From contig JANWYD010000020.1 in the NCBI GenBank assembly GCA_025057155.1, positions 1-64,000 on the forward strand: a DNA stretch of 64,000 bases. The letters run 5' to 3'. The first letter of the stretch is position 1, and every line of letters starts with the position of its first letter. This DNA is from Chloroflexaceae bacterium (lineage in GTDB: Bacteria > Chloroflexota > Chloroflexia > Chloroflexales > Chloroflexaceae). Below are positions 1 to 64,000 of the stretch, in pieces. The translations under genes were made by a program, and so were the position numbers. Under the pieces are notes generated by a model, which was not told the origin of the DNA, made no database searches, and saw only the letters and a list, made by a program, of their open reading frames with translations.

Positions 1-81
1 GTAAACCAGATTGTCAGCACACGGGGCGCCGCGCGCCGGAGCCAGGAAGGCGGCGCGCAGCCGGCTTTTGCCGCGGCCTAG
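1..81 (+). CDS. possible C-terminal end of a CDS cut by the window edge
   Basis: Frame 1 is open from base 1 to a TAG at 79-81 and gives 26 residues ending in an Ala-rich tail. The start lies outside the window. No domain can be recognised, so this may be only a chance open frame in GC-rich DNA. Bases 82-170 hold nothing recognisable before the insertion sequence begins. Confidence 0.3.
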   Translation, partial: VNQIVSTRGAARRSQEGGAQPAFAAA

Positions 82-170
82 TTCTACTCCAGGCGCCTCT
101 GGCGACACAAGGGTTTGAAGATTACAAGGAGATTACGATCATGTCAATCATGTCATGTCATTGAGGTGAT

Positions 171-186
171 CAGGGCTTGAGCAAAG
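171..186 (+). repeat. left terminal inverted repeat of the IS
   Basis: CAGGGCTTGAGCAAAG matches the reverse complement of 1481-1496 (CAGGGCTTAAGCAAAG) at 15 of 16 positions and starts 55 bases before the transposase ATG. Confidence 0.85.
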
Positions 187-225
187 CAGCGAGCGTAGGC
201 ACAAGCTAACACCCGGTCTGTAAGG

Positions 226-1480
226 ATGGAGGCGCCACTCACCCATCTGACAAACAAGGTATTCACCGTGCATGATACCACCCTGCCCTTCGAGTTCGAC
301 GTGCCCAAAGAGCTTCGGTTCGCCTTTACCCTGACCGCACTCGCCAGGCATCTCGCTCCGCTCGTTGACCAACGCAAGCTCCGTGGTGTCCGCTACCCGC
401 TCGTGCCGCTGCTGCTCATCGCGCTGCTCGCCAAACTCGCCGGCTCCTCGCGACTCGAAGAACTCAGCCATTGGGCTCAGGTGCGCGCCCCTGAGTTGAC
501 CGCGCTCTTTGGCCTGTCGCGCCCCACCATGCCCCACGAGTCCACCTGGAGCCGTATCTTCGCCCACGCCATTGACCTTGACGCCTTCGAGCACCGCCTG
601 CCTCACCAGCTTCTTCCTCGCCCAGCAGCACGCTGCAGAGCTACCCGAGCGTGGCAGCATCGTGCTGGCACTCGACGGCAAGACCCTGCGCGGTACGATA
701 CTGGCAGGCCACACCCGCGACGTCCATCTGCTGGCAGCCTTTCTTCCCGAGCAGGGCATGGTGCTGGCCCAGGCCCCGGTTGAGCGCAAGGAGAACGAGA
801 TTGTGGTTGCGCCCACGCTGCTCGCCCGCCTGCCGCTCGCCGGGGTGGTGGTGGGCGACGCGCTGCACGCCCGGCGCGCGACCTGTCGCAGCATTGTGGA
901 GGCCAACGGCAACTACGTGTAGTTTGTGGACAAGAACCAGCCCAGGCTGCTGTGGGACATCAGCCAGCTAGTTGAGGAACCCAAGGTCGAGCAGGGCTGG
1001 AGCTTGACGCCGACGGATCTCGAGACGGTGCGGCAGGTGGAGCGTGGTCACGTGCGGATCGAGGAGCGCATCATCACGGTGAGTTCGCTGCTCGCGGGCT
1101 ACACACCGTGGTCGTATCTGGCGCAGGCGTTCAAGCTGGAGCGGCGCTGGTGGGACGCGAAGGGCGAGCACGGTGAGGTGCGCTACGGCGTCACAAGCCT
1201 GCCGCGACGGGTGGCGGGGCCAGACAGGCTGCTGCGGATTGCACGGGCGGAGTGGGGCATCGAGAACGGGCTGCATCATCGCTGCGACGTGACCTTACGC
1301 GAGGACGCCTTCCAGCTACAACGGGGGCGAGGACCACAGACTAACGCGGCGCTGAACAACGTCGTGGTCAGTCTCGTGGCAGGCAGTGGCGTGAAAAACC
1401 TGGCTGCCTTTCCGCGTGAGTTCGTCTTTCTGTTCGACCGCCATCTGGCTCGGGCGGCTAGCCCCGCTCCCTCCTGCTGA
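226..1480 (+). pseudogene. ISAs1-family transposase, frameshifted and with an in-frame stop
   Basis: The reading frame starts at 226 (N-terminal DDE_Tnp_1-associated domain) and shifts by one base between about 590 and 625, inside the segment after 'DLDAFEH'. It continues in frame 2 to a TAG at 920-922, then resumes in the same frame to the stop at 1478-1480. The pieces join into one DDE transposase: Asp in 'ALDGKTLRG' (about 674), Asp in 'VVGDALH' (about 857) and Glu in 'WGIENGLHH' (about 1262). The catalytic triad survives, so the damage is recent or partial, but no intact protein can be made. Usual family length is about 370-400 residues, which this restores when repaired. Confidence 0.88.
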
Positions 1481-1496
1481 CTTTGCTTAAGCCCTG
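1481..1496 (-). repeat. right terminal inverted repeat of the IS
   Basis: CTTTGCTTAAGCCCTG is the inverted partner of 171-186 and begins directly after the transposase stop codon. Confidence 0.85.
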
Positions 1497-1827
1497 TTTG
1501 CCTTGGGTGTGACGAAAAGTCTTGCATGCTCGCTCCCCTTCGCCCGGCGGCTGATGACGATTAAAAATTAAATCCGGTATAGCCCGCGCAGGCGGGCTTC
1601 GCATCGGTAGCCCGCGGCTTCCGCCAGGAGGAGGTTCGGAGGGGTTGCACCCCTCCGAACTTGCCCCTTCCTGGTGCGGCGCAGCGAAGCCGCGCCTCAC
1701 CAGAAGGGAAGATCTTCGGGGACCTGCGGCCCCCGCAACTCCCGCCAGCGGCAACGCTATAGCCCGGCGGGCCGGTGGGCCGCGGCACATGCAGAACTCT
1801 TCGTCGCACCCGTGTTGTTTTCGTTCC
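1497..1827. other. non-coding spacer with GC-rich repeat elements
   Basis: No supported gene. At 1579-1620 there is a repeat of the form AGCCnGCGCAGGC...GGCTTCGCA...GTAGCC that recurs at about 45307-45345. At about 1636-1665 a hairpin (GGTTCGGAGGGG / CCCCTCCGAACT type) is followed by GC-rich sequence. These look like interspersed intergenic elements, not a structured RNA I recognise. Confidence 0.5.
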
Positions 1828-1856
1828 TTGAAAAGAACGCCAGCCTGTGCTAAACT
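1828..1856 (+). promoter_or_regulatory. sigma-70-type promoter for the L25 gene
   Basis: TTGAAA (1828-1833), a 17-base spacer and TAAACT (1851-1856) lie 89 bases before the L25 start codon. The implied leader begins with a GC-rich palindrome at about 1867-1882 followed by a T-rich stretch. That could be a control element, but this is not demonstrated. Confidence 0.65.
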
Positions 1857-1944
1857 GCCGCTCTGGGCCGGCGCGCGCCGGCTTTCGTTCTACCGCTGTG
1901 GGAGTATTGTGCGGGCCAGCCGGCCCCACGAGATGAGGAACAGC

Positions 1945-2589
1945 ATGGCTACCCAGTTCACCCTTGATGTCCAGCCCCGTGAGGTGCTGGGCAAAAAAGT
2001 CAAGCACCTGCGCACCCAGGGGCTGATCCCGGCGACGGTTTACGGTAAAGGTATCGAACCCGCTTCAGTGCAGGTCAACGGGCGCGCTTTCCAGACGGTC
2101 TACCGCAAGGCCGGCAAGACGGCTCTGATCGAATTGCACATGGGCGCCACCACGAAGGCCGCCTTCGTGCAGGCGGTGCAGCGGCACCCCGTAACGCGCG
2201 ATATTATTCATATTGATTTTAAGGTCGTGGACCTGCATAAGGCCATCCACGTGGAAGTGCCGGTAGTGGCCATCGGCACGTCGCCGCTGGTGGCCCGCGG
2301 CGATGCGCTGATCAACCACGCGCTCCATACGGTGATGATTGAAGCTCTCCCCGCCAACGTGCCTCAGCACATTGACGTGGACGTCAGCGGCCTCGACGCG
2401 CTTGATAAGACCATCCATGTGCGTGACATCCCGCCCTCGCCGGCATACAAGATCCTGACCGATGGCGACGAGGTGCTGATTTCGCTCACGCCGGTGCGCG
2501 CCGCCGTGGCCGAGGGGCCGGTCGAAGAAGTGCCAGTCGAACCGGAGTTGATCCGCCGCGAGCGCGCGAAAGAAGAAGGAGAGGAGTGA
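1945..2589 (+). CDS. rplY: 50S ribosomal protein L25 / general stress protein Ctc
   Basis: This 214-residue protein binds 5S rRNA in the large ribosomal subunit. The N-terminal half is the L25 beta-barrel (motif 'REVLGKKVKHLRTQGLIP', residues about 12-30). The C-terminal half is the TL5/Ctc extension ending in a Glu-rich tail, so it is the long two-domain form. The ATG at 1945 was chosen because GAGGAA lies 7-8 bases upstream and the family starts here. A longer upstream in-frame extension covers the promoter and is not credible. It stands alone behind its own promoter. Confidence 0.95.
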   Translation: MATQFTLDVQPREVLGKKVKHLRTQGLIPATVYGKGIEPASVQVNGRAFQTVYRKAGKTALIELHMGATTKAAFVQAVQRHPVTRDIIHIDFKVVDLHKAIHVEVPVVAIGTSPLVARGDALINHALHTVMIEALPANVPQHIDVDVSGLDALDKTIHVRDIPPSPAYKILTDGDEVLISLTPVRAAVAEGPVEEVPVEPELIRRERAKEEGEE

Positions 2590-2696
2590 GGGCCTGCTGG
2601 CCATTTCGCTTGCTCATACAGTTTGTATGTGTGTGCCTCAATGAGAAGAACGGGAGGGTGTCGGAGGGGCTGGTTCTCCTCCACCCTCCTCCTATT

Positions 2697-2719
2697 ATTT
2701 TGGATTTTGGATTTTGGAT
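2697..2719 (+). repeat. TTTTGGAT heptad-type tandem repeat
   Basis: Runs of the unit TTTTGGA in the gap between L25 and the convergent glycosyltransferase. The same unit recurs at 25031-25065, 40956-40989 (inverted), 46807-46830, 55031-55065, 61651-61668 and 63487-63515, always between genes. Confidence 0.7.
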
Positions 2720-2787
2720 GGCCGGATGCAGCGGCTCCATGGCGCCTGGCGACAAGGCGCACGTGTAGCGTGTAACAGGAACTGGCA

Positions 2788-3978
2788 TTATCCGGCGTAG
2801 GTGCGGCCCTTCCAGCTAACGCCCCGCCCGCTGCGTACACGCCACATCCCGCGTATAGCCACCAGCAGGTAGGCCAGCAACCCTATCGGCCAGAGCAGGG
2901 CGTAGAGCGGGCTGAGGTGATAGCGCCGCCGGTACAGGGCGCCAAAGAACCACATCTCCACGACCCAGGCAGCTATGCCAGCAACCATCACGGACGCTGC
3001 GCCACCGCCCGCCCCGCTCGCCCACAGCGCCGCCCCGCCCCCCATCAGCGCCAGCGGCCCCCAGGCCAGCATGAGGTGCCACACGGCCGCCCGCCACGAA
3101 CGCGCCCCGCTGTTGCGCGTTCCCGCGGCGGCGTGCTTGGCGAGACCCTCAGCGACTTCGCGCCCGTTGTGATACATCCGAGTATGGAGATACTCCGGAC
3201 CCTCGGCGCCACCGATGCGGAAGCCCGCCGCGCGGATGGCCTGAGCCAGGTGCACATCTTCCAGCACCTGGTTGCGCACCGCCGCATGACCGCCGATGGC
3301 CGCATAGGCCGCGCAGCGCACGAAGATGCACTGCCCGTTCGCCAGCACCTCCTCGGGTCGCGTGCCGGGGCGCTCGAAGCGCTCAAGCGGGTAAATCGTG
3401 GTAATGAAGGCCAGGAAGGGCGGCAGCATCACCCGCTCCCAGAAGGTTCCCAGCTCCAGAAAGGGCCAGATCGTTACCAGGTCGAGGTCACGACGTCGGG
3501 CGTGCGTCAGCAGCGCGGCTGCCAGATCAGGCTGCGGCGCAGTGTCAGCGTCGAGAAACAACAGCCACTCGCCCCGCGCCTGTGCGCTCAACTGCTGGCA
3601 GGCGAAGCTCTTGCCCACCCAGCCCCGGGGCAGGGCCTGGCCATGGAGCACGCGCAGACGGGGGTCGTGGGCGAACCCCGCCAGCACCGCCGCCGTTCCA
3701 TCGGTAGAGGCATCGTCCAGCACCAGCACCTCGAAGCGGGGATAGCGCTGGGCAAGAGCGCCGGCCACGCAGCGCCCGATGCTGCGTTCCTCGTTGCGGG
3801 CGGGGATGAGCAGCGAGACCAGCGGCGCATCGGCGGGCAGCGGGTCGGGCGGCGCGAGACGGGGACGGGCGCGCAGGCGCGCCCATTCGCGGGCGTAACC
3901 GGCTATCAGCAGTACGGCCACCGTCACGGCGGCCAGGATCATGCTCATCGCTGCGTTTCGTCGCGTGCGCCAGGCCAT
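2788..3978 (-). CDS. membrane glycosyltransferase, family 2 (CrtQ/HpnB/CruC-like)
   Basis: Transfers a sugar from a nucleotide donor to a lipid-type acceptor at the cytoplasmic membrane. Seen: an N-terminal membrane segment (about residues 11-30), a GT2 nucleotide-binding fold ('VLDDASTDGT', DxD-type 'LFLDADTAP'), the acceptor/catalytic region ('QVLEDVHLAQAI'), and two to three C-terminal membrane segments ending in 'GRGVSWKGRTY'. That architecture and tail resemble CrtQ/HpnB-type and the carotenoid glucosyltransferase CruC of green bacteria. Substrate is inference. Start: 396 residues from 3978; an ATG at 3948 is equally possible and neither has a strong ribosome-binding site. Convergent with L25, divergent from the sensor kinase. 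Confidence 0.85.
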   Translation of the reverse strand: MAWRTRRNAAMSMILAAVTVAVLLIAGYAREWARLRARPRLAPPDPLPADAPLVSLLIPARNEERSIGRCVAGALAQRYPRFEVLVLDDASTDGTAAVLAGFAHDPRLRVLHGQALPRGWVGKSFACQQLSAQARGEWLLFLDADTAPQPDLAAALLTHARRRDLDLVTIWPFLELGTFWERVMLPPFLAFITTIYPLERFERPGTRPEEVLANGQCIFVRCAAYAAIGGHAAVRNQVLEDVHLAQAIRAAGFRIGGAEGPEYLHTRMYHNGREVAEGLAKHAAAGTRNSGARSWRAAVWHLMLAWGPLALMGGGAALWASGAGGGAASVMVAGIAAWVVEMWFFGALYRRRYHLSPLYALLWPIGLLAYLLVAIRGMWRVRSGRGVSWKGRTYAG

Positions 3979-4402
3979 CCGGCCAGCGGAGGGGGCGCGC
4001 TGGTTCTCCAGATTCGGTCAATCCGGAGGGTTGCGCTACGGACCGTTCCTCAGCAGGCGGGGATGCATGAGAACCACGAACCCTCTCAACGAAAAACAGA
4101 AGATTCGATGCTACGATGAATAGATTATAAACCGAAAACCAGAGCGGACTGGCTACAATATCCTCGCAGAGACCGGGCTCAATGGGAGCAGGAGGGGCGG
4201 GCAAGGGCGTCGCCGCCAGGAAAGGCGGTTGCGTCGGGCGTTCGGCTGCCAGCGGATCGGGAACGATCCAGGTGGAGACGTCCGAGTCTATCAGGAAAAA
4301 CCGGCTTTGCCCACGTTGGTATAGTCAGATCACCAGACTTTGCCCCCGCCGCTTCCCATCCACATCGCCGACCAGGAGTGGGCAACGCCAGAGGTATGAC
4401 CC
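3979..4402. other. divergent intergenic region
   Basis: 424 bases between two divergent genes. An AT-rich stretch at about 4110-4140 carries TATAAT on the minus strand (4124-4129), a possible -10 for the glycosyltransferase. No good -35 is visible at 17 bases. On the plus side TATAGT occurs at about 4320. No gene or structured RNA was recognised. Confidence 0.45.
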
Positions 4403-6748
4403 ATGCCTGAAGCGCCGTTTGTCTTGCTGTACCTTGCCCTGGCGATCGCTGCAAGTCTCCTCGCGGCAATCGCCTGGCGCCGGCGATACTACCGGAGCAG
4501 CCGTCCCCTGACGCTGCTGATGGGCGCGCTGGCCTACTGGTGCAGTGCGCGTGCATTGGCGATTGCCGACCCTCGCTTCGAGGGGACGGTATTCTGGGCC
4601 CTGATGCAGGTCGGCGGGATCGCGCCGATCATGCCGGCGTGGCTGCTGCTGGCCCTGTCGTACACCGGGCAACGCTGGCGACGCCACTTGCCGGTGCTCA
4701 CCGCGATCTTCGTGCCTGCCGCGGTCTTCTTCGTGCTGGCAATGAGCAACAGTCTGCACCGGCTCTGGTGGACGGAGGTGGCGCCGGACACGAGCCGCGG
4801 ATTCATGTGGCTGCGACTAGCCTGGGGGCCGGCGTTCTGGGTGCATACGGGCTATGCGTACTGCTGTTTCATCGTGAGCACAGCGTTCCTGGCGCACGCG
4901 GCCGCGCGCAGGCCGGCGCCGGAGCGGCGCCTGGCCTGGCTTGTGCTGCTGGCCTCGCTCATCCCAACTGCGGGGAACATAGCCTATCTGGCTGGCGCGC
5001 GACCCATCGGCCCGGACGATCCCACGCCCATCCTGCTCTTGTTTAGCGGACTGATCGCTCTTTACGCCATCCTCCGCTCGCGGGTGGTGGATCTGGAGCC
5101 GCTGGTGGCGCGCGAGGCCCTGGCAGCGCTACCCGACGGGATCATCGTGCTTGACAATGATCAGCGCGTGGCGGAGATGAATGGCGCGGCGGCGCGCTTG
5201 CTCGATACGGACGAGCGGGTGGCGCTGGGACGACCGCTCGCGGACCTGCTGGCGGAGCGACCCCTGGGCATGGCCCTGCAGCCCATTCTGGGCAACCTGG
5301 GGCAACCGTCCACGCATCTGGCAAGTTACACCGACCAGGCCAGATACACGATCGAGGTGCGCGTCCGTCCGCTGAAGGCGGCCAACGGCGCCGTGGCCGG
5401 AGCGCTGCTGCTGTTGCGCGACGTGAGCGAACGGATGCAAGCCGAGCAGAGCCGGGCGCAGCATCTGGCCGAACTGAGCTTAATCAACCGGGTGGCGCGC
5501 GTCACCAATACTGCGCCCGATGCCGAAGGACTGGTGCGCGCCGCCGCGGCCACTATCGCCGCCGCCGGGGTCTGGGATCGCGTGACGGTTGGATTGCTCA
5601 CCCCCGACGGCGCCCGGCTTGACGTTGTGGCCGATGTTGCCGCCGAGGGAACGGACCGTGGTTACGAGGGCCAGTCCGTCAGGGGCGCGGAGGCCGAGGC
5701 GTTAATTGCCCTGCTTCGCTCCGGCGAAAGCCACATCCTCGACCTGAGCGACCCGGCGACCTCGGCGACCACGCTGGGACGCGCCGTTGCCAACGAGGGG
5801 ATCGGGCGGCTCTTGCTGGTGCCGCTCTTTCACCGGGGGGCGCCCCTGGGCATGCTGGCCCTCGGAACCGTCACGCCGCAGCCTGGCAGCACGGCCCTGC
5901 CTCGGGTGGCAGAGACGATCGGCGAGTTGATCACCGATGCCGTGGTGCGCGCGCGGCTGTACGACGAGGTGCGGCAGGCTGACCGCCTGAAGACCTCCTT
6001 TCTCGCCAGCGTCAGCCACGAACTGCGCAATCCTTTAACCTCGATCATCGGCTACATCGAGATGTTTCGGCGCGGGATCTACGGCCCGCTTGACGAGCGC
6101 TACATTGAGCCGCTCCAGTACATGCACCTGAGCAGCACCACGCTGCTGCGAATGATCAATGACATTCTAGACTTCACCCGCGCCGAGGCCGGTCATCTGC
6201 ACGTTGAGCTGCAACCGGTGAACGTGCGGCATATCGTCGCTAATGTCATCGGGCAACTCCAACCGCAGATCCGCGAGCGCGGGCTGGCCTTTGACCTGGA
6301 GATCGCCCCGGATCTTCCTCTGGCGCAGGGGAACAAGATGCGTCTGGAGCAAATTGTGACCAATCTGCTCAGCAACGCGATCAAGTTTACCGAAGAGGGG
6401 CGGATCACTGTGCGCGCCTGCCAGGTGAACGACCGGGTGCGCCTGAGCGTTACTGATACAGGGATCGGCATCGCCCCCGAGCATCTTGAGGTCATTTTCC
6501 AGGAGTTCCGCCGGGTCGAAACGGCGGCCCGGCGGGTGAAGGGCGCCGGTCTGGGTCTGGCGATCAGCCGCCGGCTGGTTGAATTGATGGGCGGCACGAT
6601 CAGCGTCGAGAGCGCCCCCGGAGAGGGTTCTACCTTTACGGTTGAACTGCCGATAGCGCCAGTGGCCTCCCATGGCGTGGAAGGGCCACACACGAAAATC
6701 GGCGACGCCGAGGCGTCGCCGAAGCGGGAACGAGCGGTTGCAGGATAG
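4403..6748 (+). CDS. membrane sensor histidine kinase, 7TM-PAS-GAF-HisKA-HATPase
   Basis: 781 residues. Domains in order: seven-helix N-terminal sensor module (about 1-225, His_kinase_N_7TM type), PAS (about 235-345, 'LPDGIIVLDNDQRVAEMNGA'), GAF (about 355-515), HisKA with phospho-acceptor His539 in 'SHELRNPLTS', and HATPase_c with N-box near Asn654 and 'DTGIGI' and 'GAGLGLAIS' G-boxes. It autophosphorylates and passes phosphate to a response regulator. None is adjacent, so it is an orphan kinase whose signal is unknown. ATG at 4403; an in-frame internal start would remove a membrane helix. Confidence 0.92.
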   Translation: MPEAPFVLLYLALAIAASLLAAIAWRRRYYRSSRPLTLLMGALAYWCSARALAIADPRFEGTVFWALMQVGGIAPIMPAWLLLALSYTGQRWRRHLPVLTAIFVPAAVFFVLAMSNSLHRLWWTEVAPDTSRGFMWLRLAWGPAFWVHTGYAYCCFIVSTAFLAHAAARRPAPERRLAWLVLLASLIPTAGNIAYLAGARPIGPDDPTPILLLFSGLIALYAILRSRVVDLEPLVAREALAALPDGIIVLDNDQRVAEMNGAAARLLDTDERVALGRPLADLLAERPLGMALQPILGNLGQPSTHLASYTDQARYTIEVRVRPLKAANGAVAGALLLLRDVSERMQAEQSRAQHLAELSLINRVARVTNTAPDAEGLVRAAAATIAAAGVWDRVTVGLLTPDGARLDVVADVAAEGTDRGYEGQSVRGAEAEALIALLRSGESHILDLSDPATSATTLGRAVANEGIGRLLLVPLFHRGAPLGMLALGTVTPQPGSTALPRVAETIGELITDAVVRARLYDEVRQADRLKTSFLASVSHELRNPLTSIIGYIEMFRRGIYGPLDERYIEPLQYMHLSSTTLLRMINDILDFTRAEAGHLHVELQPVNVRHIVANVIGQLQPQIRERGLAFDLEIAPDLPLAQGNKMRLEQIVTNLLSNAIKFTEEGRITVRACQVNDRVRLSVTDTGIGIAPEHLEVIFQEFRRVETAARRVKGAGLGLAISRRLVELMGGTISVESAPGEGSTFTVELPIAPVASHGVEGPHTKIGDAEASPKRERAVAG

Positions 6749-6759
6749 TCAAGCAGTGA

Positions 6760-7203
6760 GGCGCGTGACGGTACCCCCGATTCTGTCGTGTGCCGCCATC
6801 TCTCTCTCCGCCTTGCGGAGGCCGCTTGTAGCGCGCCGGGCGTTACCCGGGTTGCCCGCGCGGCTGCGATGCGAGCGAGCGCGGTGGTCCAGACGTCGCG
6901 CTGCGACTTCCACCAATAGGCCCGCCCCACGCACCTTGCTCCTCCTCAGCCGGCGCAGTCGCCTGGCCGCCGGCATTGCTGCCGACGCCGTTGGTCTCTT
7001 ACACCAACCGTTTCAGCCCTTGCCTGAGCCCATAGGGGCCATCGGCGGGAATGCTTGCTGTTGCCGTCTTGCGTCGCGCGCAGGTCGCCCCGCGCGCGCC
7101 CCCGCTTGCTGTTTCGCGGGGCAGCCTTCCACGCAGTGGTGGACGAGGAGTCGGGAAGTTCCTCTGGGGGATCGCCCCAGCGGCGGCATGTCACGCGCCT
7201 TGC
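6760..7203 (-). ncRNA. rnpB: RNase P RNA, bacterial type A
   Basis: Ribozyme that removes 5' leaders from tRNA precursors. Read on the minus strand, the conserved regions appear in the right order. CR-I is 'GAGGAACTTCCCGACTCC'. Next comes 'CAACAGCAAGC', 'CCGCCGATGGCC', 'GGCAAGGGCTGAAACGG' and 'GTAAGAGACCAACGG', then 'GGAGCAAGG', and finally CR-V 'CACACGACAGAATC'. The P1 helix closes perfectly: GGCGCGTGAC (7199-7190) pairs with GTCACGCGCC (6769-6760). The length of about 440 nt fits the type A class. It fills the gap between the convergent kinase and aminotransferase genes. The 5' end is estimated from the extended -10 at 7210-7218. Confidence 0.93.
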
Positions 7204-7209
7204 ATAGAA

Positions 7210-7218
7210 ATTATACCA
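7210..7218 (-). promoter_or_regulatory. extended -10 promoter for rnpB, overlapping a stop codon
   Basis: On the minus strand TGG-TATAAT (7218-7210) is an extended -10 about 8 bases before the P1 helix. The TAA inside it (7213-7211) is also the stop codon of the aminotransferase gene. No -35 match is visible at 17 bases. Confidence 0.6.
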
Positions 7219-8380
7219 CGGCCTTCAAGGCGCGGCGCGCCACGGCGCCCAGACGCCGCGCGCCTTCCTGAAGGTCGGCGGTCGCGAGCAGGCTGAAGGA
7301 CAGGCGCAAATAGTTGTGCCCGCCGCTGTCGGCAAAGAAGGGTCTGCCGGGCAGGTAGGCCACCCCTGCTGTTTCAGCGAAGGGGAGCATCGCCAGGGTA
7401 TCGAGGGGTGGCGGCAGGCGCACCCAGACGAAGTAGCCGCCGAGTACGGGGAACCAGGTGCAGCCGGTTGGCAGATGCAGAGCCAGAGCCGCCAGCAGCG
7501 CATCGCGCCGGACGCGCAACACGTCGCGGAGACGGGCCACGTGGGGATCGAGCTGGCCCTGTTCCAGCAGCGTGGCGAGGATGGTGGCCGTGAAGTGGTT
7601 CAATCCGCCGCCGCTGTCGAGCATGCCCGAACGACAGCAGCGGCGCACCAGGTCGGGGGCGGCGAGCATCCAGCCGAGGCGCAGGCCGGGCGCCAGCAGC
7701 TTTGAAAACGTTCCCAGGCGGATGATCGGGCCACCGGGCGCCAGATGGTACAGCGGGGGCGGGGGCGGGGTCTCATACCAGAGTTCTCCGTAGGCATCGT
7801 CCTCAATCACTGTGAGACCCTCGCGCGCAGCCAGATCGGCCAGGGCCTGGCGGCGCTCGGGCGCGAGGATGGCGCCCGTGGGGTTGCTGAAGCTGGGCGT
7901 CAGGTAGAGGAAAGCTACCTGTTCGCCGTGGGCGCGCAGCATCTGCACCAGCGCCCCGGCAGTCTCCACGTGCATGCCCCGCGCGTCGCCCGGAACGGAC
8001 ACCAGGCGCAGCCCGTGGTCCTGGAAGATCCGCAGCGCCAGATGGTACGTCGGCGCTTCGACGAGTACGACGTCGCCCGGACGGCTCAGCAGGGTGCAGA
8101 GCATTGTCAGGGCCTGGGAAACGCCTCCCGTAATCATTACCTGTTCCGCAGGCGGGGCGACGCCTTCCAGACGCTCCAGTCGCGCCTGCACCTGGTTAAT
8201 CAGGCGCCCTGGCCCCTGCTCTGCACCATAGGCCAGCGCCTCCGCGCCGTGGTCGCTCAGGGCGCGGCTGGCCGCCTCCGTGATGATGTCTACAGGCAAC
8301 AGGTCGGGGTCGAGATGCCCCCACCCTAACTCGATGATCCCTGGACGCAGGCGTAGTTGAATCTCGGGGAGCGCGCCCAT
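7211..8380 (-). CDS. PLP-dependent aminotransferase, class I/II (LysN/MocR-type)
   Basis: 389 residues; a pyridoxal-phosphate fold type I aminotransferase. Seen: 'YGAEQGPGRLINQVQARLER' near residues 51-70, substrate/PLP region 'TPSFSNPTGA' (161-170), 'EDDAYGELW' (193-201) and the Schiff-base lysine K227 in 'TFSKLLAPGLRLGW'. This pattern is that of 2-aminoadipate/aromatic aminotransferases and the C-terminal half of MocR regulators, but there is no GntR DNA-binding domain. The ATG at 8380 is preferred over an upstream one because GGAAGGAA sits just before it. It lies 22 bases after the MOSC gene, probably one operon. Substrate unknown. Confidence 0.88.
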   Translation of the reverse strand: MGALPEIQLRLRPGIIELGWGHLDPDLLPVDIITEAASRALSDHGAEALAYGAEQGPGRLINQVQARLERLEGVAPPAEQVMITGGVSQALTMLCTLLSRPGDVVLVEAPTYHLALRIFQDHGLRLVSVPGDARGMHVETAGALVQMLRAHGEQVAFLYLTPSFSNPTGAILAPERRQALADLAAREGLTVIEDDAYGELWYETPPPPPLYHLAPGGPIIRLGTFSKLLAPGLRLGWMLAAPDLVRRCCRSGMLDSGGGLNHFTATILATLLEQGQLDPHVARLRDVLRVRRDALLAALALHLPTGCTWFPVLGGYFVWVRLPPPLDTLAMLPFAETAGVAYLPGRPFFADSGGHNYLRLSFSLLATADLQEGARRLGAVARRALKAVV

Positions 8381-8402
8381 GGCTGTTCCTTCCCGGCTAG
8401 GT

Positions 8403-8885
8403 TCACCACACATGTTCCACGAAATCGCCAGTGGCAATGTCACCTTCGCTGATCACCCTGGCATAGAGACGACTCCAGCCGGGGTGCAGCCGCTGCGAAA
8501 TGCGCGCCACGCGACCCCCAAGAAATGATTTTGCGATGGTGCTACATGGTACGACATAGTCCGTCAGTTCCAATTCGACCCACTCGCCGATCCGCAGCCG
8601 ATGACCCGGGCGGAGGCGCTCCCAGTCGAGTCCGGCGATGGTCAGGTTCTCGCCGGTGCTGCCCGGCGTAATGGGGTGGCCTTCGGCGCGCAGGGCCTCG
8701 ATGCGCTCCAGAGCGTAGAGCGATACGGCGCGACCAGGGCCGCCATGGTTCTCGCGATCGCGCTGCGCATCACCAACGATCCCCAGACGGCTGACCCTGG
8801 CTGACGGAACGGGCAACTTGGGCACCCCGCCGCACGGATTCACGTTGATCTGGATCAGGCGCCCGATCCCGGTGTAGATGTTCAT
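8403..8885 (-). CDS. MOSC domain protein
   Basis: 160 residues, a stand-alone MOSC (molybdenum cofactor sulfurase C-terminal) domain. Such proteins bind sulfurated molybdenum cofactor or deliver sulfur to metal centres. Seen: N-terminal 'NPCGGVPK', the core 'GDAQRDRENHGGPGRAVS', 'GSTGENLTIAGLDW' and the conserved Cys114 in 'VVPCSTI', the expected sulfur carrier. It is the first gene of a two-gene operon with the aminotransferase. Which enzyme it serves cannot be told from here. Confidence 0.88.
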   Translation of the reverse strand: MNIYTGIGRLIQINVNPCGGVPKLPVPSARVSRLGIVGDAQRDRENHGGPGRAVSLYALERIEALRAEGHPITPGSTGENLTIAGLDWERLRPGHRLRIGEWVELELTDYVVPCSTIAKSFLGGRVARISQRLHPGWSRLYARVISEGDIATGDFVEHVW

Positions 8886-8928
8886 CGCGTTTGCCTCTAT
8901 TGTAAAGCGGGTTTCACCGCGCCCACGC

Positions 8929-9002
8929 CTCCTCCCAACCTGCCCCCGGTGACAGGAGGAGCCGGACGCCCTCCTCCGCTGGAGGAGGGCTGGGGAGGGG
9001 GC
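8929..9002. repeat. GC-rich inverted intergenic element
   Basis: A stretch beginning CCTCCTCCCAACCTGCCCCC and ending in GGCTGGGGAGGGGG folds back on itself and contains an inner CCTCCTCCGC/TGGAGGAGG hairpin. It is related in composition to elements at 37321-37409 and 57680-57953. Confidence 0.55.
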
Positions 9003-9054
9003 GGGTCTAGCAAAAAACTTAGTTTACACATCACTAAGAGGCACGGTTTTCGAC

Positions 9055-9083
9055 TTCTCATCGCCCATGGAGAAAAGTATAAT
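9055..9083 (+). promoter_or_regulatory. promoter for the Na/Pi-type transporter gene
   Basis: TTCTCA (9055-9060), a 17-base spacer and a perfect TATAAT (9078-9083), 64 bases before the start codon. Confidence 0.6.
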
Positions 9084-9147
9084 GAGTTGACCCAACCTGG
9101 CACAAGCCTGGAACGCGCTGACAAGGAAGTCACGAAAGGGTGCGACG

Positions 9148-10263
9148 ATGCTGGAAGCCGAACCCTCTCCGGTCCATGAGCCGAGCGACGCGGAGTCTCC
9201 GATGGTTCAGCGGCGCCTGGCGACAATGCTGACGCGCGCTGCGCTGTTCGGCGCCGGGCTGTTTCTGTTTATTCTGGCGCTCGAGTCGTTGAAACGCGGC
9301 GCCGGGGCCTACGGTTCGCTGGCATCGGGCCTGTTTCGGGTCGAGTCGTCGGCCGGGGCGCTGGGAATGGGCTGGTTGCTGGCCTACCTCTTTCTGAGCG
9401 GCTCGCCGGTAGCGGCGCTGGCCGTCTCGCTCTTCGCCGCCGGGTCGCTGGACGCGCTGCAAACGCTGATGATGATCACCGGCTCGCGGCTGGGCGCGTC
9501 GCTGGTGGTGCTGGTGACCGGGTTAATCTACGCCGCGCGCGGACGGCACAGCACCGAGGGTGTGGCGGTGGGAGTGCTCTCCCTGCTCACCACGGCCGTG
9601 ATCTATCTGCCAGCCATGGCGCTGGCCTACATGCTTGTGGCAGGCGAGTACATCACCGTGCCGGCGATCGGGGCCACGGCCCCGCTGATGTCAGTGCTCG
9701 ACCCGATTATTGACCCTATCGCCGGGGTGATGCTCGACCACATTTCGCCCCTGGGACTGATCGGCACGGGCGTGTTTATGCTCATGGGGGCGTTTACCCT
9801 GCTTGATCGCGCCCTGCCGACGATCCATCACGAGAGTCGCGCCCTGGGGCGGGTCGAACGGCTCTCGAGCAGCCCTCTGGCCATGTTTCTTCTGGGGGCC
9901 GGCATTACCAGTGTGACGCTATCGGTCTCGGTCTCGGTGTCGGCGCTGGTGCCACTGGCCGCGCGCGGGGTTGTGCGGCGCGAGCGCACGGTGCCATACA
10001 TCATGGGCGCCAACATTACCACCTTTGTGGATACGCTGGTAGCCGCGCTGATCGTGGCCGGACCTGCCGCGTTCGCCATCGTGCTGATCGAGATGGTGTG
10101 CGTTTCCTTCTTCTCCCTGCTGGCGCTAGCCTTTTTCTACCATCCGCTCGAACGTTCGTTGTTGCGCCTGCAACAGGTGATTATGCACAATCACCGGGCC
10201 ACTGCCGCGTTCGCCGCCGTGCTGGTGCTGGTTCCCCTGGGGTTGCTGCTGCTGTGGCGCTGA
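9148..10263 (+). CDS. Na+/Pi-cotransporter (NptA/PF02690)-like membrane protein
   Basis: 371 residues, almost entirely hydrophobic with about nine membrane segments. Two internal repeats can be seen, as in type II Na/Pi cotransporters: 'SGSPVAALAVSLFAAGS' with 'MMITGSRLGASLVVLVTG', and 'SVSVSALVPLAARGV' with 'YIMGANITTFVDTLVAAL'. The usual QSSS signature is altered in both repeats, so the transported ion may differ. There is no C-terminal PhoU-like domain and the protein is shorter than typical NptA. ATG at 9148 with AAAGGG upstream. Its 3' end overlaps the convergent S41 protease gene by 73 bases. Confidence 0.75.
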   Translation: MLEAEPSPVHEPSDAESPMVQRRLATMLTRAALFGAGLFLFILALESLKRGAGAYGSLASGLFRVESSAGALGMGWLLAYLFLSGSPVAALAVSLFAAGSLDALQTLMMITGSRLGASLVVLVTGLIYAARGRHSTEGVAVGVLSLLTTAVIYLPAMALAYMLVAGEYITVPAIGATAPLMSVLDPIIDPIAGVMLDHISPLGLIGTGVFMLMGAFTLLDRALPTIHHESRALGRVERLSSSPLAMFLLGAGITSVTLSVSVSVSALVPLAARGVVRRERTVPYIMGANITTFVDTLVAALIVAGPAAFAIVLIEMVCVSFFSLLALAFFYHPLERSLLRLQQVIMHNHRATAAFAAVLVLVPLGLLLLWR

Positions 10264-11702
10264 GGGCCGCGAGAGACGCCATCTCTCGCGCGGCTCTCGG
10301 CGATGAGGTTAATAGCTGTATTGACCTGCGGGTCGCTCTCGATGGGAAAGCGCCACCACTCGACATCAACCAGCAGGTCGGGAAGAATGCCCCGACCTTC
10401 GATCAGAGCGCCATCGGGCAAGCGATAGGCGACCGTGGCAAGCATCAGGCGCGAGCCATCAGCGTAACTGTAGCTGTAGAGATTCTCCGTATTGCCAGCG
10501 CTGGGCATGCCAACCACCCTGGCGCGCCCCAGGGCCTGCAAGCCGCCAGCGAACATCTCGGCGGCGCTGGCGGTGTCGGGGCCGATGAGAACCACGATGG
10601 GCACGTTTTCGATCCCGGCAATGGTCCTCCCTTCAGGCACCTTCTGTTCCTCGTTGATGGTCCGGCCCTGGGTGCTGCCGATGCTGCCCCCGTTCTGAAA
10701 CAGGGCCGCTGTCTGAAGCATCAGATGGACGTAGCCGCCCGAGTTGGCACGCACGTCGAGGATCAACCCATCGAGCGGACCGGTTGCCAGGAGCTGCTCG
10801 ACCCCGGCGCGCACCTTCTCATCAACGGCTTCTACATAAAAACTGGGGATCTCTACATAGCCGACAGCCCGACCTGGAAGCATGGTCACGTGCGGCTGGT
10901 TGAAGGCATCGGCATTGATCACCTCGCGCTGCACCTCGACCTCGCGGGGCGCTTCCTGGCCAGTGCGCACCGTCAGGCGCACACGGGTGCCCGGCGCGCC
11001 GCGCACGGCGCCGATCGGCCCGTCGGGACCGAAGGCGGCAGTGTCGGTGAAGGGAATACCGTTGACGGCCAGGATAATGTCACGCGGGCGGAGGCCCGCT
11101 CGCGCCGCGGGACCGTCGGGCGCCAGCGCGGTGATCAATCCGCCCTCTTCGACCTGGCGGATCTGCGCGCCGATGCCACCGTAGCGGTACTCGCCCCGGT
11201 ACTCGGCCTCCTGCGCGGCCACCTCCTGAGGCGACTCGAAGCGGGAGTGTTCATCATCGAGCAGGGCAATCAATTCTCGCATCACGGCGTAGAACGTCTC
11301 GGGATCATCAGCCGCGGCAACCCGGGGCGCAAACTCGACCCGGGCCTGCTCCCAGTCTACCCCACGGTAGTCTGCATACACATAGGTGTCGCGCACCGTG
11401 GTCCAGACCTGCTCGAAGATCTCGCGGCGCAACTCGGCCGGAACGGGCGCCAGGGTCGGCGTAGGGTCGAGAGGTGCGACCGTGGGCGTGGGCGGCACGG
11501 GGGTCGGGCTGGCGGTCAGAGTGGGGCGAACGGTTGCAGTCGGGGATGGGGCCAGGCTCGTCGCGCCCGCTGACGGCGAGGGGGCGCCAACGGACTCCGC
11601 AGCGGGCGAGGGGGCCGGCGCCGACGTTCCAGGCAGCCAGGCGCACCCGGCGAGCAGCACGGCGACGAGCAGGGCCATGATCTGAGAGGAGCGACAGTAC
11701 AT
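10191..11702 (-). CDS. S41-family (CtpA-like) peptidase lipoprotein with PDZ domain
   Basis: 503 residues, exported and lipid-anchored: signal peptide with lipobox 'VLLAGC' (Cys20), then a Pro/Thr/Ser linker to about residue 85. PDZ domain ('YGGIGAQIRQ...GLRPRDIILAVNGI'), then the S41 core ('YVEIPSFYVEA', 'ILDVRANSGG'), with the likely nucleophile Ser in 'DTASAAEMFAGG'. The lysine that CtpA enzymes carry after 'GxxTxG' is not visible ('GMPSAGNTENL'). The catalytic dyad is therefore doubtful or differently arranged. The C-terminal about 25 residues overlap the opposite transporter gene and look unstructured. Start ATG 11702 chosen by the signal peptide; a longer frame reaches 11798. Confidence 0.85.
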   Translation of the reverse strand: MYCRSSQIMALLVAVLLAGCAWLPGTSAPAPSPAAESVGAPSPSAGATSLAPSPTATVRPTLTASPTPVPPTPTVAPLDPTPTLAPVPAELRREIFEQVWTTVRDTYVYADYRGVDWEQARVEFAPRVAAADDPETFYAVMRELIALLDDEHSRFESPQEVAAQEAEYRGEYRYGGIGAQIRQVEEGGLITALAPDGPAARAGLRPRDIILAVNGIPFTDTAAFGPDGPIGAVRGAPGTRVRLTVRTGQEAPREVEVQREVINADAFNQPHVTMLPGRAVGYVEIPSFYVEAVDEKVRAGVEQLLATGPLDGLILDVRANSGGYVHLMLQTAALFQNGGSIGSTQGRTINEEQKVPEGRTIAGIENVPIVVLIGPDTASAAEMFAGGLQALGRARVVGMPSAGNTENLYSYSYADGSRLMLATVAYRLPDGALIEGRGILPDLLVDVEWWRFPIESDPQVNTAINLIAESRARDGVSRGPQRHSSSNPRGTSTSTAANAAVAR

Positions 11703-11725
11703 TCTGATGTTCTTGATGATACCAT

Positions 11726-11745
11726 GGGGAAACCCGGGTCTCCCC
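11726..11745. repeat. palindromic GGGGAAACC/GGTTTCCCC intergenic repeat
   Basis: One member of a family recurring between genes at 29919-29936, 30014-30032, 30107-30125, 33247-33262, 34461-34485, 40451-40471, 49107-49125, 59692-59709 and 60489-60510. It is often followed within 10-40 bases by a second hairpin of GGGAGGGC/GCCCTCCC type. Confidence 0.7.
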
Positions 11746-11895
11746 ACGCCCTCGCCCGTGGGAGGGTTTTGAAGCCCGGACCTTGCCAGGTTCGTCAAAC
11801 CTGTAGATCGGGGCGCCGAACCTTGAATTCATCATATCACCACGCCGCTACAGGCGCAGGGCTGGCGCAACGTTCGCTGCCAGGCGACGCGCAAT

Positions 11896-11924
11896 TTGAC
11901 TCGCCCGTAGCGACCTGCTATAAT
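11896..11924 (+). promoter_or_regulatory. strong promoter for the tRNA-Leu/tRNA-Pro unit
   Basis: TTGACT (11896-11901), 17-base spacer, TATAAT (11919-11924). The tRNA-Leu 5' end follows 12 bases later. Confidence 0.85.
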
Positions 11925-11936
11925 CGAGATTGTCGC

Positions 11937-12022
11937 GCCGAAGTGGCGGAATGGCAGACGCGGCGGTCTCAAAAACCGCTGGGGGCAACCTCGTGTGGGT
12001 TCGAGTCCCACCTTCGGCACCA
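11937..12022 (+). tRNA. tRNA-Leu (anticodon CAA)
   Basis: 86 nt with encoded CCA. The acceptor stem GCCGAAG (11937-11943) pairs with CTTCGGC (12012-12018). The anticodon loop CTCAAAA sits between GCGGT and ACCGC, and there is a long class II variable arm and a T arm GGGTTCGAGTCCC. It reads the UUG codon. Confidence 0.97.
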
Positions 12023-12048
12023 TCCGCCAGAGCAGGCGCACCAGCAAT

Positions 12049-12125
12049 CGGGGCGTGGCTCAGCCTGGTAGAGCGCCGCGTTCGGGTCGCGGAGGTCGGT
12101 GGTTCAAATCCACTCGCCCCGACCA
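12049..12125 (+). tRNA. tRNA-Pro (anticodon CGG)
   Basis: 77 nt with encoded CCA. Acceptor CGGGGCG (12049-12055) pairs with CGCCCCG (12115-12121). The anticodon loop TTCGGGT lies between CCGCG and CGCGG, and the T arm is GGTTCAAATCC. It lies 26 bases after tRNA-Leu and is probably cotranscribed. A second tRNA-Pro (TGG) lies at 51176. Confidence 0.97.
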
Positions 12126-12132
12126 GAATTCT

Positions 12133-12168
12133 GGGGTGTCTGTAGCAAGCAGGCACCCCGGTTTGTTT
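12133..12168 (+). terminator. intrinsic terminator after the tRNA pair
   Basis: GGGGTGTCTG (12133-12142) pairs with CAGGCACCCC (12150-12159) with one G-T wobble, followed by GGTTTGTTT. Confidence 0.75.
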
Positions 12169-12232
12169 ATCGAGAACAGGGTTGCAGGCACGACTGAAGG
12201 GGGCCCTACGCAGCATCGCAGGCAGAGTGCGC

Positions 12233-12655
12233 ATGCGCGCCGTCAGCGTGGTCGTGACACTCTTGCCGCTTCTGGTGGGGGCTTGCGGCGAAGCCGCGGC
12301 GGTGCTGCCTCCACGTCCTACGCCAGCGCCAACCCTGGCGCGCCTGCCAAGTGTGACGCCGGTCACCCCTACCCTCCCGGCACGCACTCCGACGGCGTCA
12401 CCGGCCCCGGCCACCCCCGAAGCGCCCGTGGGGCGCGTTGCGGTCATCGCCAATCTGCGCGCCGGCCCCGGTACGGAACACCCGGTGCTCGAGGTGTTGG
12501 AGGCCGGCGCGCCGGTGCGTTTGCTTGGTCGCTCAGGGGAATGGTATCACGTCGAGGGGCCGGCTGACCGACGCGGCTGGATGGCGGCGGAGGTGCTGGA
12601 GATTGATCCAGTGACCGCGGACACCATACCTGAGATTCGCCCGCCAGCCCCCTAG
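12233..12655 (+). CDS. SH3-domain lipoprotein
   Basis: 140 residues. A short signal peptide ends in a lipobox 'LLVGAC' (Cys18). Then comes a Pro/Thr-rich linker (about 25-70) and one bacterial SH3 (SH3_3) domain: 'ANLRAGPGTEHPVLEVLEAG', 'VRLLGRSGEWYHVE', 'RGWMAAEVLEI'. It is anchored outside the cell and likely binds peptidoglycan or another surface polymer. The ATG at 12233 fits the signal peptide; an in-frame TTG at 12182 would add a charged leader. It is 74 bases upstream of the SpoIIE phosphatase. Confidence 0.85.
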   Translation: MRAVSVVVTLLPLLVGACGEAAAVLPPRPTPAPTLARLPSVTPVTPTLPARTPTASPAPATPEAPVGRVAVIANLRAGPGTEHPVLEVLEAGAPVRLLGRSGEWYHVEGPADRRGWMAAEVLEIDPVTADTIPEIRPPAP

Positions 12656-12729
12656 CCGGGAGGGTTGGGCAGCAACGTCTTTGCAGGAACGCGCTCCTTG
12701 TGGCCCGGCCCCCTCCCAGGCAGAACGCG

Positions 12730-14682
12730 ATGTACGGCAACGGAAACGACAGACAACCGGCACAGCCCCCGCCACCCGACGGTGCCCGCCCGGCCCGGCG
12801 GCGCATGAACATTACGAACCGGCTGCGCTGGTCGTTCCTCATTGGTTCAACCCTGCCGGTGATACTGGTGGGCACGCTCCTGATCGCTATGCTGCTGCAG
12901 GTGCAGCAGCGCAACGCCTATGCCAGCCAGCAGGCCCTCGCCGATAAAGTTGCCGGCAACATCGCCACCTTCCTCTACGACCTGGAACAGCAGTTGTTAC
13001 GCGCGGCGCGGGAACTCGATCCTACCGCGCCAGCGGCAGAATTGCGCTCGACGGTAGAGCGCCTGGTCAATAATTCTCCCGACTTGCGGGCGATCACGGT
13101 GGTGAACTCCGAAGGGCGCACCGTCGCCATCGGGCGCAATGAGTTGCTTACCAGAATCGGCGCCGTGGTTTTGCCGCTAGATTCGGCGCTGCTTGAGCCG
13201 GCGGTGGGAGTCGGGCGGGGCGGCCGTACCGCAATTATCTCAGGCAGCGATGGACAGCCGGTGTTTCAGGTTGTGCTCCCCGTGCGCGGCGCAGGCGGGG
13301 GCATCCTGGGCGCAATTGGCGCCGAGGTCAGCGCCGCGCGCATCCGCCAGATGCTGCGCCTGGGAGTGCAGGAAACCGGCAAGACGGTGTATCTGGTTGA
13401 TGGAAACCGGCGCCTGCAACTGAGCGATAGTCTGCGGCCCTGGCAACCGCCCGCCGATCTATCGGCGCTCTACCGGGAGGGACAGACCGCCGCCGAATAC
13501 CTCGGCGGCGCCGGGGTGCTGGTGGTCGGGGCACGGGCGCCGGTCGCGCCGGTATCGGCGATGAGCTGGTCGGTGATCGTGGAACAACCCTCCAGCGAGT
13601 TCTTCGTGGAGGTCTATCGCGGGGTCAGCCTGCTCGCGGCGCTGGTAGGACTGGCGGGCCTGCTGGCGCTGAGCTGGTCGTTCTACCAGGCGCGGCGCCT
13701 GGTGGTGCCCATCCGCGCGCTGACCGCGGGGGCGCAGGAACTGGCCAGCGGGCGCCTGGATCACCGCATTGAGGTTGAGCCAGGCGATGAACTGGGGCAA
13801 CTGGCCAGCGCGTTTAACCAGATGGCGGCGCGGCTTCAACATAGCCTGCGGGAGATTGAGCTCCAGAACGAGCGCCTGCGCCACGGTCTGATCCTGGCTC
13901 GCGATATCCAGCAGGGCCTGCTCCCGTCGGCGCCCCCCTGGGGCGGTGATGTGCTGCGAGTGCACGGCCGCTCGCTTCCGGCGAGCGAGGTCGGCGGTGA
14001 TTTCTACGCCTACCTGAACCTGAGCGAGGGACGGGTGGCGGTTGCGATCGGCGACATCTCGGGCAAAGGGGTGGCCGCGGCCCTGCTCATGGCCCTCACC
14101 AGCTCGACGCTGGAGTCTCTGGCGCGCGTGGCCGCCAACCCGTCGGAGATGCTGCAGGCCATGCACCTGGCCCTGCGCCAGCGCCTCCAGGCCAACCATA
14201 TGAACGCGGCCGTGCTGATCGCGGTCTTCGATCCCGAGGAAAGCTCCGTCACCGTGGCCAGCGCGGGGATGATCGCTCCGCTGTTGCTCCAGTGTCGCAG
14301 CGACGGCGAGAGCCAGTGCCGCTTGCTTGACGTGGGGGGGTTGCCGATCGGCACCCGGCTGAACGGGCAGTACCGCGATGTGCGCGTAGCGTTGGAACCG
14401 GGCGATACGTTGCTCTTCCTGAGCGACGGGATCGTTGAGGCGCATAATCCCGAAGGGGAGTTGTTCGGCTTCGACCGCCTCGAAAACCTGGTGAGGACCT
14501 TCACTCCAGAGATGGAGGTGCAGGAGATCGTCCAGCGCATCATTCGCGCAGTGCTGCTCTTCATCCAGGGCGCTGAACCGCACGACGACATTACCATCAT
14601 CGCCGTGCGGCAGCCACTCCGCGCCTCGCCCGCCGCGGTCGAGACATGGACCACGCCGTATACTGCGGGCAGCGATGTATAA
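12730..14682 (+). CDS. membrane sensor SpoIIE/PP2C-type serine phosphatase (Cache-HAMP-PP2C)
   Basis: About 650 residues. Transmembrane helix near 30-52, extracellular Cache-like sensor region (about 55-290), second helix (about 305-325), HAMP ('LVVPIRALTAGAQELASGRL'), a short coiled coil, then a PP2C/SpoIIE domain. The metal-binding motifs are present: 'EVGGDFYAYLNL', 'GDISGKGVAAALLMALT', 'LSDGIVEAHNP', 'PHDDITIIAV'. It most likely dephosphorylates an anti-sigma-factor antagonist in a partner-switching pathway in response to an outside signal; no such partner is nearby. Start: ATG 12730; GTG 12700 and ATG 12805 are alternatives. Confidence 0.9.
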   Translation: MYGNGNDRQPAQPPPPDGARPARRRMNITNRLRWSFLIGSTLPVILVGTLLIAMLLQVQQRNAYASQQALADKVAGNIATFLYDLEQQLLRAARELDPTAPAAELRSTVERLVNNSPDLRAITVVNSEGRTVAIGRNELLTRIGAVVLPLDSALLEPAVGVGRGGRTAIISGSDGQPVFQVVLPVRGAGGGILGAIGAEVSAARIRQMLRLGVQETGKTVYLVDGNRRLQLSDSLRPWQPPADLSALYREGQTAAEYLGGAGVLVVGARAPVAPVSAMSWSVIVEQPSSEFFVEVYRGVSLLAALVGLAGLLALSWSFYQARRLVVPIRALTAGAQELASGRLDHRIEVEPGDELGQLASAFNQMAARLQHSLREIELQNERLRHGLILARDIQQGLLPSAPPWGGDVLRVHGRSLPASEVGGDFYAYLNLSEGRVAVAIGDISGKGVAAALLMALTSSTLESLARVAANPSEMLQAMHLALRQRLQANHMNAAVLIAVFDPEESSVTVASAGMIAPLLLQCRSDGESQCRLLDVGGLPIGTRLNGQYRDVRVALEPGDTLLFLSDGIVEAHNPEGELFGFDRLENLVRTFTPEMEVQEIVQRIIRAVLLFIQGAEPHDDITIIAVRQPLRASPAAVETWTTPYTAGSDV

Positions 14683-14764
14683 TGAGGGTAGACCCAGGTG
14701 AACAGCGTATCCCGGTGGCGGTCTGAACCGGAGCGCCGGGGTCGCTCGCGCTCCAGGAGCATGT

Positions 14765-15964
14765 ATGCGGCTCTACAATACCCTCGCGCGCGAAAAAGAA
14801 CCCTTCGTCGTCCCTCTGGACCGCCCGGTCACGATGTATGTCTGCGGCGTTACGCCATATGATACAACCCATATCGGCCATGCGCGCACGTTCCTGATCT
14901 TCGATGTGCTGTTGCGCTACCTGCGCTGGAAGGGCGCCGACGTGCGCTATTGCCAGAATGTGACCGACGTTGATGACCCGCTGTTCGCTCGCGCTGCTCG
15001 CGATGGGGTGCACTGGCAGGACCTGGCAAAACGCCAGGTCGCTCAGTTGCGCGAGGACTTTGAGCGGCTCAATCTTGTGCCGCCAACCTATTTTCCGTGG
15101 GCCAGCGAAGAGATCGGGGCCATGCTCCCGATGATCGAGCGGCTGGTGGAAATGGGTCACGCCTATGTAGTTGACGGCAATGTGTACTTCAGCATCCGCA
15201 CCGACCCCGATTTCGGCAAAATGGCCCGGATGGGGTATGAAGAGATGCTGGCAATCGCCAATCAGCGCGGCAACGATCCCCTTGACCCGCGCAAGCGCGA
15301 CCCGCTGGACTTCGTGCTCTGGCAGACCGGCAAGCCCGGCGACCCCACCTGGGACAGCCCCTGGGGTCCGGGACGGCCGGGCTGGCACATCGAGTGCAGC
15401 GCGATGGCGACCAAATATCTGGGCGAGCAGATTGACATCCACGGCGGCGGCGCCGATCTGATCTTCCCGCACCATCCGTGCGAGATCGCCCAGACCGAAC
15501 CGGTCACCGGCAAGCGCCCGTTCGCGCGGATCTGGATGCATGCCGGCCTGGTCTGGCTCAACGGCGAGAAGATGAGCAAGTCGCGGGGCAACCTCGTCTT
15601 TGTACGCGACGCGCTGCGGGAACACCACCCCGATACACTGCGCTGGTACCTGTTGAGCCAGCACTACCGCGAGGAATTCGACTACCGCCGCGACGAACTG
15701 GGACGCTACGCCGCGATGGTGGACGAGTTCCGGCGCGCCGTCCAGGCTCGCGGCGCGAGCAGCACGGCCCTGGACCTGACTCGCGGCTTCGATGAACTGG
15801 CAGCGGCAATGGACGATGACCTGAACACCCCGGCGGCGCTGGCGGTGCTGCATGCCATGATCGGCGAGACGCTGGCCGCGGCGGCTGAAGGCCGCGATGT
15901 GGAGCGCGCCACGGCTCTGCTGCGCGAGGCGGCGACCATGTTCGGGTTTCGGTTGGCAACCTGA
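14765..15964 (+). CDS. cysS: cysteinyl-tRNA synthetase family, MshC-like short form
   Basis: 399 residues. Class I ligase that activates cysteine with ATP. Seen: zinc ligand Cys27 in 'YVCGVTPYDTTHIGHA' (HIGH box), 'WHIECSAMA' Cys, 'FPHHPCE' with the second zinc His and Glu, and KMSKS box 'EKMSKSRGN'. It lacks the C-terminal anticodon-binding extension of ordinary CysRS (usual length 450-480). Several motifs match MshC, the cysteine:GlcN-inositol ligase of mycothiol synthesis: 'CGVTPYD..H.GHA', 'NVTDVDDPLF', 'RPGWHIECSAMA' and 'HYREEFDY'. Whether it charges tRNA-Cys or makes a thiol cannot be settled here. ATG 14765 with CCAGGAG upstream. Confidence 0.85.
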   Translation: MRLYNTLAREKEPFVVPLDRPVTMYVCGVTPYDTTHIGHARTFLIFDVLLRYLRWKGADVRYCQNVTDVDDPLFARAARDGVHWQDLAKRQVAQLREDFERLNLVPPTYFPWASEEIGAMLPMIERLVEMGHAYVVDGNVYFSIRTDPDFGKMARMGYEEMLAIANQRGNDPLDPRKRDPLDFVLWQTGKPGDPTWDSPWGPGRPGWHIECSAMATKYLGEQIDIHGGGADLIFPHHPCEIAQTEPVTGKRPFARIWMHAGLVWLNGEKMSKSRGNLVFVRDALREHHPDTLRWYLLSQHYREEFDYRRDELGRYAAMVDEFRRAVQARGASSTALDLTRGFDELAAAMDDDLNTPAALAVLHAMIGETLAAAAEGRDVERATALLREAATMFGFRLAT

Positions 15965-15996
15965 GCGGGGCGTACTCGCCGGGCGCTCGTCGCTGT

Positions 15997-16070
15997 GACG
16001 CAACGACGCAGAGGCGCGAAGTTTCAACCTAAACCACTGACGCCTTGCGTCTTCGCGCCTTTGCGTGTCA
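15997..16070. repeat. GACGC-rich inverted intergenic element
   Basis: GACGCAACGACGCAGAGGCG...ACGCCTTGCGTCTTCGCGCC forms an imperfect inverted repeat. A related 'CTCTGCGCCCTCTGCGG' element lies near 34340-34366. Elements of this kind are widespread in Chloroflexota genomes (general knowledge). Confidence 0.45.
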
Positions 16071-16124
16071 ACCTTTCGAAGTGCTCGAATCGCGCCTTGA
16101 TACGGGAGAAACGCAGGGTTGGGA

Positions 16125-17828
16125 ATGTCTACACGGACGCGGACAAAAGCGCGCGCAACTGGCATGCGCTGGCGACCGGTCAGGTGGTTGCCGATTCTGG
16201 CCCTGGCGCTGATTCTGGGGCCGCTGCTCGCGGCATGCACTGATCGCCAGGCCGAGGCGCCGCCGGCGCCCGCTGGCACACTCCGCTGGAGTCTTGAAGG
16301 GGTCAGCGACATTACCCGGCTCGACCCGGCACGGCCCAGCGGCAATCAGGAGAACATCCCTCTCTACCTGATCTTCGGCGGCCTGGTGCGGCTCAATGCC
16401 AACCTGGAAGTGATTGGCGACGGCGCGGAACGCTGGACCGTCAGCAAAGACGGGATGGTATACACCTTCTACCTGCGACCCAACCTGAAGTACGGCGACG
16501 GCGCGCCAGCGGTCGCGCAGCACTTCGCCGACGCCCTGGCGCGCACGCTGGCCCCCGCCACCGGCAGCGAGTTCGCGCTTACCTTTCTGCAGAATATCAT
16601 CGGCGCGCGCGAGGTGCGCGAAGGGAAAGCCACTGCCCTGGAGGGCGTGCGCGCCCTTGACGAGCGGACCCTCGAGATCCGCCTTGATTCGCCGCGCGGC
16701 TATTTCCTCTCCCAACTCACGTATGCCATCAACTACCTTGTGCCTCCGGGGGCGATTGAGGCCGCAGGCCCGGCCTGGCTTGATCGCGCCTTCGGCACCG
16801 GACCGTTTCGCGTCGCGGATTACGAGCCGGGGCAGCGCCTGATTCTGGAAGGCAACCCGTACTACTGGGCCGGGCCGCCCGGCGTGGAACGGGTGGAGTT
16901 TCGCTTCTTCCCCGATACCGAGGCCGCCTTTAGCGCCTACCAGGCCGGCGAGGTAGACGTGATGGGCAGCGTACAGGCCGGCGTGCCGGCCACACGGCTG
17001 GATGAGACGGGCGGGCAGCCTGGCTTTCGGACCATCAGCGCCCCGGTGGCGCGCTATATCGGCTTTAACAACACCCGGCCGCCCTTCGACAACCTCTATG
17101 TGCGGCAGGCCTTCGCCCAGGCCGTGGACAAAGATCGCCTCGTGGCTGACGCGCTCAAGGGATCGGCCACGCCGGCCCGGCGCATTTTGCCGGTGGGCTT
17201 CGCCGGCACTCAAGAGCCTGTCACGCCCCTGGCCTTTGACCCCGTGGGGGCGCGCGCGGCGCTGGGCCTGGCCGGCTACGTCAGCGGCGCCGAGTTGCCG
17301 CCGGTGAAGCTGACCTACGAGAGCGGCGACGCCGACCTGGGTCGCGTGGCCGCGGAACTCCGGCGCTTCTGGCGCGAGAGCCTGGGGGTGGACGTGGACC
17401 TTGACCCGGTGCCACGGCAAACCCTGATTGACCGGCTTGACGCTCTGACCGTCAACCCCCGGGCCCCCGACGCGATGCAGATGTACCTCAGCGTCTGGGG
17501 CGCCGATTATCCCGATCCCCAGAACTTCCTCTCACTCCAACTCCACAGCGCCTCGCCCTATAACAACGGACGCTGGCAAAACCCGCGCTTCGATGAACTG
17601 GTCGAAGAGGCCGATCGCATGAGCGGGAGCGGCGAGCAGGCCGAACGCTTCCGTCTGTACCGCGACGCCGAGCAGATCGCCATCAACGAGGTGGGCTGGC
17701 TGCCCCTGTACAACCCCCTGGTCACTCTGGCCATTCGCCCGACAGTACGCGGCCTGACGCCAACCGTCTCGCCACAGGGGATCATTGCCGAGGACTGGAC
17801 CGAGGTGCGGATCGTGGAGGGACGATGA
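16125..17828 (+). CDS. ABC transporter substrate-binding lipoprotein, family 5 (peptide/nickel type)
   Basis: 567 residues. Signal peptide with lipobox 'GPLLAACT' near residue 38, then the SBP_bac_5 fold: 'LRWSLEGVSDITRLDPA', 'ERWTVSKDGMVYTFYLRPNL', 'AFGTGPFRVADYEPGQRL', 'ARYIGFNNTRPPFDNLYVRQ', and 'WGADYPDPQNFLS' near the C-terminus. It captures oligopeptides or similar solutes outside the membrane for an ABC importer. No permease or ATPase genes are adjacent, so partners are elsewhere. ATG at 16125 with an AGGG ribosome-binding site; a TTG at 16119 is the alternative. Confidence 0.92.
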   Translation: MSTRTRTKARATGMRWRPVRWLPILALALILGPLLAACTDRQAEAPPAPAGTLRWSLEGVSDITRLDPARPSGNQENIPLYLIFGGLVRLNANLEVIGDGAERWTVSKDGMVYTFYLRPNLKYGDGAPAVAQHFADALARTLAPATGSEFALTFLQNIIGAREVREGKATALEGVRALDERTLEIRLDSPRGYFLSQLTYAINYLVPPGAIEAAGPAWLDRAFGTGPFRVADYEPGQRLILEGNPYYWAGPPGVERVEFRFFPDTEAAFSAYQAGEVDVMGSVQAGVPATRLDETGGQPGFRTISAPVARYIGFNNTRPPFDNLYVRQAFAQAVDKDRLVADALKGSATPARRILPVGFAGTQEPVTPLAFDPVGARAALGLAGYVSGAELPPVKLTYESGDADLGRVAAELRRFWRESLGVDVDLDPVPRQTLIDRLDALTVNPRAPDAMQMYLSVWGADYPDPQNFLSLQLHSASPYNNGRWQNPRFDELVEEADRMSGSGEQAERFRLYRDAEQIAINEVGWLPLYNPLVTLAIRPTVRGLTPTVSPQGIIAEDWTEVRIVEGR

Positions 17829-17916
17829 CCTCAGGCGATGTGGGATTGCCGCAGGTGGCATCCCGGACAAATCTGGCGATGATACGCACGTATTCAATTC
17901 AACAGCAATAAGTAAT

Positions 17917-20472
17917 ATGTGCGCTCGCCGCGCGACCTCCTATCCTCCGTTGCCCCGCTTCAGTCGCCGGCGCCGGCGGCGGGTCTCGACCTTCCGGCGG
18001 CGTCACCCCATCCTGGCCTTTGTTGGCCGCCTGGCCCTCGCCTTCGTCAAACTGACCCTCGTGGCCCTGCTGCTCGCCGTTGCGGGCGGGCTGTGGCTCT
18101 ACCAGCGTTATGCCCGCGATCTGCCCGACCCGGCGCAGATCGGCGAGTATCGCAGCTTCGAAACCACGCGCATTTACGCCCGTGACGGCACGACGCTGCT
18201 CTACGAACTGGTCGGACCCGACGCGGGCCGGCGCACCCCTGTGGCCTTCGAACAGATTCCCCAGATACTGAAGGACGCGACCATCGCCGTCGAGGATGCC
18301 GGGTTCTACCAGAATCCCGGCGTTGACCTGCGGGGGATCATCCGCGCGGCGCTCCAGAACTACCAGAGCGGCGAAATCGTCAGTGGAGCCTCCACCATCA
18401 CCATGCAACTGGTGCGGAACATCCTTCTCGACCCCGAAGAGCGCTATGAACGGAGCTACGAGCGCAAGCTCCGCGAAGCCATCCTGGCCTACCGGGTCAG
18501 TCGCGCCTTTGGCAAGGACCAGATCCTCAACCTCTACCTCAACCAGGTGTATTACGGCGCCCAGGCCTATGGCGTCGAGGCGGCGGCGCAGGCGTATTTT
18601 TCCAAGCACGTCTGGGAACTGACTCCCGCCGAGGCCACGCTGATTGCCGGACTGCCCCAGGCGCCCACGACCTACAACCCCTTCACCGACTTCGCCGCCG
18701 CGAAGGCCCGCCAGCGGGTAACCCTGGACCTGATGGCCGAGCATGGCTTTCTGAGCCGCGCCGAGGCCGAGCGCATCTACGCCGAGCCGATCACCCTCGC
18801 GCCCCCGCGCACCGACCTGATCGCTCCGCACTTCGTCTTCTATGTGCGCGACTTGCTGGAGCGGCGCTACGGCCCCGAAGTGCTCTACCGCTCCGGGCTG
18901 CGGGTGATCACCAGCATTGATCTGGCCTGGCAGGCCGAGGCCCAGCGCATCGCCCGCGAGCAGATTGAGGCCCTGCGGGCGCGCAACGCCTCCAATGCCG
19001 CCGTGGTGATGCTCGCCCCCGACGGGCAGATCCTGGCCATGGTCGGCAGCATTGACTACAACGCGCCCGATGGGCAGGTCAACGTCGCCCTGGCCCGCCG
19101 GCAGCCCGGTTCGGCGCTCAAGCCCTTTATCTACGCGGCTGCGCTGCAACGGGGCTGGACGCCGGCCACCGTCATCTGGGACACGCCGAGCCGCTGGGTT
19201 AATGCCGACGGCATCGTTTACGAGCCGCGCAACTACGACAACGCCTTTCACGGGCCGATGCGCCTGCGCATGGCGCTGGCCAATTCGCTGAACATCCCCG
19301 CCGTCAAGGCGCTGGAATATGTCGGCGTGGAGCCTTTCGTCGAGACGATGAGCCGCCTGGGGATCACCACCTTCGACGACCCCCGGCGCTTCGGGCTGGC
19401 GATGGCCCTGGGCAGCAACGAGGTGCGCCTGCTGGAGCTGACGGCGGCCTACAACGCCCTGCGCAACGGCGGGCGGTACGTGGCTCCGGTGGCCGTGCTC
19501 AGGGTGACCAACAGCCGCGGCGAGGTGCTGGAACGCTGGCAACCCGACCAGGGCCGCCCGGTGTTCGGCCCGAACAGCGCGCAGATCGCCTACCTGATCA
19601 CCAGCATCCTGAGCGACAACCACGCCCGGCGCTACATGTTCGGGGCCAACAACGTGATGGAACTGCCCGATATCATCGCCGCGGCCAAAACCGGCACCTC
19701 GAACGATTTTCGCGACTCCTGGGCGCTCGGCTACACTACCGAGGTGACTATCGGCGCGTGGGTGGGCAACAACGACGCCTCGCCGATGGAAGAGGTGGCC
19801 GGGGCCAATGGGGCTGGGCAGATCTGGCGCGAGTTGATGCTACGCTACCACCTCGGGCGTCCGGCCACGCCCTTTCCGCGCCCCCCGGGCATCGAAGAGA
19901 TCCCCATCTGCGCCGACACCGGCGGGCGGGCCGGGCCAGGCTGCCCGCGCCCGACCACCGAACTGTTCATCGCTGGCAGCGGGCCGAAAGAGGTGGACGT
20001 GGTCTATCAAACCGTGCGCGTCGGCGGCAATGGGACCTGTCTGGCCGCCTCTTACACTCCCGCTGCCGAGGTGCGCGAGGTGCAGTACCCCCTCTACCCG
20101 CCGGAGTTCCGCGAGTGGGCCGCCCGCAACGCCCCGCAGCCGCCTACCGAGGTCTGTCCGCCGCCTCAGGCGCCGGCAGAGATCATCGCGCGGCTGGCGC
20201 CGATAGGCGTTAGCGGTGTCGTCACCGGAACCCAGGTCTTCATCAGCGGCACGGCGCGTGGCCCCTTCAGCCTCGAAGTCGGCCCCGGCAGCGCCCCGAA
20301 CACCTGGCAGACCATCGCTCAGAATCCCATTCCGGTGGAGGACGGCCTGCTGGGAGTCTGGATCACCAGCGGCCTGGCGCCGGGTGACTACACCCTGCGC
20401 CTGCGGGTGATCACGGTGGAGGGGTTCAGTGTCACGGCGGAGCAGGTGGTGCGCTACGCGCCGGGGCGGTAA
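17917..20472 (+). CDS. class A penicillin-binding protein (transglycosylase/transpeptidase)
   Basis: 851 residues. Basic cytoplasmic tail, one membrane helix (about 35-60), GT51 transglycosylase domain with catalytic Glu126 in 'AVEDAGFYQNPGVDLRG' and 'GASTITMQLVRN', then a penicillin-binding transpeptidase domain. Its motifs are Ser399 in 'QPGSALKPF', Ser457 in 'ANSLNIPA' and 'KTGTS' at 591. A C-terminal about 130-residue beta-rich domain follows a Cys-containing linker. The position after 'FYQN' where many enzymes have His is Pro, a minor variant. It polymerises and crosslinks peptidoglycan outside the membrane. ATG 17917 fits the topology; the upstream in-frame extension from 17785 overlaps the preceding gene. 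Confidence 0.92.
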   Translation: MCARRATSYPPLPRFSRRRRRRVSTFRRRHPILAFVGRLALAFVKLTLVALLLAVAGGLWLYQRYARDLPDPAQIGEYRSFETTRIYARDGTTLLYELVGPDAGRRTPVAFEQIPQILKDATIAVEDAGFYQNPGVDLRGIIRAALQNYQSGEIVSGASTITMQLVRNILLDPEERYERSYERKLREAILAYRVSRAFGKDQILNLYLNQVYYGAQAYGVEAAAQAYFSKHVWELTPAEATLIAGLPQAPTTYNPFTDFAAAKARQRVTLDLMAEHGFLSRAEAERIYAEPITLAPPRTDLIAPHFVFYVRDLLERRYGPEVLYRSGLRVITSIDLAWQAEAQRIAREQIEALRARNASNAAVVMLAPDGQILAMVGSIDYNAPDGQVNVALARRQPGSALKPFIYAAALQRGWTPATVIWDTPSRWVNADGIVYEPRNYDNAFHGPMRLRMALANSLNIPAVKALEYVGVEPFVETMSRLGITTFDDPRRFGLAMALGSNEVRLLELTAAYNALRNGGRYVAPVAVLRVTNSRGEVLERWQPDQGRPVFGPNSAQIAYLITSILSDNHARRYMFGANNVMELPDIIAAAKTGTSNDFRDSWALGYTTEVTIGAWVGNNDASPMEEVAGANGAGQIWRELMLRYHLGRPATPFPRPPGIEEIPICADTGGRAGPGCPRPTTELFIAGSGPKEVDVVYQTVRVGGNGTCLAASYTPAAEVREVQYPLYPPEFREWAARNAPQPPTEVCPPPQAPAEIIARLAPIGVSGVVTGTQVFISGTARGPFSLEVGPGSAPNTWQTIAQNPIPVEDGLLGVWITSGLAPGDYTLRLRVITVEGFSVTAEQVVRYAPGR

Positions 20473-20476
20473 GGCG

Positions 20477-20580
20477 CCCCGTGGAGGTGTGGAGATGTGG
20501 AGGTGTGGAGGTGTAGAGGTGTGGAGCGCCTGCACGGTAAATCGATTCACACCTCCACACCTCGACATCTCGACAGTTCT
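20477..20580. repeat. tandem GTGGAGGTGT repeat with inverted copies, likely bidirectional terminator
   Basis: About five 8-11 base units of GTGGAGGTGT type (20481-20524) are followed after about 25 bases by the inverted form CACACCTCCACACCTCGACATC (20549-20570). The whole can fold into a long hairpin between the convergent PBP and pheT genes. Confidence 0.6.
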
Positions 20581-20645
20581 ACAGACCGGTCATGGAAACG
20601 GATAGAGCAACGGTCAGGCTAAACATCCAGGTCCAAAACAATCCC

Positions 20646-23180
20646 CTACCCCCTGATCGTCGCTCCGATCTCCCGCTCCAACCCTGAAATGATCTTCTTT
20701 CGCACCCGGGCCAGTTCTTCATCGGTCAGCGTGCGGTCGGGGGCGCGAAAGGTCAGGTGATAGGTGAGGCTGCGGCGATCGGCCCCGATCTGCGGCCCGG
20801 TATATACATCGAAGAGGGTCAGGGATTCGAGGAGCGGGCCGGCGCCGCGACGGATCAGCGCTTCTACGCGGGCGGCCGGCACCTCCGCCGGGGCGACGAT
20901 CGAGAGATCCTGCACCGTGGCGGGGAAACGGGACAGCGGTGCGAATGTTGGCGGCCGGACCGCGCCGAAGAGCGCGTCGAGGTCAAGCTCGGCAGCGACT
21001 GCCCGTGGCACGCTCAGACCGAGCCGTTCACGGACAGCCGGGTGCAGTTCGCCCAGCACGCCCACCTGGCGCGCGGGGCCGTCGCCAGACTCCAGCAGCA
21101 GCGCCGCGGAGCGACCGGGATGGAAACGCTCGTCATCAGTCAGGGGAACGTAGCGCAGCCGGTCGGCAAGGCCGAGGCGCGCGGCCAGGACTTCGACCAC
21201 TCCCTTAAGATCGAAGAAATCGAAGGGTTGGCGGTCGGCGCCCTGCCAGCGTTCCGGTTCGCGGGGACCGGCCATGGCGATGGCCAGCCGGCGCGGTTCA
21301 TCAGGGAGCCAGCGCCCATTCGCGCCAGGAGGCTCGGACTTGAGGTAGACGCGCCCGATCTCAAACAGCAATGCCCGCTCGCGTTCACGGAGGTTGAACT
21401 CCAGGGCCGCGGCCAGCGAGGGCAGCAGCGAGCGGCGCATGTATGTCCGTTCGGGCGTGTTGGGGTTGGCCAGTTTGAGGTAGCGGTCGGCGACCGCCTC
21501 CGACGGGGCCAGCGCCGCCACCAGGTTCATGTCAATCAGGGAGTGAGTGATTAACTCGGTCAATCCCGCGCCGACCAGCACCTCGCGCACACGCCGTTCC
21601 AGGGCCAGTTCAGGGTGCGGGTCGGAGGGGGGCAACGCATCGGCCAGGCGGGTGACAGGGATACGGTCGTAGCCGTAGAGCCGGGCCACCTCCTCGCACA
21701 GGTCAGCAGTAATGGTCACGTCCTGGCGGAACGAGGGCACCTCCACGAGCACCGCCGGCTCGTCGCCCTCACAGAGGGTGCAGCCGAAGCCGAGGCGTCC
21801 AAGCAACTCGGCGATTGCCGGGGCGGAGAGAGTGATGCCCAGGATGCGCCGGACCTCGGAGGGGGTCAGTTCGAGCGTCAGCGGCCGCCAGGGGCGCGGA
21901 TAGGCGTCAATGAGGCCCTGGGCGATGGTGGCGCCGGCATAGCGGCGCATCAACTCCAGACAGCGGCGCTGGGCGATGGGCGGGAGGGCGTAATCTACCC
22001 CGCGCTCGAAGCGTCGCGAAGCCTCGCTGGGCAACTTCAAGCTCCGGGCGGTCTTGCGGATCTGCACTGGCTCCCAGATCGCCGCCTCCAGCAGCACGCG
22101 GGTGGTATCTTCGCGCACCTCGGAGAACTCGCCGCCCATCACCCCGGCCACCGCCAGCGGCCCGGTCGCATCACAGACCAGCAACGGCGCCCGCTCCAGG
22201 CCGCTCTCAGGTCCGGGAGTCAGGTCACGGTCCTTGCCGTCGAGGGTCACGAGCCGTTCGCCGGGGCGCGCCAGACGGACGATCAGGTGCTGGCCGGCTA
22301 CGCGGTCAGCGTCAAAGGCGTGGGTCGGCTGGCCCCACTCTAGCATGACATAGTTGGAAATATCCACCACATTGTTAATCGGGCGCATGCCGGCGTGCAG
22401 GAGGCGATGCCGCATCCAGCGGGGCGAGGGGCCGACCCGGACCTGCTCGGCCAGGCCGAGGGTAAAGCGGGGGCAGAGGTCAGGGTCCTCAATGGTTACG
22501 GCGGCGCGGCCGGCGATGGGCGGCCCTTCGGCCAGCACCTGGGGGTCGGGGAGGATTAGCGGCGCACCGGTAAGCGCGGCGACCTCGCGGGCAACACCGA
22601 CGATAGAGAGAGCGCGGGCATAGTTAGGCGTGATCTCGATCTCCAGCACCACCTCGCCGAGCACATCGCGCGCGGGCACGCCCACGGGCGCATCATCCTC
22701 CAGGATCAGCACGCCCTCGTGATCCTCGCTGATGCCCAGTTCCTTTTCGGAGCAGAGCATCGCATCGCTCATCACCCCGCGCACGGGGCGACCCTTGAGG
22801 GTGGTGATCACCCGGCCCTCAGCGTGCCCATCGTAGAGCCGGGCGCCCTCACGGGCGAAGACCGCCTTCAGCGGGTGAGAGAGGCGACCCTGGCCGCGAT
22901 AGGGAAACAGGTTGGGCGCGCCGGTCACCACCGTATGCGGCTCGGGCGCGCCGTAGTCTACGGTGGCGAGCACCAGCCGATCGGCATTGGGATGCGGCAG
23001 GACCTCGAGAACATTGCACGTGACGATCCGCTCGGGGTCCCAGGGCAACTCGGCGCCTTCGACCCCCACATACTGCACCGCGGCAACCTCAAGGCCGCTA
23101 AACGTCAACAAACGGGCGAGTTCTTCGGGCGGCAGATCGACCGCAACGAACTCCTTGAGCCAGCTCAACGGTACTTTCAT
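20646..23180 (-). CDS. pheT: phenylalanyl-tRNA synthetase beta subunit
   Basis: 844 residues, full length. The N-terminus 'MKVPLSWLKEFVAVDLPPEE' is diagnostic. An EMAP/OB tRNA-binding domain (about 40-150), B3/B4 editing domain (about 215-390), B5 domain (about 400-475), the catalytic-like core and a C-terminal FDX-ACB anticodon domain ('RFPATVQDLSIV', 'LTYHLTFRAPDRTLTDEE') follow in order. With PheS it forms the alpha2beta2 enzyme that charges tRNA-Phe and edits Tyr-tRNA-Phe. pheS is not adjacent in this window, which is uncommon. ATG at 23180 with GAGGG upstream; a longer frame to 23315 covers the promoter. Confidence 0.97.
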   Translation of the reverse strand: MKVPLSWLKEFVAVDLPPEELARLLTFSGLEVAAVQYVGVEGAELPWDPERIVTCNVLEVLPHPNADRLVLATVDYGAPEPHTVVTGAPNLFPYRGQGRLSHPLKAVFAREGARLYDGHAEGRVITTLKGRPVRGVMSDAMLCSEKELGISEDHEGVLILEDDAPVGVPARDVLGEVVLEIEITPNYARALSIVGVAREVAALTGAPLILPDPQVLAEGPPIAGRAAVTIEDPDLCPRFTLGLAEQVRVGPSPRWMRHRLLHAGMRPINNVVDISNYVMLEWGQPTHAFDADRVAGQHLIVRLARPGERLVTLDGKDRDLTPGPESGLERAPLLVCDATGPLAVAGVMGGEFSEVREDTTRVLLEAAIWEPVQIRKTARSLKLPSEASRRFERGVDYALPPIAQRRCLELMRRYAGATIAQGLIDAYPRPWRPLTLELTPSEVRRILGITLSAPAIAELLGRLGFGCTLCEGDEPAVLVEVPSFRQDVTITADLCEEVARLYGYDRIPVTRLADALPPSDPHPELALERRVREVLVGAGLTELITHSLIDMNLVAALAPSEAVADRYLKLANPNTPERTYMRRSLLPSLAAALEFNLRERERALLFEIGRVYLKSEPPGANGRWLPDEPRRLAIAMAGPREPERWQGADRQPFDFFDLKGVVEVLAARLGLADRLRYVPLTDDERFHPGRSAALLLESGDGPARQVGVLGELHPAVRERLGLSVPRAVAAELDLDALFGAVRPPTFAPLSRFPATVQDLSIVAPAEVPAARVEALIRRGAGPLLESLTLFDVYTGPQIGADRRSLTYHLTFRAPDRTLTDEELARVRKKIISGLEREIGATIRG

Positions 23181-23208
23181 ACAGCCCTCGCAACGGGACA
23201 CTCGAAGG

Positions 23209-23237
23209 ATTGTAGCCCGCACGCGAGCAGCCGTCAA
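23209..23237 (-). promoter_or_regulatory. promoter for pheT
   Basis: On the minus strand TTGACG (23237-23232), 17-base spacer, TACAAT (23214-23209). The implied leader is only about 22 bases, too short for a T-box or an attenuator. Confidence 0.7.
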
Positions 23238-23311
23238 GCCAGCAGGCAGGGCGAAGCGGAGAACACGGGATCTCCCGCGCTCCTGGAGGGCTACGCCTGC
23301 TCTGGACACCC

Positions 23312-23806
23312 TCAATCACGCCCGATACCCGCCTCGATCAACAGGCGCACCACCCGCTCCAGGCGATTAAGGGCCCGGGCCAGCAGCAGGGCGGCATCGG
23401 CGATCATCGCTTCGCCAAGGGCCGGATTGGCGCTGATCTTCTCGCGCACAGGTCGCAAGATCTGCTCAAGCGCGCCGAGAAGCTCACCGGCCTGTTGCAG
23501 AGCCGTCTCGGCGTCCTCGCGCTGTTTGGACGCCACCATAGGCCAGCGGCCCTGGATGGGTTTGGCGCGGGCCATGGCGAGAAAGCGCGCCACGCGATCA
23601 GCCCGCGTCAGCGCATCAGCGACATAGCGTTCCGTATCGGTCACCTGCACCAGCGCCAGGCTCTGATTGGCGTGCACCCTGGCCCGGGCCGCATCGAGCG
23701 TAGTCTGGGCTCGTTGCAGAATCTGAACCGCCTCATCAGCAGCCTGGATCGCCGCCTCCCGTTCGCTCTCCGCTTCGATTGGCCATCGTCGAGGAATCGT
23801 CGGCAT
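23312..23806 (-). CDS. hypothetical protein, Ala/Arg-rich helical
   Basis: 164 residues, not recognised. It is predicted almost wholly alpha-helical with heptad-like spacing ('EREAAIQAADEAVQILQRAQTTL', 'ALNRLERVVRLLIEAGI'), with no signal peptide and no membrane segment. ATG 23806 has GGAG upstream. Its start overlaps the end of the preceding membrane-protein gene by 71 bases, so the two are likely translated together. Function unknown. Confidence 0.6.
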   Translation of the reverse strand: MPTIPRRWPIEAESEREAAIQAADEAVQILQRAQTTLDAARARVHANQSLALVQVTDTERYVADALTRADRVARFLAMARAKPIQGRWPMVASKQREDAETALQQAGELLGALEQILRPVREKISANPALGEAMIADAALLLARALNRLERVVRLLIEAGIGRD

Positions 23807-24188
23807 AGGTCTCCACAGGCGCCTGTTCCCGCGCGGCGGCATAGCGCAGCAGTTCAACCTGGCGCAGCATGGCCTCACCGATCTGCCAGAGGATGATCGG
23901 CGTGCCCGAGGCGATAAAGCTGCGCCAGACCGCCGCCTCGTACTGGCGCCAGTCCATCTCAGGGTGGCGGCGCGCGGCGATAGCCACGGGAACGAGCGTA
24001 ATCAGGACCCCACCGGCCACTTCGGCCCAGGTGTGGTCGGGCTTGATGGGCAGGCGGCGCTCCAGATAGCTGAGCGCCGCAGCATAGGCGGTTGACAGCC
24101 CCAGAGTTACGAGGGGCATCCCGAGCATCAGGTCATTGGAGGAGTGTCCCGCCTGGGTCAGGCCATTTTTGAGCTGATACCGGGTCAT
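23736..24188 (-). CDS. hypothetical small membrane protein
   Basis: 150 residues. Start ATG 24188 ('MTRYQLKNGLTQ') has GAAAGGAA upstream. Two hydrophobic segments lie at about residues 20-38 and 50-70 ('VAGGVLITLVPVAIAA'). A third helix follows, then a polar tail. No family recognised. It is the first gene of a two-gene minus-strand unit behind the promoter at 24220-24248. The longer frame back to 24410 is not supported. Confidence 0.6.
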   Translation of the reverse strand: MTRYQLKNGLTQAGHSSNDLMLGMPLVTLGLSTAYAAALSYLERRLPIKPDHTWAEVAGGVLITLVPVAIAARRHPEMDWRQYEAAVWRSFIASGTPIILWQIGEAMLRQVELLRYAAAREQAPVETYADDSSTMANRSGERTGGGDPGC

Positions 24189-24219
24189 TTTCGGGTTCCT
24201 TTCAGTATCTTTCTGGGCT

Positions 24220-24248
24220 ATTATATACCAAGTTACAGCTTCCGTCCA
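24220..24248 (-). promoter_or_regulatory. promoter for the two small unknown genes
   Basis: On the minus strand TGGACG (24248-24243), 17-base spacer, TATAAT (24225-24220), 31 bases before the ATG at 24188. The rest of the 397-base divergent spacer (24249-24467) shows no gene. Confidence 0.55.
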
Positions 24249-24467
24249 GAGCAAGCATTGGCAAACCAGGGCGGCCTGGAGGTGGAGTTCGGGGATCCGG
24301 ATCCGCTCCTCCTTTCGGGGCATCGCCGAGATTGAAAGCGGCATAGCATCTACCCCAGGCCTGCGACGCCAATATCGAAGCGTTGTCGCATATACTACGA
24401 CAGACGGCATCCCTCCGCAAGACCCTTTCGTCCCCGCGAATCAGATCAAACGATGGTGAAAAGGCGC

Positions 24468-24496
24468 TTAACAAAGTTCTAACTATATGCTATAGT
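24468..24496 (+). promoter_or_regulatory. near-consensus promoter upstream of mraZ and the NACHT/CHAT/gasdermin block
   Basis: TTAACA (24468-24473), exactly 17 bases, TATAGT (24491-24496) in a locally AT-rich stretch. The mraZ ATG follows 89 bases downstream. It is the best promoter seen ahead of the 24.6-34.2 kb same-strand gene run. Confidence 0.75.
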
Positions 24497-24585
24497 GTAG
24501 GCCAAAAGCAACCCAATAAGAACCCTTTTGATCTTCTATTCAACCCGTAAGCTGCCCCGATCGAACCTCCAGTGGAGGCGCCCTC

Positions 24586-25026
24586 ATGTTCATCGGTACG
24601 TTCGAGAGCGTGGTCGAACCATCCGGTCGCATTGCGCTCCCGCTCGCGTTTCGCGCCGCCGCCATTGAGGGCCTGATTGTGACCCGCGGCTTCGAGCGCT
24701 GCGCGCAGGCGTTTCCCATCCCCATCTGGCAGGAGCTTGCCCGGCGCGTGAATGCCCTGCCGCTCTTTGTTGACGGCGCGCGCCAGGCTCGCAGCCTGCT
24801 CTTTGCCACTGCCGCCGAGGTGACCCTCGATGCCACAGGGATGGTGCTCCTCCCTCGCCTGCTGCTGGCCTACGCCGGGATCACCTCGACGGTTGTGCTA
24901 GTCGGGATGGGCGCCTTCTTTGAACTCTGGGCGCCTGAGTCCTGGCACGCGGCCAGCGACCGGCTGCTGGACGCGGCGAGCCGCTGGGCCGGGGGCGATC
25001 TGCCGCCGATCCTGGCGGATATCTAG
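24586..25026 (+). CDS. mraZ: MraZ-family transcriptional regulator
   Basis: 146 residues with two AbrB/SpoVT-type swapped-hairpin repeats. Repeat one is 'MFIGTFESVVEPSGRIALP' with 'VTRGFERCAQAFPI'; repeat two is 'AAEVTLDATGMVLLP' with 'VVLVGMGAFFELWAPESW'. MraZ proteins form DNA-binding rings that repress the division and cell-wall (dcw) operon from its own promoter. Here no rsmH (mraW), ftsL or mur genes follow. Instead a NACHT/CHAT/FtsZ/gasdermin run comes next, so it is an orphan. Whether it controls these genes is inference. Confidence 0.9.
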   Translation: MFIGTFESVVEPSGRIALPLAFRAAAIEGLIVTRGFERCAQAFPIPIWQELARRVNALPLFVDGARQARSLLFATAAEVTLDATGMVLLPRLLLAYAGITSTVVLVGMGAFFELWAPESWHAASDRLLDAASRWAGGDLPPILADI

Positions 25027-25030
25027 TGTA

Positions 25031-25065
25031 TGGATTTTGGATTTTAGATTTTGGATTTTGGATTG
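25031..25065 (+). repeat. TTTTGGAT tandem repeat
   Basis: Five units of TTTTGGA/TTTTAGA between mraZ and the 72-residue gene; same family as 2697-2719. Confidence 0.7.
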
Positions 25066-25154
25066 CAGCCAGGGATGAGTTATCGGGTCGCTGCCCTGGG
25101 AGGAGGAGCGCCGGCTACAAGTGAACCGCGATCATTGCATTCGAAGGAGGAGTC

Positions 25155-25373
25155 ATGCCACTGTCCATCAACACCGTTCCCGATCCTGCTCTGCGCGCAC
25201 CCGGCAGCGCCGGGCTGGCCCGCGCACGTCTGCGCCGCGCTCTCGCCCGCGACCGCGGCGCCATTCCCGTCCCTTCCGCCGCCGAGGTGCTTGCCCGGCT
25301 GCTCGACGAGCCGCTTCCATCGCTGGTGGAGCAGGCGCCGCCAATCGCGCCCGCTCGCGGGAGTAGCCAATGA
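25155..25373 (+). CDS. small protein (72 aa) coupled to the NACHT gene
   Basis: 72 residues, no family recognised. A very strong ribosome-binding site (AAGGAGGAG) precedes the ATG at 25155, and the stop TGA overlaps the NACHT start codon (ATGA). It is therefore almost certainly a real, translationally coupled gene. The sequence is an Arg/Ala helix (about 18-32), a second helix with 'AEVLARLLDEPLPSLV' (about 42-57) and a Pro-rich tail. It could be an adaptor or inhibitor of the NACHT protein, but this is a guess from position only. Confidence 0.75.
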   Translation: MPLSINTVPDPALRAPGSAGLARARLRRALARDRGAIPVPSAAEVLARLLDEPLPSLVEQAPPIAPARGSSQ

Positions 25374-28300
25374 GCGACCTGGCTTCCACTCTGAGCGTAT
25401 CTATCGTGGCCGTGGCAGCGGCGCTCGCCGACGTCGCCGCCGCCGATCCCGAAGCAGCCTCGCTTACAGGCCGGCTCACCGCGCTCGCCACGCTCGGCGA
25501 CGGCGCGCCTGCCGCGGCGCTGACCCGCGCCATTGCCCGGGCCGAGGCGCGCCTGCGTGATGAGCGCCCCGTCACGGCCGGGCCGCTGGTCGCGCTGCTA
25601 TGCAATCCTCATCCCGCCGCCGCGCGCTTTCGCGCCGCCGCTGTGGAGGAGTTGCTGCTCGCGGGCGAGCCGGATCTGGCGCGCCTGGTGGAGCTGTACC
25701 GTCGCGAGGTGCGCGCCGCCCTCGCCGCTGCCGGCGCCGAGACGCCGCCCTGGCGCCTGATTGGCCCGCCGTTGATCCGCCTGCTCGGCGAGCTGCTGCC
25801 CGCGGCGTTTGCCGGGCAGGCCCGGCTGCGCCGCTGCCTGCCCACCGAGGCCGAGCGCGCCCTGTTCGACCGCCTGCGCGCCGCTCGCATCGCTGCTTTC
25901 GCCCCCGAACCGTTCGGCCAGAGCATCGTCGCCACCTCCGGGGCCTCCATCGCCCAGGTGCGGCAGACCATTGTCCACGGCGATCTCTACGCCCTGCCGG
26001 CATCGCCCCCGCCCGATCTGCCCCTGCTCTACGCCCGCTATCGCGCCTTTGTCGCCGAGACATTCGGAGCGCTGGATTTTCGCGGGATCATGCAGGGGCA
26101 TACAGCCACGCGCATCCCCCTGGAGCGGATCTACGTTCCGCTCATGGGCCGCGCCCGGCACGATGAACGCGGTCCTGACGCGCCACCCGCTTCGCTCCAC
26201 GAGTTCGTGCGCGCGCAGCCGCTGCTGGTCGTGCTCGGCGACCCCGGCAGCGGCAAGAGCACCCTGGTGCGCTACCTGCTGCTGTCCCTCACCCGCGGCG
26301 ATGCCCGTCGCGACCTGGGCCTCGACCCGCTCTGGCTGCCGATCTTCTTTCCCGTGGCCGCCTTCGCCACTGCTCGCTCCCAGCCCGGCGCGGGTGATCT
26401 CTCGCCCCTGGAGTATCTCAGCGTCTACTACGGCGGCCTCTCCCAGCCCGACTACAGCCCGCTGTTCCTGCGCGCCCTCACGATGGGCCGCGCCCTGGTG
26501 CTCTTCGACGGTCTCGACGAGGTGCGCGACGACCGCCAGGGGATCGTTCGAGCGCTGGAGGCGTTTGCCCGCGAGTGGGACGCCCCGGGCAATCGCTTCG
26601 TGGCCACTGCGCGCATCGTCGGCTACGAGGAGGCGCCCCTCGACCCCGATCTGTTCGCCGTGGTCATCATCCAGCCCCTCTCCGATGAGCTGATCGGCGC
26701 TTTTATCGAACGCTGGAGCCGGGCCTATGCCGCCATCGGCGCGCCGCCGGCAGCAAGCGACGGCGATCTGCTCTCCGACCTGATGCGCGAGGCCGCCAGC
26801 GCCGAGGTGGAGCGCCGCGTCGCCGCGCACGTCGCTGCGCTCAGCGCTGCGGTGTTCTCAACCCCCCAGGTCACCGACCTGGCGCGCAATCCGCTGTTGC
26901 TGACCATCCTGGCGCTGATCCACTATCAAGGCGCCCGCCTGCCTGATCGCCGGGCTGATCTCTACCGCCTCTGCGTCGAGGCGCTGGCCGAAACCTGGAA
27001 CCGCACCCGCTCGTTGAGCGGCCGTCCTATCGCCGTGCAACTCGGCGATGAGCAGATTGATGAGCGCTTCGTGGTCAATGTGCTGGGTCCGGTGGCCCTC
27101 TGGCTGCACGGTGAACGCGCCGGGGGCCTGATCGAGCACGATGAACTGGAGCGCCACATTGCCGCCACCCTCGCGCAGAGCGACGGCCTGCCGCGGCAGC
27201 GCGCCCGGCGTCTGGCCCGCGAGTTCATCGAACTGATGCGCCGCGATACCGGGCTGCTTATTGAACGGGGCTACCGCCGTTTCGCTTTTCTCCATCTGAC
27301 CTTCGAGGAGTATCTGGCCGCCCGCGGGCTGCTGGAGTCGGTGGCGGTCGAGCGCCCCGATGCATTGATACAGCGCTACGCCCTCGATCCGCGCTGGCAC
27401 GAGGTGCTGCGTCTGGCTATCGCCTCGGCCTCGCAGCGGGAGGCGCAGCGTTTGCTGCTCTCCCTGCTGGCGTCGCCCGCCGGAGACGAGCAGCGGGGTC
27501 TACCCGCCGTACTGGCAGGCGAATGTCTCCTCGATGCCGGGCGCAATGCCGCTGGCGGGCGCGCCTGGGAAGCGGGCCTGGCGGCCCTGCTGGCCGTGGT
27601 GGCCGACCCCGCCGCGCCGCTCAACATTCGTGTCGCGGCTGGCGGCGTACTTGGACGTCTGGGCGATCCGCGGCTGCTCGACCTGGCTACCGGCCGCGCT
27701 GCGGGCGCCGGCGAGGCGGTAGTTCCCGATTACTGGTGCGATGTGCCCGCAGGCACGTTCTGGCACGGCGACGAACGCCAGCGCCGCGGACGCCGGGCTG
27801 CGCTGAAGCCGGTCGAACTGCCCTACGCCTTTCGCATCGCCCGCTACCCCGTGACCAATGCTGAGTTCGCCCGCTTCATCGCCGCCGGCGGGTACGGCGA
27901 CCCGCGCTGGTGGAGCGTGACAGGCCGGGCCTTCCTCCAGCCCGATGGTCAGCGCGCCCCGCCCGAAGAACGCGGCACGCCCATTACGCAGCCGGGGTTG
28001 TGGAGGGTCGCCAGCTACAACGGCCCTACGCAGCCAGTGGTGGGCGTCTCGTGGTATGAAGCGGCGGCCTTCTGCGCCTGGCTGACAGCCGAGGGCCGGG
28101 CAGCGGGCTGGCTCTACCCCGGCGAGATGTTGCGCCTGCCAACGGCGCTGGAGTGGGAACGGGCCGCACGCCACCTCGACCAGCGTCTGTACCCCTGGGG
28201 TGACGAGCCACCTGACACGGGCCGCGCCAACTTTGCCGATTGCGCCCTGCACGCGCCCAGCCCCATCGGCTGCTTTCCCGCTGGCGCTGCGGTCTGCGGG

Positions 28301-28537
28301 GCGCTGGACCTGGCCGGCAATGTCTGGGAGTGGACCTGCAGCCTGGCCGACGCCCCGGAGGAGCGCGCGCCGCGCGCCGATGTCGCGCCCGGTGAAACGC
28401 CGGTGATCAAAGGCGGGGCCTTCAACTGGCAGGCCGAGGGACTGCGATGCGGGGCCTATCATCGTTTCCCGCCTATTCAGCGCTATAACGTGCTGGGCTT
28501 TCGTCTGGTCTGGGTTGTTGCCGAGGAGCGTCTATGA
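25370..28537 (+). CDS. NACHT/STAND NTPase fused to a C-terminal FGE-sulfatase (SUMF1-like) domain
   Basis: 1055 residues. N-terminal helical region (1-180), a short Gly/Ile/Gln motif 'ATSGASIAQVRQTIVHGD' (188-205), then an NACHT NTPase: Walker A 'GDPGSGKST' (290-298), Walker B 'ALVLFDGLDE' (375-384) and a winged-helix/HEAT-like region to about 780. A C-terminal FGE domain (about 787-1052) follows: 'VPAGTFWHGDE', 'YPVTNAEFARFI', 'VGVSWYEAAAFCAWL', 'RLPTALEWERAAR', 'DLAGNVWEWT', 'GFRLVW'. Only one of the two catalytic Cys of true FGE enzymes is in place (AFNWQAEGLRC), so the domain is probably a ligand sensor. It fits an NLR-like immune receptor. Joined by ATGA overlaps to the genes on both sides. 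Confidence 0.9.
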   Translation: MSDLASTLSVSIVAVAAALADVAAADPEAASLTGRLTALATLGDGAPAAALTRAIARAEARLRDERPVTAGPLVALLCNPHPAAARFRAAAVEELLLAGEPDLARLVELYRREVRAALAAAGAETPPWRLIGPPLIRLLGELLPAAFAGQARLRRCLPTEAERALFDRLRAARIAAFAPEPFGQSIVATSGASIAQVRQTIVHGDLYALPASPPPDLPLLYARYRAFVAETFGALDFRGIMQGHTATRIPLERIYVPLMGRARHDERGPDAPPASLHEFVRAQPLLVVLGDPGSGKSTLVRYLLLSLTRGDARRDLGLDPLWLPIFFPVAAFATARSQPGAGDLSPLEYLSVYYGGLSQPDYSPLFLRALTMGRALVLFDGLDEVRDDRQGIVRALEAFAREWDAPGNRFVATARIVGYEEAPLDPDLFAVVIIQPLSDELIGAFIERWSRAYAAIGAPPAASDGDLLSDLMREAASAEVERRVAAHVAALSAAVFSTPQVTDLARNPLLLTILALIHYQGARLPDRRADLYRLCVEALAETWNRTRSLSGRPIAVQLGDEQIDERFVVNVLGPVALWLHGERAGGLIEHDELERHIAATLAQSDGLPRQRARRLAREFIELMRRDTGLLIERGYRRFAFLHLTFEEYLAARGLLESVAVERPDALIQRYALDPRWHEVLRLAIASASQREAQRLLLSLLASPAGDEQRGLPAVLAGECLLDAGRNAAGGRAWEAGLAALLAVVADPAAPLNIRVAAGGVLGRLGDPRLLDLATGRAAGAGEAVVPDYWCDVPAGTFWHGDERQRRGRRAALKPVELPYAFRIARYPVTNAEFARFIAAGGYGDPRWWSVTGRAFLQPDGQRAPPEERGTPITQPGLWRVASYNGPTQPVVGVSWYEAAAFCAWLTAEGRAAGWLYPGEMLRLPTALEWERAARHLDQRLYPWGDEPPDTGRANFADCALHAPSPIGCFPAGAAVCGALDLAGNVWEWTCSLADAPEERAPRADVAPGETPVIKGGAFNWQAEGLRCGAYHRFPPIQRYNVLGFRLVWVVAEERL

Positions 28538-29898
28538 ACCCTTCTCTCAATCGCACCGATCCGCGGCTGATCTGCCTGCCGCGCCGCGACGGCGTCACCC
28601 TGCGCTGGGAGGCAGGCGTACTCGGCACGCGCACCAGTCGTCTGGAGCCTCCGTTCCCGCGCGACGATCTGGGTCTGGTGCTGCGAGCCCTTGACGCCCT
28701 GCAGGACCCGGCCTATCCCATTGCCTGGAACGAGGAGCAGGAGCAACGCTTCGCCTTCAGCGCCGACGAGCGCGCCCGGCTGGCCGCCCTGGGCCTCTGG
28801 GACGAGGAGCGCGTGTCCGCCGATGCGCCCCGGCGCGTGGGCCGCCGGCTCTTCCACGCTCTCACCGCCGACCCCGCCGGCGCCCGCGCCCTGGCCACGC
28901 TGCGCGATCACGCCACGGCCCTGGGCTACCCCCTGCGCCTGGAGTTGTGCTTCCCGCCAGAAGCGACGGACCTGGCCGCTCTACCCTGGGAACTGCTCTG
29001 GGACGACGGGCCGCTGCCCCTGGTACTGGCCCAGGGGAGCGCCGGCAGCATCGCGCGGCGACTGGATCTGCCCCGGGCTCTGCCGCCGCCGCGCCATACC
29101 AGCGGTCCGCTGCGCATTCTGGCCGTGTCACCCCGGGCCGGGATTAGCCCCGAGATACGCCAGGTCGAACGCGCCGCCCGCCTCGATGCCTGGCAGCCGC
29201 TCCTTGACGCCGGACATGCCACGGTGCTCGAAGTAGAGCCGGCCAGCCGCGCCGCGGTGATCCAGGCCCTTGGCGCCGGCCCGCCCCCCGACGTCGTGCA
29301 TTTCTATGGTCACGGACGCTACCTCGACGGCGAGGGCGCGCTGCTCCTCGATGACGGCCCCGGCGCAGCCTGGACGCCCGCGGCAACCCTGGCGGCCCTC
29401 TTCGGCGGGGTCTCTCTGGTGGTGTTGCATGCCTGCCAGGGGGCCATGCTCGGCGCCAGCGCGCCGCTTGTCGCCGGGGTGGCCCAGGCCCTCTGCGCCA
29501 GCGGCGTCCCTGCGGTGCTGGGGATGCAACTCAGCGTGCGCGCTGGCGCAGCCGGACGCGCCGGCGCCCTGCTCTACCGGGCCCTCGTCGCCGGGCGCAG
29601 CCTGCAAGACGCGGTCGCCCTCGCCCGGCGCGCGCTGTTCGTCGAGGAGCGCGACCGCGTCTCGTGGTTCGTGCCGGCCCTCTACCTGCGCGATCGCGAC
29701 GGCGGGCCGTTTTACCTCCGCCCGCCCGCCGCCGATCTCGTCGGAGAGGCGCCGCCGCCTGCCGCGCGGCAGATGGTGGTGGCACGCGGCGGGCAGATCC
29801 GCGCCCTGCGCATCCAGGGACGCGCTGGCTCGGCCCAGCGTGTCGTCGCCCTCGACGGCGGCCAGATCAGCGGCGTGGCAATCGAGGATCGATCATAG
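28534..29898 (+). CDS. CHAT-domain caspase-like protease
   Basis: 454 residues. The N-terminal about 190 residues are uncharacterised ('DLAALPWELLWDDG' is typical of the region before CHAT domains). The CHAT protease core follows, with catalytic His260 in 'VVHFYGHGRYL' and Cys301 in 'VVLHACQGAML'. A C-terminal tail (415-450) carries two Gly-Gly-Gln-Ile repeats, 'GGQIRALRIQ' and 'GGQISGVAIED', similar in pattern to a motif in the NACHT neighbour. CHAT enzymes cleave partner proteins such as gasdermins after activation; a gasdermin-like gene lies downstream. Start ATG overlaps the NACHT stop (ATGA). Confidence 0.92.
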   Translation: MNPSLNRTDPRLICLPRRDGVTLRWEAGVLGTRTSRLEPPFPRDDLGLVLRALDALQDPAYPIAWNEEQEQRFAFSADERARLAALGLWDEERVSADAPRRVGRRLFHALTADPAGARALATLRDHATALGYPLRLELCFPPEATDLAALPWELLWDDGPLPLVLAQGSAGSIARRLDLPRALPPPRHTSGPLRILAVSPRAGISPEIRQVERAARLDAWQPLLDAGHATVLEVEPASRAAVIQALGAGPPPDVVHFYGHGRYLDGEGALLLDDGPGAAWTPAATLAALFGGVSLVVLHACQGAMLGASAPLVAGVAQALCASGVPAVLGMQLSVRAGAAGRAGALLYRALVAGRSLQDAVALARRALFVEERDRVSWFVPALYLRDRDGGPFYLRPPAADLVGEAPPPAARQMVVARGGQIRALRIQGRAGSAQRVVALDGGQISGVAIEDRS

Positions 29899-30241
29899 CA
29901 CGAGAGGGAAAGGGGACAGGGAAAGCCGGCTTCCCCATTGCCGTCCTCACTGTGGCAAGGGGTGGTGGAGAAACCTGGTGGCCCCATCGCTATTCTCCCC
30001 GCGGCAGGCAGGCGGGGAAACCGGGTCGCCCCACCTCCCCCTGCCGGAGAGTCCAGGAAAGGCGCGGCTCTCCCGAATCCCGCCGCGGGCCTCAAGGCAG
30101 GGGGGTGGGGAAACCCGGTTTCCCCACGTCTCCCCTCCAGACGGAGGGGCCGGGAGGGCGCAGCCCTCCCAGGAAAAAACTCTCGTGGCGCGGCGAAGCC
30201 GCATCAGAACTTAACGACGGCATACCGGAGGAACACAACCA
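29899..30241. repeat. cluster of palindromic intergenic repeats
   Basis: This 343-base gap holds four members of the GGGGAAACC/GGTTTCCCC family (29919-29936, a weaker one at 29961-29984, 30014-30032, 30107-30125) and a GGGAGGGC/GCCCTCCC hairpin near 30152-30170. No gene. A ribosome-binding site GGAGGAA for the amidase stands at its end. Confidence 0.7.
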
Positions 30242-32095
30242 ATGCACGTCGAATGGCTCGGCATGACCCGCCAGCACTATCAGCCCGGCGCGCTCAGCCG
30301 GGTGCGCATGGTGGTGGTCCACGCCACAGCCGGGCGCGCCCCCGGCGACCTGAACTGGCTGCGCCAGGGCGGCGATGAACGCCGTCCCGTGTCGGTTCAC
30401 TACTACATTGGTCGCAATGGGCGGGTTGTGCAACTGGTCAAAGAAGATGACATCGCCTGGCACGCTGGCGCAAGCGTCTGGGCCGTTGACGGGCGCGTTA
30501 TGCAGCATTGCAATCGTTTCTCGATCGGCATTGAGCTGGAGAATCTCAACACCGGGCGTGATCCCTATCCCGAGGTCCAGTACGCTGCGGCCCTGGAACT
30601 GACCCGTGACCTGGTGCGCCGCCACAACGTGCCCCGCAGCCAGCTCGTCCGCCACCTGGACATCGCGCCGGGGCGCAAGACCGATCCCGCCGGATTCCCC
30701 TGGGAACGTTTCGTTGGCGAGGTTTACGCCGGCACTCCCGAGGCCAACGATGACCCCCAGGTCCAGTTGCGCGCCCTGATGCACGATCTCGCCTACCGGG
30801 CCGCTGGTTCGGCGCTGCCCGCTGCGTGGCCTCTGTACGAAGCCGCCCGCGCCGCGAAGCTGGGCATGCCCGTCGCCAGTCTCAACGGCCGTCCCCTCGC
30901 TTCCAGCCCTGCGACGGCCCAGGACGACCGTGATCGCCCGGTGCGCATCCCCGGTCAGGCGCCGCTGATCGTCGAGGTGTACGCCCGCGACCTGCTGTAC
31001 GCGCCCCTCACCGGCGCCGAGGGTCCCCAGGCCAGCGCGATTCGCCGCTTGAGCGAAACGGCCCCCGGCTCGCTGCGCGACGCGCTGGTGAGCGAAATGT
31101 TCCGCGCCGCCGATCCGGTGAACGGTTTCCGGCCCGACTGGGCCTTCCACCAGCGCTGGCAACTGCGCGCTGGCGACCTGGGAGCGCCCATCGGTCCCAA
31201 CCACCGCATCACGGTGGACGGGACAGCCTTTGCCTGCCAGCACTTTGCTCTGGACAGCCTCTGCTCGCCAGTGGGCGCCTGGCGCACGATCTACCACCTG
31301 AGTGAACTGGGCAGCGCGACCAGCGGCGCTCCCCGACCTGCCGCGCTACGCGCCGCCCTGCTCGACGACCTGTACCGTGCCCGCTGCGGGCGGCGCTACG
31401 ACCCGGCGGCGCTCCTCACCCGCCAGGCCGAGAGCCGGCGCCTGGGCGCGCCCCTGGCGCCGCCCGAAGTGGCGATGGTAGCGGGCCGGCCCTATCTGCT
31501 GATGGCCTTTGCCCTCGACGTCCTGGCCTGCCCGTTGCCGCGCCTCACCTGGCCGCTCGACCAGCCGTTGCCCGCCGCGACGCCGGTGATCGCCCTCAAC
31601 GATTCCCCGGCGCTCCACGGCGCGTCCGCTCCACGGGGAACGGACCATCTGCTGGGCGGGGCCGCGGCGCCGGCGTTGCATGATCTGCTCCTTGACGCGC
31701 CCTCAGGCCATGATCGCCCGGCGCCCGACAGCCTGCTCATCGCCGCGGCCCGTGGCCCCGCCGCTGCCGATCTGCGCCCGGAAGCCGGCAGCGCCCGCTG
31801 GCACTACTACGTTACCGCCTCTGGCGCGATCTACCGCCTGCGCGACGAACGCACTGGACCGGGCGACAGCGCGCGCGGCGGGCGCCCCGTGCTCATCGCG
31901 GTTGAAGGAGGCCCCGCTGCCGCTGGCCCGGCGCAGCGCGCCGCCCTCATCTGGCTGGTGCGCGCGCTGGCCGACTTCTGGCGGATTGCTCCGCAGCAGA
32001 TCATCGCCAGCGATGGAACCTCGCCCGGCCCGGATGCGCGCCACGCCAATGAAGAACGACATCCCGATGAGATTGGAGGAGCAAACGATGGTTGA
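30242..32095 (+). CDS. N-acetylmuramoyl-L-alanine amidase (Amidase_2) with LGxP-type repeats and a decayed second amidase copy
   Basis: 617 residues, no signal peptide. Amidase_2/PGRP domain at about 20-150 with likely zinc ligands His27 ('VVVHATAG'), His138 ('VRHLDIAPGRKTDP') and Asp148, plus 'SIGIELEN'. The middle (about 175-470) shows three diverged copies of a unit with 'ALxxDLYRA...LGxPL...FALDxLxxP'. The C-terminus (about 517-600) repeats the amidase pattern ('HYYVTASGAIYRLRDE', 'LIAVEGG', 'QQIIASDG') but without the zinc residues. It would cut the stem peptide from peptidoglycan, yet nothing shows how it leaves the cytoplasm. Its end overlaps the FtsZ-like gene by 8 bases. Confidence 0.85.
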   Translation: MHVEWLGMTRQHYQPGALSRVRMVVVHATAGRAPGDLNWLRQGGDERRPVSVHYYIGRNGRVVQLVKEDDIAWHAGASVWAVDGRVMQHCNRFSIGIELENLNTGRDPYPEVQYAAALELTRDLVRRHNVPRSQLVRHLDIAPGRKTDPAGFPWERFVGEVYAGTPEANDDPQVQLRALMHDLAYRAAGSALPAAWPLYEAARAAKLGMPVASLNGRPLASSPATAQDDRDRPVRIPGQAPLIVEVYARDLLYAPLTGAEGPQASAIRRLSETAPGSLRDALVSEMFRAADPVNGFRPDWAFHQRWQLRAGDLGAPIGPNHRITVDGTAFACQHFALDSLCSPVGAWRTIYHLSELGSATSGAPRPAALRAALLDDLYRARCGRRYDPAALLTRQAESRRLGAPLAPPEVAMVAGRPYLLMAFALDVLACPLPRLTWPLDQPLPAATPVIALNDSPALHGASAPRGTDHLLGGAAAPALHDLLLDAPSGHDRPAPDSLLIAAARGPAAADLRPEAGSARWHYYVTASGAIYRLRDERTGPGDSARGGRPVLIAVEGGPAAAGPAQRAALIWLVRALADFWRIAPQQIIASDGTSPGPDARHANEERHPDEIGGANDG

Positions 32096-33212
32096 TCAGT
32101 CCGTGACCGGCGTCAGCGTAGACCCGGATGTTGCCGACAACGTGATCGTGTTTACCCGGCCGGAAGACGTCGCTGCGCGCCCTTCCCTCTTTCTGGCCCA
32201 ACTGCCGCTTGACTCCGCCCCGGTGAAGATCCGGGTCGTCGGCGTAGGCGGAGCAGGCGGCAACGTCATTGACCGGCTGGCCAGCGAGCGCATTCCCGGC
32301 GTGGACACGCTGGCAGTGAATACCGACCGGCAGGCTCTCGGCGCCAGTCGGGCCACGCGCCATCTGGTGCTGGGCGAGACGGTGACTCGTGGCCTCGGAG
32401 CGGGGGGGGATCCGCTGGTGGGTCGCCAGGCCGCCGAGGAGAGCGCGGCGGCGCTCCGCGAGCGCCTGCGGGGCGCCGACATGGTCTTCATTGCCGCCGG
32501 CATGGGCGGCGGAACGGGAACCGGCGCGGCGCCGATCGTCGCGCGGGTGGCCCGCGAACTCGGCGCCCTCTGCGTGGCCCTGGTCACCCGGCCCTTCAGC
32601 TTTGAGGGCCGGCGGCGGGCGCAGATCGCTGCGCAGGGCATCGCCACTCTGCGCGATGTCGCCGACACGGTGATTATTGTGCCGAACGACCGCCTGATCG
32701 AGGCCGCCACGCGCAGCACCTCCGTCCGCGAAGCATTCGACATGGCCGACGCCGTGCTCCAGCTCGGCGTGCAGGGCATCGCCGAACTTATGGTGCAGTG
32801 CGGCCTGATTAACGTTGATTTCGCCGATGTGCGCGCGGTGATGGAACGGGCCGGCACGGCCCTGCTGGGCATCGGCGCGGCTCGGGGCCACAACCGCGCC
32901 ATCGAGGCCCTGCGGCGCGCCACCGCCTGCCCGTTGCTGGAGGGCCGCCTCGAAGGTGCGCGCCGGCTGCTGCTCAACATCACCGGCGGCAACGATCTGG
33001 GTCTGCTCGAGGTGCATAGCGCCGCTGAACTGGCGGCCCGCAGCATCGACCCCGACGCCAACATCATCTTCGGGGCCACGATTGACCCGACCCTGACCTC
33101 CGGGCTGGTCAAGGTCACCCTGGTTGCCACCGGCTTTGCCGACGCCGGGACGTCCGCCCCCCTCTCGCAGGGCGGGGCGCGGGGCCTCCCGGTTGCGCCA
33201 GGTCCGCGTTAG
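32088..33212 (+). CDS. FtsZ-family tubulin-like GTPase
   Basis: 374 residues. N-terminal extension of about 45 residues, GTP-binding 'VGVGGAGGNVIDRL' (51-64), tubulin signature 'GMGGGTGTGAAP' (138-149), and synergy loop T7 'NVDFADVRAVM' (242-252) with Asp244 and Asp247. It should polymerise and hydrolyse GTP. The C-terminus ends 'GLPVAPGPR' and lacks the short conserved peptide that recruits FtsA/ZipA-type anchors. No ftsA or ftsQ is near, so it may be a paralogue, not the housekeeping FtsZ; this needs the rest of the genome. The ATG at 32088 has GGAGGAG upstream and overlaps the amidase stop, implying coupling. Confidence 0.88.
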   Translation: MVDQSVTGVSVDPDVADNVIVFTRPEDVAARPSLFLAQLPLDSAPVKIRVVGVGGAGGNVIDRLASERIPGVDTLAVNTDRQALGASRATRHLVLGETVTRGLGAGGDPLVGRQAAEESAAALRERLRGADMVFIAAGMGGGTGTGAAPIVARVARELGALCVALVTRPFSFEGRRRAQIAAQGIATLRDVADTVIIVPNDRLIEAATRSTSVREAFDMADAVLQLGVQGIAELMVQCGLINVDFADVRAVMERAGTALLGIGAARGHNRAIEALRRATACPLLEGRLEGARRLLLNITGGNDLGLLEVHSAAELAARSIDPDANIIFGATIDPTLTSGLVKVTLVATGFADAGTSAPLSQGGARGLPVAPGPR

Positions 33213-33246
33213 ACGCCGATACGCCCTCTGATGTCAGTAGGAGGAC

Positions 33247-33262
33247 GGGGAAACACGTTTCC
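33247..33262. repeat. palindromic intergenic repeat, GGGGAAAC-type
   Basis: GGGGAAACACGTTTCC, a shortened member of the family listed at 11726, in the 140-base gap before the gasdermin-like gene. Confidence 0.55.
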
Positions 33263-33352
33263 ACTGCCGCAACTCGGAGGGTTGTGCGACGGCAGCCAGG
33301 GCGGGCCGCGCCTGCTCGGCGCCGATTCACATCATATGACAGGGAGAGAACT

Positions 33353-34216
33353 ATGAGCCTGATACGACTCTGCCGTGAAGACCCGCTGGTAAGCCTGGTG
33401 TACGAACTCTTTGGGGCCAACATCGTGCGCGTGCCCGATGCCCGCGTGCGTCCGCTGACTGTCGTGGCGCACCGCGACGGGCGCAATTTCTTCCGCGGGG
33501 CCCTGCTGCCCCTGCTGACCGACAGCCGGCCCCTGGGCGTCCCGCCCGAAGAGACCGAACTCACCGACATCTCGGGGCGTCGCTCGCGGCGCGTGGCCCT
33601 CGATCTGGGCCTGCACATCCTGCGGGGCTTCCTCAAGGGCTTTGGCGTGCCCGCCGCCGAACTGACCGCCGGCATCACGGGGGCGGCCCACATCCAGTTC
33701 GCCTTCCCCGATGCGCGCCGCCTGGCCCTCGATGTCAATGCGCTGGGCTGGGCTATCGCCGGGCGCTGCATTGACCGCGCCAATCCTGCCGCCGCCATCT
33801 TCTTTGAACACCCTCGCTACGACCTGCTGTTAATCGACTCGGTCCTGATCAGTCGCTACATTACGGTGGTGCTTACCGGCGCACGGGGGCAACGTCTCAA
33901 CGTTGACGTCTCGGCGCTCCGGCACCTTCTGGCCGACCTCGGCGGCCATGTGCACGCCGCCAACGACGGCGAGATCGAGATGACCCTGGCAAGCCCCCAT
34001 GCCCTCACCTTTGCCTTTTCCTGCGTGCGTCTGTTCTTCAACGACGAAGGGCTTATCAGCGTCATGCCGCCCGATCACAGCCGGCGCACCCTCGGCCCCG
34101 CCGGCCTGGCCGCTCCTCTCGTCGCTCGCCCCTCACCCGACCGCATCCAGCTCAGTGCTGGTCCGGGCCTCCTGCTGTGGGACCGCGGGCCGTCTGAACA
34201 GGCGATAGCCAGGTGA
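33353..34216 (+). CDS. bacterial gasdermin-like pore-forming protein (candidate)
   Basis: 287 residues. Features that match bacterial gasdermins: a Cys close to the N-terminus (Cys7; family members are palmitoylated there) followed by 'ANIVRVPDARVRPLTVV' (22-38), 'DISGRRSRRVALDLGLHIL' (72-90) with 'GFLKGFG', an all-alpha/beta body with no signal peptide, 'FAFSCVRLFFNDEGLI' (220-235), and a short C-terminal tail (about 236-287) in the place of the autoinhibitory peptide. Family role: after a protease removes the tail, monomers assemble giant membrane pores and kill the cell. A CHAT protease and a NACHT protein lie upstream on the same strand, the usual gasdermin company. Identification is by pattern, not by a search. 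ATG 33353 with GGGAGAG upstream. Confidence 0.72.
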   Translation: MSLIRLCREDPLVSLVYELFGANIVRVPDARVRPLTVVAHRDGRNFFRGALLPLLTDSRPLGVPPEETELTDISGRRSRRVALDLGLHILRGFLKGFGVPAAELTAGITGAAHIQFAFPDARRLALDVNALGWAIAGRCIDRANPAAAIFFEHPRYDLLLIDSVLISRYITVVLTGARGQRLNVDVSALRHLLADLGGHVHAANDGEIEMTLASPHALTFAFSCVRLFFNDEGLISVMPPDHSRRTLGPAGLAAPLVARPSPDRIQLSAGPGLLLWDRGPSEQAIAR

Positions 34217-34590
34217 TCCGGGGCCGAGGCTGGCAGCATGCAGCTCTCCCAGGAAACCTCTCGTTCTGTCCGGCTCGACTTTGCCGCAGAGGTGCGTGTT
34301 CCGATTTACCGTGGAGTATGCAGAGGATGAGCTTTTTGAGTTCCTCTGCGCCCTCTGCGGTGCGAAGGGGTTCGGCAGAGGCATCCTGCAGAGCAACGAT
34401 TGACGCCAGCGCAAGATCGAGTAAGATTACGAAGGGCCTGGGAACAGGATTTCTGGCGGAGGTGGGGAAACCAGATTTTCTCACCCTCTCCAGCCTGACG
34501 ACTCTCGGGAAGGCGCAGAGGGGTGATGTTCCTCCGAAAACCCCTTCAGACACGAAGGGGCGTTGCAGTTGTAGCAGCACGCACAACAGT
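34217..34590. other. non-coding spacer with repeat elements
   Basis: 374 bases. Contains a 'CTCTGCGCCCTCTGCGG' element with a nearby GCAGAGG inverted copy (about 34287-34366) and a GGGGAAACC-type palindrome at 34461-34485. No gene or convincing promoter was found. It separates the gasdermin-like gene from the next operon. Confidence 0.5.
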
Positions 34591-35037
34591 ATGCATCAAA
34601 ACTTCTTTGTCTACCAGCGCCGCGCCTTGCAGCCACTGCTTTTCTGGGGCATCATCAACAGCATCCTGGGTGCACTGATGCTGCCATTCGGCGGCTTCGC
34701 CCGCCACTTCGGGCTACAGGCGGCGGCGTGGGGGGTGATTGACGTGCTCCTGGCGATGGCCGGGCGGCGCCGGGCGTTGCTGAAAGCTGAGGCCCTGGCC
34801 GAACACTACCTCGACGAGTCCGTCGCGACCCACGAGGCCGAGCGTTTTCGGAACCTGCTGTGGTTCAACGCAGGGCTGGATGTGCTCTACATCGTCGCGG
34901 GGCTGTTCACAGCGCTGCGGTTCCCCGACCGGCCCGATCGCCGGGGTATGGGGCTGGGCATCACTGTGCAGGGAGTCTTTCTGCTGCTCTTTGACGCCCT
35001 CCTGGCCCGTGATGTGGAACGGAAGTTCCTGGTATGA
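34591..35037 (+). CDS. hypothetical four-helix membrane protein
   Basis: 148 residues, unrecognised. Four hydrophobic segments: about 14-32, 43-60, 88-108 and 121-140, with a charged loop ('RRRALLKAEALAEHYLDES') between the second and third. Its stop overlaps the start of the methyltransferase gene (ATGA), so both are expressed together. A longer in-frame extension back to 34213 runs through repeats and is rejected. ATG 34591 has no strong ribosome-binding site. Confidence 0.65.
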   Translation: MHQNFFVYQRRALQPLLFWGIINSILGALMLPFGGFARHFGLQAAAWGVIDVLLAMAGRRRALLKAEALAEHYLDESVATHEAERFRNLLWFNAGLDVLYIVAGLFTALRFPDRPDRRGMGLGITVQGVFLLLFDALLARDVERKFLV

Positions 35038-36128
35038 TTCCCCGCGAACTCTTCCCTCTGCTCCAGTGCCCGACCTGCCGTTCGCGCGACCTCTATGTTA
35101 TGAATGATGGCGTCCACTGTGGATCTTGCGGCGCCGCCTACGCCTTTTGTGACGGCTACATTGACCTGATGCCCCGGAACGTCGCCTTTGGCTACGTCTC
35201 GAAGTACGTCTCCGATGAGGCGGAACTGGCCGAGGAGCTTGATTACCGCGAACTGGCCCCGCCGCTCCTCGCTGCCGGCGTGCGCGACCGGGCGCTGCGG
35301 CGGCTCCTGCGTTTCCGGCCCGCCGATGTGGCCCTCGACAATGGCTGCGGCACGGCCAAACACGCTGTCTGGAACGCCCACCGCGTGCGCCTGATGATCG
35401 GCAGCGATCCGGCCACGCTCTTCGCCGACCAGGCCCGCAAACGGGTGGCCCTCGCCCGCGCCGACTCGCGCAGCCTGCCCTTCGCCGATAACGCCTTCGA
35501 TAAGCTGTTCGCGATTGACATTCTCGAACACTTTCCCCTTGAGGTCATTGACCAGTATCTGGCCGAGAGCGCCCGCGTGTTGCGCCCCGGCGGGCGCATG
35601 CTGGCCTTCTCTAACACGCGCGAACGCTCGCCCATCCAGCCGCTGATTGACCTCAGCCGACGGCTGGGGCGCGTGTTCGTGCGCGCCGGATGGTACGATT
35701 TCGCTCGCGAGGCGCGCCGCAAATCCGACCATGTGAAGGCCCTCGAAACCTGGGAAGACGTGCTGGCAGCCTTTGAACGCGCTGGCCTGCGTCCGGTGAA
35801 GGTGGTGTTCTGGAACAGTCTGTTCACCACCTTTGTCGAGCACGTGTTGATGAAACTTGGCGAGGCCGCGCTGGGTCGCGCGCCCGCGCCGCTCGACAAT
35901 GCGGCCAGCGAACCCGATCCCGCCGCCAGCGGATCGCCCGTCAGCGGCGTCGTCCGCGAGATCCGCGCCCGTCGGCGCATCCGCCGGCGCCTGCGCCCTG
36001 GCAGCCCGGTCTACCTGGCGCTGCTGGCTGTTACGCTGGTGATGGAACTGGACCTCTGGCTGTTTGGCTGGATGCGCTGTGGCAGCTATTTCCTCCTGGC
36101 AGAAAAACCGGGGTGCACATCGTGCTGA
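35034..36128 (+). CDS. SAM-dependent methyltransferase with N-terminal zinc ribbon
   Basis: 364 residues. Trm112-like zinc ribbon with Cys12, Cys15, Cys29 and Cys32 ('LLQCPTCRS', 'VHCGSCGAAY'), then a class I Rossmann methyltransferase: motif I 'ALDNGCGTAKHAV', 'ARADSRSLPFADNAFDKLF', 'LRPGGRMLAFSNT'. A hydrophobic C-terminal segment ('YLALLAVTLVMELDLWLFGW') probably ties it to the membrane. Substrate unknown; small lipids or quinone-like compounds are common for this layout. Start codon overlaps the upstream stop; its end overlaps the Eis-like gene by 16 bases. Confidence 0.85.
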   Translation: MIPRELFPLLQCPTCRSRDLYVMNDGVHCGSCGAAYAFCDGYIDLMPRNVAFGYVSKYVSDEAELAEELDYRELAPPLLAAGVRDRALRRLLRFRPADVALDNGCGTAKHAVWNAHRVRLMIGSDPATLFADQARKRVALARADSRSLPFADNAFDKLFAIDILEHFPLEVIDQYLAESARVLRPGGRMLAFSNTRERSPIQPLIDLSRRLGRVFVRAGWYDFAREARRKSDHVKALETWEDVLAAFERAGLRPVKVVFWNSLFTTFVEHVLMKLGEAALGRAPAPLDNAASEPDPAASGSPVSGVVREIRARRRIRRRLRPGSPVYLALLAVTLVMELDLWLFGWMRCGSYFLLAEKPGCTSC

Positions 36129-37306
36129 CCTACCGCCCGCTCACCGAGCAGGATCTCGACCAGTTTATCGCGCTGGAACAGTACGCCTTTCCGGCCAACT
36201 ACGCCAGCTACGTTTCGACCGAGGTCGCCGCCGATCGTCTGGAGCGCCTGCGCGGCGTGTTCGCCGGTGACGCCCTGGCCGCGCAACTAGAGGTTATTCC
36301 GCTGCGGGTGCAGGCCGGCGCCGGCGACGTTCCCGCGGCGGGCATCGGCGCGGTCGCCAGCGCCCCGCAGGCGCGACGGCAGGGCCACGTAGCCCTGCTG
36401 CTGCGCCATCTGGCCGACGAACTGCGCGCCGGGGGCGTGCCGCTGGCCATCCTGTATCCCTTCAAGCCGTCATTCTACCGCCGGTACGGCTGGGCGATCT
36501 TTTTCGAGCGCCGGATGTACAGCGGTCCCCCGGAACGTTTCGCCAGCTTCCGCGCCGCGCCCGGGGCCTGGGAGCGGGCCGGAGCGGAGCAGATCGAGGA
36601 GTTCGACCGCATCTACCGGGGCGCGCTGCGGGGACGCTTTGGCCCCATTGCACGCGACGCCGCCTGGTGGCGCGACCGGGTGCTCCACGCCCACGGACGG
36701 CCACGCCAGGCCTATATCTGGCGCGATGAACAGGGCCAGGGCCGTTCCTACCTGATCTACCACCTGCGCAACGACGACGACGGCAGGCGCATGGAGTTCC
36801 GCGAACTGGTCGCCCTCGATCCTACGGCCCGCGCCCAGCTCTTCCACTTTATCGCCGGCCACCAGGACCAGGTGCAGCGCGTGCGCTTCCGCGCCCCCGC
36901 CGATGCGCCGGTGAACCTGCTTTTCCCCGATCCGCTGGAGTGTTCGGTGGAGCCGGACTTTATGCTACGCCTGCTCGACGTGCCGGCGGCCCTGGAGGCG
37001 TACCCCTTCGCGCCCGGGGCGAGCGGGCGCCTGACCCTGGCGGTACACGACGACTGGATAGCCGAAAATGCCGCCGTGTTCGCCCTGGAGTTCGCCGCCG
37101 GCCGCTGCCAGGCGACGCGCCTGCCCGTCGGCGCGCCCGCCGATCTGTGCTGTGAGGTGGGGACTCTCGCCCAGATCTACAGCCGGTACCTGCGCCCGCG
37201 CACCGCCGCCGCCTTTGGCGTGCTCGAGGCCCGACGGCGCGAGGCCCTCGACCTGGCCGAACAGGCCTTTGCCGGCCTGGCCCCGTTTAGTTCGGATTTT
37301 TTCTGA
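36113..37306 (+). CDS. Eis-like GNAT N-acetyltransferase with SCP2 domain
   Basis: 397 residues. Three-part Eis layout: N-terminal GNAT domain with acetyl-CoA loop 'VASAPQARRQGHVALLLRHL' and 'AILYPFKPSFYRRYGW', a second GNAT-like domain, and a C-terminal sterol-carrier-protein-like domain ('GRLTLAVHDDWIAENAAVFALEF'). Such enzymes acetylate amines, including aminoglycosides and lysine side chains. Start is GTG at 36113 (another GTG at 36122), overlapping the methyltransferase gene, so it is read in the same operon. Natural substrate unknown. Confidence 0.85.
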   Translation: MHIVLTYRPLTEQDLDQFIALEQYAFPANYASYVSTEVAADRLERLRGVFAGDALAAQLEVIPLRVQAGAGDVPAAGIGAVASAPQARRQGHVALLLRHLADELRAGGVPLAILYPFKPSFYRRYGWAIFFERRMYSGPPERFASFRAAPGAWERAGAEQIEEFDRIYRGALRGRFGPIARDAAWWRDRVLHAHGRPRQAYIWRDEQGQGRSYLIYHLRNDDDGRRMEFRELVALDPTARAQLFHFIAGHQDQVQRVRFRAPADAPVNLLFPDPLECSVEPDFMLRLLDVPAALEAYPFAPGASGRLTLAVHDDWIAENAAVFALEFAAGRCQATRLPVGAPADLCCEVGTLAQIYSRYLRPRTAAAFGVLEARRREALDLAEQAFAGLAPFSSDFF

Positions 37307-37320
37307 GGTGAAGATAGCAG

Positions 37321-37409
37321 GTCCTCACCCTCCCCCTGTCCCCTCCCCCTCCACCTGCGGTGGAGAGGGAGGGGACGCCGGGCGAAGCGAGGCGGGGGAG
37401 GGTGAGGAC
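37321..37409. repeat. long inverted CTCACCCTCCCC intergenic element
   Basis: The ends GTCCTCACCCTCCCCC (37321-37336) and GGGGGAGGGTGAGGAC (37394-37409) are exact inverted repeats around an inner CCACCTGCGGTGG hairpin. Relatives lie at 57680-57953, with shorter traces near 45193 and 45545. Confidence 0.75.
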
Positions 37410-37442
37410 CTGCACCCTATGAGGAGGATGGGGTTCGTGACG

Positions 37443-37475
37443 CCAATTCCCGTTGCGTGCTGTGCATACGCATCA
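37443..37475 (+). repeat. CCAATTCCCGTTG element, copy 1
   Basis: CCAATTCCCGTTG, six variable bases, then GTGCATACGCATCA. The same arrangement occurs at 46756-46788 with one mismatch in the second half. It lies directly upstream of a glycosyltransferase gene. Confidence 0.6.
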
Positions 37476-37501
37476 AGCTCCCGTGAACCCGGCCCACAGC
37501 C

Positions 37502-38542
37502 ATGACCATCCGCCCTCTGTACATCTCCCCGGTAGGCCGGGGCGGCGTTGACTTCGGCATCCAGAATATTACCCGCGCCGTGCGCGCTGCAGGGCTGCGC
37601 CCCGAACTGTTGCGCCTGCCCGAGATCTACAACTTCCTGCCGATGCTCATCCCCAGGGCCATGCCGGAGGGCTGGTGGCGCGGCTTCGACCTCATCCAGG
37701 GGCGCTCGCGGGTGGCCTTCAGCTTCGGGGCAACCGGGCTGCCGGTGGTCACCACCGTACACCATTTGACCACCGACCCCGACCTGCGGCCCTACAGCTC
37801 CTTCGCGCAACGCCTGTTTTACCATCTGGTCGAGGCGCGCTACGACGGTCTCTCCATCGCCTACGCCGACGCCGTGGTCTGCGTGAGCCGCTTTACCCGG
37901 CGGCAGGTCGAGCGCACCTACGGCCGCGCCGATAGCATCATCATTTTTGACGGCATTGACACCGACGTGTTCGCGCCCACGCCGGGGCTGGCGCGCCGCG
38001 ACGATGGCTTGCCGCCCTCGACGGCGCGGATCAGGCTGCTCTTCGTGGGCAACCGCACCCGGCGTAAGGGCTTCGATCTGCTGCCAAAGATTATGGACCT
38101 TTTGCCGCCGGACTATGCGCTCTACTATACCAGCGGCTTTCAGGGGCGCGACAGCAGGCCGCCGCACCCGCGTATGATCCCCATCGGCTCGCCCGACCGC
38201 GCGGGCCTGGTGGCGGCGTACCAGAGCTGCGACCTGCTGCTCTTCCCCTCACGCCTGGAAGGCTTTGGCATCGCCCCCGCCGAGGCCCTGGCCTGCGGGC
38301 GGCCCGTGGTCACGACCAATGCCTCGGCCCTGCCCGAAGTGGTGGACGATGGGCTGAACGGCTTCCTGGTGGCCCGCGACGATGTGGCCGGCTATGCCGA
38401 AAAGGTGCGCGTTCTCGGCGAGGATCCGGCGCTGCGCCGCCGCTTCGGCGAGCACGGGCGGGCGAAGGTGGTGGCCAGCTTTGGCTACGATCAACTCGGC
38501 GGCGGCTTCAAGGCGCTCTACGAGCGGTTGCTGGGCAAATGA
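37502..38542 (+). CDS. glycosyltransferase, family 4 (GT-B)
   Basis: 346 residues. GT-B fold: N-terminal Rossmann part ('PLYISPVGRGGVDFGIQNIT'), 'AVVCVSRFTRRQVERTYG', linker, then the nucleotide-sugar half with 'LLFVGNRTRRKGFDLL' and the retaining-GT4 signature 'FPSRLEGFGIAPAEALACG' (E-x7-E), then 'NGFLVARDD'. It transfers a sugar with retention, typically to an envelope polysaccharide or glycolipid. ATG 37502; weak ribosome-binding site. It ends 98 bases before convergent murJ. Confidence 0.88.
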   Translation: MTIRPLYISPVGRGGVDFGIQNITRAVRAAGLRPELLRLPEIYNFLPMLIPRAMPEGWWRGFDLIQGRSRVAFSFGATGLPVVTTVHHLTTDPDLRPYSSFAQRLFYHLVEARYDGLSIAYADAVVCVSRFTRRQVERTYGRADSIIIFDGIDTDVFAPTPGLARRDDGLPPSTARIRLLFVGNRTRRKGFDLLPKIMDLLPPDYALYYTSGFQGRDSRPPHPRMIPIGSPDRAGLVAAYQSCDLLLFPSRLEGFGIAPAEALACGRPVVTTNASALPEVVDDGLNGFLVARDDVAGYAEKVRVLGEDPALRRRFGEHGRAKVVASFGYDQLGGGFKALYERLLGK

Positions 38543-38585
38543 TCCAGGCAAACGGCGATTTCCGTCATCCATCCGGAAACAAATA

Positions 38586-38610
38586 GCGGGCAACCTTCCG
38601 GATTGCCCGC
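38586..38610. terminator. hairpin between convergent genes
   Basis: GCGGGCAA (38586-38593) pairs with TTGCCCGC (38603-38610) around a 9-base loop, between the glycosyltransferase and murJ ends. There is no clear U-run in either direction. Confidence 0.5.
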
Positions 38611-38640
38611 ACGGTGAACCCGGCCTCTCCATTCCTCGGC

Positions 38641-40260
38641 CTACCCTCCTCGCAGGCGCGCAACTACGGCGCGGGCCGGCCCCGCGCCCAGCGCGAAGGT
38701 GAGCCCCAGGTAGACCAGCGCGCCAGCAAGGCCCACGCCCGCCAGCCAGAGCAACAAGAGCGGCAGGTCACGGGTCCACTGGTAAGGGTGGTCGGCGCTC
38801 AGGGCGGGCAGCATATGGCGCGAGGCTGCGGTCAGGCCGATAAGGAGCGCGCCCAGGACCAGCGCCCCGGCCAGGGACGCGCCGAGCGATCCCCATAGCC
38901 GCCGCTCGCGCCAGAGACCGGGAAGCGTCGTCCCCAGCAGCGCGAAGAGCACGAGCGCCTCGATAGTGTTGGCGATACTGAAGGCGAAGGCCAGGGCGCC
39001 AACGTCCCCGCCGAGGCGCAGAAGGCTCACCCCGAGGGTCAGGTTCAGCGCAACCTGGAACACCCCCACCAGCACCGGCGTCCAGGTGCGTTGCATGGCA
39101 AAAAAGGCGCGGATAAGGATCTCCGAGGCGGCGAAGGCGGGCAGAGCGAGAGCGTAGCCCGCCAGGGCCTGCGTGGTATGCTCCAGCGAGCGGGCATCGA
39201 AAGCGCCGCGCTCGAAGAGCGCCCGCGCCAGGGGAAAGCCGAGCGCCAGCAGCGCGGCGGTGGCCGGCAAGGTCAGCCAGAGAATAGTGGCGAGGGTCTG
39301 ACGCACATCGGCGCTCAGATCGGCATGGCGCCCCTCGGCCACCAGACGGGCCAGGCGCGGAAAGGCCACCTGGCTGAGGCTGAGCGAAAAGATGCCGTAG
39401 GGCAGCAGCATCAACTGGTAGGCGTAGCCCAATCCGGCCACTTTGGCATCGCCAGCAGGCAGGCGGGCAGCCAGGGCCAGGGTGACCACGATGCTCAGGT
39501 AGGCGGCGGCCTGGCCAACCACCCGCGGCCCCATCTGGCGGGCGATGCGCCCCACCTCCTCCATGCCGCGCCCCAGAGACACCCGCAGGCGCATCCCCAT
39601 GCCCCACAGAGGCGGCAGTTGCACCAGCAGGTAGCCAAGCGCGCCGATCGCCACCCCCCAGGCCATGCCCCAGATGCCCAGGCCCAGCATGCCGCCCAGC
39701 GCCGCGCCCAGGGTGATGCCAAGATTGTATACCGACTGGGCCAGAGCCGGCATCGCAAAGTGCTCGCGTGCGTTAAGCGCAGCCATGGCCAGTCCGCCAA
39801 GACCCAGCAAGAGCGGAGACAGCAGAAAGAAGCGAGCCAGGGCCACGGTCAGATCGAGGGTCGCGGCATCAAAGCCGCGCCCGCCGTAGAGCAGCGTCAC
39901 CACCCGCGGCGCGGCGACGAAGACCGCCGCGCTCGCTGCAGCCAGCGCCAGCAATGACCAGGTAACCACGGCGCTGGCGAGGCGCCAGGCCCGCTCCTGC
40001 CCGTCCCGTTCCCAGACCTCGATGAACACGGGGATAAAGCTGCTGCCCAGGGCGCCGCCAATGATGATCAGGTACAGCAGATCGACAATTGAAAATGCGG
40101 CGCGATAGGCCGCCGCCGCTGCGCTGGTGCCAAAGAAGTACGTCGCCACGATGTCGCGCGCCAGGCCCGTTACGCGGCTAAGCACAAAGCCGCCCATGAC
40201 GATCAGGCTATTGCGCGCGGCGCCCGTTGAGACGCGCCGTAGCCGCGACGAGAGTTGCAC
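38641..40260 (-). CDS. murJ: lipid II flippase MurJ (MviN)
   Basis: 539 residues, about 14 membrane segments. Seen: 'MGGFVLSRVTGLARDIVATYFFG' near the N-terminus (the MurJ signature region), 'IIGGALGSSFIPVFIEVWERDG', 'LPYGIFSLSLSQVAFPRLARL', and 'RAFFAMQRTWTPVLVG' (the conserved 'FYA..dT..P' region). It moves lipid II across the cytoplasmic membrane for peptidoglycan synthesis. GTG at 40260 is the most likely start; the in-frame extension to 40437 runs through repeats. Divergent from rpsT. Confidence 0.93.
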   Translation of the reverse strand: MQLSSRLRRVSTGAARNSLIVMGGFVLSRVTGLARDIVATYFFGTSAAAAAYRAAFSIVDLLYLIIIGGALGSSFIPVFIEVWERDGQERAWRLASAVVTWSLLALAAASAAVFVAAPRVVTLLYGGRGFDAATLDLTVALARFFLLSPLLLGLGGLAMAALNAREHFAMPALAQSVYNLGITLGAALGGMLGLGIWGMAWGVAIGALGYLLVQLPPLWGMGMRLRVSLGRGMEEVGRIARQMGPRVVGQAAAYLSIVVTLALAARLPAGDAKVAGLGYAYQLMLLPYGIFSLSLSQVAFPRLARLVAEGRHADLSADVRQTLATILWLTLPATAALLALGFPLARALFERGAFDARSLEHTTQALAGYALALPAFAASEILIRAFFAMQRTWTPVLVGVFQVALNLTLGVSLLRLGGDVGALAFAFSIANTIEALVLFALLGTTLPGLWRERRLWGSLGASLAGALVLGALLIGLTAASRHMLPALSADHPYQWTRDLPLLLLWLAGVGLAGALVYLGLTFALGAGPARAVVARLRGG

Positions 40261-40450
40261 GGCGGGTGCCCTTCTGGTATACTTCAGCGTCAGGCAATCA
40301 TGTACCGGGATAGCCGGCGCCCTCCCGGCAGAGCCAGGCGGGCGCCTGGTTCCCATGTATAGCAGCGGCTGCGCCGCGCATAACGGGAGGAAAACGAGGT
40401 TTTCGCAGGAGGGCTTTACGCTCCCGGCTCCTCCCACGGTGCAGAGGTGC

Positions 40451-40471
40451 GCGGAAAACCAGTTGCCCCGA
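40451..40471. repeat. GGGGAAACC-type palindromic repeat, diverged copy
   Basis: GCGCGGAAAACCAGTTGCCCC just upstream of rpsT, preceded by an AGGAGGGC/GCTCCC-type hairpin at about 40409-40427. Confidence 0.5.
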
Positions 40472-40503
40472 CCGGCGCTAGATTATACTGGAGGAAAGGT
40501 CCC

Positions 40504-40773
40504 TTGGCGAACACGAAATCGGCAAAGAAGCGCATTCGCAGCAACGAACGCAAGCGCCAGCGGAATGTGATGTATCGCTCGCGCGTCAAGACGTTGATTA
40601 AGAAGGCTGAGTTGTCAATCTACAGCGGCACGCCCGACGAGGCCCTGGTGCGCGAGGCGTGCAGCACCCTCGACAAGGCTGCGGTTAAGGGCATCATCCA
40701 CAAGAACAATGCCGCGCGCCGCAAGTCGCGCCTGATGAAGAAGTTCAACGCGGCACGAGCGGCGAGCGCCTGA
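40504..40773 (+). CDS. rpsT: 30S ribosomal protein S20
   Basis: 89 residues, standard length. '[20 protein letters not shown]' at the N-terminus and '[20 protein letters not shown]' near the C-terminus identify S20, a helical-bundle protein of the small subunit body. It begins with TTG at 40504, which follows GGAGGAAAGG at a good distance. A non-AUG start is known for S20 in some bacteria and permits autoregulation. It is convergent with holA, a common genomic neighbour of rpsT. Confidence 0.96.
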
Positions 40774-40876
40774 TTGCGATCTGGCATCCCCCGCCGCATT
40801 TCCTAATCCATGGGAATCGCGCCTCCCCTACCTGCCTTGCCTTACGCTACTGCATCAGACCGGCAATAACGATTTG

Positions 40877-40899
40877 CTGGGAGGGCCTTGCCCTCCCAG
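40877..40899. terminator. hairpin between rpsT and holA
   Basis: Perfect 10-bp stem: CTGGGAGGGC (40877-40886) and GCCCTCCCAG (40890-40899) with a 3-base loop. It serves convergent genes and also belongs to the GGGAGGGC hairpin family found beside the GGGGAAACC palindromes. Confidence 0.65.
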
Positions 40900-40955
40900 A
40901 CTTTATGTATAAGCCGGAGCGTTTCACCATTATCTCACTTTGACGTCCCAATCAG

Positions 40956-40989
40956 CAATCCCAAATCCAAAATCCAAACTCTAAAATCA
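40956..40989 (-). repeat. TTTTGGAT tandem repeat, inverted orientation
   Basis: Runs of CAAATCCAAAATCC type between rpsT and holA; same family as 2697-2719. Confidence 0.65.
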
Positions 40990-40991
40990 GA

Positions 40992-41939
40992 TCACCGGCA
41001 CGCCTCGGCGACAAACAACTCCAGGGCCACCTCGGCCTGGAGGCGTCCGGTCTTGGTGGCCACGTCGAGTTCGAGCAGCCGGTCGTGCAGGCGTTCAAGC
41101 TCACCCGGACCGAAACCGCGCGCCTGGTCAATCGCCTTGCGCGCCACGAAGGGTTTCAGGTTCAACTCGGCGGCAATCGCCTCCGGGCGGAGCTGCCGGG
41201 CCGCGAGCGCCTGCACCCCCAGCAGAACGCGCATCTGCCGGGCCAGCATAAAGAGCACGTAGGTTGCCGCCTGGCCGTCTTCGAGCAGCGCGCGCGCGCC
41301 CCGCAGCGCCGGGCCGGGCCGCCGGGCGCTTAATGCGTCAATGAAGGCGAACAGGTTCTGCTCCTGCCGATCCTCCACCAGAAGTTGTACCGCTGCCACA
41401 TCAATGGTCTTTCCGCGGCCCGCATAGGTGGCGAGCTTCTCCACCTCGGTCGCCAGGGCGCGCGTATCGTTGCCCACCAGTTCTACCAGTCTGGCGGCGG
41501 CATCGGGGGCCAGACGGGCCTGCTGAGCGGCGGCGCGCTCGGCCAGCCAGCGCAGCAAGGCGGGACCTTCGGGCAGCGGAAACTCGCGCACCTCGCCCGC
41601 CTGCTTCAGGTAGGTGAAGAGAATGCTGCGCCGATCCACGTCCTCGTTCTCTACGAAGACCAGATCGCACCACGCGGGAACCCGTTCAAGGTAGGCCCGC
41701 AACTCCTCGCGTTCCTTGCCCGCCCGGGCATGTTTGAGGGCATCCGACACGATCACCAGGCGGCGATCGGCCAGAAAGGGCAGCGCCTCACAGGCGAGCG
41801 CAAGGGTCTCGAGCTTGAGCCGGCGCCCATCGAGACGAACGCTATTCATCTCGGCGACATCAGGAGGCAGAGCGGCGCGCAACGCCGCCAGGGCTTGGCT
41901 GCGGCTGAACTCGTCGGGGCCATAGAAAAGGTAGAGCAT
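40992..41939 (-). CDS. holA: DNA polymerase III delta subunit
   Basis: 315 residues. The clamp-loader delta subunit opens the beta clamp. Seen: the N-terminal 'LYLFYGPDEFSRSQAL' (degenerate AAA+ start), 'LPFLADRRLVIVSDA', 'VELVGNDTRALATEVEKLATY' and 'VEDRQEQNLFAFIDAL', with a helical C-terminal collar. The order and length fit HolA. ATG 41939. Confidence 0.92.
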   Translation of the reverse strand: MLYLFYGPDEFSRSQALAALRAALPPDVAEMNSVRLDGRRLKLETLALACEALPFLADRRLVIVSDALKHARAGKEREELRAYLERVPAWCDLVFVENEDVDRRSILFTYLKQAGEVREFPLPEGPALLRWLAERAAAQQARLAPDAAARLVELVGNDTRALATEVEKLATYAGRGKTIDVAAVQLLVEDRQEQNLFAFIDALSARRPGPALRGARALLEDGQAATYVLFMLARQMRVLLGVQALAARQLRPEAIAAELNLKPFVARKAIDQARGFGPGELERLHDRLLELDVATKTGRLQAEVALELFVAEACR

Positions 41940-42301
41940 GACGATGGAGGCGTGCCGGGGTGAAGTGCGGAACTGCCCTATCTGTCACGATGGCGACCCT
42001 CCCCGGCCCGCCGTGAGCGAGTCTGTTTCGAACCTGCGCAGCGCAGGTGGGCGCCCGCCTGTGAGCATCTGCGGCCCGCCGCACAGCTCAGCTTATGAGC
42101 GCAGGGCTCCCATCGAAACCGTGTTGGCTCAAAACACATACTCGCTCACGAGCGGTCAAGGATAGGCCGATCCTACCACGTCCAGGGGCGTTTTGCAAGT
42201 GACGCTCACGGCGATATTGAACACATTCTTGCCGCAGCGAGCGCTGAGGGCTTCAAAAAGCTCACCCGCTGCGTGCTCTGCGGCAAACCTGAACGCGCGC
42301 C
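41940..42301. other. non-coding spacer upstream of holA
   Basis: 362 bases between two minus-strand genes. GC-rich with several short hairpins (CACCTGCGCTGCGCAGGT at about 42036-42053) and a TTGACC on the minus strand near 42160. I looked for tRNA, SRP RNA and tmRNA features and found none convincing. Confidence 0.4.
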
Positions 42302-43444
42302 TCACGGCTCCGCATCAATCTGGCGCACCAGACCGGCGACGAGACGCGCGGCCCGTTCGACCAGGCGCGTATCGGCAGGTGCGGCGTCAGAAGCGGCGCC
42401 GGGAGCGGCGCCGGCCGTCACGGTGAGGGTTCGATACCCCAGGCGGCGAAGAGGCGCAGCAAGCGCGCTCTCAGTGGCGATACAGCGCGGATCAGCGTCA
42501 ACCTGCGGATCGGCGGCATCGGCGGCGGCGGCCAGACGCACCAGCAGGGGATCCGTCGCCTGGCTGCGGAGCGCCCCCTCGGCGGTAGCGTAGACGAGCT
42601 GACCGACAGACAGCGCATCCAGGGCGATGACCAGGGTGCGTTCACGCTCGAAGGGATAGCGCCGCAGTAAACTGATCACCCCCCAGGGATCGCTGCTGGC
42701 GGCGCCCACGGCCACGGCCCACACCTCGGCGCGGGCCAGCGCCTCCAGACGGGTTGCTGTGGCTACCAGCGCCGCCAGCGCGGCACGGCCCCCATCGGAC
42801 GGATCGGGAACGCAGGGGCGGGTCGCCCCGATCAGGATCAGACCGAAGAGCAATCCGGCGCTCCCGTGAAGGAGCCACCACGGCCCGGGCAGCAGCGCGG
42901 CCCCCAGCGCGCCTCCAGCCAGCAGCACAGCCGCAGCCAGCCGGACCAGAACGCCGCTGCGTGCCGTTCCGGCAAGGACGGTGATACCGCGGCGCAGCGG
43001 AGGCGTGTCAAGCGGGGCGAGCAACACCACGCGCCAGCGCGGCTGGACTGGCGGCGTTCTGGCGGCTTCGGCGACGGCGCGGGTCCCGACAATGTTCTGG
43101 CTGACACGGCGGCGACCGAGGGGCGGCAGAGGAGCCACGAAGGCGTCGGTCAGGGCGATTGCCAGCAGGCCCGCCCCCCAGAGCAGCGCCAGCCAGGGCG
43201 CGAAGAACGCCAGCCCTACGCCGGCTATCCCCAGGGCTGCATAGACAGCATAGACCGCGCCCGCACGAGGGACCACGCGCAACTCATAGGCGCTCACTCC
43301 CATCCCAGCGCGGCGCAGCCGCCCATTGACGAGCGCTGCCGCGCGGGCCTCCTCAGCCGAGGTTGGACGGCGCGGCCCGATCCGCTCGGCCAGTTCGGCC
43401 ACCAGCAACTCGATCTCATGGGTCTCATCGGCGACGGAACGCAT
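42302..43444 (-). CDS. M28-peptidase-like membrane protein, probably inactive
   Basis: 380 residues. The N-terminal stretch 'AERIGPRRPTSAEEARAAALVNGRL' (about 19-43) resembles the start of M28 aminopeptidases. Two pairs of membrane helices (about 65-100 and 170-205) interrupt an alpha/beta domain with 'WRVVLLAPLDTPP', 'GGRAALAALVATATRLEAL' and 'ERTLVIALDALSVGQLVY'. These match M28 positions, but the His, Asp and Glu zinc ligands are absent. Exported or membrane-embedded pseudo-peptidase is my reading; function unknown. Confidence 0.6.
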   Translation of the reverse strand: MRSVADETHEIELLVAELAERIGPRRPTSAEEARAAALVNGRLRRAGMGVSAYELRVVPRAGAVYAVYAALGIAGVGLAFFAPWLALLWGAGLLAIALTDAFVAPLPPLGRRRVSQNIVGTRAVAEAARTPPVQPRWRVVLLAPLDTPPLRRGITVLAGTARSGVLVRLAAAVLLAGGALGAALLPGPWWLLHGSAGLLFGLILIGATRPCVPDPSDGGRAALAALVATATRLEALARAEVWAVAVGAASSDPWGVISLLRRYPFERERTLVIALDALSVGQLVYATAEGALRSQATDPLLVRLAAAADAADPQVDADPRCIATESALAAPLRRLGYRTLTVTAGAAPGAASDAAPADTRLVERAARLVAGLVRQIDAEP

Positions 43445-43561
43445 GCCTAGCCTACCCGGATAACCAGGGCATCCGATGACGATCAGGCGGGCGAATTCCT
43501 GCCCGGCCTCGCGGACCCTCGCGCAGGAGGCAGCCAGACCGGCTCTATGTCGCGGTCCGTA

Positions 43562-45055
43562 TCAAGAGCGCGGCGTTGGCGCGGGAGACGGGGATGGGCG
43601 CGGCGTGGGCGTCGCGTCCAGGCTAAAGTCCCGGCCCGGTGTACCAACTGGCCCTGGCGTAATCGGCGATACCGGCTGACCTGGCACGTTCGCCCGGACG
43701 CAATCAGTCTGGCCTGGAGTGCACAACAGCAACACCAGATCGTAGCGAATGAACTGGTTGCCGATATCGCCGGTATTCTTCACCTGCACAAAGTAGAACC
43801 CGTCAACCTCCGGGATAAACTCGATCTGCGAGTCGAGACTCTCGCCGCCGGGGATATCATCATTGAAATCGAGAATGCTCACCCCGTCCCGATCGGCAAG
43901 CACCATTACCGTATCGGCGCCGGCCTGGGTGTCGCGGTTCACTTCGATGCGGCCGCGGTAGCGCCGCGTATCGGTATAGATAATGTAACGTTTGCCCGTT
44001 TTGCCAAAGAACGTCACCCAATCGGCATCACCATCGGGGCAGAGGCGACGATTCTCCTGGATTTCATTCGAGGTGATCAGGCGCGCCTGTTCCGGCAGTC
44101 CATCGGGTTCGAAGATATCCAGGCAGACCGAGGCCGACGTGGTGGGTGTAGGGCCATAACTCTCATCAAGGAGAGCGATAACATAGAAAAAGTTCGTTCC
44201 GCCACGCCCGGCCGAGTCGCGCACGCGGATGAAGTAGCGCCCGTCCTGCGGAATGCGGATGGTAATGCGCGGGCGCGTATCGCCGGGATTGGGATTGGCC
44301 GGGTCGCGGTTAAAGAAATCGCTGTTGAAGGCAATGCTATTTAGATTCGGATCAAACAGCTCGAGGGTCAAATCAATCCCGGGATCCATGCGTGTAATAT
44401 CGATGGTGTAAACCTTGCCGGCAATGGCCCCGAACACCAGCCAGTCCACATCGCCGATCGGGCACATGGTCCGTTCCTGGGCCGTGTTGATATCAATGTT
44501 ACGGGCGCTGGCAGGATTGTTGTCATCTTCGAACCCATCGCGGCAGACCGGGCCACGGGTGGGTGTAGGGCCGACGGGAGTGTTGGTGGGAGTGGGGGGC
44601 GCTACCACATTGACGGTGATAAATGCCGTCGTCTCAGCATTGTCGGCGGCGCGCCGGGCGACGAGGTTCAGATTTGCGGATGTGCCGACCGGTGTGTTGG
44701 CAGGGACGTTGATACGCACGGTCACGCGCTGGGTCTGGTTCTGGGCCAGCCGGAAACTGGCGGCGGGCGAGAAATCGGCGGTCCACCCAGTGGGGAGATT
44801 ATCTACGCGCAGGATAAAATCGGCATCGGCGCCGCCGTTCCGCAAGTCGGAAACGAAGAAGCCGCTCTGTCCCGGCTGGACGGAAAGCGTACCGCTGGTG
44901 GTGAGCCAGGTAAACGGGACCTGAGCGAGAGGAGCGCCCGGCGGCGCCTGGGGCGGCGCGGCGGTAACAGGCAACTGGTACAAGGCAATGAAGGCAATGA
45001 CCAGAACGATGAGCGCGGAAAGGGCGGCATTGCGCAGGTCAGTACGACGCTTCAT
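43562..45055 (-). CDS. secreted protein with PPC-type (pre-peptidase C-terminal) domains
   Basis: 497 residues. Signal peptide (residues about 8-32, cleavage near 'PVTAAPP'), then an NPCBM/NEW3-type beta domain ('SVQPGQSGFFVSDLRNGGAD', 'VTVRINVPANTPVGTSANLN'). A 'PTPTNTPVGPTPTRG' linker is followed by two PPC-type beta-sandwich domains with Cys pairs ('CRDGFEDDNNPASAR...CPIGDVDWLVF' and 'CLDIFEPDGLPEQAR...CPDGDADWVTF'). The C-terminal tail is Pro/Thr/Ser-rich. No catalytic domain, so probably a surface or binding protein. Has a strong promoter of its own. Confidence 0.82.
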   Translation of the reverse strand: MKRRTDLRNAALSALIVLVIAFIALYQLPVTAAPPQAPPGAPLAQVPFTWLTTSGTLSVQPGQSGFFVSDLRNGGADADFILRVDNLPTGWTADFSPAASFRLAQNQTQRVTVRINVPANTPVGTSANLNLVARRAADNAETTAFITVNVVAPPTPTNTPVGPTPTRGPVCRDGFEDDNNPASARNIDINTAQERTMCPIGDVDWLVFGAIAGKVYTIDITRMDPGIDLTLELFDPNLNSIAFNSDFFNRDPANPNPGDTRPRITIRIPQDGRYFIRVRDSAGRGGTNFFYVIALLDESYGPTPTTSASVCLDIFEPDGLPEQARLITSNEIQENRRLCPDGDADWVTFFGKTGKRYIIYTDTRRYRGRIEVNRDTQAGADTVMVLADRDGVSILDFNDDIPGGESLDSQIEFIPEVDGFYFVQVKNTGDIGNQFIRYDLVLLLCTPGQTDCVRANVPGQPVSPITPGPVGTPGRDFSLDATPTPRPSPSPAPTPRS

Positions 45056-45099
45056 GTGAATATGCGTCTCCTGGATAGAGGCAGGGCAAAACCGCGCGT

Positions 45100-45129
45100 A
45101 TTATATCTGCCGAGTGTCTGTAATGTCAA
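45100..45129 (-). promoter_or_regulatory. strong promoter for the PPC-domain protein
   Basis: On the minus strand TTGACA (45129-45124), 18-base spacer, TATAAT (45105-45100), 45 bases before the start codon. Confidence 0.82.
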
Positions 45130-45623
45130 TTACAGATCGGTTAAGTGTGGAAATCACGTTCTCGATGATCTTTTAACCGGTTGTGAGATCTCGCTCCTCA
45201 CCCTCCCCGGCCTGGTCGCCACGAAACGGTCCGCAGAGGCCCCTCGCCCGGCGACTGAAGCCGCAGGTTATCCACCGTCCTGCGAAAGCCGCCTGGGCAG
45301 CATGCCAGAGCCGGCGCAGGCCGGCTTCGCAACAGTAGCCGGCGCCTGATGCATGAACGCTGCGGACTAAAGCCTGGCTGAGTTCATGCAATCCCCTGCG
45401 TGGCTTCCGTATCCTGAGCAAGGGCTTTAGCCCGCAGCGCGCCATGCCCCCGCAAGGAGCATGGCGGTACGCCGGATGCGTTTCTTGATCCTCATCAGGC
45501 GTCCGGCGGGCCGGGGGAGGCGACGCGCGCAAAAAACTTTTTTCGGCCCGCCCTCCCTCGCCTCGCTGCGTTCCCCAACCCCTCCCTCGCCACCTGTGGT
45601 CAAGAAATGGGCGAAGACCTCAC
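45130..45623. other. repeat-rich intergenic region
   Basis: No gene. Holds a copy of the AGCCnGCGCAGGC...GTAGCC element (about 45307-45345), an inverted GCTGCGGRCTAAAGC / GGGCTTTAGCCCGCAG element (about 45358-45440), and CTCACCCTCCCC-type fragments (45193-45210, 45545-45600). These separate the aro operon end from the PPC-protein promoter. Confidence 0.5.
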
Positions 45624-46640
45624 TCACAGGCTCCGACCCACCGCGGCGGCGACAGCGGCCAGTTTCGGCATCAGGGCGGCGAAGTTCTCCAGGTTGAGCG
45701 ACTGGCCGCCATCGGATCTGGCCCGATCGGGGTCGGGATGCACCTCGATGATGATGCCGTCGGCGCCTGCGGCAATGCCGGCCAGGGCCAGAGGGGGCGC
45801 CAGGTACCACTTGCCGGTGCCATGGCTGGGGTCCACAATTACGGGCAGGTGGGTGCGGCGCTTGGCCAGGGCGACAGCGTTAAGGTCGAGGGTGTTCCGC
45901 GTCGCGGTTTCAAAGGTGCGAATGCCGCGCTCGCACAGGATGACGTTGGGGTTGCCCTGGGCCACCACATACTCTGCGGAAAGCAACCACTCTTCGATGG
46001 TAGCCGAGAGGCCGCGTTTGAGCAGCACAGGCATGCCGGTGCGACCGACCTCTTCGAGGAGCTGATAGTTCTGCATATTACGGGCGCCGATCTGCAAGAC
46101 ATCCGCGTAGCGGGCTACCAGGTCCACATCGTTGGGCGCCATCACCTCGGTGACGATCGGCAGGCCGGTCTCCTCGCGCGCCTGGGCCAGCAGGCGCAGC
46201 CCTTCTTCACCCAGCCCGCGAAAGGTGTAAGGCGAGGAACGGGGTTTGAAGGCGCCCCCGCGTAGCATAGTCGCGCCCGCTTCGCGCACGGCCCGGGCGG
46301 TAGCCATGATCTGCTCTTCGCTCTCCACTGAGCAGGGGCCGGCAATGACCACGCAGCGGTGTCCGCCCACCATGATGCCGCTTACGTCAACCACGGTATC
46401 GGCGGGGCGCAGTTCGCGCGAGACAAGCTTGTAGGGCTGGGTAATGCGCAGGGTCTCTTTGACCCCGGCGAAGTGTTCGAGCTCTTCCCGCAGGGTCGGC
46501 GGGATGGTTGCGCCAACCACGCCAATCACCGTGCGTTCGGCCCCGCGCACCAGGTGGCCGCGTAAGTGGTGTTCTTCCAGGCGCTCGATTACCGCCTGGA
46601 TCTGCGCGTCGTTCGAACCGGTTTGCATTACGACGATCAT
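45624..46640 (-). CDS. aroF: 3-deoxy-7-phosphoheptulonate (DAHP) synthase, AroA-I-beta type
   Basis: 338 residues; first step of the shikimate pathway, joining phosphoenolpyruvate and erythrose-4-phosphate. An N-terminal regulatory ferredoxin-like domain ('[19 protein letters not shown]', '[15 protein letters not shown]') precedes the TIM barrel with '[15 protein letters not shown]', '[19 protein letters not shown]', '[14 protein letters not shown]', '[11 protein letters not shown]' and '[17 protein letters not shown]'. Start: ATG 46640, the family start, with GGAGAAGGAG upstream; an ATG at 46739 would add 33 residues. It follows aroH and is expected to share its attenuated promoter. Confidence 0.95.
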
Positions 46641-46755
46641 GGCCTCAACTCCTTCTCCTGAGACGACAAAGCGCTGGTCGAGCGTGGGCGGCGACACCGC
46701 CCGCAGTACGGTCCTGGCCGTGGTCGGTTGGGGGCTCATCACATGCCTCTTTATA

Positions 46756-46788
46756 CCAATTCCCGTTGAACATCGTGCATGCGCATCA
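46756..46788 (+). repeat. CCAATTCCCGTTG element, copy 2
   Basis: CCAATTCCCGTTG, six variable bases, then GTGCATGCGCATCA, in the aroH-aroF gap. Partner of 37443-37475. A TTTTGGAT-family run lies just after it (46807-46830). Confidence 0.6.
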
Positions 46789-46835
46789 TTGCCATAGCGA
46801 CTACAGCAATCCAAAATTCACAATCCGAAATGGCA

Positions 46836-47237
46836 CTAGACCTCGGGCGGCGCCTGAAAGGCCGCCAGGGCGGTCTCCCGATCGGGGCGCAGATTCTGGG
46901 CACCCTTGATGTATACGTGCACAATCTCGTCGGCGCGGCGCTCGGTGTTCCAGTGGATGAGCACGCGGATACAGCTCCGCAGGCTGCCGGGAACATCCAT
47001 CTCGTGACCGCAGAGCAAGGCCGTGTCCGTCCAGCCGATAGCGCGGGCGGCCACGGCGGGAAACTCGGCATTCAGATCGGGCGTAGTGGTGAAAATGGCG
47101 CTGGCGATGTCGTCAACGTGAATCCCGTTGCGCTCGACAAGCAACTCCAGCAACTCGCGGGTTGCCGTGAGGATGGCCTCACGGGTGTTGGCCTCGCACG
47201 TCGTCGCTCCGCGGACACCGCGACACCGAACGGTCAT
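46836..47237 (-). CDS. aroH: chorismate mutase, AroH class (monofunctional)
   Basis: 133 residues, the trimeric AroH fold, converting chorismate to prephenate for Phe and Tyr synthesis. Seen: '[18 protein letters not shown]' (active-site Arg in 'RGATT'), '[19 protein letters not shown]' and '[12 protein letters not shown]'. The ATG at 47237 has GGGAGG seven bases before it; the longer frame to 47321 runs through the leader hairpin. First structural gene of the aroH-aroF operon. The leader upstream encodes a Phe/Tyr-rich peptide, so expression is probably controlled by aromatic amino acid supply. Confidence 0.95.
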
Positions 47238-47268
47238 AACTGGCCTCCCTGCTGTGGTGGACAAGCAG

Positions 47269-47301
47269 AGAGGGCGTGAAGCCTGGTGCTTCACGCCCTC
47301 T
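47269..47301 (-). terminator. leader terminator-type hairpin before aroH
   Basis: A 14-bp perfect stem. In the minus-strand RNA, AGAGGGCGUGAAGC (47301-47288), loop ACCAG and GCUUCACGCCCUCU (47282-47269). It ends 32 bases before the aroH start. The following bases (CUGCUUGUCC) are only weakly U-rich, so it may be a Rho-assisted or pausing terminator. Confidence 0.7.
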
Positions 47302-47356
47302 GTACGAGTTGTCTCTGGCAACCGGTGACAGGTCTAGACAGTGCGAAGCAACCAGG
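47282..47356 (-). promoter_or_regulatory. predicted antiterminator pairing in the aroH leader
   Basis: In the minus-strand RNA CCUGGUUGCUUCGC (47356-47343) can pair with GUGAAGCACCAGG (47294-47282): about 13 pairs with one bulged U and one G-U. The second strand covers part of the 5' arm, the loop and the first base of the 3' arm of the terminator-type hairpin. The two structures are therefore mutually exclusive. The first strand lies within codons 21-25 of the leader peptide, just after the Phe/Tyr-rich codons. Pairing was worked out by eye. Confidence 0.65.
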
Positions 47357-47417
47357 CCGTATGTGGGCTGGTAAAGTAATAAAAGTAGCGAGAAAAGCTG
47401 TGGAGTCGCTGTGCCAT
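47334..47417 (-). CDS. aroH operon leader peptide (27 aa, Phe/Tyr-rich)
   Basis: ATG at 47417 to TAG at 47336-47334. Residues 8-15 are FSRYFYYF, with six of eight aromatic, and Trp22 follows. AAAAGGGCGG precedes the ATG. The frame starts about 30 bases after the predicted transcription start and ends before the terminator-type hairpin. Ribosome stalling on the Phe or Tyr codons would leave 47343-47356 free to form the antiterminator. This is the arrangement of classical pheA/trp-type attenuation (established in enterobacteria). The peptide has no other recognisable function. Confidence 0.75.
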   Translation of the reverse strand: MAQRLHSFSRYFYYFTSPHTAWLLRTV

Positions 47418-47453
47418 GCGGCAACCGCCCTTTTATTACGCTTCGCTGGGGCG

Positions 47454-47482
47454 ACTATAACACAGGCGCCGGGTTCCGTCAA
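47454..47482 (-). promoter_or_regulatory. promoter of the aroH-aroF operon
   Basis: On the minus strand TTGACG (47482-47477), 17-base spacer, TATAGT (47459-47454). Predicted transcription start is near 47447, giving a leader of about 210 bases before aroH. Confidence 0.8.
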
Positions 47483-47485
47483 GAC

Positions 47486-48091
47486 TCACTGGCCGAGCAA
47501 TTCTTCAGCTTCGATGATGGCCTGGGCGATGTCCTTCATCTTGGCGCGCTTGTCACGGGCGCGCTGCCGCAGACGCTCATAGGCGTCGCGTTCATTGAGG
47601 CCCAGGCGCTGCATCAGAATGCCTTTAGCGCGCTCGATCAGCTTGCGCGCCTCCAGCGACTCTTCCAGGTCCATAACCTGCTGGCGCAGGGCCTGGATTT
47701 CGCGGAAGCGCGCCAGCGCGATGTTGATCGCCGGGGGCAGTTCGTTCTCATTGACCGGTTTCACCAGATAGGCCAGCGCACCGGCGGTCTCAGCTTTTTT
47801 GATTGTCTCTTTATCGGCATAGGCCGTCAGCATGATGATGGGAACGGGATAGATCTCGCGAATGCGATTGGCGGCTTCCGTGCCCTCCATCTCAGGCATG
47901 CGAATGTCCATGATGATCAGATCCGGCCGCAGACGCCCGGCCAGACTCACGGCTTCCGCGCCTGAACGAGCAATGCCAATCACGTCATACCCTAACCCCT
48001 TGAGTTGCTCCTCAAGGGTGAGCGAGACCAGATCGTTGTCTTCGGCGATCAGGATCCTGATTGCAGCCACGACGGCACCTTCGTTCCGCAT
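47486..48091 (-). CDS. ANTAR-domain response regulator (PdtaR/AmiR type)
   Basis: 201 residues. Receiver domain with acidic pocket 'LIAEDN', phospho-acceptor Asp in 'DLIIMDIRMP' and Lys in 'AYLVKPV' (residues about 12-125). A coiled linker is followed by an ANTAR RNA-binding domain ('LIERAKGILMQRLGLNERDAYERLRQRA', positions about 148-176, then 'MKDIAQAII'). ANTAR regulators bind paired hairpins in nascent RNA and prevent termination when phosphorylated. Cognate kinase not adjacent. Start 48091; a GTG eight codons later has a better ribosome-binding site. Confidence 0.9.
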   Translation of the reverse strand: MRNEGAVVAAIRILIAEDNDLVSLTLEEQLKGLGYDVIGIARSGAEAVSLAGRLRPDLIIMDIRMPEMEGTEAANRIREIYPVPIIMLTAYADKETIKKAETAGALAYLVKPVNENELPPAINIALARFREIQALRQQVMDLEESLEARKLIERAKGILMQRLGLNERDAYERLRQRARDKRAKMKDIAQAIIEAEELLGQ

Positions 48092-48151
48092 CGGCAGGTC
48101 GCCAGAGGGACCCCTGCTCCGAGCGTTGTGTTATACGTTGCAATACTCCAG

Positions 48152-48160
48152 AACTATACC
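48152..48160 (-). promoter_or_regulatory. extended -10 promoter for the ANTAR regulator
   Basis: On the minus strand TGG-TATAGT (48160-48152), 61 bases before the start codon. No clear -35. Confidence 0.5.
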
Positions 48161-48337
48161 ATAGAACCCGACGGGATGACTAGAGACTCTGATACGAAAA
48201 CGGCAAGGATGTTGCTATAGTGGAGCAAGACGCCGGACGCCGCGATGTGCTACAATCTGCGTGAGTTGCGAACGACCGGAACATCGGCGCGCCGGCAGGC
48301 GGCAGCCTGCGGCGAGAACATAGAGAAAGGATTCCCC

Positions 48338-48988
48338 GTGCGCTACGATATTACCAATACCGCCATCGAAGACTACCTGATGGCACTGATGCCTCCCCGC
48401 GAACCGGTGCTGGCGGATCTGGAGGTCCGCGCGCTACAGCACGGTCTCTCGCTGGTGGGGCCGGTCCAGGGCAAGTTCCTCTATCTGCAGGCGTTGATCC
48501 TCGGCGCCCGCAAGGTGCTGGAAGTGGGCATTACCACCGGGTATGCCGCCATCCATCTGATGCGGGCGCTGGAACAGACCGGCGGCCACCTGACGGCGGT
48601 GGAGCGCCGTATTGATCGCGTGGCGCTGGCGACCAAGGTGATTACCGATGCGGGTCTGCAGGACCGTATTACAATCATCCAGGGCGAGTGGACGGAGATC
48701 ATCCCCACCCTCGACGCCGACTTCGACCTGGTGTTTCTCGACATTCTGCGCAGCGCGGCCAATGAGGCCCAGGCTCCTCTGGCGTTGGAGTTGTGCGTGG
48801 AGCGCCTGCGCTCCGGCGGGGTGTTGATCGCCGACAATGTGCTGTGCAGCGCCCAGGTGCTCGAAGAAGACGCGCCGCCGCTGGTGCGCGGCATCCAGCA
48901 GTTCAACCGCCAGTTGATGAGCCATCCGCAACTCGATTCGGTGATCATTCCCCTGCGCGATGGGGTGGCGATCTGCCGCAAGAAGTAA
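48338..48988 (+). CDS. SAM-dependent O-methyltransferase, family 3 (caffeoyl-CoA/catechol type)
   Basis: 216 residues. Class I methyltransferase: 'RKVLEVGITTGYAAIHLMRAL' (motif I), 'LTAVERRIDR', 'DFDLVFLDILRSAANEAQAPL' (metal-binding Asp and neighbours) and 'LRSGGVLIADNVLCSAQVLEE'. Family members methylate catechol-like hydroxyls with a divalent metal. The GTG at 48338 has GAGAAAGGA upstream and gives the usual length; the longer frame to 48245 has no support. A TATAGT lies at 48216-48221. Monocistronic; substrate unknown. Confidence 0.88.
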   Translation: MRYDITNTAIEDYLMALMPPREPVLADLEVRALQHGLSLVGPVQGKFLYLQALILGARKVLEVGITTGYAAIHLMRALEQTGGHLTAVERRIDRVALATKVITDAGLQDRITIIQGEWTEIIPTLDADFDLVFLDILRSAANEAQAPLALELCVERLRSGGVLIADNVLCSAQVLEEDAPPLVRGIQQFNRQLMSHPQLDSVIIPLRDGVAICRKK

Positions 48989-49106
48989 GCCATGGGCCGG
49001 CCACGCGGCCCGGCGGGCCGGGTCGCGTGGCCGGCCGTGGGGACCTGGTTCGTGTACAGAATTCCTTTCCTGTCTTTTTATCGCTGATGAAGAGGGCCGA
49101 TAAGAA

Positions 49107-49125
49107 GGGGGAACCAGGTTTCCCC
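49107..49125. repeat. palindromic GGGGGAACC/GGTTTCCCC repeat
   Basis: Member of the family described at 11726, between the methyltransferase and the convergent histidine kinase. Confidence 0.7.
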
Positions 49126-49163
49126 ATCCTCTTGCCTGTAGGAAGGGCGCCCACAGCCCCGGA

Positions 49164-50363
49164 TCAGGCCGCGGGCAAGGTGAAGCTGAACGTGCTGCCC
49201 TCGCCCTCGACGCTGGTGGCCCAGAGGCGCCCGCCGTGCCCCTCCACCAGATGCTTGGCGATGGCCAGGCCCAGCCCGGTGCCTCCGGCGTTGCGCGTGC
49301 GCGCGCGATCCACTTTGTAAAAGCGCTCGAAAATGCGCGGCAGTTCCTGGGCGGGGATGCCAATGCCCGTGTCAATCACGCTCACCTGCAGCCAGAGACC
49401 GCCCGGAGAGCCGTCGTCGTGCTCGCCGTTGCCATTGTGGTTTACCAGCTCCGTGCGCACCGTCACGTGGCCGCCGGGGGTGCTGAACTTGACCGCGTTG
49501 TGCAGCAGGTTGAGCAACACCTGACCGACCCGGTCGCCATCAATCAGGGCGCACGATGCGGCGTCGTGGAACTCGGTGGCGATGGCGATCTGCTTGCGGT
49601 CGGCCTGGGGCTTGATGCGCTCCACGGCGCGTTCGACGATCGGGCGGATGGGCGTTGGCGTCAGTTTCAGGGTGACCCGTCCCGACTCGATCTGCGAGAG
49701 TTCGTGCAACTCGTCAACGAGCTGGGTGACGGCATCCACTTCCTGGGCCATCTGCCCCAGCATGCGCCGGGCCACATCGGGTGGCGGATCGGACTGCAGG
49801 GTTTCGACCAGGAGCTTGAGCGAGGCCAGGGGGGTGCGCAATTCGTGGGAGACGTTCGCCACGAGGTCGCGGCGGGAACGTTCAAGCATGCTCAACTGGG
49901 TGATGTCACGGATCAGCAGCAGGGCGCCGATGATCTGACCGTTGGGAACGATCGGACTGCACTGCACGCGCAGGGTGCGGCCGCTGGCGATGGGCTTCAT
50001 GGCCATCTCGCGAGCCTCGCCGTCGCGGAGGGTCTCCGCCACCAGCGCGTCGGCCTGATGATCGCGCAGCAGCATGATCAGGCCCTGGCCGAGGGCGTTC
50101 ACGGACGGCGCGAGCAACTCTTCGGCCCGGCGATTAACCAGGCGGATCTGGCGCTCCAGATCAACCACAATCAGCCCGGAGTCGAGCGCCGCCATGGCGC
50201 TCTGGAACAGGGGATGCTGGAGCAGAGCGAACGGATCCTCAGGTGGCGCGGGCGTGGCAACGGCTGGAGGCGGCGCGGCGCGGGCCAGGCGGCGCCAGAG
50301 CCAGACGCTGAGGGCGAGACTCGCCGCCAGCGCCGCGGCAAGCGCAAGCGTGAGCGTGGTCAT
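49164..50363 (-). CDS. sensor histidine kinase, PhoR-like
   Basis: 399 residues. One N-terminal membrane helix (about 4-24), a PAS domain (about 52-160, 'LDSGLIVVDLERQIRLVNRR'), HisKA with phospho-acceptor His in 'VANVSHELRTPLASLK' (about 178), and HATPase_c ('NLLHNAVKFSTPGG', 'DTGIGIPAQEL', 'GTGLGLAIAKHLVE'). A single membrane anchor with an intracellular PAS is the PhoR layout. It lies three bases after the PhoB-like regulator gene and is certainly its partner. Phosphate sensing is inference from layout only; no pst or phoU genes are present. Confidence 0.92.
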   Translation of the reverse strand: MTTLTLALAAALAASLALSVWLWRRLARAAPPPAVATPAPPEDPFALLQHPLFQSAMAALDSGLIVVDLERQIRLVNRRAEELLAPSVNALGQGLIMLLRDHQADALVAETLRDGEAREMAMKPIASGRTLRVQCSPIVPNGQIIGALLLIRDITQLSMLERSRRDLVANVSHELRTPLASLKLLVETLQSDPPPDVARRMLGQMAQEVDAVTQLVDELHELSQIESGRVTLKLTPTPIRPIVERAVERIKPQADRKQIAIATEFHDAASCALIDGDRVGQVLLNLLHNAVKFSTPGGHVTVRTELVNHNGNGEHDDGSPGGLWLQVSVIDTGIGIPAQELPRIFERFYKVDRARTRNAGGTGLGLAIAKHLVEGHGGRLWATSVEGEGSTFSFTLPAA

Positions 50364-50366
50364 TGC

Positions 50367-51056
50367 TCAGACTTCGGGGGTCTCGAAACGGTACCCTACC
50401 CCGCGCACCGTCTGGATATAGCGGGGCCGGCTGGGGTCCGGTTCGATTTTTTCACGCAACCAGCGGATATGCACATCAACGGTGCGGCTGTCGCCGACAA
50501 AATCCAGCCCCCAGACGCGCTCGAGCAGCAGGTCGCGAGAAAGCGCAATGCCCTGGTTGCGGATGAGGCAGGCAAGCAGATCAAACTCTTTCTGCGGGAG
50601 GGTCAATTCCTGGCCCTCGCGCCAGGCGCGGCGACTGCTGGTATCCACGCGGAGGGGGCCGGCCTCAAGCACCTCGCGCCCGAGGCGGGGCCGCCGCTCG
50701 CTACGGCGGATAATCGCCCGCATGCGGGCGAGCATCTCGCCCAGACTGAAGGGCTTGCTGACGTAATCATCGGCGCCCAGTTCGAGGCCGGCGATGCGGT
50801 CAACTTCGTCCTGGCGCGCAGTAAGCATCATGATCGGCACGTCGCTTTCCTGGCGTAAAATGCGGCATACCGAAAAGCCATCAAGGCGCGGGAGCATAAT
50901 GTCAAGCACCACCAGATCAGGACGCTCGCGCCGGGCCAGTTCCAGACCCTGGACACCGTCGGAGGCCATGAGGACGCCATAGCCTTCGCGCTCCATGTTG
51001 TAGCGCAGGGTTTCGGCGAGGGTCGTATCGTCTTCCACAAGCAGAATGGTTGCCAT
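50367..51056 (-). CDS. OmpR/PhoB-family response regulator
   Basis: 229 residues. Receiver with 'LLVEDD', Asp in 'DLVVLDIMLPRLDG' (about 52) and Lys in 'DDYVSKPFS'; winged-helix DNA-binding domain at 130-225 ('LTLPQKEFDLLACLIRN', 'VWGLDFVGDSRTVDVHIRWL', 'IQTVRGVGYRFE'). It controls transcription after phosphorylation by the kinase encoded directly downstream (three-base gap). First gene of the pair. Confidence 0.94.
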   Translation of the reverse strand: MATILLVEDDTTLAETLRYNMEREGYGVLMASDGVQGLELARRERPDLVVLDIMLPRLDGFSVCRILRQESDVPIMMLTARQDEVDRIAGLELGADDYVSKPFSLGEMLARMRAIIRRSERRPRLGREVLEAGPLRVDTSSRRAWREGQELTLPQKEFDLLACLIRNQGIALSRDLLLERVWGLDFVGDSRTVDVHIRWLREKIEPDPSRPRYIQTVRGVGYRFETPEV

Positions 51057-51175
51057 ATGCTCTCCCCGCGAGGCTCGACGCCTCGCCTCTCCTTCTCCCT
51101 ACGTAATACAACGCCGGCGCCGGCGCTGCATGCGCTGGCGGCCGGCGTTGTGTGGTCTACGCGGCGGCGCGACAG

Positions 51176-51252
51176 TGGTCGGGGCGGAGGGATTTGAACC
51201 CACGACCCCCGCGTCCCAAACGCGGTGCTCTACCAGGCTGAGCCACGCCCCG
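51176..51252 (-). tRNA. tRNA-Pro (anticodon TGG)
   Basis: 77 nt with encoded CCA (51178-51176). On the minus strand the acceptor CGGGGCG (51252-51246) pairs with the complement of 51180-51186, and the anticodon loop TTTGGGA lies between CCGCG and CGCGG. The T arm contains GGTTCAAATCC. It differs from tRNA-Pro(CGG) at 12049 mainly in the anticodon loop and variable region. Confidence 0.97.
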
Positions 51253-51262
51253 ATACGCCTTT

Positions 51263-51291
51263 AGCGTAGCAGCATACGCGCCAGATGTCAA
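51263..51291 (-). promoter_or_regulatory. promoter for tRNA-Pro(TGG)
   Basis: On the minus strand a perfect TTGACA (51291-51286), 17-base spacer, TACGCT (51268-51263), 11 bases before the tRNA 5' end. Confidence 0.75.
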
Positions 51292-51399
51292 ACTGCGGTA
51301 CAATACGAGCCATCTTATGCATTCGCACTGGCGAGCGCCGTCGCTTTCAGCCCCGTGCCGCGGGCGGCGCGAGCACGTCAGCGCCAGGAGTTCGCAGCG

Positions 51400-52443
51400 A
51401 TGCGCATTACAGCAGTTCTGACCGATCCGTCCTTTGACGCCCACACCTGGCACGGGCACGTCGAGCAGGCCGCGCGGCTCCAGGCCATTCGCGCCGCGCT
51501 GGATAGCAGCGGCCTGCGCCAGTACGTGCACCATCTCACGCCGCGCCCGGCGCCCGAAGCGGCGCTGCTGGCCGTCCACACTGCCGATCTGCTGCGCAAG
51601 ATCCGCCAGTTCGCCAGTTATGGCGGCGGCCAGTTCGATGTTGACACCTACGTGACCGCCGACTCGTGGGAGGCCGCCGTGCTCGCCGCCGGCTGCGCGG
51701 TCAACGCGGTCGAGGCGGTGTTGCAGCGCCAGGCGCACAACGCCTTCGCCCTGGTGCGCCCGCCCGGACACCACGCGACCCCCGGACGGGCCATGGGCTT
51801 CTGCCTGCTCAACAACGTCGCCGTGGCCGCGCGCTACGCCCTCGACCATTTCGGTCTGCAACGGGTCGCCATCGTGGACTATGATGTGCACCACGGCAAC
51901 GGCACGCAGGATATCTTCTACGAAGAACCGCGGGTCTTGTTCTGTTCCACCCACGCGGCGCCGTTTTACCCCGGCACCGGCAGTGTCAGCGAGATGGGCA
52001 GCGCCGCGAAGGCCCCCGGCGCGACGCTCAACCTGCCACTGCCCTTCGGCGCCGGCGACCAGGGCTACAAACTGGTCTTCGAGCAGGTGATCGCACCCGC
52101 CCTGCGGCGCTTCCAACCACAACTGATCCTGGTCTCCGCCGGCTACGACGCGCACTGGAGCGATCCGCTCGGACCGATGGTGCTCTCGGTGCGGGGCTAC
52201 GCGCACCTCACCCAAACGCTGATCAGTCTGGCCGATGAACTCTGCGGCGGCCAGATCGTGATGGTGCTGGAGGGCGGCTACAACCTCGAGGCGTTGAGCG
52301 CCTGCGTAGTGGCCTCGCTGCGCCTGCTCCTCGGCCAGGACGCCGGGCCGGACCCCATTGGCGAGGTGACCACTGTCGAGCCATTGTCCGAGATCCAGCG
52401 GGTGATTGCCGTGCTTCAAGAACGGCACCCGTTGCTGAAATAG
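51400..52443 (+). CDS. histone deacetylase-family protein (class II type)
   Basis: 347 residues. Zinc-dependent deacetylase fold with the expected residues: 'RPPGHHA' (active-site His pair), '[16 protein letters not shown]', '[16 protein letters not shown]' (zinc Asp and His), '[12 protein letters not shown]', '[14 protein letters not shown]' (second zinc Asp) and '[11 protein letters not shown]'. Bacterial members deacetylate acetylated polyamines, lysines or acetoin-related substrates. ATG 51400 with AGGAG upstream. It lies 11 bases before hisH, so it is likely the first gene of a deacetylase-hisH-hisA operon. Confidence 0.92.
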
Positions 52444-52454
52444 GCAGGAGTCGC

Positions 52455-53126
52455 ATGAGCATCGCGGTGATCAACTACGGCGCGGGGAATCTGCCAAATG
52501 TGGTGCGCGCCCTGCGCCACGTAGGGGCCGACCTGACCGTCACCGATGATCCGGAGGTGGTGCGCTCCGCCGCAGCAGTGGTGTTGCCGGGGGTCGGAGC
52601 GACTGCCGATACGATGCGCAGTCTCGAAGCTCTGGGCATCGCCGCGGTACTGCCGCAGGTGATCGCCGATGGCCGGCCGTTCCTGGGCATCTGCGTGGGG
52701 ATGCAGGTGCTGCTGGGCGCCAGTGAAGAGTTCGGGCCACACCCCTGTCTGGGCATCATTGGCGGCACAGTGCGCCGCTTGCCCGATGCGGCGGGCAAGA
52801 TCCCGCAGATTGGCTGGAACCAGGTGCGGTACGCTCCCGATTTCGCCAGCCATCCGCTCTTCAGCGGCATTCCCGATGGGAGCAACTTTTACTTCGTGCA
52901 CTCCTACTACTGCGACGTTGACGATCCAGCCGTGGTGGCCGGTCGCACCGAGTACGGCCTGGCCTTCCCCAGCGTGCTCATTCGCGATCGCCTGGCCGCC
53001 GTGCAGTTTCACCCCGAAAAATCAGGGCGCTGCGGGCTGCAACTGCTGCGGAACTTCGTCACGCTCGCCGGAGCGCAATCGCCGACGCCGGCTTCCCCTG
53101 GATCAGTAAGCGACGAGGGACGGTGA
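52455..53126 (+). CDS. hisH: imidazole glycerol phosphate synthase, glutaminase subunit HisH
   Basis: 223 residues. Class I glutamine amidotransferase that supplies ammonia to HisF in histidine synthesis. Seen: '[16 protein letters not shown]' start, nucleophile Cys80 in '[13 protein letters not shown]', '[10 protein letters not shown]', and the His-Glu pair in 'VQFHPEKSG'. ATG 52455 with CAGGAG. Followed three bases later by hisA; hisF is not in the window. Confidence 0.96.
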
Positions 53127-53129
53127 TCA

Positions 53130-53846
53130 ATGGAGATTATCCCCGCTATTGACCTGAAGGACGGCCGCTGCGTGAGGCTCTACCAGGGCGACTTCGCCCA
53201 GGCCACCGTCTATAGCGAGGACCCGGTGGCCGTCGCGCGACGCTGGGAAGCGCTGGGAGCCCCTCGCCTGCACGTGGTGGATCTGGACGGGGCGCGCAAT
53301 GGCCGCCCGACCAATACGGACGCGGTGATCGCCATCGTGCAGGCCGTCGGCATTCCTGTGCAACTGGGCGGGGGGCTGCGCCGGGAAGAGGACATCAGCG
53401 CAGTGCTCGCCCTGGGCGTTGACCGGGTGATCCTGGGCACCGCCGCCGTGGAACAGAGCGAGCTGGTGGCCCGGCTTGTCGCGCGCTTCACCGATCAGAT
53501 CATCGTCGGCATAGACGTCCGTGATGGTCAGGTGGCCACCGCGGGATGGACCAGCCTGGCCCCGGTGCGCGCGACTGAGCTGGCAACACGTATGGGCAAC
53601 CTCGGCGTGCGCCGGGTGATCTACACCGACATCAGCCGAGATGGTACGCTGACCGAACCGAACTTCGCGGCGCTGGCGGAACTGCAACGCCTCAACGGCC
53701 CGGCAATCATCGCCAGTGGCGGGATTGCCAGCATTGAGCATCTGCGGCGTCTGGCGCGCCTTAAGATTGAAGGGGCTATCGTCGGCAAAGCCCTCTACAG
53801 CGGGGCGCTCGATCTGGCTGCCGCCCTGGCCGCCCTGCGCCCGTGA
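53130..53846 (+). CDS. hisA: phosphoribosylformimino-5-aminoimidazole carboxamide ribotide isomerase HisA
   Basis: 238 residues, TIM barrel isomerase of histidine synthesis. Catalytic Asp8 in '[19 protein letters not shown]', '[16 protein letters not shown]', '[13 protein letters not shown]', second catalytic Asp in '[14 protein letters not shown]', '[14 protein letters not shown]', '[13 protein letters not shown]' and 'GAIVGKALY'. The Arg-Asp-Gly at 'SRDGT' distinguishes it from HisF-like forms. Start overlaps closely with the hisH end (three-base gap). Confidence 0.96.
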
Positions 53847-53915
53847 AGCCTCTCAGGAGGGCGTGGCAGGACTGCTCCTTACCGGAACATCTTCTTTGCA
53901 TCACAGCGCAGCCGT

Positions 53916-55028
53916 ATGGACAAGAAAGAACGTTCGATGACCAACCCGGATCTCACCGCCAAATACGAAGAGGAGCGCCTGCGGATCCACGAGCAGTCGC
54001 AACTGGTCTACTTGCAGGGCCAGATTGACGAACTGCGCCGGTTATTGAAGGAACAATCCAACAAGTACAGCCTGGTGGTGGAACAGGTGCGGAAAACCGA
54101 GGCGCTGGCGGGGCAGGTGCAGAGTCTCTTCGAGCGCCACGTGGAGGAAACGCGGCAGGCCGGCGAGAGTGTGCGGCGCGATGTGGTGGCCCTGCGGAAA
54201 GAGGTGGCCGGAGCGCTGGTAAAGATCGAGGAAGGCGTTCGCCCTATTCGCGATCTGCAGTCGCAGATCCAGCAGGTGGCCGAGGCCCGGAAGCAGGACC
54301 GCGACTTTATGACTCCCTGGCTGGGACGCATTGAACAGGCTGAACGGCAGATCGCCACGCTCCAGTCTCAACTCAAGGAGCTTGATGATCGCCAGCGCCA
54401 GGTGCTGCTGCAGCTCGACCGGCTGCGCGAGGCCGACGCGGCCGCGGTGCAGGAGACGCGCCGCGTGGCCGAGGAGTTGCAGATTGAGAAGCAAAGCCTG
54501 CGACGGCAGGCGGTCGAGGCGCAGCAACTGGTTACCGACGTGCATAGCGTGCTTGAGGAGCATGCTTCGCGCATCGCCCGCCTTGATGATATTCGCCAGC
54601 ATATTGAACTGTTCGCCGAAGCGCTGCCCAAACAGATCAGCGAGGTCGCGGCGAAGCTGCCTGATATCGTTGCCGACATCAAGCGCATTGAACGTATCTC
54701 TACCGAGCGTTTCCTGATGAATCAGGAACGGCTGGAGGACGTGCGTCTGCAGGCTGACGAGAAGATCAGCGCCCTCCAGGAGGCCGATGAGCAGCATCTG
54801 CGCCAACTGACCACCTGGCTCGAGCGCCTCGATAGCTTCCTGCGCGAACTCGAGCAGCGCCTCACCCGCGATACGGCGCGCCTGGAGCACGCGCAGCAGT
54901 TGCACATCGCTCGCATCCTGGAACTTGAGCGCCGCGAACTGCTGGCCCTCGACATGCTTTTCGCCTCGGTGCGCGATATCACCGAGCGCATTCACGCGGC
55001 GCAACGCGAAGCCACGGGAGAGCAGTAA
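53916..55028 (+). CDS. hypothetical coiled-coil protein
   Basis: 370 residues, unrecognised. Almost entirely coiled coil: heptads from about residue 20 to 360 ('LQGQIDELRRLLKEQSNKY', 'IEQAERQIATLQSQLKELDD', 'LRELEQRLTRDTARLEHAQQ'), highly charged, with no signal peptide and no membrane segment. It would form a long rod or scaffold in the cytoplasm. Start 53916 or 53937 (the second has a purine-rich GAAAGAA before it). It follows hisA by 69 bases and may be read from the same transcript. Confidence 0.7.
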   Translation: MDKKERSMTNPDLTAKYEEERLRIHEQSQLVYLQGQIDELRRLLKEQSNKYSLVVEQVRKTEALAGQVQSLFERHVEETRQAGESVRRDVVALRKEVAGALVKIEEGVRPIRDLQSQIQQVAEARKQDRDFMTPWLGRIEQAERQIATLQSQLKELDDRQRQVLLQLDRLREADAAAVQETRRVAEELQIEKQSLRRQAVEAQQLVTDVHSVLEEHASRIARLDDIRQHIELFAEALPKQISEVAAKLPDIVADIKRIERISTERFLMNQERLEDVRLQADEKISALQEADEQHLRQLTTWLERLDSFLRELEQRLTRDTARLEHAQQLHIARILELERRELLALDMLFASVRDITERIHAAQREATGEQ

Positions 55029-55030
55029 TC

Positions 55031-55065
55031 CCATTTTGGATGGTGGATTTGGGATTTAAGATTGT
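55031..55065 (+). repeat. TTTTGGAT tandem repeat, diverged
   Basis: CATTTTGGATGGTGGATTTGGGATTT run in the gap between convergent genes; same family as 2697-2719. The rest of the 121-base gap shows nothing else. Confidence 0.55.
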
Positions 55066-55149
55066 CGTCAATGGCGTCCCGGTGCGATCCGGGGATGACG
55101 CGCATACACGGCGTTCGCCTTCCGGAGACGGTCATCGGCTATTTCGCTC

Positions 55150-56220
55150 TTACGCGCGTCGCAAGACGAAGATGCGCGGGTAGAGGCCCCCTAGATCCAC
55201 ACGAATAGTCTCGTTAACCCGCCAGACTGGCGAGTCGGCCAGGAGGCGCTCCATCAGGCGCACCTCGTGGGAGAGCAGCACACAGCGGGCGCCAGGGCGC
55301 GCCACCCGCGCGGCCTCGGCCAGCAGCGCCGGGTACAGTTCCAGATTCTGGGCATGCGAACCAACCAGATGGCCGAAGGGCAGATCGCCGGTGATTACAT
55401 CAACGGCGGCGTCGGGGAGGGGGAGCGATCGGGCGTCCCAGGGTTGCACCTCGGCCCGTTCACGCACCCCGGCCGCATCGAGGTTGGCGCGGGCGCAGGC
55501 CAGGGCCTGGAGGTCGGTGTCACAGCCGATGGCCCGCTTTGCCGGCGCCAGCAGCAGCCGCTCGATCAGCAACGTTCCCGAGCCGCAGCCAAGGTTCAGA
55601 TACACATCTTCTGCGGCAGGGGCGGTGAGCAGGTTCATCGCGCAGGCGACCGGACCGTTCAGCGCGCCCTCCAGGTTGCAGACGCGCCAGGAACGGGTCG
55701 CCAGGGGGCGCGGGGAGAGCCGCACGAGCCATTCCCAGCCCGTCCGGGCCTCATCCCGGCGCAGGCGAAGCAGCAGGTCTCCATCATCAACGCCAACGGC
55801 CAATCCCAGGCGCGTCGCCAGTTCGGTTTTCAGGCGCTGCAGAACGCTCGAATCAGCGCCCGCGGCGCTGAGGAAGAGCGAGTGAAAGGTGTGCGGGGGA
55901 TGCAGGCGCAGTACGGTCGCGCAATCGGCCAGCGCCAGGCGCAGGTGCTCGTCGCCGAGCAGGGCGCGGGGCCGCGGCACGGCGAAGTGGCGCGCCAGGT
56001 AGGCCGACGAGGCCAGGCGCAAACCCAGCAGCGCGCGGAGGTCGCCGGTGTAGCTTGCCCGGATCACGCCCGGGCGCTCGTTGGTCTCGAGACGCAGGGC
56101 GCGACCGAACTGGCCCAATTCGCGCCGCGCCAGCGGCTCCAGTCCCTCGGCAACCACAATCTCCAGCCGCCAGCCTGGCGGAGAGGCCTGCGGCAAGTGT
56201 CGTTTGTTATAATGCTTCAT
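55150..56220 (-). CDS. RlmL/Trm14-like RNA methyltransferase (THUMP-type)
   Basis: 356 residues. N-terminal region like a THUMP/NFLD domain ('EIVVAEGLEPLARRELGQFG', about 20-150), linker 'PRPLATRSWRVCNLEGALNGPVA', then a class I methyltransferase: motif I 'YLNLGCGSGTLLIERLLLAP', 'GCDTDLQALACARANLDAAG', 'QPWDARSLPLPDAAVDVI' and motif IV 'GDLPFGHLVG'. The usual N/D-P-P-Y appears here as D-L-P-F, as in N2-guanine enzymes of this group. It should modify a guanine in tRNA or 23S rRNA. ATG 56220 is not preceded by a good ribosome-binding site and overlaps a promoter on the other strand, so the true start may be a little downstream. Confidence 0.8.
   Translation of the reverse strand: MKHYNKRHLPQASPPGWRLEIVVAEGLEPLARRELGQFGRALRLETNERPGVIRASYTGDLRALLGLRLASSAYLARHFAVPRPRALLGDEHLRLALADCATVLRLHPPHTFHSLFLSAAGADSSVLQRLKTELATRLGLAVGVDDGDLLLRLRRDEARTGWEWLVRLSPRPLATRSWRVCNLEGALNGPVACAMNLLTAPAAEDVYLNLGCGSGTLLIERLLLAPAKRAIGCDTDLQALACARANLDAAGVRERAEVQPWDARSLPLPDAAVDVITGDLPFGHLVGSHAQNLELYPALLAEAARVARPGARCVLLSHEVRLMERLLADSPVWRVNETIRVDLGGLYPRIFVLRRA
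56206..56213 (+). promoter_or_regulatory. extended -10 promoter reading rightward
   Basis: TGT-TATAAT-type extended -10 with perfect TATAAT at 56208-56213, upstream of the 56339 gene. It overlaps the first codons of the opposite methyltransferase gene. No -35 match at 17 bases. Confidence 0.55.
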
Positions 56221-56338
56221 ACTGAGGTGACCGTAGCTGATTGGAGGGACGTAATGGATCCCTCTGGGTGTAAGGCAACCCTGAGGGTTGCTTCACATCC
56301 CTTCCCCTGAGCGACCTGTGAGCGACCTGGAATCGCCT

Positions 56339-57628
56339 ATGAGCGAGCAGACCTTCTCTCTTGGCATCACCTACTGGCCGCGACGGAGGCGCCACGCTGA
56401 ACGCATCCTCTGCTCGTGGAGCGACGCCGACAGCGTGGCCCTCCGCGACGAACTCAGTCACATCGCCGAACTGGGGTTCACCAGGGTCCGCTTTGAACTG
56501 CGCTGGGCCGAGGTACTGCCGGATCTGCGCGTCAATACTGCCGCCCTGCGAGGACTGGAACGAGCGCTCGATCAGGCTGCGGAGCACGGCCTTCAGGCGG
56601 TCGTAGCCGTGCTGGGCGCAAGTCTGGGGAGCGCGTTGCACCTGCCCGCATGGGCCGTAGGCTTCCGGCTGCCCCACGATCTGCAACTCGCCCGGCGCCT
56701 TGGCCCGCCGGTTATGATGGCCTCTCCCGACCAGCCGGTCGTGCTGGCCGGCGAGCAGTACTCCGCCGAACCGCCGCGCGACCTCTACGGCGAGCCGGAG
56801 TTGCTCGCGGCGCAGCGGCAGGTGCTCCACGAAACCATTGGCAACCTGAGCGGCCACCCGGCCGCCGCTGCCTGGCAGATCGGCGCCGATATGGAGCGCA
56901 TCCGCCGCCCGGCCTCGGCGCGGGCCGCCGCCGACTGGTGGGGCGACCTGGCCACGCGCGCCCTTGACCACGGGGCGCGCCGGGTGATCGGCGTCGTGAG
57001 CGCGATGAGCCTGGAGCGCCGCGATACGCTGCGGCCGGAGCAAATTGTACGCCACCAGGGTCAGGTAGCAGTGTCGGTGGCGGCCTGGTCGCCCCCCGTT
57101 ACGGAGCGCCTCGACGATACACGCCGCATTCGCTTCCTGCATGCCCTGACCGCTGCCCTGGCGCGGGCCGAAGATAGCAACGCTCCCCCGGTCATCGTTA
57201 CCGACCTGGGCGTGCCCACCACTGTTCCAGGCTCTAACGGCCTGGTCGCCAGCGAGATCTTCGGCCGGACAGTGCTGCATCCGCTGCTCGATGAAGAGCG
57301 GCAGGCCACCCTGATCGAAGAGGCGCTTGCCGCATTGTACCGCGACGGCGCCGCCGGCGTGTGCCTGCCGATGTACGCCGATCCTGCTCCGGAGGTGTGG
57401 AACGTCCCGCCGCTGGATCGCTCCTGGTGGGCGCGCACAATGGGCCTGGTCGCCCCTGGCGGGCGCGAGAAACCTGCCGCCGAGGCCGTGCGAACCTTCG
57501 CGGCCCGGCTGCGCACGAGGCGCCTGCCCGCGCCCGCGGGCCCTCCCGCGCTGCCCCTTGATCCCGAACGCTACTGGTATGACCCTGAAGGCGGCTTCGC
57601 CGCCCTCTGGGAGGATTGGCAGAAGTAG
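56339..57628 (+). CDS. glycoside-hydrolase-like TIM-barrel protein, catalytic residues doubtful
   Basis: 429 residues, cytoplasmic (no signal peptide). Beta/alpha-barrel pattern of GH5/GH42-like proteins: 'LGITYWPRRRRHAERILCSW', 'IAELGFTRVRFELRWAEVLPD', 'LERALDQAAEHGLQAVVAVLG', 'AAAWQIGADMERIRRP', 'PPVIVTDLGVPTTVPG' and 'GAAGVCLPMYADP'. Where active enzymes show 'NE' (strand 4) and 'TE.G' (strand 7), it has 'ADME' and 'TDLG'. The acid/base and nucleophile are therefore moved or lost. Start ATG 56339; GTG 56318 and TTG 56288 are alternatives. Substrate and activity unknown. Confidence 0.65.
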   Translation: MSEQTFSLGITYWPRRRRHAERILCSWSDADSVALRDELSHIAELGFTRVRFELRWAEVLPDLRVNTAALRGLERALDQAAEHGLQAVVAVLGASLGSALHLPAWAVGFRLPHDLQLARRLGPPVMMASPDQPVVLAGEQYSAEPPRDLYGEPELLAAQRQVLHETIGNLSGHPAAAAWQIGADMERIRRPASARAAADWWGDLATRALDHGARRVIGVVSAMSLERRDTLRPEQIVRHQGQVAVSVAAWSPPVTERLDDTRRIRFLHALTAALARAEDSNAPPVIVTDLGVPTTVPGSNGLVASEIFGRTVLHPLLDEERQATLIEEALAALYRDGAAGVCLPMYADPAPEVWNVPPLDRSWWARTMGLVAPGGREKPAAEAVRTFAARLRTRRLPAPAGPPALPLDPERYWYDPEGGFAALWEDWQK

Positions 57629-57679
57629 GGGCGTGAGATGTTTCGCCTCGACCGGCGCGAATTTGTTGCGGGGCGCCGG

Positions 57680-57953
57680 TCCTTACCCTCCCCCGCTTCG
57701 CTGCGCTCAGCGCCTCCTCCCTCTCCACCTTCGGTGGAGAGGGAAGGGGGCCGGTTCTCAGGTGTAGGGTTTTCCGGCGCATGCTCGCGTCGCATGCGCC
57801 ATCCGGGGCAAGGGGACGCCCAACTGTCCTCTCTCCCGCTCGCGGGAGAGGGGGCGGGGGGTGAGGATCGTCAGCGCATTGGAATGCCGAAAATCGCTTC
57901 TCGCTTGAAAAACCCTCCACCTGAGAAGAGGGGGCCGGGGGGAGGGTGAGGAC
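57680..57953. repeat. cluster of CTCACCCTCCCC inverted elements
   Basis: Within the 345-base gap 57629-57973 there are three related inverted elements. The first is CCTTACCCTCCCCC... with the hairpin CTCTCCACCTTCGGTGGAGAG (57680-57752). The second is a TCTCTCCCGCTCGCGGGAGAG hairpin (about 57830-57852). The third is GAGAAGAGGGGGCCGGGGGGAGGGTGAGGAC at the end (about 57923-57953). No gene; may act as terminators for the convergent genes on both sides. Confidence 0.7.
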
Positions 57954-57973
57954 CGTCACCGCCTGTGTTCACC

Positions 57974-58732
57974 TTACTCCCCAGGCGCCCACCCCAGCTC
58001 GGCAAGCCACGCCAGATCGTCGGGCGTGAGCCGTCCCGCTGCGCGGGCGCGCTCCAGCAAGTCGGGCCGGCGCAGCAGGGTGCGACGCAGGCGCTCACGC
58101 CGGCGCCACTTCGCCACCTCGCCGTGATGTCCGGACACGAGCACCGGGGGCACCGGGCGACCCTCCCAGACCGGCGGGCGGGTGTAGTGCGGATATTCGA
58201 GCAGACCATCACTGTGGCTCTCTTCGGCCAGCGACTCGGTGTCAATCACGCCGGGAACGAGCCGCGCCACGGCGTCAACCACCACCATGGCAGCCAGTTC
58301 TCCGCCTGTCAGCACATAATCGCCAATGCTCAGCTCACGGGTGATCAGCGCCTCGCGCACCCGCTCGTCAATCCCCTCGTAGCGCCCGCAGACGAGCACC
58401 AGGCGCTCCATGGCCGCCAGTTCCTGCGCTGTGGCCTGGGTAAAGACCTCGCCATCGGGCGTCAGCAGGATCACCGGGGGAGGCGCGGCGGTCTCGGGCG
58501 GCAGGACGAGCACGGCGCGGATGCAGGCGGCCAGTGGTTCGGCTTTCATCACCATGCCCGGGCCGCCGCCATAGGGCGCGTCATCGGTAGTGCGATGGCG
58601 GTCGGCAGCCCAGTCACGGATGTTGTGCAGGCGCACCTGGATCAGCCCGGCCTGCCGGGCTCGCTTGAGGATGCTCTCACTAAGCGGCCCGGCAAACATG
58701 CCGGGAAAGAGGGTGAGAATATCGAAGATCAC
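57974..58732 (-). CDS. trmD: tRNA (guanine-37-N1)-methyltransferase TrmD
   Basis: 252 residues, usual length. SPOUT methyltransferase making m1G37 in tRNAs with G36. Seen: '[20 protein letters not shown]' start, '[18 protein letters not shown]', the trefoil-knot SAM site '[15 protein letters not shown]' and '[18 protein letters not shown]', '[19 protein letters not shown]', '[18 protein letters not shown]'. Starts with GTG at 58732, which overlaps the upstream hydrolase stop (GTGA), so it is translationally coupled. rimM and rplS, frequent trmD partners, are absent here. Confidence 0.96.
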
Positions 58733-59640
58733 GTCTCGATACTGCCAAGGTACTGGTCGAAAAAGCCCACCACGCGGCGGCAATATTCGGGCCGGTCGGC
58801 GAAGTAGGCGCCGCAGTGATCGGCCTCCTCGACGATCCACAGTTCGCGTGGTTCGCCAGCGGCAGCATAGAGGCGCCAGGCGTGTTCGACCGGGGTCACC
58901 GTATCGGCCGCGCCGTGAATGATGAGCACCGGGCGAGGCGCCAGACGCCCGATGGCGTCAATGGGGCGGGCCTGCGTGAAGCGGTAACCATGCCGCCGCC
59001 ACACCACTTCGTCGGTGGCGCGCAGGAGCGCCCCGACTGGCACACGCAACTGCTGGCGCAGGGCGTGGGCCACAATGTCACGCCCTGAGGTGAACGAACT
59101 ATCGGCCACGACGGCCGCCACGTCCGCCTCGTCGGGCGCAGCGAGGAGGGCCACGGCGGCCCCCATCGAATAGCCGATAAGCGCCAGACGTAGACCAGGC
59201 GCGCGTCCGCGGGCGAATGCCAGCGCCGCGCGCAGGTCGTCTACCTCGCGGCTCACCAGGGTTCGCGGCCAGGGATCGGAGTCGCCGCGCCCGCGAAAGT
59301 CAAACAGCAGCACACTGTAGCCAGCGCGCCAGCAGCGCGAGCCGATGCCAAGCAACTCGTCCTTGCGCCCGGAGTGACCATGGCAACCGACAATCACTGC
59401 GCGGGGGCGCTCCCGGGGGAGCCACCATCCCCGCAGGCGCAGACCATCGGCGCTCGCGAAGCTCACCTCCTCGAAAGGCAGATCCAGCTCCCAGGGGGTC
59501 ATAAAATACGCATCCTGGTAGGTGCGGCGCGGCTCCGGGCTGACGCGCGCGCTGACGTACCAGGCCGCCCCGAGCAAGCCGCCCGCAGCCGCCAGCGCGC
59601 TCCCGGCGGCGAGGCCGAGCAGGGTGGACATTCGGCGCAT
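58729..59640 (-). CDS. alpha/beta hydrolase with N-terminal membrane anchor
   Basis: 303 residues. One hydrophobic N-terminal segment (about 5-30), then an alpha/beta-hydrolase fold: '[18 protein letters not shown]' (oxyanion region), '[12 protein letters not shown]', nucleophile elbow '[13 protein letters not shown]' (Ser), '[19 protein letters not shown]' (acid) and '[15 protein letters not shown]' (His). Likely an esterase or acyl hydrolase facing the outside; substrate unknown. ATG 59640 or the ATG three codons later. It forms an operon with trmD (GTGA overlap). Confidence 0.85.
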
Positions 59641-59691
59641 ACGGTGTCCGATATTGACGGTATGCCGACACTCATCGCTTGCAGGGAGCGC

Positions 59692-59709
59692 GGGGACCCT
59701 GGTTTCCCC
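59692..59709. repeat. palindromic GGGGACCC/GGTTTCCCC repeat
   Basis: Member of the family described at 11726, followed at 59743-59760 by a GGAGGGC/GCCCTCC hairpin, in the gap between the GNAT and hydrolase genes. Confidence 0.7.
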
Positions 59710-59794
59710 ATGCTCCTGCAAACGAGAGCGGAAAGCGTATGCGGAGGGCTTCGCCCTCCCAGCAACCTCCGAAGAAAGGCTCCCGACCAGGCTC

Positions 59795-60409
59795 CTAGCC
59801 GTCTCGCGAACCTTCAGGCGCAGTAAAAGGGAAGATTGGCCTGCCGAAATCGGTCAATTGCAGGTCAATCTCGTAGAGACCAGAACTATAGCGTCCCTGA
59901 TAGGGCATCCCCAGGCCCTGGACCAGGGCTATCATGCCGGCATTGTCGGCGTGGGTCAGCAGGATCATGTGGCGGAAGCCGCGAGCCATGGCCGTCTGCA
60001 CCAGGAGATCGAAGAGCTGGCGACCGATGCCTACCCCCTGATAATCGTCGCGGATGACAATCGAGGCTTCGCAGGCCGTCTCGTGTTCTTGCAGACGCGC
60101 GAAGCGAGCCACCGCGACAGCCTCCTCGCGGCCCTCTTCGTCCACTATGGCGATCAAGGCCGTTTCCCGCGCGGGGTCAATCGTCGCCAGACGGGCGGCC
60201 TCCTGACGCACCCGCGCCTCATCAACATCGTTGAGCGGCACAAAGAAGCGCCGGTAGCGCGTCTCCGGCGAGAGCCGGTAGAACAAGCGGATAAGCAACT
60301 CGGCGTCCGCGCGACGCATGTGCCGCACGCGCACCTCCCGGCCATCGCGGGCGCGCAGGGTCACGGACGCTTCCATATTCGGTTGGAACGGAGCGATAGA
60401 TCGGGTCAC
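59795..60409 (-). CDS. GNAT-family N-acetyltransferase
   Basis: 204 residues. Typical GNAT: 'VRVRHMRRADAELLIRLFYR', 'SPETRYRRFFVPLND' (pattern shared with the GNAT domain of protein acetyltransferases such as Pat), 'ASIVIRDDYQGVGIGRQLFDLLVQ' (acetyl-CoA loop 'QGVGIG') and 'LLTHADNAGMIALVQGLG'. Target unknown; the 'LSPETRYRRFF' motif suggests a protein-lysine acetyltransferase. Start GTG 60409 with GAGGAG very close upstream, or ATG 60376. Confidence 0.85.
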   Translation of the reverse strand: MTRSIAPFQPNMEASVTLRARDGREVRVRHMRRADAELLIRLFYRLSPETRYRRFFVPLNDVDEARVRQEAARLATIDPARETALIAIVDEEGREEAVAVARFARLQEHETACEASIVIRDDYQGVGIGRQLFDLLVQTAMARGFRHMILLTHADNAGMIALVQGLGMPYQGRYSSGLYEIDLQLTDFGRPIFPFTAPEGSRDG

Positions 60410-60488
60410 GCTCTCCTCGCAATTCAATCCACTGCAGGAAGGGTGTGGACAGGTCAGGCCCTTCCGCATGCTTTCAGAGGCAGAGGTC

Positions 60489-60510
60489 TGGAGAAACCAG
60501 GATTCTCCGC
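60489..60510. repeat. palindromic GGAGAAACC/GGATTCTCC repeat
   Basis: Diverged member of the family described at 11726, in the divergent gap between the GNAT gene and miaA. Confidence 0.55.
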
Positions 60511-60629
60511 ACTCTTCAACCAGCCGTACAGGGAATACAAAACCGCTTTCCTGGAAAGGCTATGCCCTCTCGGACATGCGGCGCCTGTCTCATGGTACAG
60601 TGTAACACGCTGGAGTTACACTGCACTGG

Positions 60630-61568
60630 ATGGTACACGGTTCCGTGAACAAGGTATTGCCCAACGCGCTGCCGCCGCTGATCGCCATTGTCGGGCCGAC
60701 CGCGGTTGGCAAGACGGCCCTGGCCATCGCGCTTGCGCGCCGGATCGGCGGCGAGGTCGTCTCCGCCGACTCACGCCAGATCTACCGGAAAATGGACATC
60801 GGCACGGCGAAGCCCACACTGGAGGAGCGGGCGGCCGTTCCGCACCATCTGATTGACATTCGCGACCCCGACGAGGAGTTCTCGCTGGCGACCTATCAAG
60901 AACTGGCAACGGAAGCCATCGCGGCCATTACGGGGCGCGGGCGCGTGCCATTGCTGGTCGGGGGCACGGGCCAGTACCTGGCGGCGGTGCTCGAGGGCTG
61001 GCAGATCCCCCGCGTTGCGCCACAGCCCGACCTGCGAGCGGCGCTGGAGCGCGAGGCTGCCGAAAGCGGCGCGGAGTCGCTCCATGCGCGCCTGGCTGCG
61101 GTTGACCCGCTGGCCGCGGCGCGCATCCCCGCCACCAACGTGCGCCGCGTGGTGCGCGCCCTGGAGGTGTACACGCTGACAGGCGAGCCGATTTCCGCGC
61201 AGCAGCGACGCGAGCCGCCGCCCTACCAGATCCGCACCATCTGGCTGACCCGCCCGCGCAATGAACTCTATGCCCGCGCCGACGCCCGGGTTGAAGCCAT
61301 GATCGCCGCCGGGCTGGTTGACGAGGTGGCGGGGTTGCTGGCCGCCGGCTACGGCTGGAACCTGCCGGCCATGTCGAGCCTGGGGTACATCCAGTTCCGC
61401 CCCTACTTCGAGGGCCGGGCCGGCCTGGCGGCATGCATCGAGCGGCTGAAGTTCGACACCCACGCCTTCATCCGGCGCCAGGCAGCCTGGTTCCGCCGGC
61501 TGCCCAAGGTGGAGGTCTGGACGACCGAGCACCCGGAGTGGCGGGAGACGGTCGATATTTCCTTGTAG
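60630..61568 (+). CDS. miaA: tRNA dimethylallyltransferase MiaA
   Basis: 312 residues. Adds an isopentenyl group to A37 of tRNAs reading UNN codons. Seen: P-loop 'AIVGPTAVGKTALAIALA', 'VVSADSRQIYRKMDIGTAKP', 'HHLIDIRDPDEEFSLATYQ', 'LLVGGTGQYLAAVLEGW', 'NVRRVVRALEVYTLTGEPIS', 'VDEVAGLLAAGYGWNLPAMSSLGY' and the C-terminal 'FIRRQAAWFRRLPKVEVW'. ATG 60630 with a weak ribosome-binding site. Monocistronic, divergent from the GNAT gene. Confidence 0.96.
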   Translation: MVHGSVNKVLPNALPPLIAIVGPTAVGKTALAIALARRIGGEVVSADSRQIYRKMDIGTAKPTLEERAAVPHHLIDIRDPDEEFSLATYQELATEAIAAITGRGRVPLLVGGTGQYLAAVLEGWQIPRVAPQPDLRAALEREAAESGAESLHARLAAVDPLAAARIPATNVRRVVRALEVYTLTGEPISAQQRREPPPYQIRTIWLTRPRNELYARADARVEAMIAAGLVDEVAGLLAAGYGWNLPAMSSLGYIQFRPYFEGRAGLAACIERLKFDTHAFIRRQAAWFRRLPKVEVWTTEHPEWRETVDISL

Positions 61569-61650
61569 GGCAACCCTGAGGGTTGCCCTACCGGCAACCT
61601 GAACCCCTCCGAATCTGGGTTCCCACTCTGCCTGGCCCCGCCATCCAGCA

Positions 61651-62430
61651 TCAAAAATCTAAAATCACCCGGTATTCACGCACCAGATGTTCGATGAAGC
61701 GCTCGGGGTCGCCCGTGGAGGCCATGCCGAGACGGGCGCGCAGATTGGCGGCCAGAGCGGCGGCAAGTTCTCTGCGAGGACCGGGGCCGAGCTGGTCGCG
61801 GCGGCGCAAAAAATCTTCCGCCAGCGCGTAGTCGGCGGGAGTGAGGAGGTGCAAATTGGGGAGCAGAGGGGTCGGCGGCGCTTCGGGGTCGCGCGGCGGC
61901 AGGGCAACCGGCGCCGCGCCACGGCTGAGATCGGCCAGAGTGATCGGCAATCCCTCGCGCACCACCAGCGTACCGGCTGCCAGATCGCCCAGCCGCCGCG
62001 CTCGCGAGTCGGCGAACATCACCAGAACGCCCAGACCATAGGCGAAGGGCAGAAAATCCACCGCGCGCACCAGATTCCGCACGGCTGAGGCGCTGAAATC
62101 AATCGGCCGGCCACCCTCGCGCAGCACCCGCAGCCCGAACAGCCGCTTGCCGGGCGTTTGCCCGGACCAGAGCAGTTCAAAGAACAGGTAGTAACCCCAG
62201 AGCAGCACAAACGCCAGAATGGCCCAGAGGGCATAAAACACCGAGCCAGCCCCGTCGATCGCCTGGTTGAGCGCGTTGAGCGACAGGGCCGACACGCCCA
62301 GGACGATCTGCAAGAGCAGGATCAGCAGGGTGTCAAGCGTCGCTGCCAGACAACGCGACGCGGCCCCGGCCACCCGGTAACTGATTGGCACAACTTCGGG
62401 GGTTTCGACGTAGTAGTGGAGCTGATCCAT
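61651..62430 (-). CDS. RDD-family membrane protein
   Basis: 259 residues. RDD domain with 'RVAGAASRCLAATLDTLLILLLQ' (Arg and Asp in the first helix), 'YYLFFELLWSGQTPGKRLFGLRVL' and a third helix 'FLPFAYGLGVLVMFADSRARRLGD'. The C-terminal about 80 residues are cytoplasmic and helical ('LLPNLHLLTPADYALAEDFLRR'), an extension seen in some RDD proteins. Possible ion or lipid role; function not established. ATG 62430 ('MDQLHYYVETPE'). Separated from the phosphatase gene by 70 bases on the same strand. Confidence 0.88.
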   Translation of the reverse strand: MDQLHYYVETPEVVPISYRVAGAASRCLAATLDTLLILLLQIVLGVSALSLNALNQAIDGAGSVFYALWAILAFVLLWGYYLFFELLWSGQTPGKRLFGLRVLREGGRPIDFSASAVRNLVRAVDFLPFAYGLGVLVMFADSRARRLGDLAAGTLVVREGLPITLADLSRGAAPVALPPRDPEAPPTPLLPNLHLLTPADYALAEDFLRRRDQLGPGPRRELAAALAANLRARLGMASTGDPERFIEHLVREYRVILDF

Positions 62431-62500
62431 AACGCAGCCCGGTAGGGGGAAGGTTGGGACAGTCGCGACTCTCCTCAGGGCAGAGCGCATAATAAGGTTC

Positions 62501-63178
62501 TCACAGTGCAGGAGGTTGCTCGGCATCATCGGGAGGAGCTGAGATCATCTCTGGATCGTGCGTCGCCTCCAGATGGGCCATATCGTTCACGACGACCGTG
62601 TCCCACCCCAGAGCGCCGATGCGCACCACACTGATGGACGTATTACCGATGTGCGGAAAGTGCTGGAACTCATCGCCGTCAAGACTCACCGCGTGGGACA
62701 GCAGGGCGCGGATGCAGCCGCCATGGGTGACAATACCGATAGTTGCGCCGGGATGCTCGGCGACGATCCGCTCAACGGTCGCAACCACACGCTGGCGCAT
62801 AGCGCGGATCGACTCGCCCCCGCCGCGGGGGATGTCCTCGCCCGCGGCGACGCGGGCGAAATCCTCAGGATAGAGGGCCTGCAACTCGGCGGTAGTGTGG
62901 CCGCTCCAGACGCCCAGGTCAATCTCGCGCAGGCCGCGGCTGAGGCGCACCGGCACCTTCAGGGCCGCGCTCACCTCCTGCGCGGTCTGCGCGGCTCGGG
63001 CAAGATCGCTGCTGTAGAGGGCCTCGAAGCGCACCCCCTCACGCACCAGGCGCAGGCCGAGCAACTGCGCCTGACGCCAGCCGACAGTGTTGAGCGGCAC
63101 ATCGGTGTGCCCCTGCCAGCGTCCGGTGAGGTTCCAGTCGGTTTCGCCGTGGCGGATCAGATAAACGGTCGTGTGCAT
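62501..63178 (-). CDS. histidine phosphatase (phosphoglycerate mutase-like)
   Basis: 225 residues. Branch 1 histidine phosphatase: catalytic His10 in 'YLIRHGETDWNLTGRWQG', 'YSSDLARAAQTAQ', 'LREIDLGVWSGHTTAELQA', and the second His in 'IGIVTHGGCIRALL'. Members include cofactor-dependent phosphoglycerate mutases, CobC/PhpB phosphatases and broad phosphatases; the 'GxWxGHT' pattern is closest to the CobC/PhoE type. ATG 63178 with AGGGAA upstream. Upstream of the RDD gene, possibly in one transcript. Confidence 0.92.
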   Translation of the reverse strand: MHTTVYLIRHGETDWNLTGRWQGHTDVPLNTVGWRQAQLLGLRLVREGVRFEALYSSDLARAAQTAQEVSAALKVPVRLSRGLREIDLGVWSGHTTAELQALYPEDFARVAAGEDIPRGGGESIRAMRQRVVATVERIVAEHPGATIGIVTHGGCIRALLSHAVSLDGDEFQHFPHIGNTSISVVRIGALGWDTVVVNDMAHLEATHDPEMISAPPDDAEQPPAL

Positions 63179-63219
63179 CGGGTGTTTCCCTGTGTCAAGC
63201 TGATGCAACAGACAGGAGC

Positions 63220-63228
63220 ATCATACCA
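63220..63228 (-). promoter_or_regulatory. extended -10 promoter for the histidine phosphatase
   Basis: On the minus strand TGG-TATGAT (63228-63220), 41 bases before the start codon. No clear -35. Confidence 0.5.
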
Positions 63229-63623
63229 TAGGTCCGGCAGCCAGAGCCTGGACAGCGTCTGCATCCGGCGGGGTGCGGGGCGACGCGACGCCTCGCGGAT
63301 GGTTGGGAGCGTGCCCCGGGGACGCGATGTGAAAATAGCCGAGAGCCAACAACCGGTGGCCGATTGTCCGCTGGCGGTGTTTTCATCGCGGGGGTGTGCG
63401 CGTAGCGAATGCGCGTCCGGCACCTGATCGTGGGGCATAAACTGTATGCGCGTCACCGCCACGTCTCACTCGGAGGCCATATACCGCAATCCAAAATCCA
63501 AAATCCCAAATGGTATAAGTCCCGGGTCGAGCAACAACCCTGGTTGACAGCACCTTCCCACCGGGAGTACGATACAGCACATCTCTACGGAGCGAATGCG
63601 CGTCTCGGGACGCGGAGCAGGCT
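63229..63623. other. divergent intergenic region with TTTTGGAT-family repeat
   Basis: About 395 bases without a gene. A CCAAAATCC run (63487-63515) belongs to the TTTTGGAT family in inverted orientation. Otherwise GC-rich sequence. No convincing promoter was found for the amidohydrolase gene. Confidence 0.45.
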
Positions 63624-64000
63624 ATGGGTTCAGTTCTGGTTCTCTACAACGGTCCAATCTACACCTTCACTGCCGAGGCGCCTACCGCGCAGGCGCTGGC
63701 CATTCGTGACGGGCGCATCTACGCGGTGGGCAGCGTCGGGCGGGTACAGGCGGCAGTTGCCGGTCTGCGCGGCGATACGCTCAATTTGCAGGGCCGCGCG
63801 GTGGTGCCGGCGCTCACCGACGCGCATGTGCATATCACCCTGCAGGGCCTGGCGAGCATGGAGGTGCGACTGGCGGGGGTGACCAGCCTGGAGGAGGCCC
63901 TCGCCATCATTGCCGACCGGGCCGTTACTCTTCCAGCGGGGGCCTGGCTGCGCGGCAGCGGCTGGGATCACGTGGTCTGGGGCCGCCGCTGGCCCACCCG
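63624..64000 (+). CDS. amidohydrolase family protein (YtcJ-like), 5' part, cut by the window edge
   Basis: About 125 residues visible. The N-terminal beta domain 'VLVLYNGPIYTFTAEAPTAQ' and 'ALAIRDGRIYAVGSVG' leads into the barrel at 'GRAVVPALTDAHVHITLQG', which carries the metal-binding His-x-His of amidohydrolases. 'ITLQGLASMEVRLAGVTSLEEAL' and 'WLRGSGWDHVVWG' match the Amidohydro_3 (YtcJ/exoenzyme-type) group. It would hydrolyse an amide or carbamate-like bond; substrate unknown. ATG 63624 with GGAGCAGG upstream. Confidence 0.85.
   Translation, partial: MGSVLVLYNGPIYTFTAEAPTAQALAIRDGRIYAVGSVGRVQAAVAGLRGDTLNLQGRAVVPALTDAHVHITLQGLASMEVRLAGVTSLEEALAIIADRAVTLPAGAWLRGSGWDHVVWGRRWPT

Follow-up and report, generated by a model that had tools for sequence, protein, structure and literature searches.

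A probable Phe/Tyr attenuator ahead of aroH and a DAHP synthase gene in Chloroflexota

The minus strand of the window, which is the whole stretch of 64,000 nucleotides analysed here, very probably carries a ribosome-mediated transcription attenuator that responds to Phe and Tyr and precedes aroH and a DAHP synthase gene. The parts of the locus follow one another as promoter, 27-codon leader, antiterminator strand, 14-bp hairpin, aroH and the DAHP synthase gene. Attenuation by ribosome stalling at Phe/Tyr codons had been proposed in an initial annotation of the region, and the comparative tests on codon retention and helix covariation argue strongly for it.

Organization of the locus

The leader region is situated between the gene of an ANTAR response regulator (47486-48091) and aroH (47237-46836) on the minus strand. 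The following features were delineated:

47486-48091, minus strand: ANTAR response regulator gene (receiver and ANTAR domain), directly upstream of the aroH leader
47454-47482, minus strand: promoter with -35 box TTGACG (47482-47477), 17-nt spacer and extended -10 box TG-n-TATAGT (47459-47454)
47430-47446, minus strand: strand 1 in the 5' UTR (GCGAAGCGUAAUAAAAG), whose partners in the predicted untranslated fold are the Phe/Tyr codons and the terminal part of strand 2
47334-47417, minus strand: leader ORF of 27 codons plus stop (MAQRLHSFSRYFYYFTSPHTAWLLRTV), ATG at 47417 and stop codon UAG at 47336-47334
47373-47396, minus strand: control codons F-S-R-Y-F-Y-Y-F, enriched against the window background and conserved by position
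47343-47358, minus strand: strand 2, the 5' half of the antiterminator, which falls within the end of the leader ORF; its duplex beats shuffles and shows covariation
47280-47294, minus strand: strand 3, the 3' half of the antiterminator, comprising part of the 5' arm of the hairpin, its loop and the first bases of the 3' arm
47269-47301, minus strand: terminator hairpin (strands 3:4) of 14 bp with a 5-nt loop; the weak U-tract CTGCTTGTCC comes after it
47244-47273, minus strand: possible third hairpin, in which 47273-47264 could pair over 10 bases with the Shine-Dalgarno (SD) region of aroH at 47253-47244
46836-47237, minus strand: aroH, monofunctional chorismate mutase (PF07736 / TIGR01796), with an SD-like AGGGAGG at 47250-47244
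45624-46640, minus strand: aroF-like DAHP synthase gene (PF00793 and N-terminal ferredoxin-like domain PF18152), with a presumed ATG position

Chorismate mutase (aroH) and DAHP synthase had been named as the targets, and the domain matches (PF07736/TIGR01796 and PF00793/PF18152) bear out both identities. Among named records, the closest relatives of AroH are labelled Chloroflexaceae, Chloroflexales or Chloroflexi. The DAHP synthase gene is probably the second gene of the operon. It follows aroH on the same strand at 71 of the 76 aroH loci of the host order; the sequence of the other five stops within 590 nt of the aroH start, before any DAHP synthase gene. No promoter- or terminator-like site was found on the minus strand within 45400-46900.

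The promoter was recovered as first described, i.e. TTGACG and TATAGT at a distance of 17 nt, on the minus strand and with a TG preceding the -10 box. Transcription is predicted to start near 47447. The promoter-like site is unique in the 801 bases searched on both strands (0.1 expected). By sequence criteria, a promoter with at least 9 of 12 matches is located ahead of the leader at 72 of 73 loci of the order, for which shuffles expect 4.6. A transcription start downstream of the leader, which would speak against attenuation, is not hinted at by the sequence, and the conserved promoter is upstream of the leader. An SD-like motif precedes the start codon of the leader at 42 of 71 loci (12.7 expected; two of the 73 loci had too little sequence for this count). 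The SD candidate of the leader in the window is just AAAAGGG, ending 10 nt before the ATG.

Aromatic codons of the leader

For the host order, 82 genomes were searched. The aroH family is present in 75 of them, giving 76 loci. A leader was recorded by script when at least 4 F/Y occurred in 9 residues within 350 nt. The 73 loci with such an F/Y-rich leader leave three without: L076 starts inside aroH, and L006 and L015 of genus g27 carry a promoter-like site, a hairpin and a degenerate leader that has only three F/Y, located with the covariance model about 550 nt upstream of the chorismate mutase domain. At the two g27 loci, this domain is found within a longer open frame of about 310 aa.

The 27-codon frame with FSRYFYYF, as initially annotated, is present at 47417-47334 on the minus strand. 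It is the only one of the 714 window ORFs of 8-70 aa (both strands) with at least 6 F/Y in 9 residues; at the looser threshold of at least 4 F/Y in 9 residues, five of the 714 ORFs qualify, the leader included. When stop-free stretches were counted in all six frames of the window, at least 6 F/Y per 9 codons were obtained in 2 of 108,134, both within the leader. A run of five F/Y codons is by itself no evidence, since this pattern has 5 matches in the genome and the reversed control pattern is commoner with 11. The four matches other than the leader are all located in open frames of 395-749 codons.

Retained Phe/Tyr codons in relatives had been suggested as a check. Besides the F/Y-rich short frame at 73 of the 76 loci, the positions themselves are retained: the six codons ending at the last F/Y encode F/Y/W in 100, 96, 91, 71, 73 and 73% of the 56 distinct codon strings, among which UUU, UUC, UAU and UAC are all in use. 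The bases vary among these strings and the aromatic character stays; hence, a property is conserved while the sequence changes. Trp codons are mixed into the F/Y stretch (e.g. YYFWFWYF) at L007, L008, L012-L014, L016, L018, L019 and L056. Trp-containing leaders in several genera suggest that all three aromatic amino acids could be sensed, and with the added Trp codons the specificity of the attenuator may be wider than Phe/Tyr.

Pairing and covariation of the helices

A 14-bp terminator-type hairpin before aroH had been noted and was found at 47301-47269. It has a loop of 5 nt and ends 31 nt upstream of the aroH ATG and 18 nt upstream of the aroH SD. The upstream strand assigned to pair with it, 47356-47343, was right to within two bases, as 47358-47343 is complementary to 47294-47280. 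Folding of the whole leader gave z = -4.71 against shuffles. The pairing of strand 2 with strand 3 amounts to -34.4 kcal/mol in the window compared to a shuffled mean of -20.6 kcal/mol, and 0 of 200 shuffles were as strong.

Compensatory changes were sought in relatives, as had likewise been suggested, and were detected in both helices. The helix alignment comprised 52 of the 73 loci; excluded were L002, whose hairpin is lost, L027 and L053 because of script errors, ten loci of the divergent genus g34 and the eight near-duplicates L021, L035, L045 and L069-L073. Cultured relatives that carry the leader include Chloroflexus islandicus (L035/L086) and Candidatus Chloroploca asiatica (L021/L083). 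Over the 52 loci, 95.2% of the terminator cells are paired, with 88 double-change cells at 8 of 14 pairs. For the antiterminator, 91.7% are paired, with 23 double-change cells at 5 of 11 pairs. None of 500 shuffles reached these values for either helix. When the antiterminator was slid by 1-3 columns, pairing dropped to 31-52%. Further pair types are unremarkable, being reached by 48 of 500 shuffles for the antiterminator and 480 of 500 for the terminator.

Strand 2 was also swapped among 31 genus representatives, excluding L002. The mean was -26.5 kcal/mol with the own partner and -23.2 kcal/mol after swapping, and 0 of 5000 permutations gave this difference. Genus by genus the effect is blunt because the strand sequences are alike: the own partner is best in 4 of 31 genera, and at least five foreign partners are stronger in 19 of 31. 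Tested locus by locus, the alternative pairing beats 95% of its own shuffles in 50 of the 73 loci of the order. The 23 loci below this value consist of 13 in the divergent genera g20 and g34, three with a lost or misassigned hairpin and seven others.

A conserved 1:2 protector stem was rejected, since the order-wide pairing of strand 1 is no better than chance (11 of 73 loci at or below 5% of shuffles; window, 15%). The strand 1 stem is at most a minor or genus-level feature.

The weak U-run after the hairpin, likewise noted initially, was confirmed. The tail reads CTGCTTGTCC, the window and two sister genomes have 3 T in 10 bases after the stem, and a scan for consensus terminators lists no site in the leader region of the window. 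By the same scripted count, at least 5 T in ten bases follow the stem at 60 of 73 loci compared to 11.5% of control decamers; L044, for example, has a strong U-tract. The count of 60 is probably an underestimate, because the hairpin finder took a wrong or partial stem in L009, L036, L040 and the g34 loci L050, L052, L054 and L055. Similarly, the leader script picked the wrong hairpin in L027 and the wrong short frame in L053; on reading of the sequence, both show a normal hairpin.

Loss of the short frame or of the alternative pairing in close relatives had been named as an observation against the attenuator. Of the five genus members, window included, four retain both, and the fifth, G001, has mostly lost the hairpin. 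This genus member (locus L002, G001:C383) keeps the promoter and the Phe/Tyr leader, and most of its terminator hairpin is gone, which would reflect a gap in the assembly or else a genuine loss of attenuation.

Proposed switch and stepwise folding

From the sequence elements we infer stalling, termination, co-transcription of aroH with the DAHP synthase gene and the physiological signal. Transcription would start near 47447. When charged tRNA-Phe and tRNA-Tyr are plentiful, the ribosome would reach the stop codon of the leader (47336-47334) and cover strand 2, whereupon the 14-bp hairpin could form and transcription would end. Under a shortage of Phe or Tyr, the ribosome would stall at FSRYFYYF (47396-47373), leaving strand 2 (47358-47343) free past its edge. 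Strand 2 could then pair with the emerging strand 3 (47294-47280), the terminator would be delayed and RNA polymerase would read on. The expression of aroH, and presumably of the DAHP synthase gene too, would be set by the supply of charged tRNA-Phe and tRNA-Tyr.

The geometry fits this switch: 47373 is the final base of the last F codon, and strand 2 occupies 47358-47343 and the stop codon 47336-47334. Following PMC4833913, the ribosome was assumed to cover up to 12 nt of RNA downstream. Folding was predicted for transcripts of increasing length, with ends given in nt before aroH. With the ribosome at the last Phe codon, the predicted minimum is 2:3 for ends at -49 to -34, a range that extends from the first appearance of 2:3 to the emergence of the final bases of strand 4. 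At -31 to -10 the minimum is the terminator, and from -7 on it is 2:3 once more. With the ribosome at the stop codon, the terminator forms and 2:3 never does. In the fold without a ribosome, 2:3 is the minimum at -43 and -40 only and the terminator thereafter. Since the terminator is the predicted minimum at -31 to -10 even in the stalled state, the switch would have to be kinetic. The folding prediction thus fits attenuation, with a stalled state that depends on timing. Known attenuators likewise depend on timing.

Pairing at the ribosome-binding site of aroH

Instead of or besides transcription, the leader might control translation, in that stalling exposes or hides the ribosome-binding site of aroH; in the family of the window, the hairpin would then act mainly via this site. 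We consider this unlikely. It would suit the weak U-tract of the window and the 10-base complementarity between tail and SD region. The end of strand 4 and the tail pair with the aroH SD region at -17.0 kcal/mol when folded alone, a value which is not significant by itself as 10.5% of the shuffles of the SD region pair as well, and the full predicted fold of the stalled state consists of 2:3 and the SD hairpin. A tail/SD pairing of -15 kcal/mol or better was obtained for 18 of 70 loci of the order, all in the host family and including G001, which keeps this pairing without the terminator. For this test, L027, L053 and one locus with too little sequence between hairpin and gene were excluded from the 73.

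However, only 8 of the 70 loci beat 95% of the SD-region shuffles, and a C/U-rich tail beside a purine-rich SD may alone explain the complementarity. The sign is odd as well: formation of 2:3 frees the end of strand 4, so that the aroH SD could be hidden just when transcription is let through, i.e. under starvation. Furthermore, 18 nt separate the terminator hairpin itself from the SD, the spacing between hairpin and aroH differs greatly among relatives, and at 60 of the 73 loci the hairpin is followed by at least 5 T in ten bases, as described above. If real, the SD hairpin may form a translational layer of unexpected sign and would account for the poor U-tract. The tail/SD pairing lowered our confidence in the transcription attenuator slightly, leaving it high, and raised that in translational control by a similarly small amount.

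ANTAR regulator upstream of the leader

ANTAR proteins are RNA-binding antiterminators, whose target motif consists of hexaloop hairpins with A1 and G4. The response regulator encoded upstream could therefore cause antitermination by binding a tandem hexaloop RNA in the leader. This was rejected as very improbable. The neighbouring gene with its receiver and ANTAR domains is found upstream of aroH at 31 of 76 loci, but no such gene was seen at another 40 loci whose upstream sequence exceeds 1,100 nt, and nearly all of these have the leader (the remaining five of the 76 have too little upstream sequence). The target motif occurs at chance level: at least one A1/G4 hexaloop hairpin is present in 15 of 73 leaders compared to 17.7% of shuffles, and at least two in 1 of 73 compared to 1.6%. 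The F/Y codons would also be left unexplained. The RNA target of the upstream ANTAR regulator is apparently not the aroH leader.

Strand 2 in different reading frames

Just as improbable is an arrest of the TnaC type, in which the nascent peptide would sense an aromatic amino acid or another small molecule instead of codon starvation. Strand 2 is located in the end of the leader ORF, and in part of the order the C-terminal part does look conserved as a peptide (e.g. PHTAWSLRTV). With a loose motif, strand 2 was found in frame 1 at 51 loci, where it reads W-L-L-R, W-S-L-R and variants, in frame 0 at three and in frame 2 at seven; in L053 it follows the stop codon of the leader, and 11 loci do not have the search motif. 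Of the seven frame-2 loci, six are from the divergent genus g34, in which the pairing fails to beat shuffles, so that an exact 12-mer match is the safer statement of the frame change. The identical strand-2 12-mer GGTTGCTTCGCG is in frame 1 at 12 loci (W-L-L-R), in frame 0 at L056 (G-C-F-A), in frame 2 at L033 (L-V-A-S-R) and past the stop codon at L053. As the same 12-mer is used in three frames across genera, strand 2 is conserved as RNA and not as peptide, which argues against a peptide-specific arrest. Moreover, the F/Y stretch swaps freely between F and Y, and leaders outside the order end in other C-termini. The conserved part of the leader peptide is the aromatic stretch. One RNA 12-mer in three frames is an unusually clean natural experiment separating constraint on the RNA from constraint on the peptide.

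Distribution within the order and beyond

With the covariance model, matches were obtained in 67 of the 82 genomes of the order at an E-value of up to 0.01, and the strongest match of most genomes is the one at aroH. Seven of the many weaker off-target matches were read for extra copies of the attenuator; none of the seven has an F/Y leader (maximum 5 F/Y/W in 9), and most resemble end-of-gene terminators. Other genes of the pathway were inspected in the family over 450 nt upstream. Before trpE, no stop-free stretch of nine codons has at least 4 W (scanned at 28 of 30 loci; maximum 3), and before the prephenate dehydratase gene none has at least 6 F/Y (scanned at 28 of 30 loci; maximum 4).

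Beyond the order, a short upstream ORF with at least 6 F/Y/W in 9 was found at 37 of 115 loci and on the opposite strand at 1 of 115. The 115 loci derive mostly from other groups with a few repeats of the order, and the scan of L145 is meaningless for want of upstream sequence. Named matches outside the order include records of Anaerolineae, Ardenticatenia and Caldilineae. Before aroH, an F/Y leader was found in 0 of 7 records labelled Dehalococcoidia and 0 of 12 labelled as Planctomycetes group that had upstream sequence. Among 61 representatives of the phylum, 17 match, or 16 minus one doubtful case, across 11 family labels.

A chance origin, i.e. a random F/Y-rich frame beside the ordinary terminator of the upstream gene, which ends at 47486 on the same strand, would fit the resemblance of the other covariance-model matches read to end-of-gene terminators, but is refuted by the order-wide recurrence, the window background, the covarying changes in the two helices and the control on the opposite strand (1 of 115), so that its probability is negligible.

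For 33 of the 37 matches outside the order the alternative pairing was tested, excluding L104, L108 and L119 (members of the order again) and L207 (protein part-like). It is better than 95% of shuffles in 18 of the 33 and not in the other 15. Several of these pairings use sequences unlike those of the order (L109, L116, L139). The core GCGUGGAGC of the terminator arm is common to the order and some outside loci (e.g. L106, L121, L124), which hints at a common descent of their leaders.

A wider reading, on which our judgement is evenly balanced, is that several Chloroflexota classes (Chloroflexia, Anaerolineae, Ardenticatenia and Caldilineae) inherited the attenuator from a common ancestor. It would couple the total charging of Phe and Tyr tRNAs, in some genera also of Trp tRNA, to the entry of the shikimate pathway and the chorismate branch. 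The antiterminator strand would have drifted between frames and sometimes past the stop codon with its RNA pairing kept, the peptide being a disposable sensor. In the host family, the tail of the terminator would possibly also be a lid on the ribosome-binding site of aroH, forming a three-hairpin switch, which would explain the poor U-tract.

Relation to known attenuators

The leaders of E. coli pheA (pheL) and trp are the classical leader-peptide attenuators. The locus described here shares with them a translated leader rich in codons for the product, a terminator hairpin, a competing antiterminator and a biosynthetic gene downstream. Unlike these, it is found in another phylum, the target is aroH-DAHP synthase and not pheA or trpE, the Chloroflexota leaders mix Phe and Tyr codons (in some genera also Trp), and there is no conserved 1:2 protector stem. 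T-box riboswitches sense tRNA charging as well and control biosynthesis genes, often through a terminator. In the present leader, by contrast, the sensor would be a translated ORF, and Rfam detects no T-box. A T-box or another Rfam element in the leader was rejected, as no match reached the gathering score and no T-box was found at an E-value of up to 10 in 47200-47500.

Proteobacteria and Actinobacteria are the groups from which leader-peptide attenuation is best known (PMC4833913, PMC1262725). For some groups, Chloroflexota among them, the leader-gene diagrams are described as noise (PMC4833913). Outside Proteobacteria, trp attenuators with predicted leader peptide, terminator and antiterminator are described in Actinobacteria (PMC1262725). 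They differ in that they concern the trp operon and UGG codons, and no Phe/Tyr leader is mentioned in the passages of PMC1262725 considered. The nearest published item found is the uORFC-13-1 motif, which is described in PMC8632094 as an upstream ORF with at least one Phe codon and an apparent intrinsic terminator before aroF, known from 24 sequences of only Acholeplasma and environmental sequences of unknown origin. Both have a Phe-codon upstream ORF ahead of an apparent terminator and a DAHP synthase gene. Compared by description, the leader reported here is set apart from uORFC-13-1 in that it has as many as eight F/Y in nine residues, precedes aroH as the first of the genes, possesses an antiterminator that covaries and is widespread in Chloroflexota.

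It had been assumed initially that leader-peptide attenuation is little described in Chloroflexota. In agreement with this, no Phe/Tyr attenuator of this phylum is described among the literature matches listed; a survey of 2010 (Lopatovskaya et al.) could contain cases. The mechanism is classical; what appears to be new is its recurrence, as far as read from sequence, across Chloroflexota on the aroH-DAHP synthase operon with covariation of the helices. Chloroflexota thereby gains a testable regulator of aromatic amino acid synthesis. According to a comparative study (PMC3766115), the four attenuator motifs then in Rfam may stem from gamma-Proteobacteria with very few transfers. If the ancestral reading is true, leader-peptide attenuation would lie deep in a phylum far from this proposed source (PMC3766115).

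No family of Rfam 15 matches the leader, and the aligned leaders constitute a seed alignment for a family absent from this release. Elsewhere on the minus strand of the window, Rfam detects a 6S RNA at 41995-42166 (65.6 bits) and, at 1580-1603, one match to the CRISPR direct repeat CRISPR-DR28 (E-value 0.0023).
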